Origin: Pseudomonadota bacterium
GTDB taxonomy: Bacteria > Pseudomonadota > Gammaproteobacteria > Acidiferrobacterales > Acidiferrobacteraceae
Assembly: GCA_021841585.1 (NCBI GenBank)
Contig: JAKBUS010000017.1
Coordinates: 1 to 41,846 of the forward strand
Length of the DNA: 41,846 bases
Direction: 5' to 3'
A program made the position numbers and the translations under genes. Below are positions 1 through 41,846 of the stretch, in pieces; positions within the stretch are counted from its first letter, which is position 1; every line of letters begins with the position of its first letter. Below the pieces are notes generated by a model. It was not told the DNA's origin, made no database searches, and was given only the letters and a program-made list of their open reading frames with translations.

Positions 1-494
1 AGGCGGCGTTCATCGTCTGGTACACGCAGCAGCCCGCCCATGATAGAGCCCACACCGGCGGCGATTTGCGCTGTCGGACCTTCACGCCCCGCCGATCCGC
101 CCGAACCGATGGTGATGGCGCTCGCGAGACTCTTGACAAGCGGCACGCGCGGGCGGATGTATCCGCCGGTATCGTGAAAGGCGCGCACAGCGCCATCGGT
201 GCCATGACCCTCCGCCTCGGGCGCGAATGTGTAGACCAGAAAACCCGCAAGCAGTCCGCCGACAGTAGTCGCAACAGGAATAAACCAGTAGATATGGAAG
301 GCCGGCACCACCGGGTGCTTATAGGCGGCAGCCACCGTCAGGTAATGGTAGTGACCGAGCGGCTGGATGAGCAGCAACTCGCCCATGTGTAGGAGCCACA
401 AAAAAAATAGGGCGCCGGTACCGCCAACCAGCCCAAGTAGGACGGCGTAAAATACAAGCCGCCGGGAACGGTCAATGTTCTGTAACCACTGCAT
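1..494 (-). CDS. CLC-family chloride channel, N-terminal part (runs off window)
   Basis: An inner-membrane chloride channel or Cl-/H+ antiporter of the CLC family, cut by the left edge, so only about the first 164 residues are present. The reverse strand reads from ATG at 494 (MQWLQNIDRSRRLVFYAVLL) through two hydrophobic stretches to the CLC signature GSGGSAGREGPTAQIAAG. The GREGP core is the anion-selectivity loop typical of the family. AAGGA lies about 10 bases upstream of the ATG, and an in-frame stop lies roughly 30 bases upstream, so the start is well bounded. Ion specificity and any C-terminal CBS domains cannot be judged from this fragment. Confidence 0.9.
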   Translation of the reverse strand, partial: MQWLQNIDRSRRLVFYAVLLGLVGGTGALFFLWLLHMGELLLIQPLGHYHYLTVAAAYKHPVVPAFHIYWFIPVATTVGGLLAGFLVYTFAPEAEGHGTDGAVRAFHDTGGYIRPRVPLVKSLASAITIGSGGSAGREGPTAQIAAGVGSIMGGLLRVPDDERR

Positions 495-815
495 CAGCAG
501 GCGGTCCTTAGGAGATTGAGAAAACTAGTGCCGCCTACCGTCTTGCGCATATTGACTAAATCGGCAACCGCGGCGTCCGTATCCATGCCCTTATGGGTGC
601 GCGCTCGAGAATGTCTGTAGCTTCTTGTAAGCACGTATTGGTTTTCGGAATCAGGATCGGACTGCATGAATATATCCGGCCTCTCATGTACCCATCTACA
701 CGAGCCCTGATGACATTCGCTCGCACGGGCCTCGTAACTTGCTCGGTGTGAAATCGATCGTGCAGTTTATCAGGTTTACCCAGAAATAATGGACCCCAAT
801 TCTTGGACACTGGAT
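495..815. other. Gene-poor stretch with a possible IS3-type end
   Basis: No convincing gene is seen. Short open frames here have no recognisable composition or family. Bases 790-811 (TGGACCCCAATTCTTGGACA and flank) resemble the terminal repeat of IS3-type elements, directly abutting the IS701-type remnant at 816. This resemblance is from memory and no matching second end was found, so it is weak. The stretch is best read as debris of successive insertions. Confidence 0.35.
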
Positions 816-1253
816 TAATCTTACTGTGTCACAAAAGACAGGACATAATCGGGCCAGCTATGATCACGGGAGGCGCGGGCGCCATGGGAACCTTGGGTAG
901 GTTCGAGCGATATATGGAGACCTTGTGCGAACGACTGGGGCATGCGGATCGTCAGCGTGGCTTTATCGAATACAGCCAGGGACTCATGCTGCCGATTGAA
1001 CGAAACCCACGGGTTTCTCCTTGCAACACGCCTGAAAGCCCACGGTGGGTGTAAAAAACTCTACTCGATTACAAGTGTCTCTCTTACCCAAAGCCTACAC
1101 GCCGCGTGGCCGCCGGAAGAATGCAGCGCCACGTTCCCGACTCGATCGCCACGCTGCGCATTCTGTTGGCTGGCGCCATCGCTCGTGCACTCGCGCGCTG
1201 TCCTTGCTGCGGGTCCCAAAGCCCCGGGTACACTTTGTGACACAGTAAGATTA
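816..1253 (+). mobile_element. Internally deleted IS701-type element with perfect 20-bp inverted ends
   Basis: Bases 816-835 (TAATCTTACTGTGTCACAAA) and 1234-1253 are exact reverse complements of each other and bound 438 bp. Just inside the left end, about 861-1008 read a transposase N-terminus (GTLGRFERYMETLCERLGHA, then GLMLPIERN), the pattern seen in IS701-type DDE transposases. The reading frame then breaks. Just inside the right end, 1129-1239 reads a transposase C-terminus (HVPDSIATLRILLAGAIARA, then RCPCCGS) whose TGA stop lies in the right inverted repeat. Full elements of this type are near 1.4 kb, so about two thirds of the gene is missing. No obvious target-site duplication is seen. 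It cannot transpose alone, but the ends look intact. Confidence 0.75.
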
Positions 1254-1266
1254 GGGCACATCTGAT

Positions 1267-1959
1267 CTAACCCCCCCCATTTCGACAAGCGCAGGATGCC
1301 GAAACGGGGTTTTGCCAGGGCGGACCACCCAAATGCACCGTTGCGCCCCGATGGGGCTTTATTTCTTTGTTCGGGAGGCCTTTTATGGCCTGAAACCCGA
1401 TTTCCGGACGGATTACGCCCTTAAGGGTCGCAACAGCCGTCGGCGCACAAGGTACAGATTGGCCAGCGCGCAGGTGACAAAGAGCCGGTGGGCGTTCTTT
1501 TCGAGACCCTGGTAGTGGACCTGAGGCGAAAGGGAAGGCGCCCTTGATGACGCCAAAGACGTGCTCGACGCGACTGCGGATTTGCGACTTCACGAGATTC
1601 TTGGCGCGTTCCACCTCATTCACGACCCCCTTATACCTATAGTGGCGGTTTGGGAGGTCACGGGCCTTCGGCGCCTGCGCCTGGATCACCGCATCCTGAC
1701 CCCGATACGCCGAGTCACCCCATACTCTGGTCTCTTCGCCATGGAGGAGATCGGGCAGGATGGTGGCGTCATGAACGTTCGCCGCAGTCGCCACTACGGA
1801 ACCCTCATCCGTTCGCAGGTCTGCGGCCACTTGGTAAGCCGGAACTCCAGAAAATTCTGTCGGGACATGCCTGTGATGGGGTTTTTGGTTTGCTGTTATA
1901 TGGGGTAGACCCAATACCCGCGCCACCAGCCGCCATCTGGACCTCGCTAGGCTTCCCAC
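1267..1959 (-). pseudogene. Decayed IS5-type transposase
   Basis: The reverse strand holds the catalytic middle of an IS5-family DDE transposase: VATAANVHDATILPDLLHGE, then WGDSAYRGQDAVIQAQAPKA, then RSRVEHVFGVIKGAF. After that last motif the family continues with a tail like RYRGLEKNAHRLFVTCALAN. Here an equivalent of that tail appears only in another frame, so a frameshift lies near 1510-1530. The N-terminal part is also scrambled: the residues before DLRTDEG do not follow the family pattern. The open frame of 230 residues is therefore a relic, not a working transposase. Inverted ends for this element were not identified. Confidence 0.8.
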
Positions 1960-2165
1960 GGATTGATCACTGATGCACTGGTTGCCTCATAGGGGGCAGT
2001 GTCGCGTGATCTCACGATGAAGCCCCGTGAAGCTGCAATCGCGGCGATGGAGCCGTCGGGCATTGGAAATCCTCGCCGGCTAGTCTTGGCCGTCACTGCC
2101 AGTTCGGCATAGCGCCGTACAGCATCGGTATCGAATGGCAGCACTCGACCTTTAAAGAATCCCAT
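1947..2165 (-). pseudogene. VapC/FitB-like PIN-domain toxin, C-terminal remnant
   Basis: The 72-residue segment from ATG at 2165 reads GFFKGRVLPFDTDAVRRYAE, then a degenerate middle, then RDTAPYEATSASVINPWEA before TAG. This is the C-terminal half of PIN-domain toxins of the VapC/FitB type, where RDTxxYEAxGxxVINPWE is a hallmark. The first half, carrying the early catalytic aspartate, is missing. The frame continues upstream to 2234 but that sequence does not resemble the family. No VapB-type antitoxin is next to it. It is most likely dead, truncated during the insertions that made the adjacent transposon relics. Confidence 0.7.
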
Positions 2166-2255
2166 CAGACCGTCATAGGGGTGGCGATCGCTTTTCGTCG
2201 GACCTCCCTGCGGATCGGGATCGGGTTGAGACACGAATCGGCGACGCCTCGTCTG

Positions 2256-4307
2256 CTAGCGAATCGTCATACCCGGCCGCGCGCCCTCGCCGGGCTCTAG
2301 GACTACGAGGCCGTCGCTGTCGGATGCCGCCAGGACCATGCCCTCGGATACGCCAAAGCGCATCTTGCGGGGCTTCAGGTTGGCCACGCACACCACTAGG
2401 CGCCCCACGAGGTCGGCGGGCGTGTAGGCGTGGCGGATGCCGGCAAAGACCGTGCGCGTGCGGCCCTCGTTCAGGTCCAGGGAGAGCTTGAGAAGTTTGT
2501 CGGCGCCTTCCACAAAGTCGGCCGCCACGACCCGCGCGACGCGCAGGTCGATGCGCGCGAAATCTTCCGCGGATATGACGCCAGCCGCCGCCTCCGCCGC
2601 GGGCGCTGCCGGCTGGCCCGCCGGTGGCGTCGATGGCGCGCGCGGTGCCGGGTCCGCACCCTCCGTATTATCGATCAAGGGCGCGAGGTCGGTAGATTCG
2701 ATGCGGCGCATGAGGTGCGTGTAGGGCTTTATCGTGCAAGACAGGCGCGGGGTCTTGATGCTCTCGAAATCGAGTTCGGGCCCGCCGAGCCAGGTCTCGA
2801 CCCGTGCCGCTGTCTGCGGAAGGATGGGTTTGAGATAGGCGATCAGGACGCAGAACAGGTTCAGGGTCTGGGTGCAGATCGCCTGCAGCTCGGCGCCTCG
2901 CTCGGGTGCGCGTGCGATCTCCCAGGGCCTGGCCTCATCCACATAGCGGTTGGCGCGGTCGGCCAAGTCCATGATGGTCTTTACGGCGCGGCTGTATTCG
3001 CAGGCCTCGTAGCAGGCCTCCACGGTCTCGCCCGCCTTCAGGAATTCGGTGTAGAGCGGTGCGTCCGGCAGGATCTCGCCCAGGGTGTTGTCGAGGTGCT
3101 TGGCGAGCAGCTGCGCCGAGCGGCTGGCGATATTGACAAGCTTGCCGACGAGGTCGGCGTTTATGCGCGCGCGAAAGTCATCGAGATTGAGGTCGATGTC
3201 CTCGATGCCGTTGTTCAGTTTGGCGGCGAAGTAGTAGCGCAGATATTCCGCTGGCAGGGTGTCGAGGTAGCGGCGCGCGGTGATGAAGGTTCCGCGCGAC
3301 TTCGACATTTTCTTGCCGTTTACGGTGAGAAAGCCGTGCACATGGATGGTTTTCGGGCGCGTGAAATCGGCAGCCTCCAGCATGGCCGGCCAGAATAGCC
3401 CGTGGAAGTTCAGGATGTCCTTGCCGATGAAGTGATGGATCTCGTATTGCGACCACTGCGCCCGGACGTCGTCGATGGCAAGCGCGCGATCCTCGAGCCG
3501 CGCGCGCAGTTGCCAGAAGGTTGCGATGTAGCCGACCGGCGCATCCAGCCAAACATAGAAGTACTTGCCAGGCGCCCCCGGGATCTCGAATCCGAAGTAG
3601 GGCGCGTCGCGACTGATGTCCCAGTCGGTGAGGCCTTCGTTCAACCATTCGGCAAGCTTGTGGCCCGCCTCCCGCGAAAGGGCGTCGCCGGCCGTGAAGG
3701 CCTTCAGGTTGTCCGCGAAGTCGCCGAGCTTGAAGAAGTAATGCTCGGAACTTCTGGTGACGGGTGTGGCCCCGCTCAAGGCCGAGACCGGATTGATGAG
3801 ATCGGTCGGCGCGTAGGTCGCGCCGCAGGCCTCGCAGGAATCCCCGTATTGATCGGCGGCGTGGCAGCGTGGGCACTCGCCGCGGATGAAGCGATCCGGG
3901 AGGAACAGCCGCTTGACCGGGTCGAATGCCTGTTCGATGGCGCGCACGGCAATATGGCCGCCGGCCTTGAGCCTCCCATAGAAGTGCTCGGAAAGGACGC
4001 GGTTCTCATCGCTGTGGGTGGAGCCGAAGCGGTCGAAGGATATGCCAAAGTCGGTGAAGTCGCGTAAGTGTTCCGCAGCCACGCGGGCGATGAGCTGTTC
4101 CGGCGAGATCCCCTCGGCCTGCGCCTTAAGCATGATAGGCGTGCCGTGGGTGTCGTCCGCACACAGATAATAGCAAACCCGACCGCGCAGGCGCTGGTAG
4201 CGGACATAGATATCGGTCTGGATATATTCGACCAGGTGGCCGATATGGATGGACCCGTTGGCGTACGGCAAGGCGCTCGTCACCAGGATCTTGCGGTCGT
4301 TTGGCAT
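2256..4307 (-). CDS. metG: Methionyl-tRNA synthetase
   Basis: Charges tRNA-Met with methionine in the cytoplasm. The 683-residue product has the HIGH motif at residues 21-24, a zinc knuckle with Cys145, Cys148, Cys158 and Cys161, and the KMSKS loop at 333-337. The C-terminal ~110 residues ([20 protein letters not shown] onward) are a Trbp111/EMAP-type tRNA-binding domain that dimerises the bacterial enzyme. The open frame extends 63 codons further upstream, but the start at 4307 is preferred: [18 protein letters not shown] matches the usual N-terminus and GGGGA lies just upstream. It is divergent from mrp, the common gammaproteobacterial arrangement. Confidence 0.97.
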
Positions 4308-4498
4308 ACTATTTCCCCAGAGGAAAGCAAAACGGTAACAGGTTGGAGGGGCGTGGCCAAGTTCGGCGCGTGGCCTCATGGGGGCCGGGCGCGTCGGTCT
4401 TGCCTGCGCCCGGCGACCGGTTTCGGTTTTGGTCGACAAGGTGTAGGATGCCGAGCCTAAACTGAGTGGTTCGGTAGGGCTTTCAAGGAGTAGCACAG
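4308..4498. promoter_or_regulatory. Divergent metG/mrp intergenic region
   Basis: A 191-base gap between two divergent housekeeping genes must hold both promoters. AAGGAG at 4485-4490 is the ribosome-binding site of mrp. I could not pick a convincing -35/-10 pair for either direction, and I see no tRNA or riboswitch-like structure. Confidence 0.45.
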
Positions 4499-5590
4499 AT
4501 GGCGGAAATTTCCCAGCTTCAGGTGGAAACGGCCTTGAAAGAGGTCATAGATCCCTATTTGGAGCAGGACCTCGTGACGGCAAAGGCCATCAAGGGGATT
4601 GCCGTCGACGGCGACACGGTGTCGGTCGAAGTCGTCCTCGGCTATCCGGCGAAGGGCGTGAAAGACGCCTTGGCCGGGCGCTTGCGCGAGAAAGTGCTGG
4701 CGATCAAGGGGGTCAAGACCGCGCACGTGACGGTCGACTCGCGGATCGTGACGCATGGCGTGCAGAAGGGGGTCAAGCCCATACCCGGGGTCAAGAACAT
4801 CATCGCCGTGGCGTCCGGCAAGGGCGGCGTCGGTAAGTCCACGACCGCCGTCAATCTCGCCTTGGCCTTGTCGGCGGAGGGTGCGCGGGTCGGCATCCTG
4901 GACGCGGACATCTATGGGCCGAGTCAGCCGCGCATGCTGGGCTCGCGGGCCAAGCCCGAGTCCAAGGACGGGCGGCGCATGGAACCGGTCCCGAGCTACC
5001 ACCTGCAGTCGATGTCCATAGGCTACCTGATCGACGAAGAGACGCCCATGATCTGGCGCGGGCCCATGGTCACGCAGGCCTTGGAGCAGTTGTTGCGCGA
5101 CACCAACTGGCAGGACCTCGACTATCTGGTCGTCGATCTGCCGCCGGGCACCGGCGATATCCAGCTGACGCTCGCCCAGAAGGTGCCGGTGACGGGCGCG
5201 GTGATCGTCACGACCCCCCAGGACATCGCCCTGCTCGACGCCCGCAAGGGCTTGAAGATGTTCGAGAAGGTTGAGATCCCGGTGATCGGCATCATCGAAA
5301 ACATGAGCACCCATATCTGCAGCCAATGCGGCCATGAGGAGCACATATTCGGGGCCGGTGGCGGGCTCAAGATGGCCGAGCAGTACGATGTCGATTTTCT
5401 CGGGTCCTTGCCGCTCGATCTGCGCATTCGCGCCGACACCGATGGCGGACGGCCGACGGTCGTGGCCGATCCCGAGGGGCGGATCGCGCAGATCTATCGC
5501 GAGATCGCGCGGCGGGTCGCGGGGCGGTTGGCGTTGATGAAGAAGGATTTCTCGGCGGGCTTCCCCAACATCGTCATTCAAAATACCTGA
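4499..5590 (+). CDS. mrp: Mrp/ApbC iron-sulfur cluster carrier ATPase
   Basis: A 363-residue P-loop ATPase that carries and delivers Fe-S clusters in the cytoplasm. Residues 1-80 form the MIP18/DUF59-like domain. The deviant Walker A motif is GKGGVGKST at 107-115. The DLPPGTGD motif follows at 213-220. The CxxC pair that binds the bridging cluster is Cys274 and Cys277 ([11 protein letters not shown]). The length is normal for the family and the start follows AAGGAG by eight bases. Its position between metG and dcd is conserved in gammaproteobacteria, and the 45-base gap to dcd suggests co-transcription. Confidence 0.96.
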
Positions 5591-5635
5591 CGGCGCCGGG
5601 GTCCGGGGGAGGGGCCGGCACAGTCCGGGCGAGAC

Positions 5636-6934
5636 ATGAGCATAAAATCCGATAAATGGATCCGGCGCATGGCGCGGGATCATGGCATGATCGAGCCATT
5701 CGAGCCCGGTCAGGTGAGATCGCGCGCCGGCGAGCGCCTCGTCTCTTTCGGGACGTCGAGCTACGGCTACGATATCCGTTGCTCGAACGAGTTCAAGATC
5801 TTTACCAACATCAACTCCGCGATCGTCGACCCGAAGAACTTCGATGCCAACAGCTTCGTCGACTTCCGCGGGGAGGTATGCATCATCCCGCCCAACTCCT
5901 TTGCCCTGGCGCGTACCGTCGAGTACTTCCGCATCCCGCGCAATGTCCTCACGATCTGCCTCGGCAAGTGCGTGACCGGCGATACGCGCGTGCTCGATGC
6001 CGATAGCGGCGCCTATCGGCCGATCGCCGCATGGGGCGCGGCGCGGCGCACTGCGGCCCTGGGGCCTGGGGGGATGCGCAGGGCCCGGGTATCGGCGTTC
6101 GCGGCCCACGGGGTGAAGCCCGTGTGGCGCCTTACCACGCACAGCGGTCTGTCGGTCACGGCCACCGCCAACCACCCGTTTCTGACCCCCAGGGGCTGGG
6201 TGGCGCTTGCGGATCTCGATGTCGGTGATGAACTCGCGGCGGCGGTCTCGGCGCCGTTTTTCGGGACCGTGCCGCTGGCTGCGCCCGAACGGCTGGGGCG
6301 GCTTGTGCGCGCGCAGCTGCAGGCGGGCACGCTAAGCGCCATTCCGGATGCCGTATTCCGCGCGCCGCGCTCAGACCTCGCGCGCTTTTTCGCGGCGATC
6401 ATGGATACGCGCTGGGGCGAGGGTCTGCGCGCCACGGCTACGGCGGTGGACGATCTCCGCCACCTCGCGACCCGTCTCGGCTACCCGTGCCGGACGATCA
6501 GGGAAGGGCGGGAGGCGCGCCTGTTGATGCATGAGGAGGCGCGGACGCGGCTCGCCAACGGCACGGACGGCGCCGAGGCGCGGGAGTCGATCGCATGGGA
6601 CCGGATAATCACCATCGAGTCTGCGGGGGAGGCACCGGTCTACGACATCGAGGTCCCCGGGGTCCACAATTTTCTCGCCAACGGGCTTGTCGTTCATAAT
6701 TCGACCTACGCGCGCTGCGGCATCATCGTCAACGTGACGCCCTTCGAGCCGGAGTGGGAGGGCCACGTCACGCTCGAGTTCTCGAACACCTCGCCGCTGC
6801 CGGCAAAGATCTATGCCAATGAGGGCGTGGCGCAGGTGATCTTCTTTGAGGCCGACGAGCCCTGCGAGACCTCCTACAAAGACCGCGGCGGGAAGTATCA
6901 GGGGCAGAAGGGCGTGACCCTCCCCAAGACCTGA
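5636..6934 (+). CDS. dcd: dCTP deaminase precursor interrupted by an intein
   Basis: Deaminates dCTP to dUTP, feeding dTTP synthesis; Dut at 12084-12551 would act next. The 432-residue precursor consists of an N-extein (residues 1-111, ending TICLGK), an intein (112-355) and a C-extein (356-432, starting STYARCGIIVNVTP). Joined exteins give 188 residues, a normal Dcd length, and restore the GKSTYARCG motif. The catalytic Glu of VTLEFSN becomes residue 137 of the spliced protein, close to E. coli Glu138. Because the insertion splits the active-site motif, the unspliced protein should be inactive. There is no frameshift or stop. Codon use inside the intein is like its neighbours. Confidence 0.95.
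   Translation: MSIKSDKWIRRMARDHGMIEPFEPGQVRSRAGERLVSFGTSSYGYDIRCSNEFKIFTNINSAIVDPKNFDANSFVDFRGEVCIIPPNSFALARTVEYFRIPRNVLTICLGKCVTGDTRVLDADSGAYRPIAAWGAARRTAALGPGGMRRARVSAFAAHGVKPVWRLTTHSGLSVTATANHPFLTPRGWVALADLDVGDELAAAVSAPFFGTVPLAAPERLGRLVRAQLQAGTLSAIPDAVFRAPRSDLARFFAAIMDTRWGEGLRATATAVDDLRHLATRLGYPCRTIREGREARLLMHEEARTRLANGTDGAEARESIAWDRIITIESAGEAPVYDIEVPGVHNFLANGLVVHNSTYARCGIIVNVTPFEPEWEGHVTLEFSNTSPLPAKIYANEGVAQVIFFEADEPCETSYKDRGGKYQGQKGVTLPKT
5969..6700 (+). mobile_element. Intein in Dcd, 244 residues, with eroded LAGLIDADG endonuclease
   Basis: A protein-splicing element encoded in frame within dcd. It starts with the nucleophile Cys112 (CVTGDTRVLDADSG, block A) and has a block B TxxH motif at Thr177-His180 (TANHPFLTP). 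It ends with blocks F and G (VYDIEVPGVHNFLANGLVVH then Asn355), followed by Ser356 as the +1 extein nucleophile. All residues expected for class 1 splicing are visible. Between blocks B and F lies about 120 residues. IPDAVFRAPRSDLARFFAAI then MDTRWGE recalls the second LAGLIDADG helix, but the second acidic residue and glycine context are changed. The homing endonuclease is therefore probably dead and the element fixed. Confidence 0.9.
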
Positions 6935-7080
6935 GCGTAGCCGTCCCGCCCGCCACAACCGGTCCTGTCTCCCCAAGCCCCTGTCGAAGCCCGCGGCCGC
7001 CTAGCCATCGTGGGCCCCGTGTCGCGCCGTCATCCAGAGAACCCGCACGGATCGCCATGCCCGCCATTTACGCGCCATGC

Positions 7081-7103
7081 GTTATGTAGTATTACTACAT
7101 AAC
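7081..7103. promoter_or_regulatory. Palindromic ModE-type operator upstream of modE
   Basis: A 23-base near-perfect palindrome: GTTATGTAG and CTACATAAC flank TATTA, with only the central base asymmetric. It sits 20 bases upstream of the modE start. ModE operators in other bacteria are AT-rich palindromes with TAT-ATA-like arms ending in AACG. The resemblance and the position suggest autoregulation by molybdate-bound ModE. Binding itself is inferred. Confidence 0.65.
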
Positions 7104-7122
7104 CACATATCGGAGTGGGCTT

Positions 7123-7926
7123 ATGAAGGGGCAGGAAGCGCCGCATCCCTCGGTCATGCGCCTCGTGGCGGAATCGGATGGGCGCCGCGGCAAGGGGCGC
7201 ATCGAGCTCTTGGAAAAGATCGCGGAGCTCGGATCGATCTCGGCCGCCGCCAAGGCCCTGGGGCTTAGCTACAAGAGTGCTTGGGAGGCCGTCGACGCCA
7301 TGAATAACCTGGCCGCCACGCCCCTGGTGGCGCGGGTTTCGGGGGGCAGGCGCGGTGGGAGCACGGCGCTCACTCCGTTCGGTCTGCAGGCCCTGTCGGC
7401 GTTCCGGCGGCTCGAGGGTGAATACCAGCGTTTTCTCGAGGCGTTGCAGGGACGCGAGGATTTCGAGCGCTTCTTTGGCCTGATGAGGAAACTCGACATG
7501 AAGACCAGCGCGCGTAACGAATTCCTCGGCCGGGTCAAGACGGTGAAGAGGGGTGCGGTCAATGCCGAGGTGGTGCTCGATATCGGCAACAATCTCGCCT
7601 TGGTGGCCATCATCACAAACGAGAGCGTGGACAATCTGGGGTTGGCCCTCGGGGTCGAGGCCTATGCGCTCATCAAGGCCCCGTGGGTCATCGTAACCTC
7701 TGCGGCAAGCCCGGTCAGGACCAGTGCCCGCAATACCTTGTGCGGGATCGTGACACGCTGTCAGACGGGCGCAGTCAATGGCGAGGTGGTGATCGAACTG
7801 GAGAGCGGCAAGAGCATCGCCGCCATCATAACGAACGAAAGCATCGAGAACCTTCAACTGAAGGAAGGCGTACGCGCCTGCGCCCTGATCAAGGCTTCGC
7901 ACATCATTCTCGCGGTCAGCGCCTAG
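7123..7926 (+). CDS. modE: ModE-type molybdate-responsive regulator with two Mop domains
   Basis: A 267-residue DNA-binding regulator that senses molybdate or tungstate. Residues ~20-110 form a LysR-like winged helix (GKGRIELLEKIAELGSISAA then KALGLSYKSAWEAVDAMNN). Two tandem Mop repeats follow, ~128-190 and ~198-262. Both begin SARN, carry the GAVNxEVV core and end ALIKAxxxIL. This is the full-length E. coli ModE architecture. GGAG precedes the ATG by nine bases. The palindrome just upstream is probably its own operator. The oxyanion-binding protein 330 bases downstream is a likely target, although no operator copy was found directly before it. Confidence 0.94.
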   Translation: MKGQEAPHPSVMRLVAESDGRRGKGRIELLEKIAELGSISAAAKALGLSYKSAWEAVDAMNNLAATPLVARVSGGRRGGSTALTPFGLQALSAFRRLEGEYQRFLEALQGREDFERFFGLMRKLDMKTSARNEFLGRVKTVKRGAVNAEVVLDIGNNLALVAIITNESVDNLGLALGVEAYALIKAPWVIVTSAASPVRTSARNTLCGIVTRCQTGAVNGEVVIELESGKSIAAIITNESIENLQLKEGVRACALIKASHIILAVSA

Positions 7927-8253
7927 GTCGGACCCAGGGCGTCCTTGACGCAAATCGGCTGTGCACCCGGCCTTTCGCGCGCTATTCAAGGGTACGCGCC
8001 AGCGGCCTTGACAAGAGAAGAGCGATCGAACAACCACCAGGAAGGCGGCGCGATCGAAGCGGGGCCGGGCAACGGCCATGGCCTATGGCAAAAACGCGCC
8101 AGCCTTCACCGGGTTACGCATGCCGTGGCGGAGACCTTGATGCCGGTCTTGGCAAGCGCCGCGCTTTTAACCGCTTTAGCGGGTTGAGAGTGTCACGCCA
8201 TAAACGCCCGTAATCGGGCAAACGCGGCAGGACATTTACAGGAGGGGTCAGTC
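7927..8253. other. Gap between modE and the binding-protein gene
   Basis: I see no credible gene in these 327 bases; an 80-codon open frame at 7945-8187 has no family resemblance and no ribosome-binding site. GCCCGTAATCGGGC at 8206-8219 can form a five-pair hairpin with a TAAT loop, without a U-run. AGGAGG at 8240-8245 is the ribosome-binding site of the next gene. I looked for a molybdenum-cofactor riboswitch pattern and did not find one. Confidence 0.4.
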
Positions 8254-9180
8254 ATGAGTTTTACAAGAAGGGCATTCCTGCGGTCAGTGGCGATGGGGGC
8301 CGGCGCGCTTGCAATGCCGGTAATGGGTTGGGCGCGCGCCGAGACGCGCTTGCGCGTCGCCTATGCCGGCTCCATGGGTGCGCTCATGCATGGCGGGGTG
8401 GCGCCCGTCATGGCGCGAGAATTTTCCACGCGCATAGAAGGCCGAGCCCAAGGGGCGCTCGGCCTTGCGCACATGATCGCAAGCGGCGTCATTCATCCGG
8501 ACGTATTCATATCGATCACCCGCGGCCCGATGGACCTCGTGCTCGCCGCCGGCCGGGCGCGCGAGGCGCTCGCCATCGCCAGCACGGAACTTGTGATCGC
8601 CTACAGCGCGCATACCCGATTTACTACGGCCTTCCGCGCGGCGGGTGAACCCGGACACGCCGCGTGGTGGCGCATCCTGGAAGAGCCGGGTATGCGCTTT
8701 GCGCGCACCGATCCTACGACCGACCCCCAGGGGCTCAACATCGTTTTCATGATGAAGCTCGCCGAGCGCTACTACCATCAGCCGGGACTTGCGCGCCGCA
8801 TTCTGGGGCCCACCATCAATCATCGCCAGATCTTTCCCGAGCCCGAGGTCATGGCGCGTCTCCAGGGCGGACAAATCGATGCCAGCTCGGCCTACAAGAC
8901 CGAGCCCGCGGCCATGGGCCTGCCCTACCTGTCCTTGCCGCCACAGATCAACCTTGGCGATGCCGCCTATGAGAAGGCCTATGATGCGGTGTCCTTGCCA
9001 CTCAAGGGCAAGATCCACAGGCCTTCCCCGCTGGTCTTCTATGCGGCGGTCTTGAACACGAGCCAAAACCGCGCGGCGGCCGGCCAATTCATCGAATGGC
9101 TGCGCGCGCCGGCGGGTCAGGCGATCCTGCGGCGCTACCATTACGATGGTCCCAAGGACGCCGTAGCCCTGCGTGCCTGA
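8254..9180 (+). CDS. Tat-exported molybdate/tungstate-type substrate-binding protein
   Basis: A 308-residue periplasmic solute-binding protein of the ModA/WtpA superfamily. The N-terminus TRRAFLRSVAMGAGALAMPV is a twin-arginine signal, with cleavage expected after GWARA. The mature protein starts RLRVAYAGSMGALMHGGVAP, the strand-Ser pattern that grips tetrahedral oxyanions. Later segments such as ASTELVIAYSAHTRF also fit the family. Substrate is inferred from family and from modE upstream; sulfate or another oxyanion is not excluded. No permease or ATPase gene follows, so it must use transporter parts from elsewhere or have been separated from them. A strong AGGAGG precedes the ATG. Confidence 0.8.
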   Translation: MSFTRRAFLRSVAMGAGALAMPVMGWARAETRLRVAYAGSMGALMHGGVAPVMAREFSTRIEGRAQGALGLAHMIASGVIHPDVFISITRGPMDLVLAAGRAREALAIASTELVIAYSAHTRFTTAFRAAGEPGHAAWWRILEEPGMRFARTDPTTDPQGLNIVFMMKLAERYYHQPGLARRILGPTINHRQIFPEPEVMARLQGGQIDASSAYKTEPAAMGLPYLSLPPQINLGDAAYEKAYDAVSLPLKGKIHRPSPLVFYAAVLNTSQNRAAAGQFIEWLRAPAGQAILRRYHYDGPKDAVALRA

Positions 9181-9330
9181 GCCGGCATCGTATATCACGC
9201 GCGGCTTTAGAGCGTGTGGGTGTGGCCGCCACCTTTGAGGCAGCGCAAGGTCGGATGACGCCGAACTCCCCACGATTTCACCGGTCTTTGAGCACAGGAC
9301 CCGGGACCGACCGCTCAGGCGAAGCGCGGG

Positions 9331-9600
9331 GTGTTTGCGTTGCCCATGGCGGAGCTGTTCGACAAGGCGATCAGCGTCGGCATGGGGCAGTGTCCGGTCA
9401 AGCGCTATAACGAGTACCTGCGCGATCTCATCATCACCGGACACGCACGGCCCGGCAAGATCGTAAGCCACCATATCCGTATTGATCAGGCGCCCGAGGC
9501 CTATAAGAAGTTCGACCAGAGGACTGATGGTTATACCAAGGTCCTGATCCAGTTCCCGGAGGGCGGGCGGCGTGAGACCTCAGGTCAGGGACGGATATAG
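9331..9600 (+). pseudogene. C-terminal remnant of a zinc-type alcohol dehydrogenase
   Basis: The 89-residue frame reads FALPMAELFDKAISVGMGQC, PVKRYNEYLRDLIITGHARP, then KKFDQRTDGYTKVLIQFPE. This is the last quarter of zinc-dependent medium-chain alcohol dehydrogenases of the formaldehyde-dehydrogenase-like type, which are near 380 residues. The catalytic zinc ligands and the nucleotide-binding fold are absent. The upstream 150 bases show no more of the gene. It ends against the 3' end of the convergent DsrE-like gene, overlapping it by a few bases. Probably non-functional. Confidence 0.75.
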
Positions 9601-9992
9601 GCCCAGCCCTGACGCTCACGGCGCACGACCTCGGCGATGCCTGAGCGTATGTAATGCACGAACGGCAGGATCGCGCCGGGCGCCAACCGGGCCCGGCGGA
9701 TCGCTGCGCGGCAGGCATCGATCGTAACACCGGAGGCGTAGAGTCGTGTCAGGTTCGGGGCTACGGGCGAACTTTTGAGAAGTATGTGAATGGCGGGGCC
9801 GAGGATCACAATCTCGATGTCATGGCCGCTTATGCCCGTGGCCTCGAGATTATGGACATTGTGCATGGCCACCTTCCAAGAGGCGACCTTGGTCGTGCTG
9901 ATCTGAAAGACCACGCCGGTGACTGCCGCCCGTCCTGGTGCTGGGCAGGCCAGCAGCAGGACGAGGACGCCCGCCAGCGCGGGTTTATGCAT
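9585..9992 (-). CDS. Secreted DsrE-like protein
   Basis: A 135-residue protein with a signal peptide (KPALAGVLVLLLACPAPGRA, residues 3-22) and a DsrE/DsrF-like domain from ~24. Family members of this fold bind or transfer sulfane sulfur through a cysteine. Here Cys94 (GVTIDACRAA) is the candidate, followed by the tail SGIAEVVRRERQGWAYIRP. The same domain, with an aligned cysteine and tail (AIAEIVRLQHRGWTYVRV), forms the C-terminus of the anti-sigma protein at 22474-23199. It starts five bases after the DUF302 gene stops, so the two are one transcription unit. A sulfur-handling role is inferred from the fold only. Confidence 0.82.
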   Translation of the reverse strand: MHKPALAGVLVLLLACPAPGRAAVTGVVFQISTTKVASWKVAMHNVHNLEATGISGHDIEIVILGPAIHILLKSSPVAPNLTRLYASGVTIDACRAAIRRARLAPGAILPFVHYIRSGIAEVVRRERQGWAYIRP

Positions 9993-9997
9993 GACGG

Positions 9998-10504
9998 CTA
10001 CCAGTTACCCTTGGCGCCGGCCCACAGGATGGAGTCGAGGTCATCACGGACACGCAGCGCCTGGGCGCGCAATTTGCCCTTCAGGTGCGCGCCTTGGATG
10101 ATCATGTTGAGGTTTAGCATCTCAAGCCATACACGGCCGCCGGCCGCCACCATGGTGATCCGGCAGGGCAGGTAGGCGGCGAATGCCGGATCGGCATCGA
10201 CCATGAGATGGGCAATGGGTGGGCTGCAAAACTCATACACCGTGAGCACCCCGGACTTGATGCCCATGTTCTTGAGCTGCTTTGAAAGCTGCAGGTCGCC
10301 GACATATTTCATGTTGACGGTATCGGCCTCGATCTTCATGGCCTGCAGTGCGCTCTTGGGGGAGACGCCCTTGGCAAGCGGGACCTTGATCACGGTTTTG
10401 TCGAGGTTGATATGGGGTCCCTGGATCGCGTTCAGCGGGTTATGGGCGTAGCAGGTGCCAATGGTGCCAAGCGCGAACGCGGCTCCGATGAGAAATCGGC
10501 GCAT
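9998..10504 (-). CDS. Secreted DUF302-family protein
   Basis: A 168-residue protein with a signal peptide (MRRFLIGAAFALGTIGTCYA, cleavage near 20/21). The segment YEFCSPPIAHLMVDADPAFA followed by YLPCRITMV is the DUF302 signature, including its two conserved cysteines. The molecular role of DUF302 is not established; members are often found near sulfur or thiol oxidation genes. Its C-terminus adds about 40 residues after the domain core. It is the first gene of a two-gene unit with the DsrE-like gene and has AAGGAG upstream of its ATG. Confidence 0.8.
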   Translation of the reverse strand: MRRFLIGAAFALGTIGTCYAHNPLNAIQGPHINLDKTVIKVPLAKGVSPKSALQAMKIEADTVNMKYVGDLQLSKQLKNMGIKSGVLTVYEFCSPPIAHLMVDADPAFAAYLPCRITMVAAGGRVWLEMLNLNMIIQGAHLKGKLRAQALRVRDDLDSILWAGAKGNW

Positions 10505-10641
10505 GACGGCGGTTCTCCTTATGATCGGTTATCTGGGGTCATCCTTTAGTCCTACAGGATGGCGCTAAATCCTCGCGCTTACAACCCCGTGACACGCAGG
10601 AATGCGGAAATTTCCCTGGAATAATTTCATCTCCCGATCCG

Positions 10642-12048
10642 TCACCAGTCCGCCAGCGCCGGCCTCACGGCCCTCACAAGTTCGCGGAAACGCATCTGGA
10701 TCCGTTCGAGCGCGGCCTGCGTCGTGCCCTCGAAACGCAGCACCAGGATGGGGGTCGTGTTGGAGGCGCGAACGAGACCAAAGCCGTCCGGGAAATCGAC
10801 GCGCAACCCGTCTATGGTCGTCACCCTGGCGTCGGGAAAATGAGCGGCCTGGACCAAGAGGTCCACGAGCGCGTGCGGGCTTTCCGTGACCGGCAGCTGG
10901 ATCTCGGGCGTATTGACCGTGTTCGGCAGGCCGGCGAACACCTCGGCTGGAGGGACCGGGCTCTTGGCCAGCAATTCCAACAGACGCGCCCCCGCATAGA
11001 GTCCGTCGTCGAAGCCGGTCCAGCGCTCCTTGAAGAAAATATGACCGCTCATCTCGCCGGCGAGCAGCACATCCCCTTGCCGTATGCGGGCCTTGATGAA
11101 TGAGTGCCCGGTCTTCCACATGAGCGGGCGGCCACCGGCCTTGCGTATGGCGGCGTCCACGACCTGCGAGCATTTCACGTCGTAGAGGATCTGGCCGCCC
11201 GGATGCCGCGACAGCACGTCGCGGGCGAACAAGACGAGCTGTCGGTCCGGCCAGATGATATCGCCGTTCGGCGCGATCACGGCCACCCGGTCGCCGTCGC
11301 CATCGAATGCCAGCCCGACATCGGCGCCGTCTGCGATCACGCGCGCCTGGAGATCCTTCAGATTCTCGGGTTGGCTCGGGTCGGGATGGTGGTTGGGGAA
11401 CCGTCCATCGATGTCGGCAAACAAGGAGGTCACCGCGCACCCGAGCGCGCGAAACAGCGCCGGCGCGAGCTCACCGGTGGCACCATTACCGCAGTCGAGG
11501 ACGATCTTGAGCGGCCGCGCGAGATGCACGTCCCCCAAGACGCGATCGAGATAGGCCTGGCGGACATCGGCCGTGCGGCTCGTGCCGGTGCCCGCATGAA
11601 GGCGGTTCTCAACGAGCCGCTCGTAGAGGGCCTTGATCTGGGCGCCGGACAAGGTCTCCTCGCCGAGGAGGATCTTCAGGCCATTGTACTGGGGCGGGTT
11701 ATGACTGCCCGTTAGCATGACGCCCGAGCCCGTGCCGAAGGCGAGCGTCGCGAAGTAGAGCAGGGGGGTCGGGACCAGCCCGATATTGATGACCTCGCAG
11801 CCGCTTGCCACGAGCCCCGCGCTCAAGGCCTCGAGCAGGACGGGTCCGGACAGCCGGCCGTCGCGCGCGATCACGATCTTCGTGCATCCGCGATCACGTG
11901 CCTCGCTGCCGATCGCCTGGCCGATGGCGCGCACGTACCCGGGGCTAAGTTCGACGTCGACAATGCCGCGTATGTCGTACGATTTGAAAATCCCGGGTGG
12001 CGGAAGATCGGTGCGTTCGGTGCTTGGCGCAAGAGGCGTGGCGGTCAT
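10642..12048 (-). CDS. algC: Phosphomannomutase/phosphoglucomutase
   Basis: Interconverts hexose 1- and 6-phosphates, feeding GDP-mannose and UDP-glucose for LPS and exopolysaccharide. The 468-residue product has the N-terminal FKSYDIRG motif, the phosphoserine loop TGSHNPPQYNG (Ser115), the metal loop DGDGDR at 249-254 and the sugar-binding GEMSGHIFF segment. The length and order match AlgC of pseudomonads. It is the last gene of coaBC–dut–algC, 35 bases after dut. Preference for mannose over glucose cannot be told from sequence alone. Confidence 0.95.
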   Translation of the reverse strand: MTATPLAPSTERTDLPPPGIFKSYDIRGIVDVELSPGYVRAIGQAIGSEARDRGCTKIVIARDGRLSGPVLLEALSAGLVASGCEVINIGLVPTPLLYFATLAFGTGSGVMLTGSHNPPQYNGLKILLGEETLSGAQIKALYERLVENRLHAGTGTSRTADVRQAYLDRVLGDVHLARPLKIVLDCGNGATGELAPALFRALGCAVTSLFADIDGRFPNHHPDPSQPENLKDLQARVIADGADVGLAFDGDGDRVAVIAPNGDIIWPDRQLVLFARDVLSRHPGGQILYDVKCSQVVDAAIRKAGGRPLMWKTGHSFIKARIRQGDVLLAGEMSGHIFFKERWTGFDDGLYAGARLLELLAKSPVPPAEVFAGLPNTVNTPEIQLPVTESPHALVDLLVQAAHFPDARVTTIDGLRVDFPDGFGLVRASNTTPILVLRFEGTTQAALERIQMRFRELVRAVRPALADW

Positions 12049-12083
12049 GGTTCAATGTCTCCTGTAATGGCCGGGATAGTCAA

Positions 12084-12551
12084 TCAACGAACACCCGAGT
12101 GACCGAACCCAGCAGCGCCGCGTTCGGTCCTTTCTAAAAACTCATCGACGATACGAAAGTGCGCGGTGACGATCGGCACGATCATAAGTTGCGCGATGCG
12201 GTCGCCGGGTACGATCGTGAACGGTTCAGTGCCGCGGTTCCAGCACGATAAGCTGATCTCGCCTTGATAGTCCGAGTCGATCAGGCCCACCGTGTTGCCG
12301 AGGATGAGGCCCTTATGACCGAGGCCCGAGCGCGGCAGGATAAGCGCCGCAAGCGTGCGGCTGGCGATATGGAGGGCAAGCCCGGTCGGCACGAGCCGGC
12401 AGTCCGAGGGCGCAAGCGTGAGGGGCTCCGGCACGCACGCGCGCAGATCGACGGCCGCGGAGCCCTCGGTGGCGTAGGTAGGCAGCGGGAATTCATTGCC
12501 GTACCGGGGATCGAGAATCTTCAGGTCGATGACGGGTGCGGTCATGGTCAT
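12084..12551 (-). CDS. dut: dUTP diphosphatase (dUTPase)
   Basis: Hydrolyses dUTP to dUMP and pyrophosphate, keeping uracil out of DNA and supplying thymidylate synthase. The 155-residue trimeric-type enzyme shows its motifs in order: AAVDLRA (32-38), PRSGLGHKG (73-81), [14 protein letters not shown] (85-98, with the catalytic Asp), PGDRIAQL (115-122) and [10 protein letters not shown] (144-153). The ATG at 12551 overlaps the coaBC TGA in an ATGA and follows AAGGA, so it is chosen over the frame's first ATG at 12626. It uses the product of Dcd. Confidence 0.96.
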
Positions 12552-13756
12552 ACAGTCCTTGGCAGGCGCTTGATGATCTCGCGCACGAGCGCGCGTGCGA
12601 TCTCGGTCTTGGGCGCGGTGGTCCACGCCACGGCGCGATCCTCGTCGATCAGGATCACGCGATTGTCGTCGCCCGCGAAGCCCACGCCGGCTTCGTCGAT
12701 GGGGTTTGCGACAATGAGGTCTATCCCCTTGCGCGCGCGCTTGGCGCGCGCAAGGGCCTCCACATCGCCGGTCTCGGCGGCAAATCCCACGGTAAACGGC
12801 CGGGGGTTAAGCTGCGCCACCTCGGCCAGGATGTCTGGGTTGCGCACCAGGGTAACCGTTAGCGTATCCGCGTCCTTTTTAAGCTTATGCGCGAGCACCG
12901 TCTGCGGCCGATAGTCGGCGACCGCGGCGGCCGCCACGAAGAGATCCATGGCCCCGCGGCAGGCCCATACCGCATCGCGCATCTCACAAGCGCTCGTTAC
13001 CGGAATGCGCCGCACCCCCAAAGGGGCCGGTAGGGCCGTGGGGCCCGAGATGAGGGTCACTGCCGCGCCGTGAGCGGCAAGCGCCGCGGCAACCGCGTAA
13101 CCCATCTTGCCGGAGCTGCGATTGGTGAATCCGCGCGCCGGATCGAGGGCCTCGTAGGTGGCGCCCGCGGTCACCACCGCGCGCGTCGCGCGCAATGCCC
13201 CCGCCTCGGCCCACAGGCGCTCTAGCGCCTCCAAAATCTCGTCGGGCTCGCTCATGCGCCCCGGACCGCTCTCCCCGCACGCCTGCGCGCCCTCGCCGGG
13301 GCCAATGAACCGTACGCCCCGCTCTTCAAGCCGCGTGCAATTGGCGCGTGTCGCCGGGTTCAGCCACATGATGCGGTTCATTGCCGGGGCCACGCACAGC
13401 GGGGCCTCGGTGGCCAGGCACAGGGTGGTAAGGAGGTCGTCCGCGGCCCCGGCCGCGAGCCGGGACAGCACGTGCGCGGTGGCGGGCGCGATCAGTACGG
13501 CATCGGCCCAGCGTGCCAGGTCGATATGGACCATGCCCGGCGCGTGGTCTTCGACGATCTCGGCGCCGACCGCGGCCAGGGCCCCGGCGGCCACGAATTG
13601 CCGGGCGTTATGCGACAGCACGACGCGTACCGCGACCTGTGCCGCGCGCAGGCGGCGCACGAGCTCCGGGGTCTTGTAGGCGGCGACGCCGCCGGTAATG
13701 CCCAATAGCACACGGCGGCCCCGCAGCGAGGGCATGTCCTGCATAATGTTTCCCAA
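12548..13756 (-). CDS. coaBC: CoaBC: phosphopantothenoylcysteine decarboxylase/synthetase
   Basis: A bifunctional coenzyme A enzyme of 402 residues. The N-terminal CoaC flavoprotein has the active His77 ([10 protein letters not shown]), the PAMN motif at 124-127 and the Cys160 loop ([10 protein letters not shown]). The C-terminal CoaB part starts near 185 ([19 protein letters not shown]) and contains [14 protein letters not shown]. It heads the coaBC–dut–algC operon, with stop and start codons overlapping at dut. It is divergent from radC with only 74 bases between, so the two share a compact promoter region. Confidence 0.96.
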
Positions 13757-13830
13757 TCCTTTTCGTAGCCGGTGATTTCCCGGACAGCCTTTCTTGCGGC
13801 CTGCTGCTATCGTAGCGGCAAGGAGCCCTT

Positions 13831-14505
13831 ATGACCATTTCCGGTTGGCCGGTAGATGAGCGACCGCGCGAGCGGCTATTGCAACATGGCCCGCAGGCCT
13901 TGTCGGACGCCGAGCTATTGGCCATTGTCCTGAGAACCGGGGTGAGCGGCAAGACCGCCGTGGACCTTGCGCGTTCGCTGCTTGCGCGTTTCGGGGGGTT
14001 GCGGGGTCTGCTTGCGGTCGAGCAGCGGCTCTTTTGCGAGGCGCCAGGCCTGGGGCCCGCCAAGTACGCGATGATGCAAGCGGTGCTGGAGATGGGGCGG
14101 CGTCATCTCGGGGAAAGCCTGCGGCGCGAAACCGTCTTGTCGTCATCGCTCGTCACGCGTCGCTACCTGACCGCCGCCTTCCGTGACCGGCCGCGCGAGG
14201 CCTTTGCCTGCCTTTTCCTCGACGTGCGTCACCGCCTGCTTGTGGAGGAGATCCTGTTCGAGGGGACCATAGACGCGGCCGTCGTGTATCCCCGCGAGGT
14301 GGTCAAGCGCGCCCTTTTTCATAATGCCGCGGCCACCATCCTCGTGCACAACCACCCCTCCGGCCTTGCCGAGCCGAGCCTTGCCGACCGCGACCTCACC
14401 GTCCGCCTGACCGAGGCCTTGGCCCTGATTGGCGTGCGTGTCGTCGATCATCTCGTGATCGGCGACGGACACATCGTGTCGTTCAAGGAGCGCGGATGGC
14501 TCTAG
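13831..14505 (+). CDS. radC: RadC family JAMM/MPN protein
   Basis: A 224-residue protein of the RadC family. The N-terminal half is a helix-hairpin-helix region ([20 protein letters not shown]). The C-terminal half is a JAMM metalloprotease-like domain with [14 protein letters not shown], matching the metal-binding HxH...D pattern. The historical DNA-repair role of RadC is disputed and the biochemical activity remains unclear. AAGGAG precedes the ATG. In E. coli radC is followed directly by rpmB–rpmG; here a molybdoenzyme pair on the other strand lies between. Confidence 0.94.
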
Positions 14506-14533
14506 CCGCCCCATCGAGGCCGCGCGCCGGCGG

Positions 14534-15001
14534 TCATAGGAGCGGCCCGCTTGGTGGCGGGGGTTTTGTGGGCCGCGTTGCGCCAAGCGATCCCCCAAAG
14601 GCCTTGAGGCCGTCCAGCAAGGGGCCGAGCGCACGCCATAGGGTATCGTCCTGAAGGAGGTGGTAGGCGCCGCCGATGCCCGGTGGCTCGCCGTTGCCGG
14701 TGCGCGGATACTCGGTCTGGCGTTCCACGCTTTGCATGGCGGTGGATAGCGCGTCCACGAAGCGTGAAAAATCTTGCGCGGGGACCCGCCCCAGGGTCAC
14801 CAGATTCTGCAGGGCCGTGCGTGATGCCTCTGAATTGAGACCGCGCGCCGCGATCAGGCCTGCGTGCGGCAAGGCCCCGGTGAGCGCCGTCAGGAAGCGT
14901 AGGATGCCGGTGGCGGACAGGGCCTCGATGAACTCGGCAAGTTCCTTGTCGGCGACGGCCTCTTGCGGGCTTATGTGCTGGTATTGGATGGGCGCGCTCA
15001 T
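14534..15001 (-). CDS. DUF1641 protein, partner of the molybdoenzyme
   Basis: A 155-residue mostly helical protein containing the DUF1641 pattern (GLNSEASRTALQNLVTLGRV). It overlaps the end of the large molybdoenzyme gene by an ATGA (start at 15001), so production is coupled. The same pairing occurs in Bacillus subtilis yjgC–yjgD and yrhE-type loci, where the DUF1641 protein is reported as a subunit or quinone-linked partner of the formate dehydrogenase-like enzyme. That role is taken from family knowledge and not visible here. The open frame's earlier ATG at 15064 lies inside the upstream gene and is not preferred. Confidence 0.8.
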   Translation of the reverse strand: MSAPIQYQHISPQEAVADKELAEFIEALSATGILRFLTALTGALPHAGLIAARGLNSEASRTALQNLVTLGRVPAQDFSRFVDALSTAMQSVERQTEYPRTGNGEPPGIGGAYHLLQDDTLWRALGPLLDGLKAFGGSLGATRPTKPPPPSGPLL

Positions 15002-17973
15002 GACGGGGTCCCGCCCTGATTCGCCACGGTCGCGGGGATGGGCTGGTACTCGCGGCGCCTCCATTTGCGCTCAACTTCGACCCCGGACTGGGGCGTGCGT
15101 GTCTTGAAACGCGGGTTCGAGCGGGGGATGGGCGAGGGCCCTTCGCGGCTCAGGATCGAAAGCTTCACGGCAAGCTCCTTGAAGGCCGGCGTCGAGGTCA
15201 CGCCGTCGGCGTGGTTGCCGGTGAGCCGATTTATGGGTTCGGTGAGCGAAAACTCCACGGTATAAAGCTCGCGCCCGACCACCCGCGGGCTCACAAACAC
15301 GCTGGCCTCGACGCTGCCACGGCGCGAGGTAAGCGTCACGCGCGCCCCGGTCCTTATGTCAAGTTCGTCCGCCAGTTCATGCGAGATCTCCACATAGAAT
15401 TGATTGACCTTGGATACCAGTCCCGGAACACGCGCTGTGAGATTGCCTTCCTGGAAATGTTCGAGCACGCGTCCGTTGTTGAGGGTGAGATCATATTCGG
15501 AATCGGCGCGCTCGACGGGGGCGTGCCAATGCACGGGGTAGAGCTGGGCCTTGCCATCCTCGGTATGAAAGCGCTTCGTGTATAAAAGCGTCTCGGAATG
15601 TCCTTGGGCATCGACCGGCCAGACCACGGACGCGTAGCCTTCGAGCCGGTCATAGGTGGCGCCGGCGAAAAGCGGCGCGACCTTGGTGGCCTCCGACATG
15701 ATTTCGCGTGGCCCCGCATAGTCCCAGCGGTGTCCGAAGCGCTCTGCGAGCGCGCACAAGATCCGCCAGTCGGGCCGCGACAAGCCGAGCGGGTCGAGCG
15801 CCTGCCCGAAGCGCTGAATGCGCCGCTCGGTGTTCACGAACGTGCCTTCCTTCTCGAGGCTCGGGCAGGCCGGCAGCACGACGTCCGCGAAGCGCGCGGT
15901 GGTGGTCATGAAGACGTCTTGGACCACCAGGAAATCGAGCCGCTCCAGGGCCCCCTCGGTATGGCGGGTATTGGCGTCGACGACCCCCGTGTCTTCCCCG
16001 ATGATATACATGGCATGAAGCGTGCCGGAGTGCGCGGCATTGATCATGCTGTGGTTATTGAGCCCGGGTCTCGCCGGGAGCTCGACCCCCCACGCGCGCC
16101 CCACGCGCTCGCGGGCCTCCTTGTCCGAGACCTTGAGGTAGCCGGGGAGCTTGTCGGACAGGGCCCCGAAGTCGCCGGCGCCCTGGACATTGTTGTGGCC
16201 GCGCAGCGGGTAGGCCCCCGAGCCTTTTTTCCCGTAATTGCCGGTGACAAGCAGCAGGTTTGAGATGGCGGTGCTGGTGTCGCTGCCGGTCGTGCGTTGC
16301 GTGACCCCCATGGCCCATAGGGCGCATACCCCCGAGGCATTGACGATCATGTCGGCGATGCGCACGAGATCCCTCTGCGAAAGGCCGGTTTCGGCCTCGG
16401 CATAGGCCAGCGTGAAGGGGGCAAGCGATGCCCGCAAGGCCTCCAGATTGTTCACGCGCCTTGCAAGAAAGGCACGGTCCTCGAGGCCGTTGTCGAGGAT
16501 GTAGCGCGTCACCGCGCATAGCCATACGAGGTCGGTCCCGGGCTTGGGGCGCAAAAACAGCTGGGCGCGTTCGGCCATCTCGTGATGCAGGAGGTCGACC
16601 ACGACCACCTTGATCTCGCCGCGCTTCAGGCGCCGCTTGATGCGCGTGGCCAGTACCGGATGGCTGTCCGCGGTGTTCGTGCCGATGAGCAGGACAAGCT
16701 CGGCGTCGTCGATGTCGTCCATGGTGCCGGAGTCACCGGCATAGCCTACCGTGCGCGTGAGGCCTTCGGTGGCCGGGCTCTGGCAATACCGGGACGTGCA
16801 GTCGATGTTGTTGGTGCCGATGATGGCGCGCGCGAACTTCTGGGTCAGATAGACCTCCTCGTTCGAGCCCTTGCTGGTGGCTATGAAACCGATGGCGTCG
16901 GGGCCGTGGCTTGCGCGAATCATGCTGAGTCTTTCGTGCACGAGACCCAAGGCCTCGTCCCAACTGGCCTCGTGAAACGACGAGCCGCAGCGAATCAGCG
17001 GCTTTACTAGGCGATCCTTGCTGTTTACGAAGTCCCAGGCAAACTTGCCCTTGACGCAGGTCGATATACCGTTTGCCGGCCCGTGTTCGGGCTGGACCTT
17101 CAGCACATGGCGCCCGCGCGTCGTGATGTCGAAGGAGCAGCCGACCCCGCAGTAGGTACAAACGGTCTTGGTGATCTTCTGTTCGGCGTGGCGCAGGCAT
17201 TGGTCAATCTTCGAGACCGCGGTGATCGGGATGAAGCTCGTGGTCTGCTCCACGCCCTTCATTAAATCGATCATTTCGCGCTTCAACGGCGCGGGCCAGG
17301 AGGTGAGGGGGCCGCCCTGCCCGAGCAGGGTGTTTTCCATGAGGGCGTTACACGGGCACACGGTGACGCAGTGCCCGCAGGATACGCAGCTCGATTCGTT
17401 GATGGCCTGCCCCCCATCCCACAGGACGCGCGGGTGTTCCATCTCCCAGTCTATGGTCAGGGTCTCGTTGACCTGCACATTCTGACAGGCTTCGACGCAG
17501 CGGCCGCACAGTAGGCACTGCAGGGGATCGTAGGTGTAAAAAGGGTTCGAGGTATCGGCGGCATAGGGTTTGGGTCTATAGGGGTAGCGCTGATGGCTTA
17601 GGGCGAGCCTGTCGACGGCATCGTGGATCTCGCAGTCCCCGTTGTTGTTGTCGCACACCGAACAGTAAAGCTCGTGCTTTTCAAGTATCCGATCCATGCC
17701 CTCGCGCCGCGCCGCATCGGAGACCGCGTCTTGGGTGCTGACCTTGAGGCCGTGGTCGGCGTGCACCGTACAAGCGCGGACCAGGGCGCCATTGACCATG
17801 ACAAAACACGTATCGCAGGCCTTGATCGGGCCTCGCGCCGGGTTGTAGCAAAGGTGCGGGATATAGCAATCGGCGCGCCTCAAGGCGTCGAGCAGGTTCT
17901 CGCCGACCGAGCTCGCGATGGCCTTTTCATCGACATTTATGACACAAGGATGCGGATGGGGATCGGCGGACAT
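14998..17973 (-). CDS. Formate-dehydrogenase-like molybdopterin oxidoreductase (YjgC type)
   Basis: A 991-residue cytoplasmic iron-sulfur/molybdopterin enzyme. In order it has: a [2Fe-2S] ferredoxin domain (Cys42, 53, 56, 68); a His-Cys cluster region (HELYCSVCDNNNGDCEIH); two [4Fe-4S] motifs (CLLCGRCVEAC and CVSCGHCVTVC); and the molybdopterin domain with Cys272, 275, 279 and 306. The metal ligand is Cys397 in SRYCQSPATEGL. The next residue is Gln398, where classical formate dehydrogenases have a catalytic His. This Cys-Gln form is typical of the YjgC/DUF1641 subgroup, usually annotated NAD-type formate dehydrogenase alpha subunit. Formate as substrate is therefore plausible, not shown. No NADH-reacting beta or gamma subunit gene is adjacent. 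Confidence 0.88.
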   Translation of the reverse strand: MSADPHPHPCVINVDEKAIASSVGENLLDALRRADCYIPHLCYNPARGPIKACDTCFVMVNGALVRACTVHADHGLKVSTQDAVSDAARREGMDRILEKHELYCSVCDNNNGDCEIHDAVDRLALSHQRYPYRPKPYAADTSNPFYTYDPLQCLLCGRCVEACQNVQVNETLTIDWEMEHPRVLWDGGQAINESSCVSCGHCVTVCPCNALMENTLLGQGGPLTSWPAPLKREMIDLMKGVEQTTSFIPITAVSKIDQCLRHAEQKITKTVCTYCGVGCSFDITTRGRHVLKVQPEHGPANGISTCVKGKFAWDFVNSKDRLVKPLIRCGSSFHEASWDEALGLVHERLSMIRASHGPDAIGFIATSKGSNEEVYLTQKFARAIIGTNNIDCTSRYCQSPATEGLTRTVGYAGDSGTMDDIDDAELVLLIGTNTADSHPVLATRIKRRLKRGEIKVVVVDLLHHEMAERAQLFLRPKPGTDLVWLCAVTRYILDNGLEDRAFLARRVNNLEALRASLAPFTLAYAEAETGLSQRDLVRIADMIVNASGVCALWAMGVTQRTTGSDTSTAISNLLLVTGNYGKKGSGAYPLRGHNNVQGAGDFGALSDKLPGYLKVSDKEARERVGRAWGVELPARPGLNNHSMINAAHSGTLHAMYIIGEDTGVVDANTRHTEGALERLDFLVVQDVFMTTTARFADVVLPACPSLEKEGTFVNTERRIQRFGQALDPLGLSRPDWRILCALAERFGHRWDYAGPREIMSEATKVAPLFAGATYDRLEGYASVVWPVDAQGHSETLLYTKRFHTEDGKAQLYPVHWHAPVERADSEYDLTLNNGRVLEHFQEGNLTARVPGLVSKVNQFYVEISHELADELDIRTGARVTLTSRRGSVEASVFVSPRVVGRELYTVEFSLTEPINRLTGNHADGVTSTPAFKELAVKLSILSREGPSPIPRSNPRFKTRTPQSGVEVERKWRRREYQPIPATVANQGGTPS

Positions 17974-18126
17974 GAGACCTCCTCACGGGGTTTGGGCGGG
18001 ATTGGCATGGCTTGCGGCCCTTCGCGTGCTGCCACTCTAGTGGCGCGTAGCCCCGGTTGTTATCGGAAATAAGTGCGAGACAAGCCGGGCGGGCCTCCTC
18101 GGGATGGGTCCCGGCGGCCGCGGGGA

Positions 18127-18155
18127 TTGGCAGGAGCCGCGCGCTGTGGCAAAAT
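18127..18155 (+). promoter_or_regulatory. Sigma-70 promoter of rpmB–rpmG
   Basis: TTGGCA at 18127-18132 and CAAAAT at 18150-18155 are separated by 17 bases, a near-consensus housekeeping promoter. It would start transcription near 18162, giving a short leader before the rpmB ATG at 18180. Confidence 0.65.
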
Positions 18156-18179
18156 CCGCGGATTCATCTGGGGGTTCCC

Positions 18180-18416
18180 ATGTCCAAGGTATGCCAGGTC
18201 AGCGGCAAGCGGCCCATAAGCGGCAACAATGTGTCGCATGCCAACAACAAGACGCGTCGGCGGTTTCTGCCCAATCTGCATTACCGCAAGTTGTGGGTCG
18301 AGGGTGAGAAGCGCTGGGTGCGCCTGCGTTTATCGCATCACGCCTTGCGGACCATCGACAAGAAGGGCATCGATGTCGTCTTGGCCGAGATGCGCGCCCG
18401 CGGCGAATCGTTTTAG
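18180..18416 (+). CDS. rpmB: 50S ribosomal protein L28
   Basis: A 78-residue large-subunit ribosomal protein. It begins [20 protein letters not shown], the L28 signature, and continues with a basic region typical of bL28 ([20 protein letters not shown]). The start at 18180 fits the family N-terminus, and the frame's earlier start is upstream of the promoter. It lies nine bases before rpmG, the universal gammaproteobacterial pairing. Confidence 0.97.
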
Positions 18417-18425
18417 GAGACCGTC

Positions 18426-18581
18426 ATGCGTGACAAGATCAAGCTCGTGTCGAGCGCCGATACCGGTCATTTTTACACGACCACGAAAAACAAACGAACG
18501 ATGACCGAGAAGTTCGAGATCAAGAAATTCGATCCCATCGCCCGCAAGCACGTCCCCTATCGCGAGGCGAAGATCAAGTAG
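18426..18581 (+). CDS. rpmG: 50S ribosomal protein L33
   Basis: A 51-residue ribosomal protein: [40 protein letters not shown], then [11 protein letters not shown] and TAG. This is the cysteine-free form of bL33, as in E. coli. TTTTAGGAGA, containing the rpmB stop, provides the ribosome-binding site, so the two genes are translated from one message. Confidence 0.97.
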
Positions 18582-18701
18582 ACCACGTCTTTTGAGGTCC
18601 TCGGGACCGCGGTGTCCGGTGTTTCGGGCCCGCGGGACCACTGCGGGACCCCCTTCATCCTAGCGGCCTCTGTCCCCCTGCAAAATGGGGGCCGGGCTCT
18701 C

Positions 18702-18730
18702 TTGTCCTTGCGTCCCGTGCCCGGTATATT
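18702..18730 (+). promoter_or_regulatory. Promoter upstream of the HNH gene
   Basis: TTGTCC at 18702-18707 and TATATT at 18725-18730 are 17 bases apart. The -10 is one base from consensus. It lies 63 bases before the preferred HNH start, supporting that start over the longer frame beginning at 18685. Confidence 0.5.
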
Positions 18731-18792
18731 ACCGGCAACCCTCTGTTGAGGTCCATTGCTGCAGATGGCGGCTGGGGCCGCCCGAGGTTGCC

Positions 18793-19410
18793 ATGTACCC
18801 GCTTAGTCAACAAGTGTTGCGCACCGATGTTGCCGGCATGCCGCTTGAATGGATTGATTTCCGTGAGGCGGTGCGCATCTGTCACCTCGGGCAGGTGGCC
18901 TACACGTGCGGCATCCTCTTGTACCGGGTTCACGGTGGCTATAATGCCGCCACCGGCCGGCGCAGCATCATCGAAGTTAACTCCATTCTCGCCACCTATG
19001 GAGAGAATGGTCAGCTGGCGCGTCAGCGCGATCACTATGTGCCGCCGCTCAGCAATCCCGCCCTGTTTGCCCGCGATGCGCGGATATGTCTCTATTGCGG
19101 CGAGCGGTTCTCGGTCCGCGATCTCTCGCGCGACCATGTGACGCCCTTGAGCCGCAACGGCCACGATATCTGGAACAATGTCGTGACGGCCTGCAAGCGC
19201 TGCAACAATCATAAGGCCGGGCGGACGCCCGAGGAGGCCGGCATGGCATTGCTCGCCGTTCCTTTCGTGCCGACGCATGCCGAGTACATCTATCTGCAGG
19301 GCCGCCGCGTGCTTGCCGACCAGATGGCCTTCCTAAAGGCGCATTTCCCGCGCACGAGCCCCTTGCATGAGCGTCTGGCGCGCGGCCTGGAGATGGCCGG
19401 TCACGCGTGA
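18793..19410 (+). CDS. HNH endonuclease family protein
   Basis: A 205-residue protein with a canonical HNH nuclease domain: CLYCGERFSVRDLSRDHVTP, a histidine- and asparagine-rich middle (NGHDIWNNVVTACKRCNNHK) and two CxxC zinc-holding pairs. HNH proteins of this kind are widespread in gammaproteobacteria as stand-alone chromosomal genes, and their biological role is mostly unknown. There is no methylase or toxin-like partner, so I do not call it restriction. The start at 18793 is chosen because it follows a good promoter; the preceding 36 codons look non-coding. Confidence 0.85.
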   Translation: MYPLSQQVLRTDVAGMPLEWIDFREAVRICHLGQVAYTCGILLYRVHGGYNAATGRRSIIEVNSILATYGENGQLARQRDHYVPPLSNPALFARDARICLYCGERFSVRDLSRDHVTPLSRNGHDIWNNVVTACKRCNNHKAGRTPEEAGMALLAVPFVPTHAEYIYLQGRRVLADQMAFLKAHFPRTSPLHERLARGLEMAGHA

Positions 19411-19417
19411 CGGCAGC

Positions 19418-19456
19418 GCGCGGTGAGGCACGGCTCTAGGGCCTGCCTCACCGCGC
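19418..19456. terminator. Hairpin between convergent HNH and desaturase genes
   Basis: A perfect 13-pair stem (19418-19430 with 19444-19456, core CGCGGTGAGGCA) and a 13-base loop lie exactly between two convergent stop codons. There is no U-run, but the position argues for a two-way terminator or mRNA-end stabiliser. Confidence 0.6.
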
Positions 19457-19463
19457 CGCCCTC

Positions 19464-20654
19464 TCAGGCCGCGATTTGCGTTGCCGCGTAGCTGCGGATG
19501 GCGGTTGCGAAGTCGCGGAGGGCCTTTATCCCGGTCGCCTCCGCCTGGTGACACCATTCCTGCAGGGCCTCGAGGAGCTGCTCCTGGGTGGTGGCCGACC
19601 GGCGCCACACGTCCTGCAGGCGCTCCTTCATGGTGTAGACCGTCTGCAAGGTACTGTTGGTCGCCAGAATCTCTTGCAGCTGGCGATATCCGGCCTCACC
19701 TATGAGGGCCTTTTCGCGCACCATGAGGCGCCGCGCATCCTTCAGGATCTTGGCGGCCTGCCGATTGGCGGCCGCCGCCTTGCGGACCTCCTCGCTATGG
19801 ACCTCGTGCAAGACCTCGCGGGCAAAGCGCGCCATCACCTGAAAGCGGTGATGTATGACCGCCTTGACGGTATCGAGATCACAGACCTCTTTCGGGTGGG
19901 TGTAGGTCGGGATCGGCGCGACCTTCTTGACCGTGGCAAGGCCCAGCATCTCGAGCGTGCGAATGTATCCCCAGCCGATGTCGAACTCCCAGGGCTTGCA
20001 GGAGAATTTGGCGGAACTGGCGTAGGTGTGGTGGTTGTTGTGCAGCTCCTCGCCCCCGATCAGGATGCCGATCGGCAGGATATTGGTCGCCGCGTCGGCG
20101 CACTCGAAGTTGCGGTAGCCGTAGTAATGGCCCACGCCGTTGATTACGCCGGCCGCCATAATCGGGATCCACATCATCTGGACTGCCCAGATCGTAAGAC
20201 CAAGCGCGCCAAAACAGGCAAGGTCGATGACGAGCATGATGGCGATGCCCATGGCGCTATGCCGCGTGTACACATGCCGCTCCAACCAATCATCTGGGGT
20301 GTTGTGCCCGAACTTGGTGAGCGTCTCGGTGTTTTTGGCCTCGGCGCGATAGAGTTCCGCGCCCTCCCACAACACCTTCTTCAGGCCCAACACCTGCGGA
20401 CTATGCGGGTCGTCCTCGGTCTCGCAGCGCGCGTGATGCTTGCGGTGGATGGCCACCCATTCCTTGGTCACCATGCCCGTCGTCAGCCACAGCCACAGGC
20501 GAAAGAAGTGCGCGATCACGGGATGCAGGTCCAAGGCCCGATGCGTCTGATGACGGTGCAGGTAGATGGTGACTGACGCGATGGTGATGTGCGTCACGAC
20601 GAGCGCGACCAGCACATAGCCCCACCACGGCAAGATGATAAGACCTTGAAACAT
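19464..20654 (-). CDS. Delta-9-type fatty acid desaturase
   Basis: A 396-residue membrane di-iron desaturase that introduces a double bond in acyl chains. It has all three histidine boxes: HRHQTH (33-38), HRKHH (70-74) and HNNHH (205-209). Hydrophobic segments lie at ~7-30, ~47-63 and ~133-172. The final ~130 residues are a soluble, helical, charged tail. This matches the aerobic acyl desaturases of pseudomonads in length and layout. The regiospecificity is inferred from family. Confidence 0.92.
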   Translation of the reverse strand: MFQGLIILPWWGYVLVALVVTHITIASVTIYLHRHQTHRALDLHPVIAHFFRLWLWLTTGMVTKEWVAIHRKHHARCETEDDPHSPQVLGLKKVLWEGAELYRAEAKNTETLTKFGHNTPDDWLERHVYTRHSAMGIAIMLVIDLACFGALGLTIWAVQMMWIPIMAAGVINGVGHYYGYRNFECADAATNILPIGILIGGEELHNNHHTYASSAKFSCKPWEFDIGWGYIRTLEMLGLATVKKVAPIPTYTHPKEVCDLDTVKAVIHHRFQVMARFAREVLHEVHSEEVRKAAAANRQAAKILKDARRLMVREKALIGEAGYRQLQEILATNSTLQTVYTMKERLQDVWRRSATTQEQLLEALQEWCHQAEATGIKALRDFATAIRSYAATQIAA

Positions 20655-20730
20655 GCTCTCTTCCTCTTATGTAGGAAAACGCCGGGGCCGTTTTGACACG
20701 CCATTCTTCAGGCCGGCTGGCGGCCCGCCA

Positions 20731-20934
20731 TCAGCGGTCTTGTGTATCCCGGGCGCTCTCTCCCGCCCAATCCCGCATGCGCGTCCCCCAATCGTGGGCA
20801 GTCGCGACATCGAGTTCAACGGTAAAATATTTGGCGCCATCGCGTATGATGACCCGCAGAAGCCGTGCCCCGGTCTCGTGGAAGACCTGACGTAACTCTA
20901 TCACCTGTCCCGAGGGCGCGGTAATCTGTTCCAT
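20731..20934 (-). CDS. Small conserved protein, DUF6967-like
   Basis: A 67-residue protein starting MEQITAPSGQVIELRQVFHE and continuing GARLLRVIIRDGAKYFTVEL, a compact beta-rich pattern I associate with DUF6967. It has no cysteine, signal peptide or membrane segment. The start at 20934 is preferred over the longer frame because that frame would run into the divergent Nudix gene. Function unknown. Only 34 bases separate its start from the Nudix start, so the two promoters must overlap the coding starts or lie inside a gene. Confidence 0.65.
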   Translation of the reverse strand: MEQITAPSGQVIELRQVFHETGARLLRVIIRDGAKYFTVELDVATAHDWGTRMRDWAGESARDTQDR

Positions 20935-20968
20935 GGCCGGGGTATTGTAGCATGGACCGAGGACTGTG

Positions 20969-21400
20969 ATGGCAGCCCCCCAGACCCCCTTTTTGACAGT
21001 CGATATCATTATCCGTCCGGATGGGCACCCGCATGGCGTGATCTTGATCGAGCGCGGCCATCCCCCATGGGGCTGGGCCTTGCCCGGCGGTTTCGTGGAT
21101 GTCGGCGAACGGGTGGAGGAGGCCGCGCGCCGCGAGGCCCGTGAGGAGACCGGCCTTGTCGTGACGCTAGAGGCGCTGCTTGGCTGTTATTCCGACCCGG
21201 CCCGCGACGCGCGCGGCCATACGGTATCGCTCGTCTATATCGCGCACGCCTCCGGCGTGGCGCGGGCCGGAGACGATGCCCGGCGCGCCGAGATCGCCGA
21301 TATCCGCCGCATCACCGTGCCGCTCGCCTTTGATCATGCTCGGATCCTCAATGACTACCGGCGGTTCCGGGAGTCTGGCGAGCGGCCCGCCCTGGAATAG
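20969..21400 (+). CDS. Nudix hydrolase
   Basis: A 143-residue pyrophosphohydrolase with a complete Nudix box, GGFVDVGERVEEAARREARE followed by ETGL. The preceding HPPWGWALPGG and the later segment TVSLVYIAHA recall ADP-ribose pyrophosphatase-like or 8-oxo-dGTPase-like members, but the substrate cannot be assigned. The ATG at 20969 is chosen over GTG at 20966 because GAGGA sits five bases before it. Its last 53 bases overlap the end of the convergent beta-propeller gene. Confidence 0.9.
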   Translation: MAAPQTPFLTVDIIIRPDGHPHGVILIERGHPPWGWALPGGFVDVGERVEEAARREAREETGLVVTLEALLGCYSDPARDARGHTVSLVYIAHASGVARAGDDARRAEIADIRRITVPLAFDHARILNDYRRFRESGERPALE

Positions 21401-22487
21401 TAAAGGCGGTAATGCTGTAGGGGTCGGCATCGGAGGCCTCGGCGGTCGTGCCTATGGCCGTGAGCAGACCGCTGCTGTGGTCCAGGCGATAACGGCTAAT
21501 CGTACTGTTCCCAAAGTTGACCGCGAATACGAAGCGCGCCGCCGTGTCGAGCGTAAGGGAGAAGGGGTAGCCGCCGGTCGGCACGTGCCCGACGTGCGTG
21601 ATGCGGCCATCGGCCTGGTCGATGCGAAAGATTGAGATGTCGTTGGCGCTGGTGTTGGCGACGAAGAGGTAGCGGCCGCTCGGGTCTATGACCAGCGAAT
21701 CCGGGTGGTGGTCAAAGGGCTCGGTCACCCGGTCTTTCAGGGCCAGCCGGCCGTTGGCGCCGATGGCCAACACCAGAAGGACGTTCGCGCGGAAGTCGGC
21801 GACATACAAAAACCGTCCGTCGGGGCCCACCGCGAGCCCGTAAGGGCCATCGCCCGGGGGTTCATGAAACACCCCCAGGGGTATGAGCGCCGCATGGCCC
21901 GGCGCCCGCCGATACATGCCGATCGTGGCGTTGCCGAAGTTCGCGACATAGGCGTAGCGGCCGTTCGGCGTGAAGGTCACGGAATAGGGCTTGGCCCCCG
22001 GCGCCTCATGGACGCGGCCGTCGGGGATCAGTACCCCCTGCCGGCCGCGCATGCGGTAGATGCCCACCGTGCTGTCGCCGCTATTGGCGACGTAGATGTC
22101 GTGCCCACCGGGGCTTGCGGTCACGCTGAAGGGGTTGGTGCCTGGTCCTTGAGGACGCACCGCGGCGCTCGCGAGCCTGCCGTCGGTGGGGTCTATCCGA
22201 TAGGCGCTGACGGCGTGCGCGAGACTGTCGGCGGTGACCACATAACCCAGTGGGTCGGCCACGACCGACTCCGGACCCCCTGGGGTCGGCACCGATTGCG
22301 ATGCCACGAGGTTGCCCTTGCCGTGTTCGGCGTAGACGTTGACCGTACTGTTGTTGTAATTGGCGACATAGACGAAGGTGCGGGCGTGCGCCAGGACGCT
22401 CAGCAGGCATAGGCCGAGAACCCGCAGCGGCGTGCTGTGATATCGGCTCGCGCGCGTCCGCGACCGGTCTTGCTCAGACACGGACAT
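21348..22487 (-). CDS. Secreted seven-bladed beta-propeller protein
   Basis: A 379-residue protein with a signal peptide (hydrophobic core LRVLGLCLLSVLAHA, residues ~21-36) and seven YVTN-type repeats. Each repeat has the pattern GRYxYVANxxxxTIxxYR (for example NGRYAYVANFGNATIGMYRR). The first strand RTFVYVANYNNSTVNVY pairs with the last, closing the ring. The family includes 6-phosphogluconolactonase-like and surface-layer propellers, and no catalytic site can be assigned. Its start overlaps the anti-sigma gene's end by 14 bases, so it belongs to the sigma operon. A role as ligand or protein-binding partner of the sensor is inference. Confidence 0.85.
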   Translation of the reverse strand: MSVSEQDRSRTRASRYHSTPLRVLGLCLLSVLAHARTFVYVANYNNSTVNVYAEHGKGNLVASQSVPTPGGPESVVADPLGYVVTADSLAHAVSAYRIDPTDGRLASAAVRPQGPGTNPFSVTASPGGHDIYVANSGDSTVGIYRMRGRQGVLIPDGRVHEAPGAKPYSVTFTPNGRYAYVANFGNATIGMYRRAPGHAALIPLGVFHEPPGDGPYGLAVGPDGRFLYVADFRANVLLVLAIGANGRLALKDRVTEPFDHHPDSLVIDPSGRYLFVANTSANDISIFRIDQADGRITHVGHVPTGGYPFSLTLDTAARFVFAVNFGNSTISRYRLDHSSGLLTAIGTTAEASDADPYSITAFTIPGRAARQTPGTAGSH

Positions 22488-23199
22488 ACGTCCATCCGCG
22501 GTGCTGAAGACGGACGATCTCGGCGATCGCCGAGGGGACGATTACGGCTTGCGGCAACAGGTGCGGATCGATGCCCTTGCGGCGCTTGAGGCGGTTGATG
22601 GTGTCCTGGCACGCGGCGAATATCAGGTTCGGATAGCGCGCCTGAAGCGCGGCGATGCGCGCCGGAAAGGGCGACAGATGCCGGCGCAAAAGCGCGAGGC
22701 CCGGGCCATCGGCCAGGATCTCGACCTTCGCCTGGCGGTGATCGGCGCGGTAACGGGCAAGGAGATGCTGCGCCTCCTCGAGCACCTGGCGCATATGGGC
22801 ACGGTCACCATTGTCCAGATGAAACAGCACCTTGGTGGTAAGGTGGGTCGTGGCGCGCGCGATCGCGGTCACCGGGCGTGGCGGCACCCCCGGGGCCCAC
22901 AAGGCGCGTAGCGACCAGCCGAGCGTCACCCCGATCAAAAGCACGATGGGCGCAATCAGCGGGGCCAGGCGCGAGGCTAGGTGCTGGCGCGGCGTTTCGC
23001 GGTGTTCTGGCGTCGGCGGGTTATCATAGGCGAGCCGCACCAGATCCGAGATCTTGCGCAATTCGCAGACCTTGCGGTTCAGCTCCTGGTCGCTGTTTAT
23101 AAGCGGATAGACGCGGCCCTTCTCATCGCCGTCGATCTGGTTATCGACGAAGGCGTTGAGGAACTCATCCGAGAGCCCGGGTCCTTCCGATTCGGTCAT
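22474..23199 (-). CDS. Membrane anti-sigma protein with periplasmic DsrE-like sensor domain
   Basis: A 241-residue single-pass protein. Residues 1-60 are cytoplasmic and resemble anti-sigma factors (SDEFLNAFVDNQIDGDEKGR, RKISDLVRLAYDNP). A membrane helix spans ~79-101 (LAPLIAPIVLLIGVTLGWSL). Residues ~120-241 form a DsrE-like domain in the periplasm, with Cys197 (FAACQDTINR) and the tail AIAEIVRLQHRGWTYVRV. These match Cys94 and the tail of the free DsrE-like protein at 9585-9992. No zinc HxxxCxxC motif is present. The ATG overlaps the sigma stop as ATGA. The inferred role is to hold the sigma factor until a sulfur or redox signal is sensed outside the membrane. Confidence 0.82.
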   Translation of the reverse strand: MTESEGPGLSDEFLNAFVDNQIDGDEKGRVYPLINSDQELNRKVCELRKISDLVRLAYDNPPTPEHRETPRQHLASRLAPLIAPIVLLIGVTLGWSLRALWAPGVPPRPVTAIARATTHLTTKVLFHLDNGDRAHMRQVLEEAQHLLARYRADHRQAKVEILADGPGLALLRRHLSPFPARIAALQARYPNLIFAACQDTINRLKRRKGIDPHLLPQAVIVPSAIAEIVRLQHRGWTYVRV

Positions 23200-23738
23200 T
23201 TCACTCTCCGCATCCTTGGTGTGGCGGCCGCCATATCCGGGAGCAATAAGGCCTTCAGGGCCGCGCGCGCGCGGCACAGCCGGCTCATAACGGTCCCGCT
23301 TGGTATGCCCAGTATCGACGAGACTTCATTATAAGAGAAACCTTCTAAATCAACCAGGGTCACGACCTGCCTCTGCCCCTGGGGGAGCCTTGCGATGGCG
23401 GCGCGGACGCGCGCGGCGAGTTCCGAGCGTATGTGCTCGGTCTCGAGGCAATGGTCGCACGCGATGTCCATGTCATCGATGTCTTCGGCCTCGCGTTCGC
23501 GTCGATGGTGGTCGCGAAAGCAGTTGGTCATGATACTGAAAAGCCATGCCTCCCCGGCCCCGGGATCGCGCAGCTGATCGTGTTTTTGCCAGGCCTTGGT
23601 GAGCGTCTCCTGGACCAAGTCGTCAGCCAGGGCGGGGTTGTGGGTCCAGGCGTAGGCAATGCGATAAAGGCGCGGGCGGCTGACCTCCAGGGTCTTTTTG
23701 AACTCCCGCGAGCGGCATAACAACTGACGGATGCCCAT
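23196..23738 (-). CDS. ECF-type RNA polymerase sigma factor
   Basis: A 180-residue group 4 sigma factor. Region 2 is RLYRIAYAWTHNPALADDLV then QETLTKAWQKH, which melts the -10. Region 4 is PQGQRQVVTLVDLEGFSYNE then VSSILGIPSGTVMSRLCRAR, a helix-turn-helix that reads the -35. No region 1.1 or 3 is present, as usual. It is the first gene of a three-gene operon with its anti-sigma partner and the propeller. An ECF-like promoter at 23764-23789 suggests autoregulation. Confidence 0.93.
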   Translation of the reverse strand: MGIRQLLCRSREFKKTLEVSRPRLYRIAYAWTHNPALADDLVQETLTKAWQKHDQLRDPGAGEAWLFSIMTNCFRDHHRREREAEDIDDMDIACDHCLETEHIRSELAARVRAAIARLPQGQRQVVTLVDLEGFSYNEVSSILGIPSGTVMSRLCRARAALKALLLPDMAAATPRMRRVK

Positions 23739-23763
23739 ATTTTCGATTCTCCTCGGGTGGTGG

Positions 23764-23789
23764 GACGGTGCCCTATTGTTATTTATTCC
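23764..23789 (-). promoter_or_regulatory. Candidate autoregulated ECF promoter
   Basis: On the reverse strand GGAAT (23789-23785) is followed after 17 bases by CGTC (23767-23764), the common ECF -35/-10 pattern. It is 26 bases from the sigma start codon, and GAGGAG serves as ribosome-binding site. Recognition by this sigma factor is inferred from position and pattern. Confidence 0.5.
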
Positions 23790-23842
23790 GAAACTTAAGG
23801 GAGTTTATGCCCGAGGCGGGTCGAGGGGAAGCGCGGGGCTGA

Positions 23843-24433
23843 TCAGCGGTCGCTGGTCTCGCCGCGCGCAAAGCCGCCGAGCACGTATGGGTAGAGCGCG
23901 TGCTCGAGAGTGAGCACGCGCGCGGCGAGCGCCGCCGGGGACTCTCCCGGGTTCACCGTAAGCCCGGTCTGGGCAATAATCGGGCCGCCGTCCACGGCGT
24001 CGGTGACGAGGTGTACCGTGGCGCCATGGAAACGCGCGCCGGATGCGAGGGCGCGCCGGTGGGTGTCGAGTCCGGGAAACGCGGGCAGGAGCGAGGGGTG
24101 GATGTTGAGCAGGCGTCCCCGGTAACGGCCCACGAAGTCCGTGCCTAAAACCCTCAGGAAGCCGGCCAGCGCGATGACATCCGGCGCCAGATCGTCGAGC
24201 TCCGCCGCCAGGGCAACCTCGAAGGCGTCGCGCGTGGCAAACTGCCGATGATCGACGATGCGCACCGCAAGGCCTTGGTCGCGCGCGTAGTCGACGGCCG
24301 GCGCCGTGGGGTTGTTGCTGACCACCCCGATGATCACATAGCCCTGCTCGGGGGCCTTTTCGTGCAGGGCGCGCAGGTTGCTGCCGCGCCCCGAAACCAT
24401 GACCGCGACCCTCAAGGGCGGTCTCAGGCCCAT
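23843..24433 (-). CDS. purN: Phosphoribosylglycinamide formyltransferase
   Basis: Third step of purine synthesis: transfers a formyl group from 10-formyl-THF to GAR. The 196-residue enzyme has the N-terminal [15 protein letters not shown], the catalytic block [20 protein letters not shown] containing the Asn and His, and the Asp loop [12 protein letters not shown]. It overlaps the end of purM by 10 bases, which couples steps three and five of the pathway in one unit. Confidence 0.96.
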
Positions 24434-25461
24434 GCGAATTCGCCGGGGCCCTCATCGATACGGCCGATGACAAACGGTGCCTCCCCGTGATCACGGAGGA
24501 TGGCCTCGGCGACCCCGGCGTCGGCGGCATCGACCACCACCACCATGCCCACGCCACAGTTGAAGGTTCGGTACATCTCCTCCTCGGCGATTGCCCCGCC
24601 CTCCTGAAGCCAGCCGAAGATCGCGGGCCGCGACCATGACGAGCGGTCGATGACGGCGCGCCGGCCCTCGGGGATCACGCGCGGGACATTGCCCGGCAGC
24701 CCCCCACCCGTGATGTGCGCCATGGCATGGACGTCGATCGCGGCATGGAGCGCGAGCAGGGCCTTCACATAGATACGCGTGGGCGCAAGCAGGATATCTT
24801 CGAGCCGCCGGTCGCCGACGGTTGCGGTGAGATCGGCCCCGCGCCGGGCGATGACCGCGCGCGCCAGGGAGTAGCCGTTGGAGTGCAACCCCGACGAGGG
24901 CAAGCCCAGGATGATATCGCCGCTTTTGACGCGGCGGCCGTCGATCAGGCGTTCACGCTCCACCGCCCCCACGCAGAAACCGGCCAGGTCATAGTCCTGA
25001 TCGCGGTACATCCCCGGCATCTCCGCGGTCTCGCCGCCGACCAAGGCCGCGCCCGCCAGCTCGCAGCCACGGCCGATTCCGGCGATAATACGCCGGGCCT
25101 TGCCGACGTCGAGTCGGCCCGAGGCGAAGTAGTCCAGAAAAAAGAGCGGCTCGGCCCCTTGCACGACGATATCGTTGGCGCACATGGCGACCAGGTCGAT
25201 TCCGATGTCGTCATGGCGATCGAGCGCGATCGCCAGCAAGAGCTTTGTGCCCACGCCGTCGGTGCCCGAGACCAGCACGGGGTCGCGATAGCGCCCAGAC
25301 AGCGCAAAGAGCGCGCCAAACCCGCCGAGGCCCGCGAGGACCCCGGGGCGGGTGGTTTTGGCGGCGATCGGCTTTAGGGACTCGACTAGGGCGTCGCCAG
25401 CTTCGATGTCGACGCCGGCGGCGCGATAGCTCAAGGGGCTTGGGGTCTTGGGTTCGGTCAC
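24424..25461 (-). CDS. purM: Phosphoribosylformylglycinamidine cyclo-ligase
   Basis: Fifth step of purine synthesis: closes the imidazole ring of FGAM using ATP to give AIR. The 345-residue enzyme shows [40 protein letters not shown] and [11 protein letters not shown], the AIR synthetase signatures. The C-terminal [10 protein letters not shown]-type block is present as [16 protein letters not shown]. Length is standard. It is divergent from pgsA across 160 bases. On the reverse strand TTGCAA, 17 bases and TAACAG about 40 bases upstream could be its promoter. Confidence 0.97.
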
Positions 25462-25530
25462 TGGGGTTTTGTCACAGGGGGGGCTCCGAGATGGCTGTTA
25501 TGTTAGGGCCTGAGGCCTTGCAAGTAAATC

Positions 25531-25559
25531 TTGACTTCGGTCGGCGCGCCCGGGTAAAC
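25531..25559 (+). promoter_or_regulatory. Possible promoter of the pgsA–PerM-like–hda unit
   Basis: TTGACT at 25531-25536 and GTAAAC at 25554-25559 are 17 bases apart. The -35 is strong and the -10 is weak. It lies 63 bases before the pgsA start and points toward it. Confidence 0.4.
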
Positions 25560-25621
25560 GGGGGCCGGGCGTCCGGCGCCGGGCGCGTCCGGGGCCGGCA
25601 CTGCGACAGAGGGACGTCTGC

Positions 25622-26188
25622 ATGAAGAGACTGCAGTATCTACCCAACATGATCACGCTCTTGCGGATGGCGTTCGTGCCGCTTTTGATCCTGGTCTTGA
25701 AGGATCACCGCTACCTCGAGGCCCTGTGGGTGTTCCTGATCGCCGGAATATCGGATGGCCTGGACGGTTATATCGCCAAGCGCTTTGGTTTCGTGAGCCA
25801 GCTCGGCGCCATCCTCGACCCCCTGGCCGACAAGATCTTGTTGGTGAGCGCCTATGTCATGCTGGCGCTGCTCGCGTTCGTGCCGTTTTGGCTGGTGCTC
25901 GTGGTGACCTTCCGGGACGCGCTCATCGTCGGCGGTTATCTCGTCTATACCTCGCTGTATGGGCCGGTATCGATGCGCCCGAGCCGGGTGAGCAAGTTCA
26001 ACACCTTTACGCAGATCCTGCTCGTGGTGTTCCTGCTCACCGAGCGCGCTTTCGCGTTCCATGTCGCCCACATCCAGACCGCCCTCGTCTTCGTGGTCCT
26101 TGTCACGACGATCGCAAGCGGCGGACACTATCTATGGACTTGGGGGATCGTGCGGGAGGTCGAGGCAAGACGTGCTGGGAGAGACTGA
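25622..26188 (+). CDS. pgsA: CDP-alcohol phosphatidyltransferase (PgsA-like)
   Basis: An inner-membrane enzyme of phospholipid synthesis, most likely joining glycerol-3-phosphate to CDP-diacylglycerol. The 188-residue product has the family motif in GISDGLDGYIAKRFGFVSQL followed by GAILDPLADK, with all catalytic aspartates. The usual AR of the motif is AK here. Hydrophobic segments surround it. A cardiolipin-synthase-type relative cannot be fully ruled out. It overlaps the next gene by 17 bases. Confidence 0.88.
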   Translation: MKRLQYLPNMITLLRMAFVPLLILVLKDHRYLEALWVFLIAGISDGLDGYIAKRFGFVSQLGAILDPLADKILLVSAYVMLALLAFVPFWLVLVVTFRDALIVGGYLVYTSLYGPVSMRPSRVSKFNTFTQILLVVFLLTERAFAFHVAHIQTALVFVVLVTTIASGGHYLWTWGIVREVEARRAGRD

Positions 26189-27215
26189 ACGCCGGATCCT
26201 GTATGCGGTCGCGGTCTTGCTGGCGGCGGGTGTCGTGATCTATGTCCTGGCGCCGGTCGTCACCGTGTTCCTGTTGGCCTTGCTCATCGCCTATATCACC
26301 AACCCGCTGGTCTCGCGGGCGCAGCGCGCCGGCGTGCCGCGCAGCGCCACCATACTTCTCCTGTTGTTGCTGCTTACGCTTGCGGCCGCGGCCCTGGCAT
26401 TCGCGCTCGTGCCCATGGCGCAAAAGGAGTTCACGACCTTCACCGCGCATGCGCCCGCCTACATGGATTGGTTGCAGGCGCGCATCCTGCGCGCCACCCA
26501 TGGCCGCTATACACCGGACCTCCACGCGCTGAAGCGGCATATCCTCGCGCAATGGCAAGGCGTGGGGGCCGACGTCGCCCGGCTCTTGCCAGTGGCCACC
26601 GCCTCCGGCCTGCACATCCTCGTGGCACTCGCGCGGCTCATGCTGATCCTCGTGGTCACATTCTATCTGTTGCGCGACTGGGACGAGATTTGCGCCACTG
26701 CCGTGGAGATCCTGCCGGGCCGCTACCGCAAACCCATAGTGCGCTTCGCAAGCGAGGCCGATGTCCAGTTAGGCAGGCTTTTGCGCGGCCAGCTCACGGT
26801 CATGGTCGCGCTTGCCATACTCTATACTGTAGGTCTCAGCCTCGCGGGCCTGGATCTGGCCCTGCCGGTCGGTGTCATGACGGGATTTTTGAGCTTCATC
26901 CCGTATCTCGGTTTTTTTACCGGGCTTTTCACCGCGAGCCTCGCTGTGTTGCTGCAGTACCACGACGTGAGACATCTCCTGTACGTGTTCGCGGCCTTCG
27001 GTTTTGGAGAGATGATGGAGAGCATGGTCCTCGGCCCGCGGCTCGTGGGCCGCTCGATCGGTCTGCATCCGCTGCTTGTGATCTTTGCGGTGCTGACCGG
27101 AGGACGGCTCTTCGGTTTTGCCGGGATCTTGCTGGCGCTTCCGGTCTCCGCGGTCCTCATGGTCTGGTTAAAACGCGTGCATGCCCGTTATCGCCATAGC
27201 GCGTGGTCCGAATGA
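26172..27215 (+). CDS. AI-2E family (PerM-like) membrane protein
   Basis: A 347-residue inner-membrane protein of the AI-2E/PerM family, with about seven or eight hydrophobic helices. The N-terminus is ILYAVAVLLAAGVVIYVLAP, then LLALLIAYITNPLVSRAQRA, and a later characteristic LRGQLTVMVALAILYTVGLS. Members export varied substrates, and the name does not prove signalling. The GTG at 26172 is chosen: the frame extends upstream only inside pgsA, and GAGG lies a few bases before this GTG. It overlaps hda at an ATGA. This gene beside hda and purMN is a common gammaproteobacterial order. Confidence 0.88.
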   Translation: MLGETERRILYAVAVLLAAGVVIYVLAPVVTVFLLALLIAYITNPLVSRAQRAGVPRSATILLLLLLLTLAAAALAFALVPMAQKEFTTFTAHAPAYMDWLQARILRATHGRYTPDLHALKRHILAQWQGVGADVARLLPVATASGLHILVALARLMLILVVTFYLLRDWDEICATAVEILPGRYRKPIVRFASEADVQLGRLLRGQLTVMVALAILYTVGLSLAGLDLALPVGVMTGFLSFIPYLGFFTGLFTASLAVLLQYHDVRHLLYVFAAFGFGEMMESMVLGPRLVGRSIGLHPLLVIFAVLTGGRLFGFAGILLALPVSAVLMVWLKRVHARYRHSAWSE

Positions 27216-27898
27216 CGCGCCAGCTGCCGCTCGACCTATCCGTGCGCGACCGCCCCTCGTTTGAGAATTTCTGGGCGGGCGACAATGGCGAGGCGCTTGC
27301 TGCCGCACGCGCCTTGGCCCAAGGGCGCGCGGGGCCCTTGTATTTGTTCGGCCCCGAGGGCTGCGGCAAGACCCATCTCCTGGCGGCCGTGGCGCGCGCG
27401 CTCCAGGGAAGTGGCCCCTGCGCCTTTTTGTCGCTCGCCCATGCGTCGGCGATGAGCTGGGAGACCCTCGCCGATCTGCCACCCGGGAGCACGGTCTGTG
27501 TCGATGACATGGAGGCCTTGGCGGGGCACGCCGATGGCGAGCGGCGCCTGTTCGTGCTATTCGAGGCGCTGGCGCCGGCGCGGCGCATCGTGCTCGCCGG
27601 ACGCAGCAATCCCGCAGGCCTATCGGTCGCGCGCGACGACCTGCGGACACGGCTTGGAAGCGGCCCCATCGTGGCCATGCGTCGCCTGTCGGATGAGGCC
27701 AAGGCCCAGGCCCTGCGTCACCGCGCCGCGCTTAGGGGGCTGCAATTGAACGATGCGGCATGCGCCTATCTCTTGGCGCACGGTCCGCGCGATCCCCGGG
27801 CGCTTTTCGCACTGTTGGAAGACCTCGATCGCGAGACCCTGGCGGATGGGCGGCGTCTTACCATTCCGTATCTGCGCGCCATCCTCGCGCGCCCCTAG
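27212..27898 (+). CDS. hda: DnaA regulatory inactivator Hda
   Basis: A 228-residue AAA+ protein that, with the DNA-loaded beta clamp, triggers ATP hydrolysis by DnaA after initiation. The clamp-binding motif QLPLDL is at residues 4-9. The Walker A GPEGCGKT is at 47-54. Its C-terminus keeps the AAA+ lid (SDEAKAQALRHRAALRGLQL) but lacks the DnaA DNA-binding domain. The ATG at 27212 overlaps the previous stop as ATGA; a GTG at 27203 is possible. The TAG stop lies inside a long GC palindrome. Confidence 0.92.
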   Translation: MTRQLPLDLSVRDRPSFENFWAGDNGEALAAARALAQGRAGPLYLFGPEGCGKTHLLAAVARALQGSGPCAFLSLAHASAMSWETLADLPPGSTVCVDDMEALAGHADGERRLFVLFEALAPARRIVLAGRSNPAGLSVARDDLRTRLGSGPIVAMRRLSDEAKAQALRHRAALRGLQLNDAACAYLLAHGPRDPRALFALLEDLDRETLADGRRLTIPYLRAILARP

Positions 27899-27907
27899 GG
27901 GCGCGCG
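27886..27907. terminator. 22-bp perfect palindrome across the hda stop codon
   Basis: The arms CGCGCGCCCCT and AGGGGCGCGCG are perfectly complementary around 27896/27897, and the hda TAG is at 27896-27898. The convergent wrbA gene ends 12 bases further on. This fits a compact two-way termination signal, though no U-run follows. The palindrome could instead be a protein-binding site. Confidence 0.5.
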
Positions 27908-27918
27908 CGGCACGGCCT

Positions 27919-29903
<1,985 letters not shown>

Positions 29904-30246
29904 GTGTATGGGAAACGCCCACGGGCCGCGGGATCTTCGAAGATCTGCCCGGCCGCTGCGTTCTCGTTCTCCTTGGAAATGAGGGATACGGTCTCTACGT
30001 TTTTCACGAGGTGGCTCGCGGCGCATGGCCATGAAGGCGGCCCGGCGGGGATTTTCCACCGGTCCTGGAGCCCTGTGCGCCAGTATAACCGATTGACCGG
30101 ATCGGCATGGGGCCGCGTCTTTGGGTCTTTCGTCCGGCCGAGGCCCTGACGGGCGGATGCCCCCTGGTTGCTCTCGCTACCGGGGTGCCGCCAAGGGCGA
30201 CGGCCGGTCTTGTTTGTGGTCTGGGGAGCCGGTATCGTCGCCGTTC
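29904..30246. other. Divergent gap upstream of aspA and the phosphatase gene
   Basis: These 343 bases separate two divergent genes and must hold both promoters. The clearest element is the 14-base palindrome at 29932-29945. No convincing -35/-10 pair, small gene or RNA was seen. Open frames entering from both sides lack family resemblance. Confidence 0.45.
29932..29945. promoter_or_regulatory. 14-bp palindrome upstream of aspA
   Basis: GATCTTCGAAGATC is an exact palindrome 29 bases before the aspA start codon, within the probable leader or promoter of the aspA–wrbA unit. It could be an operator or a small hairpin. The binding protein is unknown. Confidence 0.4.
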
Positions 30247-31056
30247 ATGGAACCTGTCTCTGTGCCGCGGATCGGCGAGGCCGATAGCCGCCGCTTTCTG
30301 CGTTTCGCGTTTTCGCTCGCCGATCTCGCGCGGCGGCTTGTGGCCGAGACCCCTATCGGGGAGGCGGATATTGCCGTCAAGGCGGATGGCTCCTATGTGA
30401 GCGTGGCCGACCAGCGCATCGAGGCGGCCTGGCGGGAGGCCATCACCGGACAATTTGGCGATCATGATCTCGTTGGCGAGGAATATCCGGCCGAGGGCCG
30501 GGGCAGCGCCTGGGAGTGGGTCCTGGATCCGATCGACGGCACCGACAATTTCGTGCACGGGATGGCGACCTTCGGCACCTTGGTGGCCCTGCGTCATGAG
30601 GGCGTTCCGGTGTTGGGGGTCATAGACCACCCACGGCTCGACCTGCGGGTGAGCGCCGCCTGCGGACTCGGGGCCTCGTGCAATGGGCGCGTGGTGCGCG
30701 TCGCCGACCGCGATGAGCGGGGGACACCGATAGTCGTGGTAACGGCCCCCGAGAATTTCTCCAAGGGCGGCCGTCCGGAGCTCTTTGCCCGGTTGGCGGC
30801 GGCCCACCCCAACCTACGTGTTTACCGGGACTGTTATGCCCACAGCGTGGTTTTGCAAGGTCAGGGGGCGGTGGCCGTCGACTGGCACGCGCAGCTCTGG
30901 GATGTGTGCGCGGCGTGGGCGATCGCGCGCGAGGCGGGCGCCGCGTTCGCGCGCTTGGATGGCCCGTCGGGGCGTTATCGGGTCGTTTTCGGACGACCCG
31001 CGTCGGTGGCTGCGGTCACGGATTTACTGGGGATCGCCCGGGAGGAGGAAGGATGA
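30247..31056 (+). CDS. Inositol-monophosphatase-family phosphatase
   Basis: A 269-residue metal-dependent sugar-phosphate phosphatase. It has GEEY (77-80), the metal site DPIDGTDNFVHG (94-105) and the C-terminal LWDVCAAWAIAREAG. The substrate could be inositol phosphate, histidinol phosphate (HisN-like) or a nucleotide such as PAP; sequence alone does not decide. The ATG at 30247 is chosen because the family N-terminus begins here. Its stop overlaps the start of the methyltransferase gene (ATGA). Confidence 0.87.
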   Translation: MEPVSVPRIGEADSRRFLRFAFSLADLARRLVAETPIGEADIAVKADGSYVSVADQRIEAAWREAITGQFGDHDLVGEEYPAEGRGSAWEWVLDPIDGTDNFVHGMATFGTLVALRHEGVPVLGVIDHPRLDLRVSAACGLGASCNGRVVRVADRDERGTPIVVVTAPENFSKGGRPELFARLAAAHPNLRVYRDCYAHSVVLQGQGAVAVDWHAQLWDVCAAWAIAREAGAAFARLDGPSGRYRVVFGRPASVAAVTDLLGIAREEEG

Positions 31057-31721
31057 AGGCCGAATTTTGGCATACGCGTTGGCATGAGAATCGTATCGGT
31101 TTCCATCAGACCGAGATCAATCGTTTCCTGCGTCGGCATATCGACGTCCTGGGCTCCAAAGGCCCGGTGTTCGTGCCGCTGTGTGGCAAAAGCCATGACA
31201 TGAGCTGGCTTGCCGAACAGGGGCGCGAGGTCATAGGTATAGAGATCAGCCCGCTCGCTGTCGAGGCGTTTTACCGCGAGCAGGAGATCCCCGTGGATCG
31301 GGTCGGGCGTGGCGAGTTTCTGGAGTACCAGGGGACTGGCATCACCATCCTGCTCGGCGATTACTTCCGGTTGACCGCGGAGCTGCTCGGGCCGGTAGGC
31401 GCGGTCTACGATCGTGCCGCGCTGATCGCCATGCCGCCCGCCACGCGACGCGCCTATGCCGAGCACATGGCGAGCCTGCTGGCCCCCGGGACGCCGGTCC
31501 TGCTGATCGCCCCCTTTTCCCCGAAGGATCCGCAAAGTGGGCCGCCATTCGCGGTATCGCCAGCGGAAATCCAGGAGATCTTCTCGGATCATTTCACGGT
31601 GGAGGTCCTGGAGTGCGAACGCAAGACCGCGGAGGAGGATCCGCGACTCGCCGAGCAGGGCTTGGCCTGGCGCGAGGAGGGTGTGTACCGGCTGTGCCGG
31701 CTGGCGGGGCGCGGGGGATAG
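31053..31721 (+). CDS. Thiopurine S-methyltransferase (TPMT) family protein
   Basis: A 222-residue SAM-dependent methyltransferase. It begins MKAEFWHTRWHENRIGFHQ and has VFVPLCGKSHDMSWLAEQG (SAM site) and VYDRAALIAMPPATRRAYAE, all bacterial TPMT signatures. Bacterial members methylate thiols and are linked to selenite and tellurite resistance. The GGAGGAGGAAGG run just upstream is a strong ribosome-binding site. Translationally coupled to the phosphatase gene before it. Confidence 0.92.
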   Translation: MKAEFWHTRWHENRIGFHQTEINRFLRRHIDVLGSKGPVFVPLCGKSHDMSWLAEQGREVIGIEISPLAVEAFYREQEIPVDRVGRGEFLEYQGTGITILLGDYFRLTAELLGPVGAVYDRAALIAMPPATRRAYAEHMASLLAPGTPVLLIAPFSPKDPQSGPPFAVSPAEIQEIFSDHFTVEVLECERKTAEEDPRLAEQGLAWREEGVYRLCRLAGRGG

Positions 31722-31787
31722 GCGCGCGCCCAGCGGCGGCTAGGCCTGGCCGGCGATAGGCGATAGAGGATGGCGGGGGGACGGGTC

Positions 31788-32702
31788 ATGGATCCACTGG
31801 AGAACATCGACGGCGAGCGCTTCGATGCCGTTTTTAGTGAGGTCGTCAGGGACCGGGCGCTACACGCCCTCGAGGGCGGGCAGGTCTTGTTCTTTCCGCG
31901 GCTTGCCTTCCCGCTGGGCACGGATGAACGACCCTTTCTGGACCCGCGTTGCTCGGATGGCCGCGCCAAGAACATCAGTTATGACGCCTCATCGGGCCAA
32001 CTGAAAGGGACTGCGCTGACGGGTCACGAACGGGAGCGCCTGCAGGCCATGGTGGCGCGGTTTGCGCAGAGCGCGCGCACGCTGGTCGAGGGCCTGTTGC
32101 CGGATTACGCGCCGCATCTGCGTCCGGGACGCACCAGCTACCGCCCGGTCGAGGCCAAGGAGCGGCCCTCGTCTTATCGCAAGGATGACAGCCGCCTACA
32201 CGTGGATGCCTTTCCGTCGCGCCCGAACGGGGGTCAGCGCATCTTGCGGGTCTTCAGTAACGTCAATCCCGACGGCCGCGGCCGTGTGTGGCGCTTGGGC
32301 GAGCCCTTCGAGACCTGTGCCCGGCGCTTCTTGCCCACGATCCGTCCGCTACTGCCGGGGCAGAGCTGGCTATTGGCCGCATGCGGGCTCACCGCCGGCC
32401 GCCGCTCGGCCTATGATCATTACATGTTGGCCTTGCACAACGCCATGAAGGCCGACGACTATTTCCAGCAGCACTGCCCTCAATATGAAGTGACGTTCCC
32501 AGCCGGGACCACCTGGATGGTCTTTACCGATCAGGTCCCCCATGCGGCGATGGCCGGCCAGTATCTATTCGAGCAGACCTTCCATGTGCCGGTGCAGGGT
32601 CTGCGGGAGCCGGCGCGCGCGCCGTTGTCGGTGCTGGAGCGGCTCCTCCAGCGGCCGCTGATCGCGGCGCGCGATCAAAAGGGTTCGATTCGGGCCTCGT
32701 AG
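31788..32702 (+). CDS. kdoO: Kdo 3-hydroxylase
   Basis: A 304-residue Fe(II)/2-oxoglutarate-dependent-type dioxygenase that converts the Kdo sugar of lipopolysaccharide to Ko. The metal site HxD is His138 and Asp140 (RLHVDAFPSRPNGGQRILR) and the distal His is His252 (FTDQVPHAAMAGQY). Conserved LKGTALTGHERERLQ and NVNPDGRGRVWRLGEPF also match the Kdo hydroxylase family. The start at 31788 is chosen with GGGGGAC upstream; an ATG at 31770 adds six residues. Its 3' end overlaps the convergent small gene by 28 bases. The product would change LPS core stability, plausible for harsh environments. Confidence 0.88.
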   Translation: MDPLENIDGERFDAVFSEVVRDRALHALEGGQVLFFPRLAFPLGTDERPFLDPRCSDGRAKNISYDASSGQLKGTALTGHERERLQAMVARFAQSARTLVEGLLPDYAPHLRPGRTSYRPVEAKERPSSYRKDDSRLHVDAFPSRPNGGQRILRVFSNVNPDGRGRVWRLGEPFETCARRFLPTIRPLLPGQSWLLAACGLTAGRRSAYDHYMLALHNAMKADDYFQQHCPQYEVTFPAGTTWMVFTDQVPHAAMAGQYLFEQTFHVPVQGLREPARAPLSVLERLLQRPLIAARDQKGSIRAS

Positions 32703-32992
32703 GGGTAGAGCAGCAGGCGGTAGAGGGTCTCGCCGAACTGCACATGGGTGGCCTCCGGCCGGCCGATGACCAGGGTGTGGCCGCCGTGCGCCGAGAGCGC
32801 CGCCGTCCCGAATCGCCGCGCCGCGATCAGCGCGTTCAGGACCTCGGCGAGATCCGCGCGTGCCACCGAGCAGGTGTTGTCCACGATCCGGCAGGCGTGC
32901 CCGCTGTGAGTCCGCCCCTCGATAATCACGGCATCGGCTCGCACCGACTCGGGGCCCGGGCAGCGGGCCTGTGGATCGATATAGTCTTTCAT
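32675..32992 (-). CDS. Unknown 105-residue protein
   Basis: I do not recognise this protein. It starts MKDYIDPQARCPGPESVRAD, with AVIIEGRTHSGHACRIVDNT and SAHGGHTLVIGRPEATHVQF later. It has three cysteines (residues 11, 34, 41), no signal peptide and no membrane segment. Its sequence is less biased than random shadow frames, and its start follows a plausible GGAGGTGGAGAA on the reverse strand. It is 51 bases downstream of the NifU-type gene and may be co-transcribed with it. The start at 32992 is preferred over ATG 33022. Confidence 0.6.
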   Translation of the reverse strand: MKDYIDPQARCPGPESVRADAVIIEGRTHSGHACRIVDNTCSVARADLAEVLNALIAARRFGTAALSAHGGHTLVIGRPEATHVQFGETLYRLLLYPYEARIEPF

Positions 32993-33043
32993 GGACGGTT
33001 CTCCACCTCCCGGATTCCTCACAGTCGGGGCCTGCCGGGCGCG

Positions 33044-33427
33044 TCAGAAGGTATTGACGACCGAGCCGACGCCGGGCACGGCGCACACCACCTTTTCGAC
33101 GACATTACGCAGATCCAGGACCGAGTTCGGGCAGCCGGCGCAGGCGCCCTTCATCCGCACGCGCACCGTGGCGCCGACAATATCCACGAGTTCGATGTCG
33201 CCCCCGTCGCGCTGGAGTATCCGGCGCACATCCTCGATGGCGCGGCAGACGGCCGTCTCGTCCGGCGGCCCGGCATTCGCATCCGGGACCGGCGCTTGCC
33301 GTTCACGCGCCGCGATGGCCTGGGCGCGCGCGATCCGGTACGCCGTATCCGGGTCGCTTTCCTCGAGCGCGTCGAGCTCCGCTTCCGTGTAAAACCGAAT
33401 CGCCTGTCGGCGGTCTTTTTCGTTCAT
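33044..33427 (-). CDS. NifU C-terminal-domain (Nfu-type) scaffold protein
   Basis: A 127-residue protein. Residues ~58-127 form a NifU-type domain (CRAIEDVRRILQRDGGDIEL, then VRVRMKGACAGCPNSVLDLR) with the CxxC pair that can hold a [4Fe-4S] cluster or a precursor for transfer. The N-terminal ~55 residues are an acidic and basic extension (YTEAELDALEESDPDTAYRI) unlike the A-type fold in E. coli NfuA. A role as a minor Fe-S carrier is inferred. It is divergent from the tiny membrane-protein gene. Confidence 0.88.
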   Translation of the reverse strand: MNEKDRRQAIRFYTEAELDALEESDPDTAYRIARAQAIAARERQAPVPDANAGPPDETAVCRAIEDVRRILQRDGGDIELVDIVGATVRVRMKGACAGCPNSVLDLRNVVEKVVCAVPGVGSVVNTF

Positions 33428-33482
33428 GCGGTATCCGCGTTATGCCGGGCCGACCCCTACCCCACCTTTCCAGGAAGGCCGA

Positions 33483-33511
33483 TTGACCCCGCTTGCGCCA
33501 CCCCCTAAGGT
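33483..33511 (+). promoter_or_regulatory. Promoter of the small membrane-protein gene
   Basis: TTGACC at 33483-33488 and TAAGGT at 33506-33511 are 17 bases apart. This is a good sigma-70 pattern 30 bases before the ATG at 33541. Confidence 0.6.
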
Positions 33512-33540
33512 GGTTTGCACGTCACACAGAGGGGGCGGCC

Positions 33541-33687
33541 ATGTTATGGACCATCTTCGTCATTCTACTCGTATTATGGCTCGTGGGCATTGTGAGCTCG
33601 CGCACGATGGGCGGCTTCATTCATATTTTGCTGGTGCTTGCCCTGGTGCTTTTGATCGTCAATCTGGTTCAGGGCCACGCCTTATGA
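33541..33687 (+). CDS. Tiny membrane protein, lmo0937 type
   Basis: A 48-residue protein that is nearly all membrane: LWTIFVILLVLWLVGIVSS and GFIHILLVLALVLLIVNLV. The two helices are separated by RTMGG. This is the pattern of the widespread lmo0937-type small membrane proteins, of unknown and possibly envelope-stress function. The ATG at 33541 follows GAGGGGGCGG and a good promoter, so the longer open frame starting at 33493 is rejected. Confidence 0.82.
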   Translation: MLWTIFVILLVLWLVGIVSSRTMGGFIHILLVLALVLLIVNLVQGHAL

Positions 33688-33693
33688 GTGGGA

Positions 33694-33722
33694 TTGACAG
33701 GCGCTAGGCGCCCTCCTAGAGT
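33694..33722 (+). promoter_or_regulatory. Promoter of the acyl carrier protein gene
   Basis: TTGACA at 33694-33699 is the full consensus -35. TAGAGT follows at 33717-33722 after 17 bases. It lies about 90 bases before the ATG at 33814, leaving a leader of some 85 bases. Confidence 0.6.
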
Positions 33723-33813
33723 GGCCGCACCCCCGAACCGCTAACAGTTGGGATCGAGCTTTGGTGCGCTACGGGTGCGTTCAGGGACAAGAATCGTGGG
33801 AAGGAGTCGCTTT

Positions 33814-34077
33814 ATGTCGGATATCAGCGATATACGCAAGGATGTGATGACGATCGTCGAGACCAGCGGGAAGCTGGCGCGGCCGATCCCGCCCGACAAG
33901 GATCTCTACAGTGACCTCGGCGTGGAGTCCGTCAACGCGATCAGTATCTTGCTCGCGCTCGAGGGTCGTTTTGAAACGACCATAGACGATACCCGGTTTA
34001 TCGAGGCCCGCACCGTGAATAGTCTCGTCGATCTCGTCGCCGAGGCCAAGCTCGCGCCCGGCGCGCGCGTGGCCTAA
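33814..34077 (+). CDS. Orphan acyl carrier protein
   Basis: An 87-residue carrier protein with the four-helix ACP pattern. The candidate phosphopantetheine site is Ser39 in YSDLGVESVNAISILLALE, where the usual DSL is ESV. It is not the housekeeping AcpP, which has DSLDTVE. No ketosynthase, acyltransferase or ligase is near, so its acyl client is unknown. It may serve a specialised lipid or an adjacent signalling gene. AAGGAG precedes the ATG. Confidence 0.85.
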   Translation: MSDISDIRKDVMTIVETSGKLARPIPPDKDLYSDLGVESVNAISILLALEGRFETTIDDTRFIEARTVNSLVDLVAEAKLAPGARVA

Positions 34078-34127
34078 AGCCCCACGCGCGTGGCGGTCCG
34101 CCGAGGGCGCTTTGCGCGCTCTGTCAT

Positions 34128-34155
34128 TTGACTTTGGGGATTTTCGTTCTAAGGT
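34128..34155 (+). promoter_or_regulatory. Promoter of the receiver/GGDEF-like gene
   Basis: TTGACT at 34128-34133 and TAAGGT at 34150-34155 are 16 bases apart, 75 bases before the preferred start. The -10 is identical to that of the small membrane-protein gene at 33506. Confidence 0.5.
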
Positions 34156-34230
34156 CAAGGGATAGCCATGCGGGGGCAGCAAGGCCTTGATTTGCGGCCG
34201 TTAAATCCCCGCCGATAACCAGAGGTGAGT

Positions 34231-35499
34231 GTGAGTGCGACTACGGCGGTGGTGACGGCGCGCAACGCTGGTCGAGTGCTTGTGGTGGACGATTCCGCGG
34301 TCATCCGCCAGGCTATCAGCAAGATGCTGAAGGTGGATTTCGACGTCGCGGTGGCGGCCGATGGCGAGGCCGGCTGGGAGGCGCTCGTGCAGGCCCCCGA
34401 CGTCGGCGTGCTGATCACCGATATCGAGATGCCGCGGCTCGACGGATATGCCTTCATATGCCGCGTGCGGGCCAGCGATGAGGCGCGCATCCGCGAACTC
34501 CCGATCATCGTAATCACCGGCGCCGACGACGACGAGACCAAGACCCGCGCGTTCGCGTGCGGGGCCACGGATTTCATCACCAAGCCCCTGAACCTGGCTC
34601 AGCTGCAGGCCTGCACGCAGGCCTATATGCGTTTCGAGCAGCCGGTTCCCGAGGAGGTCTCCCCCTATGAAGGCCTGCTCGGCCGGGATGCCTTTCATGA
34701 GCGTGGGGAGGCGCTTTTGCGTGAGGCAAGTGCCCAGCGCCCCGTCACGCTGTTGCTTGCGGCGCTCGATCGGGTCCGCATCCTATATCGCGAATACGGC
34801 GACGAAAAGATGGAGACAGTGGTGGGGCATGTCGCCACGGTGCTGCGCGACGAGGCGGGGGCCGATGTGACGGCCATGGCGCGGCTCGGCGGGACCGAGT
34901 TCGGCATACTCGTGGGGGGCGTGGCCAAGGGCCGGGGGCTTGCCCTCGCGCAGCGCCTGGTGGGGGCGTTTGCCCATCATCCCCTCCATGACGGCAAGAC
35001 CCTCAGCATCAGCGTCGGGGTGGCGTCGTCGGAAGAGGGCGCCGCGGGCTGCGCGGCGTTGCGTCAAATGGCCGAGGAACGACTGAAGCGCGCGGTGGCC
35101 CTGGGGGGTAACCGGGCGAGCGGCTCGGCCTTGAGCGATACGCTTGGCGGGGCCGAGGAGCTGGTCCTCGACGGCATTGCCGCGCCCGCTCCCCCCGCGG
35201 GGGCCGAGGGCGATACCGGCCCCGAGGTGCTGTTCGAGCCCGAATTCATGCCCGAGCCGGTTGTTGCGCCGGCATTTTCCGTTCCCAGGCCGGCCATCCG
35301 TCCGGCCGCAATGATGGGGCTGGATCGCGCCGTTTGCTACCTGAGCGACGGGCGAGGCGCGGAGCTCGAGCCGTTTCTGGATCTGTTGGCATCGGACGTC
35401 GCGGTGTTGCTCGAGTTTCTGAACATGCGCCGGCGCCTGGGCCTGGATTCCGCCATCGCCGCCTTGCGCGAGTCGGCGCGCATGGATCCGACCGCCTGA
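34231..35499 (+). CDS. Response regulator with receiver and degenerate GGDEF domains
   Basis: A 422-residue cytoplasmic signalling protein. Residues ~14-135 are a receiver domain with phospho-acceptor Asp64 (LITDIEMPRLDGY) and Lys118 (FITKPLN). Residues ~145-290 resemble a GGDEF domain, but the signature at 220-224 is GGTEF and the first metal-binding Asp becomes ALDRVR. Diguanylate cyclase activity is therefore doubtful. The remaining ~130 residues are a Pro/Ala-rich linker and a helical tail (LDLLASDVAVLLEFLNMRRR). No histidine kinase is adjacent. AGAGGTGA precedes GTG 34231; GTG 34225 adds two residues. Confidence 0.85.
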   Translation: MSATTAVVTARNAGRVLVVDDSAVIRQAISKMLKVDFDVAVAADGEAGWEALVQAPDVGVLITDIEMPRLDGYAFICRVRASDEARIRELPIIVITGADDDETKTRAFACGATDFITKPLNLAQLQACTQAYMRFEQPVPEEVSPYEGLLGRDAFHERGEALLREASAQRPVTLLLAALDRVRILYREYGDEKMETVVGHVATVLRDEAGADVTAMARLGGTEFGILVGGVAKGRGLALAQRLVGAFAHHPLHDGKTLSISVGVASSEEGAAGCAALRQMAEERLKRAVALGGNRASGSALSDTLGGAEELVLDGIAAPAPPAGAEGDTGPEVLFEPEFMPEPVVAPAFSVPRPAIRPAAMMGLDRAVCYLSDGRGAELEPFLDLLASDVAVLLEFLNMRRRLGLDSAIAALRESARMDPTA

Positions 35500-35811
35500 G
35501 CGCGGCACCGGCGGTCTAGGGGCGGGCGGCGCCAGGCAGGGACCGAGACCCGGCCGTGGCGCCGACGGGTAAGCGGCCGGGAACCTGTGGCGGTATTGGG
35601 GGTCCGAACAGAAAAGACGGATAGAGGCGCCATTGGAAAATCAGCAGGGAGATCGTGGATCCCGGTGCCTGGTCGCCGGGGCCGAGGGCAGTCCTTCTCC
35701 GGGGCGCCGAATGCGCATCATGCCGCGCCGCCAAGGCGCGGCATGCAAGGGACCTCGGCTGCGGGTTGTGGCCGGTCGTTTTCGGCCGGTGTTATGTAAC
35801 GCGCGCCCGGC
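35500..35811. other. Gap before the DUF481 gene, with hairpins
   Basis: No credible gene in these 312 bases. It holds the strong hairpin at 35719-35745, and a second, weaker stem (GGCCG with CGGCC, about 35770-35788) close to the next gene. Open frames crossing this stretch look like shadows. Confidence 0.45.
35719..35745 (+). terminator. Strong GC hairpin, possible terminator or RNA structure
   Basis: An 11-pair perfect stem (CATGCCGCGCC with GGCGCGGCATG) closes a five-base GCCAA loop. There is no U-run, so intrinsic termination is uncertain. It lies 220 bases after one gene and 67 bases before the next. Confidence 0.45.
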
Positions 35812-36579
35812 ATGAGGGCCCGGTTCGGTTACGCGCGGCCTGCGCTGGCCGCCGGTGTGGTATTGGTGCTGTCTGCGACCGCAGGCGCGCACGCCGCCGT
35901 CAAGGCGCTCCCCAAGGCCGGATGGCACGGTGAGTTCGGGGCCGGTCTGTCATCGTCTTCCGGGGTTGCGGTCACCACCAGCATGAACTCCACCGACCGG
36001 CTTCGCGATACCGTCGGCCTGTGGAGCTACGGCGGGAACCTGAGTTACAATTATTTTTCCTACAATGGCGTGGCCGGCGTGAACCGCCTAGTCACCACCC
36101 TTGATGTGCGGCGCAGCTTCAAGTCGGCGCCCATCAGCTTCGTAGTCGGCAGTGCCCGCTATGACCATAACCTGTTCGACGGCTACGATCATTATTTCGT
36201 GGAGATGCTAAATGCCGGCCGGACGCTCGTTGCCACCCGCACCATGCATCTCAACCTCGAGGCCGGCGGGGGTGCTCGGCAGAACTACTATCCCGGGGGG
36301 CGTCCCGTGGAAGATGAGCCGGTCGGGGACGTGGCGATGAATTATGTGTGGCACCTGCGCCGGGGGACCCGTTTCAGCGAACACCTAAGCGTCATGGGGG
36401 CGCGTAGCGGGACGCTCGTCACCTCGACCAGCGGGGTGACCACAACCCTCGTGTTCCACTTAGCGCTCAAATTCTCGGAAGAGGTCGTCCATTATACGAG
36501 CCTGCCATCGACGGCGCTCGTCCACTACGCCACGACCACGACCTTTACCACACTGAATCTCATCTACCACATCGGCTAG
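35812..36579 (+). CDS. DUF481-type outer-membrane beta-barrel protein
   Basis: A 255-residue exported protein. The signal peptide is basic then hydrophobic (ARPALAAGVVLVLSATAGAH, residues ~8-27). The mature part is rich in alternating aromatic strands, e.g. GLWSYGGNLSYNYFSYN, and begins WHGEFGAGLSSSSGV, the DUF481/YdiY pattern. It ends in an aromatic strand (TLNLIYHIG), though without the terminal Phe usual for barrel insertion. Function is unknown; salt or envelope roles reported for relatives are not visible here. Confidence 0.8.
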   Translation: MRARFGYARPALAAGVVLVLSATAGAHAAVKALPKAGWHGEFGAGLSSSSGVAVTTSMNSTDRLRDTVGLWSYGGNLSYNYFSYNGVAGVNRLVTTLDVRRSFKSAPISFVVGSARYDHNLFDGYDHYFVEMLNAGRTLVATRTMHLNLEAGGGARQNYYPGGRPVEDEPVGDVAMNYVWHLRRGTRFSEHLSVMGARSGTLVTSTSGVTTTLVFHLALKFSEEVVHYTSLPSTALVHYATTTTFTTLNLIYHIG

Positions 36580-36606
36580 CGGCCCCGGACAAGCGGTCCA
36601 GGGCCG
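36580..36606. terminator. Hairpin between convergent DUF481 and OYE genes
   Basis: CGGCCC (36580-36585) pairs with GGGCCG (36601-36606), and inside it GGAC pairs with GTCC around an AAGCG-type loop, with one mismatch. It fills the 38-base gap between two convergent stops, suggesting a shared terminator. No U-run. Confidence 0.5.
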
Positions 36607-36617
36607 TGGGATCGATG

Positions 36618-37682
36618 TCAGGGTCGGGCGCGCTCGTACTGCGCGGGCCACTGACCATCGACATGCAGGGCGTGAGCCGCATGCAGCGGCCAGTACGGGT
36701 CACGCAAGAGTTCGCGCCCGAGGAACACGCAGTCGGCGAGCCCTGTACGCACGATCTGCTCGGCCTGCAGCGGCTCATTGATGAGGCCTACGGCGCCCAC
36801 GGCGATGCCGACATCGGCGCGCACGCGGGTGGCGAATGGGGTCTGAAAGCCGGGGCCGGCCGGGATCTGCGCGTCCGCGACCATGCCCCCGCTCGAGCAA
36901 TCGATGAGATCGACGCCGCGGGTCTTCAGTTCCCGGGCAAGCGCCAGCGATTGCTCGATGTCCCAGCCGCCCTCCACCCAGTCGGTGGCCGATATGCGCA
37001 CGAACAGGGGCTTTGCGTCGGGCCACACCTTGCGCACCGCCTCGGTCACCTCCAGCGGCAGCCGCAAGCGGTTCTCCAGCCGGCCCCCATAGCGGTCGTC
37101 GCGGTGATTGGCAAGCGGCGACAGGAATTCATGCAACAGGTAACCATGCGCCATGTGCAGTTCGAGGACATCAAATCCGGCCTCGTGGGCGCGCCGCGCG
37201 GCCTGCGTGAAATCCGTCACCACGCGCCGCAGGTCGGCGTCCCGGCAGGCCTCCGGCCGGGGATGCCCGCCTGCAAACGGAATGGGGCTCGGCGCGATCA
37301 CAGACCAGCCGCCCTCGGCCTGCGACAGCGGGCGCCCCCCGCGCCAGGGGGCATCGGTGGAGGCCTTGCGGCCGGCATGGGCGATCTGGATTGCGGCCGC
37401 CGCGCCCTGGGATTTTATAAAATGGACGATGGGCTTTAGCGCCTCGGCATGATCATCGCTCCACAGGCCCTGGTCTCCGGGGCTGATGCGGCCCTCGGGG
37501 CTCACCGCTGTCGCCTCCATCATGACCAGTCCCGCCCCGCCAACCGCGCGGCTGCCGAGATGGACGAGGTGCCAGGCGGTCGGAAAGCCGTCGATACTCG
37601 AGTATTGGCACATCGGCGAGACGAAGATGCGGTTGCGAAATGTCTGCGAACGTAGACGAAGGGATGAAAAGAGCGCGCTCAC
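36618..37682 (-). CDS. Old Yellow Enzyme, YqjM/NamA type
   Basis: A 354-residue FMN-dependent oxidoreductase that reduces activated C=C bonds with NADPH. It has the YqjM-type Cys25 (VSPMCQYSS), the active-site histidines in IQIAHAGRKAS and LELHMAHGYLLHEFLSPLAN, and the FMN-phosphate region near LGRELLRDPYWPLHAA. The physiological substrate is usually unknown; electrophile detoxification is the common view. It lies 31 bases from the epmA end and shares its direction. Confidence 0.93.
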   Translation of the reverse strand: MSALFSSLRLRSQTFRNRIFVSPMCQYSSIDGFPTAWHLVHLGSRAVGGAGLVMMEATAVSPEGRISPGDQGLWSDDHAEALKPIVHFIKSQGAAAAIQIAHAGRKASTDAPWRGGRPLSQAEGGWSVIAPSPIPFAGGHPRPEACRDADLRRVVTDFTQAARRAHEAGFDVLELHMAHGYLLHEFLSPLANHRDDRYGGRLENRLRLPLEVTEAVRKVWPDAKPLFVRISATDWVEGGWDIEQSLALARELKTRGVDLIDCSSGGMVADAQIPAGPGFQTPFATRVRADVGIAVGAVGLINEPLQAEQIVRTGLADCVFLGRELLRDPYWPLHAAHALHVDGQWPAQYERARP

Positions 37683-37713
37683 GCGGCCTCCTATGGGTTA
37701 TGATGATTGATTA

Positions 37714-38706
37714 TCAGGCCTGTGCGATGGGGAACGCCAGGACTTCGTCGATATGCGTGGCGCCCATGGCCAGCATCAGCACTCGATCGAAGCCGAGTGC
37801 GCAACCGGCGCAGTCGGGCAGGCCGCCTTCGGCGAGCGCTGCCAGCAGGCGCTGGTCCTGGTCGATGCTCGGCAACGCCCGTTCACGCCGCTTGGCCGCC
37901 TCGCTCGCGAATCGGCTGGCGTATTCCTCGGCCCGTGCCGCCTCGTGAAAACCATTGGCAAGCTCCAGCGGCCCCCGGTAGATCTCGAAGCGATCCGCGA
38001 GCCCTTGGGCGTTGAGGCGCGCGAGTGCGGCTTGGCTTGACGGGTAGTCCGTCACCACCGTCAGGGCCTCGACCGGGAATCCGGGTGCTACGGCATGGCT
38101 CATGAGCAGGTCGAGGATCTCGTCGCGGTCGTCCAGGGCCAGTTCTTGTGCCGCCGGAAGGCGTCCGCGCGCGACCGCGCGCAGATCATCGGTCGGCGCG
38201 TCGATGGGATCGATGTCCAGGGCATCTTGAAACGCCTCGCGGTAAGTCACGATGCGCGCAGGCGCCTCCAGGGACACGACGAGCTGCGCGATGAGCGCGC
38301 AGGCCTCGGCAATGAGGCGCCGGTGGTCGTAGCCCAGGCCGTACCATTCCACCAGCGTGAATTCGGGGTTATGGAAGCGTCCGCTCTCGCCCTGACGAAA
38401 GGCCTTCGTGATCTGAAAGATCGAACCGCTGCCCGCCATGATCAGGCGCTTCATGGCGTATTCGGGAGAGGTCTGGAGGTAAAGGGTGCCCAGCAGCGGG
38501 TCGCTTAGCGCAAACTGCGCCAGCTGCGCGTCCGGTACGCCCGCGCGCGCGAGCACCGGCGTCTCCACCTCCAGATAGCCGCGCCCTCCGAAGAATGCAC
38601 GCGTCTCGGCCAGCAATGCCGCGCGCTGACGGATGGCCGCGAGGCGTGCGCGCGGCGCGGCGGCGTCCTCGCGGCCGGATGCGTTCTTATTCCTTGGCGC
38701 GGGCAA
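37714..38706 (-). CDS. epmA: EF-P lysine lysyltransferase EpmA
   Basis: A 330-residue class II lysyl-tRNA-synthetase paralogue, lacking the anticodon-binding domain, that attaches beta-lysine to Lys34 of EF-P. Motifs include [39 protein letters not shown] and the class II motif 3 [18 protein letters not shown]. It overlaps the 3' end of efp by 20 bases on the same strand, so target and modifier are made together. Confidence 0.95.
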
Positions 38707-39256
38707 TGTATTCGCCGGTCTGGGTATTGACCTTCAGGCTGTCACCGATATTGATGAAAAGCGGGACGCGCACGACCGCGCCGGTCTCCAAGGTCGCGGG
38801 CTTGCCGCCCCCGCCGCTCGTGTCGCCGCGCACCCCGGGGTCGGTGTCCGTGACTTTAAGTACGACATGGACGGGCGCGGTCACGCTCAAGGGCACGCCA
38901 TTCCATAAGGTCACGAGACACAGGGCTTGTTCCTTCAGCCACTTCGCGGCGTCGCCCACGGCGGTTTTGTCGGCCCCCAGTTGTTCATAGGTCTCGGGCG
39001 ACATGAAGTACCAGAATTCGCCGTCGCTATACAGATACTGCATCTCGACGTCGATGACGTCGGCGCCTTCCACGCTGTCCCCGGACTTGAAGGTGCGCTC
39101 CACGACGCGCCCGGTCTTTAGGTTGCGAATCTTGACGCGGTTGAAGGCCTGGCCCTTGCCGGGTTTCACGAACTCGTTTTCTATGATCGCGCAGGGATCG
39201 GCGTCGAGCATGATCTTCAGTCCGCTCTTGAATTCGTTGGTGCTGTAGGTGGTCAT
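38687..39256 (-). CDS. efp: Elongation factor P
   Basis: A 189-residue, tRNA-shaped factor that rescues ribosomes stalled at polyproline. The modified loop is [10 protein letters not shown], with Lys34 the target of EpmA and EpmB. Domain signatures [20 protein letters not shown] and [19 protein letters not shown] are complete. The ATG at 39256 gives the standard N-terminus [16 protein letters not shown]. The longer open frame toward 39775 is antisense to epmB and rejected. Confidence 0.97.
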
Positions 39257-39331
39257 GACGATCTCGAATTGGAGTAGGGGCTGGCCGGTGTCGCTTGCCT
39301 TTTGTCGACCGAACACGGACAGTGCGCGCCT

Positions 39332-40363
39332 ATGATACATCGAACCGATCACGCACGGCAGGCACCTTGGCAGGCGGAGCTCGCGGCGGCCATCCGCGAC
39401 CCAGAGGCCCTTGTGCGGGTCCTGGGGCTGCCGGATACCCTGCTCGCGGCGGCGCGCCGCGCGCATGCGCATTTTCCGGTACGGGTCCCTCCCGCCTATC
39501 TGGCGCGTATCCGCCAAGGCGACCCCGAGGATCCCTTGTTGCGCCAGATCTTGCCGCTTGATCTGGAGGAGGCCCCTCAGCCCGGTTTCTCGAAAGACCC
39601 GGTCGGTGATCTGGCCGCCCAGGTCGCGCCCGGGGTCCTGCATAAGTACGAGGGCCGCGTGTTGCTGACTGCCACCGGGGCCTGCGCCATTCACTGCCGT
39701 TATTGTTTCCGCCGCCACTTTCCGTACGCCGAGGCCCAGGCCGCGCGGGACCGTTGGGCGGTGGCCACCGCCCATCTCGCCGCCGACCCCTCGATTCGCG
39801 AGGTGATCTTGAGTGGGGGCGACCCGCTGACCCTGAGTGACGACAAGCTCGCCGGTCTGATGGGCGCGCTACACGCCATGCCGCACATCAAGCGCCTGCG
39901 CTTGCACACCCGCGTGCCGGTGGTGATCCCAAGCCGCGTGAATGAGGGGCTGCTCGGTTGGCTCGAGGAGACGCCGCTTGCGGTCGTCATGGTGCTGCAT
40001 ATCAACCATCCGCGCGAGGTCGACGAGGCCGTGGTTCGCGCCTGCGGGCGCCTGCGGGCGGCGCGTGTCACGCTCCTGAATCAGGCGGTGTTGCTCGCCG
40101 GGGTCAACGACGATGCCGAGGTGCTGGCAGCCCTGAGTGAGCGGGTGTTCGAGGTCGGCGTCCTGCCCTATTATCTGCACATGCTCGATCACGTGGAGGG
40201 GGCCGCGCATTTCGCGGTCGATGCCACGCGCGCCCTCGGGCTTTTGGAGGTCCTGCGCACCCGACTTCCCGGCTATCTCGTGCCGCGGCTGGTGCGCGAG
40301 GAGGCCGGCGCCCCAGCCAAGGTCCCGGTGGTCAGGGTTGGCGCGGGTGCGGGTTGCCGGTAA
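39332..40363 (+). CDS. epmB: EF-P beta-lysylation protein EpmB (lysine 2,3-aminomutase-like)
   Basis: A 343-residue radical SAM enzyme that makes (R)-beta-lysine for EF-P. The cluster-binding motif is CAIHCRYC (Cys118, 122, 125), and the PLP-binding region matches the lysine aminomutase family. The N-terminus [13 protein letters not shown] aligns well with E. coli EpmB. A TTG at 39302 is the only reasonable alternative. No clear ribosome-binding site precedes the ATG. It is divergent from efp across 75 bases, so the modification module is contiguous. Confidence 0.94.
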
Positions 40364-40400
40364 AGTAGGGGGTTACGTATTAAGAGGCGAGGCGGATAGG

Positions 40401-41282
40401 GTGGCGATTGCGGATTTGAACCTCTGGGACCCCGGGCTCGCTGGCCTGGGCGTGGGTCTTGCGCTGGCCACCGCGTTTTTCCTGGGCATGGTCCATGGGA
40501 TAACACCGGACGAGCACACCTGGCCGATCACATTCAACTATGCCATAGGATCCTACTCGGTCCGCGGAGGCTTCAGGGCCGGCCTGCTCTTTTCGCTCGC
40601 CTTCACCTTGCAGCGCGCGATCGCCTCCGAGCTTGCCTACTTCGCCATGAGCGATTTTCTCGCCGGGGCGCGCTGGAACTTTACGGTCTATATCGTCGTC
40701 GGGGCGGTCATGGCGGCCTCGGGGCTTTTTATATTACGCAAGGGCCGCGTCCCGCACCTCTTTCATAGTCATGCGCTTGATAATGAGGCCCGCGACGAGC
40801 CCGCGGCCCTGCCGCGCTATATGCCGCTCGTGCACGGTTTCCTGGCGGGGTGGGGGACCGGCGCGTTTGCGCTCATCGTCTACACGGTCCTGGCGCCGGC
40901 CATGCACAGCGCCTATCTGGCGTTCCTGCCGGGCCTTCTCTTCGGTCTCGGGACGATGGTCACACAGATGCTCCTCGGCTCGCTGTTCGGTGGCTGGATG
41001 GCCCGCCGTAAGCTCGATGGCCGAGCCCGGGTCTATGTGGCGCGCAAGATGGCCGGACGCACCCTGAGCGGCGGCGGTGTGAGTTTCATGCTCGTGGGCG
41101 CCCTTGGGCTCATGTATCCCGCCCTCGCCTCGTTGTCCTGGACCACCGGCCTGCACATCCATAATCTGGCGCACCTCGGGGTGGGTCTGGTGCTGGTCGT
41201 GATCCTGCTCGTGCCGATCGCCGGCTACGCCTTCTGGAAGTCGGTACGCGAGGCCCGCCAGCGGTTTCCCGCGGTCTCATAG
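40401..41282 (+). CDS. Nickel/cobalt-transporter-like membrane protein
   Basis: A 293-residue inner-membrane protein with about seven hydrophobic segments, beginning GLGVGLALATAFFLGMVHGI. The motif HGITPDEHTWPITFNYAIGS (His32 on) recalls the NiCoT/UreH-type HAxDxDH signature, with spacing one residue longer. A later repeat GFLAGWGTGAFALIVYTVLA is in the matching second half. A histidine-rich cytoplasmic loop (LFHSHALD) could handle metal. Nickel or cobalt is a guess; sulfite exporter-like relatives are possible. The GTG at 40401 follows GAGGCGGATAGG and leaves a 37-base gap from epmB. Confidence 0.68.
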   Translation: MAIADLNLWDPGLAGLGVGLALATAFFLGMVHGITPDEHTWPITFNYAIGSYSVRGGFRAGLLFSLAFTLQRAIASELAYFAMSDFLAGARWNFTVYIVVGAVMAASGLFILRKGRVPHLFHSHALDNEARDEPAALPRYMPLVHGFLAGWGTGAFALIVYTVLAPAMHSAYLAFLPGLLFGLGTMVTQMLLGSLFGGWMARRKLDGRARVYVARKMAGRTLSGGGVSFMLVGALGLMYPALASLSWTTGLHIHNLAHLGVGLVLVVILLVPIAGYAFWKSVREARQRFPAVS

Positions 41283-41292
41283 GTTCATCCGC

Positions 41293-41722
41293 TCACGGCC
41301 CGGGATGCGGCGTCACGCGCAGGTAGGGCCGGATCTCCTTGTAGCCCTTGGGAAATTTGGCGGCGAGCGCGGCCTCGTCCGTGATCGTAAGAGAGATCAC
41401 CGCATCGTCGCCGCAGCGCCAGTTGACGGGCGTGGCGATTGTACCTGTCGGTCAGCTGCAATGAGCCGATGATTCGGAAGATCTCGCCGAAATCGCGCCC
41501 GGTGCTGGCCGGGTAGGTCAGTATGGTGCGGATCACCTTTTGCGAGTCGATGATAAACACCGAGCGCACCATCAGCGTGCCGCTTTGCCGCGGGTGAATC
41601 ATGTCGTACAGGGTCGCGACCTTACGGTCCTGGTCGCCCAGGATCGGGAACTCGACGTAGGTCTTCTGTGTGTCGTCGATATCCTTAGATCCATTCCTTA
41701 TGGGTCGCGACCGGATCGACGT
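41293..41722 (-). pseudogene. Prx6-type peroxiredoxin remnant with two frameshifts
   Basis: The reverse strand reads VDPVATHKEWI, then after a frameshift near 41687 KDIDDTQKTYVEFPILGDQD, RKVATLYDMIHPRQSGTLMV and RTILTYPASTGRDFGEIFRI. A second shift near 41442 leads to ATPVNWRCGDDAVISLTITD and a final RPYLRVTPHPGP stop at 41293. These are the C-terminal halves of 1-Cys (Prx6-type) peroxiredoxins. The catalytic N-terminal thioredoxin fold with PVCTTE is missing, since sequence upstream of 41722 diverges. The gene is therefore dead. Confidence 0.8.
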
Positions 41723-41846
41723 ATATGGACCCCTTCTCGTTTGCAAGCACTCCGTTCTCTGGCAGGTAGGATCGACTGCTCACGTATATCCGGCCTCTTC
41801 CTGCAGCATCGAGCTATCGATGTCGGGCCATGATGGGCTATTCGCG

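Follow-up and report, generated by a model that had tools for sequence, protein, structure and literature searches.

We found, in an Acidiferrobacter-type genome, a membrane protein that is encoded directly behind an ECF sigma factor and whose residues 121-240 adopt the DsrE/YchN fold in the predicted structure. Taken as a whole, the locus is likely an ECF switch that responds to sulfur through a new sensor, a periplasmic DsrE domain on its anti-sigma; this reading rests on no experiment. By inference, the switch probably turns on sulfur-oxidation genes in many sulfur-oxidizing bacteria.

In the window (the whole stretch of 41,846 nucleotides that was analysed), the genes for the sigma factor, the one-helix membrane anti-sigma and a secreted propeller overlap and all lie on the minus strand. 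The original prediction, made from the sequence alone, had given the overlaps as 3 and 14 bases. The 14 bases shared by the anti-sigma and propeller genes held, while the sigma and anti-sigma genes share 4 (23196-23199). The features discussed below are the following.

23764-23789, minus strand: GGAATAA-N15-CGTC ahead of the sigma gene, a predicted autoregulatory promoter
23196-23738, minus strand: ECF sigma factor, 180 aa (Pfam Sigma70_r2 4.1e-16, r4_2 9.3e-18)
22474-23199, minus strand: membrane anti-sigma fused to a DsrE domain, 241 aa, ATG at 23199
23023-23169, minus strand: anti-sigma-like domain, residues 11-59, three helices, cytoplasmic (AF2 block means above 90)
23065-23067, minus strand: codon of the conserved Cys45 of the anti-sigma-like domain
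22900-22965, minus strand: transmembrane helix, residues about 79-100 (structure prediction; the 19-mer from residue 79 has a hydropathy of 2.0)
22480-22839, minus strand: DsrE domain, residues 121-240, predicted periplasmic (structure prediction, VIA-align, Foldseek)
22609-22611, minus strand: codon of the invariant Cys197 of the DsrE domain
21348-22487, minus strand: secreted 7-bladed lactonase-type propeller (Lactonase PF10282 3e-35)
10618-10643, plus strand: another full match to the promoter motif, the second in the window, antisense into pgm (motif search)
9998-10504, minus strand: secreted DUF302 protein (PF03625 2.9e-13), paired with the free DsrE gene
9585-9992, minus strand: free secreted DsrE-like protein (Pfam DsrE match of 22.0 bits, just below the cut-off of 22.7)

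The solved chains nearest to the sigma factor include ECF SigH and SigE. The propeller is likely co-transcribed with the sigma and anti-sigma genes, and its gene was found in 14 of the 72 loci collected (L081-L094). The free DsrE gene adjoins the DUF302 gene in all 10 genomes of the genus that were read.

The two halves of the fusion protein

The AF2 model of residues 121-240 has pLDDT block means of 92-98. Foldseek matched this domain to 1l1s (MTH1491) with an E of 3.8e-9, and a sequence-level search matched residues 123-240 to the same chain (E 3.7e-8). VIA-align superposed residues 121-241 on it with a Z of 17.9 and an rmsd of 1.5 over 110 residues. The ten best VIA-align rows (Z 11.8-17.9, the next row dropping to 8.2) include DsrEFH, YchN, TusBCD and SSO1126, plus the unnamed 1l1s, 2pd2 and 2fb6. 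A structure prediction without a DsrE fold had been set in advance as the result that would refute the claimed DsrE-like C-terminal domain; the fold was obtained and the claim held.

A domain search had also been proposed as a check. Pfam found neither an anti-sigma nor a DsrE domain in the window protein, so that profile and structure evidence, which supports DsrE, was needed for the assignment. For DsrE, PF02635 is matched at an E of 0.1 or lower by 13 of the 23 family members, the best E being 6.8e-6, and the window anti-sigma is not one of them. The NCBIfam thiosulfate dehydrogenase model NF052225 matches the window anti-sigma over its final 27-28 residues alone and misses all 16 other DsrE-domain sequences searched; we record it as a lead only.

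The claimed homology between the anti-sigma C-terminus and the free protein at 9585-9992 was confirmed by a single-comparison BLAST with residues 121-240 (26% identity, E 1e-6). The aligned cysteine was confirmed in an alignment of 17 fused and free DsrE sequences, 16 of which have a cysteine in the Cys197 column (it is absent in L038 9382-9822), while the BLAST pairwise alignment offsets the two cysteines by a few residues. Among aligned full-length homologues, Cys197 is kept in 68 of 68. Sulfur transfer by this domain and the chemistry of Cys197 are inferred, without activity data.

The N-terminal part is predicted by the model to be a three-helix domain of anti-sigma type, and there are no sigma-binding data. 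Its identity in the window protein itself is weakly supported, with no Pfam match and no Foldseek E below 1. When the domain alone was submitted to Foldseek, 11 of 20 rows, including the top four, came from sigma/anti-sigma complexes, RskA, ChrR and MucA among them, all at E 1.3 or worse. In the family, zf-HC2 matches 14 of 23 members (best 1.7e-4) and RseA_N 8 of 23 (best 0.0019) at E up to 1, the window sequence being in neither set, and the NCBIfam anti-sigma model NF052375 reaches an E of 0.001 in L039, below that model's cut-off. A PDB search with the domain profile returned phage gp7 chimeras (E 0.04-0.4) above or among MucA and RseA (0.25-0.33), and is unusable as proof of anti-sigma identity. 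The VIA-align list for the whole model contains no anti-sigma chain; this list takes Foldseek candidates only and was filled by the DsrE domain. The Hx3Cx2C zinc motif is absent from the window protein, which has N41, C45 and R48 at its positions, and this motif is optional, about 56% of Class I anti-sigma members having it (PMC7406223). Cys45 is kept in 65 of 68 homologues and is thus nearly as conserved as Cys197.

The claim of a single-pass membrane protein held, with one helix at about residues 79-100 whose N-side flank is the more positive one in 47 of 68 homologues. The helix is followed by an Ala/Pro-rich linker, roughly 20 residues long. The membrane protein likely holds back the sigma factor; both binding and inhibition are inferred.

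Conservation of the module

A genome survey, suggested earlier as a further check, found the full-length fusion in at least 64 of 369 genomes of the class (read by eye). Both halves occur in one locus in at least 30 of 39 same-order genomes outside the window's family, long-linker split rows included. A chance fusion or an assembly artefact was therefore rejected. Among 398 genomes of the phylum, searched at E up to 1e-12, three carry the full-length fusion, all of the same class and the window's own included; in the other 16 matching genomes the match begins at residue 77 or later. Rare carriers outside the class remain possible. No full-length match was found among 72,556 plasmid records, 19 of which match the C-terminal part only.

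The sigma gene lies directly upstream of the fusion in 66 of 67 named full-length loci. Of 52 loci outside the window's family (L096-L147, placed there through shared contigs and identity and not by one-by-one look-up), 49 have a free DsrE gene no more than 2.6 kb away, whereas within the family a DsrE gene stands beside the module in only 1 of 15. Genes in the loci were called with a home-made program, which overlooked some: 59 sigma genes were called in 57 of 72 loci, and L134, L135 and L144 are largely uncalled. The 59 short DsrE genes considered below encode fewer than 200 aa each; 5 are from DsrE-only loci (L148 and later), and a few are truncated anti-sigma calls. In all these counts, loci from one genus are not independent.

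Promoter motif and predicted targets

The promoter motif was derived from the regions upstream of sigma genes in the window's order, where 16 of 18 had it and the two without belong to a second paralogue. This makes the sigma count circular in part, which does not apply to the DsrE and sox counts. Its strict form, GGAATA[AG]-N14-16-CGTC within 300 bp upstream, stands before 46 of the 59 sigma genes called and before 26 of the 59 short DsrE genes; among 795 other genes it precedes only one, soxY in L122. The opposite-strand control gave 13 sigma, 11 short DsrE and 4 other genes, and the reversed pattern gave 0, 0 and 0. We interpret most of the opposite-strand sigma and DsrE matches as those that divergent sigma/DsrE pairs would be expected to give. 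A looser motif was found at 44 of 59 sigma genes, 21 of 59 short DsrE genes and 11 other genes. The 13 sigma genes without the strict motif (L096 and later) comprise 7 with a near variant and 6 with none, two at a contig edge.

The window's own genome has six strict-motif sites and none of the reversed pattern. Four of them precede the sigma operon, the exported DsrE gene, an inositol-phosphatase/YgaP-type pair and dsbD, the last being a possible target of the sigma factor; of the remaining two, one is antisense to pgm and one lies inside an AcrB-family gene.

At sox genes of the window's genus, the strict motif is present upstream of soxYZ in three genomes (G004, G008 and G006), and the GGAATAG form lies between soxA and the gene in the soxB place (G004, G005 and G008). 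In the window's own genome, the strict motif is absent from the 1.5 kb upstream of the soxXYZ genes, which lie on a contig that ends after soxZ. Additionally, sox genes adjoin the module in five loci (L113, L119, L122, L146 and L073). A SoxZ match, in some cases a short fragment, was obtained in 63 of 64 full-length fusion genomes versus 134 of 305 other genomes of the class, a co-occurrence that may come from shared lifestyle and ancestry. We then compared sox loci from 53 of the 64 fusion genomes with those of 39 SoxZ genomes outside the 64, some of which have DsrE-half matches, taking 30 loci on each side. The motif occurs at 6 of 30 versus 1 of 30 (one-sided p 0.051; opposite-strand control 1 of 30 and 0 of 30), a modest contrast.

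In the absence of expression data, we strongly infer that the sigma factor activates its own operon, the DsrE proteins and the sox thiosulfate-oxidation genes. The original prediction had proposed sensing of reduced sulfur. This idea gained independent support, because sox and DsrE genes carry the motif, sox genes adjoin the module and SoxZ co-occurs with it; the molecule sensed and the role of Cys197 are still inference. The observation behind the original prediction is confirmed, and the interpretation as a switch holds for the most part.

Proposed mechanism and known systems

In the mechanism that we propose, the anti-sigma would keep the ECF sigma factor at the inner membrane until reduced sulfur in the periplasm, i.e. 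thiosulfate, tetrathionate or a protein-bound persulfide, reaches its DsrE sensor. Cys197 would take on a sulfur group directly, or with SoxYZ or the free secreted DsrE protein as donor. The charged domain may then alter its shape or oligomer, or bare a protease site, and the sigma factor would be freed. Ligand, cysteine chemistry and release are all inferred. The freed sigma factor would act on GGAATAA-N14-16-CGTC promoters, by strong inference those of its own operon, DsrE and sox genes, and perhaps dsbD. Considering that the free DsrE proteins are likely members of the regulon, they would feed the signal in or reset it. In a bolder version, the secreted DsrE carriers or SoxYZ would hand a sulfane or thiosulfonate group to Cys197, and the sigma factor would thereby be freed by flux through sox and not by a free small molecule. 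We lean slightly against this version; if true, it would describe a regulator of periplasmic sulfur oxidation that is widespread in Gammaproteobacteria (in the GTDB sense).

Sensing could instead be cytoplasmic, with Cys45 or intracellular sulfite triggering release and the DsrE domain serving only as an anchor or for oligomerisation. The conservation of Cys45 (65 of 68) speaks for it, as does the finding that added sulfite was no inducer in S. meliloti, where the authors assumed an intracellular origin of sulfite (PMC3511301). However, a mere anchor would not need a DsrE cysteine invariant in 68 of 68, periplasmic Sox and exported DsrE proteins are among the predicted targets, and the optional zinc motif is missing in the window protein (N41 and R48 at the outer positions); we regard this rival as unlikely. 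Still harder to sustain is an RseA-type envelope-stress switch, in which damaged periplasmic proteins would start proteolysis and the DsrE domain would be a protein-protein domain without sulfur chemistry. The weak RseA_N and zf-HC2 matches of several members, the weak MucA and RseA hits and the Ala/Pro-rich linker after the membrane helix are compatible with it. Against it, the motif sites with a downstream gene lead to sox, DsrE, the inositol-phosphatase pair and dsbD, the DsrE cysteine is invariant and nearly all carriers have a SoxZ match, and we judge it very improbable.

A variant of our main reading, in which the free secreted DsrE protein is the true receptor and the fused domain docks it in one sulfur-charged state only, remains a possibility. 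It is favoured by the nearby DsrE gene in 49 of 52 loci (L096-L147), by the motif in front of 26 of the 59 short DsrE genes and by the hetero-oligomers that DsrE-fold proteins form (DsrEFH and the heterohexameric TusBCD are among the structural matches). Nevertheless, only 1 of 15 loci of the window's family has the gene nearby, and yet the fused cysteine stayed invariant.

On the preferred reading of a periplasmic DsrE sensor, a defined fold with one invariant cysteine makes sulfur sensing by such ECF switches directly testable. The sox genes provide a central pathway for oxidizing thiosulfate. Since the module occurs commonly among the sampled Sox-bearing genomes of the class and apparently controls sox, it might serve this guild as a general regulator. 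It is also a candidate component of biosensors for thiosulfate or polysulfide.

The original prediction did not recognise the fusion as described, and we likewise found no description of it in the literature searched, which leaves out most subscription journals. Two apparent precedents were rejected: in PMC10512742, which mentions DsrE, "anti-sigma" denotes a STAS domain, and the "DsrE" of PMC3511301 is DsRed. What the original prediction omitted is a known sulfur-responsive ECF family with the same promoter consensus. The ECF26 systems RpoE4/RpoE1 of Sinorhizobium meliloti and SigE/RpoE1 of Starkeya novella are sigma/anti-sigma gene pairs, as here (PMC3511301, PMC6527743). RpoE4/SigE recognise a -35 GGAAT and a -10 CGTC and are sulfite-responsive, with release "by an as yet unknown mechanism" (PMC6527743). 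This consensus equals our motif; the likeness is one of promoter, without sequence placement in ECF26. Their induction is tied to sulfite, thiosulfate or tetrathionate, and a YVTN propeller gene lies in the RpoE1 region of S. novella, as a propeller gene does in the window operon. In contrast, most ECF26 anti-sigmas are described as COG5662 proteins, with no DsrE domain mentioned in the relevant sections (PMC3511301, PMC6527743), and the known targets are genes of sulfite-oxidizing enzymes, unlike the sox and DsrE genes predicted here.

ECF sigma 2 of Arcobacter butzleri (AB1044) belongs to a sigma/anti-sigma pair that raises sox expression and sulfur oxidation, again with no DsrE domain mentioned in the relevant sections (PMC3445524). 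Arcobacter butzleri is of a distant bacterial group. In Acidithiobacillus, TspS/TspR and RsrS/RsrR control sox and tetrathionate genes, the proposed signal being thiosulfate or tetrathionate (PMC6335251), but they are two-component systems, the former sigma-54 dependent, and not an ECF sigma factor with an anti-sigma. The DsrE of DsrEFH, DsrE3A of Metallosphaera cuprina and MTH1491 (1l1s) share the fold of the anti-sigma C-terminal domain, and the cysteines of DsrE3A, a cytoplasmic protein, accept thiosulfate from tetrathionate (PMC4175335); unlike the fusion, these sulfur carriers have neither a membrane helix nor an anti-sigma domain. Sulfur-responsive ECF switches with this promoter consensus were thus already known, and what would be new is the proposed periplasmic DsrE sensor on the anti-sigma.

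The fused protein and its operon

The window, one contig among the 124 of a 2.57-Mb genome, holds a module of three genes, of which the sigma factor and membrane protein genes overlap by 4 bases and the membrane protein and propeller genes by 14 bases:

23196-23738, minus strand: ECF sigma factor gene
22474-23199, minus strand: membrane protein gene, 241 residues (the fusion)
21348-22487, minus strand: secreted lactonase-type propeller gene

A named contig labelled Acidiferrobacter sp. shows 94% identity across the 241-residue protein. The AlphaFold2 model, with 23 sequences as input, exhibited N-terminal helices at residues 11-18, 24-36 and 38-59, a single long hydrophobic helix at 79-100 and, spanning 121-240, an alpha/beta domain whose pLDDT block means were 92-98. 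The top Foldseek match was MTH1491 (1l1s, E 3.8e-9), and VIA-align gave ten rows with Z of 11.8-17.9, including DsrEFH, YchN, TusBCD and SSO1126; the row after these scored 8.2. The architecture is shown, with the fold as predicted by the model, and the anatomy claimed in the original prediction, a single-pass, putative anti-sigma protein ending in a DsrE-like domain, held.

The likeness of the N-terminal part to class I anti-sigma domains is weak. The zf-HC2 and RseA_N profiles matched 14 and 8 of the 23 family members (E up to 1) and neither matched the window sequence; 11 of 20 structural matches to this part came from sigma/anti-sigma complexes, all with E above 1. The gene order is shown: a sigma gene immediately precedes the fusion gene in 66 of the 67 named full-length loci. 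An anti-sigma role is therefore likely, an inference made without binding data.

The conservation of Cys197 is complete (68/68 aligned fusion proteins). Separately, 65 of the 68 homologues keep Cys45 (window 23065-23067), which lies in the putatively cytoplasmic anti-sigma domain, despite the absence of a surrounding zinc motif. From the helix and its flanking charges, the N side being more positive in 47/68 homologues, we infer that the N-terminus is probably inside and the DsrE domain outside. This topology agrees with the signal-peptide-like segments, judged by eye, with which the homologous free DsrE proteins start.

Distribution and gene neighbourhood

Matches were found in 53 of 60 relatives and in 117 of 369 genomes of the class, 64 of the 369 being judged full-length by eye; of 398 genomes from the phylum, three gave a full-length match, all of the same class and including the window's own. 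Named fusion-bearing records include MAGs and strains labelled Sulfuricaulis, Sulfuricella, Sulfurimicrobium, Gallionella, Thiodiazotropha and Chromatiales. In lucinid symbionts, a gene for an ECF sigma factor, annotated rpoE, ranks with those most highly transcribed (PMC12172469); the fusion is carried by Thiodiazotropha MAGs (L134, L135, L144), whose sigma factor may or may not be the same one.

Of the 52 loci L096-L147, inferred to lie outside the window's family, 49 have a free DsrE gene no more than 2.6 kb away; it follows directly downstream in 29 and is divergent upstream in 19. Porin-like genes are present in 21 of 72 loci, usually past a divergent DsrE gene, and one representative product matches Porin_O_P. 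Within the window's family the propeller occupies the downstream place (14 loci, L081-L094), and the DsrE gene is retained beside the module in only 1 of 15 loci; the window's own free DsrE gene (9585-9992) is about 12 kb from the module, beside a DUF302 gene.

Some loci carry additional genes of this kind. A second sigma/DsrE-anti-sigma module, about 30% identical and with a divergent secreted DsrE gene, is found at L049 7582-8867 and L051 4570-5558, with similar matches among relatives. L100 and L101 each contain two DsrE-anti-sigma genes close together. In L132 (9351-10632) the module's DsrE gene is followed by another sigma-like gene, with which the gene of a 261-residue protein overlaps.

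Promoter motif, predicted regulon and sulfur oxidation

The sequence GGAATAA-N14-16-CGTC is common to 16 of 18 sigma upstream regions of the window's order, the two without it belonging to a second paralogue. In 72 named loci, a scan of the 300 bp upstream of each gene start found the pattern GGAATA[AG]-N14-16-CGTC at 46/59 sigma genes, 26/59 short DsrE genes and 1/795 other genes (Fisher p 4e-32 for DsrE versus other genes, uncorrected for relatedness). The opposite strand gave 13 sigma, 11 short DsrE and 4 other genes, and the reversed pattern had no match at any of the three classes in these regions. The lone exception among the other genes, soxY of L122, is arranged back to back with the promoter of the sigma gene. 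In each of 14 genus genomes the motif occurs at 4 to 7 sites and its reversal at 0 to 4.

This distribution is shown; the regulon drawn from it is inferred. The window's own genome has six sites and none of the reversed pattern:

sigma operon
exported DsrE gene
inositol-phosphatase/YgaP-type pair
dsbD
antisense to pgm
inside an AcrB-family gene

The last is likely due to chance. The dsbD site, 75 bp ahead of the gene (L194 2807-2906, own-genome C101), may point to co-regulation of thiol reduction in the periplasm of the species that the window comes from, an inference that rests on this one genome. In five genus loci (L191, L195, L196, L197, L208) the motif precedes an inositol-phosphatase-family gene, which we take to be possibly CysQ-like in sulfur metabolism, then a YgaP-type membrane gene. 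The pgm site (10618-10643, plus strand), a full match between pgm and the DUF302-DsrE pair, is kept in the 10 genus genomes read, in the same position and orientation each time with a diverged spacer; it could be the promoter of an antisense or small RNA.

Sites also lie within 90 bp of soxYZ in genus genomes G004, G008 and G006, and a GGAATAG-type site lies between soxA and presumed soxB, so named from its start and place, in G004, G005 and G008. The motif was found in 6/30 SoxZ loci of other fusion-bearing genomes, each about 1.2 kb ahead of soxZ, compared with 1/30 loci whose genomes had not been judged to carry a full-length fusion (one-sided p 0.051). Genes were called in five of these six, and there the next gene after the motif encodes a cytochrome c and occupies the soxX place (confirmed by Pfam in L237).

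The module has sox genes as neighbours in L113, L119, L122 and L146 (Pfam-checked, except L113 by clustering only), and SoxZ is 1.1 kb from the fusion in L073. A SoxZ match is present in 63/64 fusion genomes versus 134/305 others, some matches being short fragments. The sox clusters of L150 and L151, both from Rhodobacterales, end with a gene for a secreted DsrE of the fused-domain type, after soxYZAB and two genes named soxC and soxD by place; L153 shows only the cluster end. No sigma/anti-sigma pair was found among called genes beside the DsrE gene in these three loci.

Comparison with known systems

The signal class originally proposed, extracytoplasmic reduced sulfur or thiol redox, is probably right, the direction of control being inferred. 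The ECF26 sigma factors RpoE4/SigE, which are sulfite-induced, recognize -35 GGAAT and -10 CGTC; S. novella RpoE1 is active on tetrathionate and is linked to a YVTN propeller gene (PMC6527743, PMC3511301). Release from the anti-sigma occurs "by an as yet unknown mechanism" (PMC6527743). ECF control of sox has been demonstrated in Arcobacter butzleri (PMC3445524), and the regulators reported for Acidithiobacillus sox and tetrathionate genes are two-component systems (PMC6335251). Metallosphaera DsrE3A accepts thiosulfate from tetrathionate on cysteine and showed no reaction with the other sulfur compounds tested (PMC4175335). No paper linking DsrE to an anti-sigma factor was found in the open-access literature searched. 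We infer that the system resembles the sulfur-responsive ECF sigma factors in its working, may be one of them, and has a new sensor.
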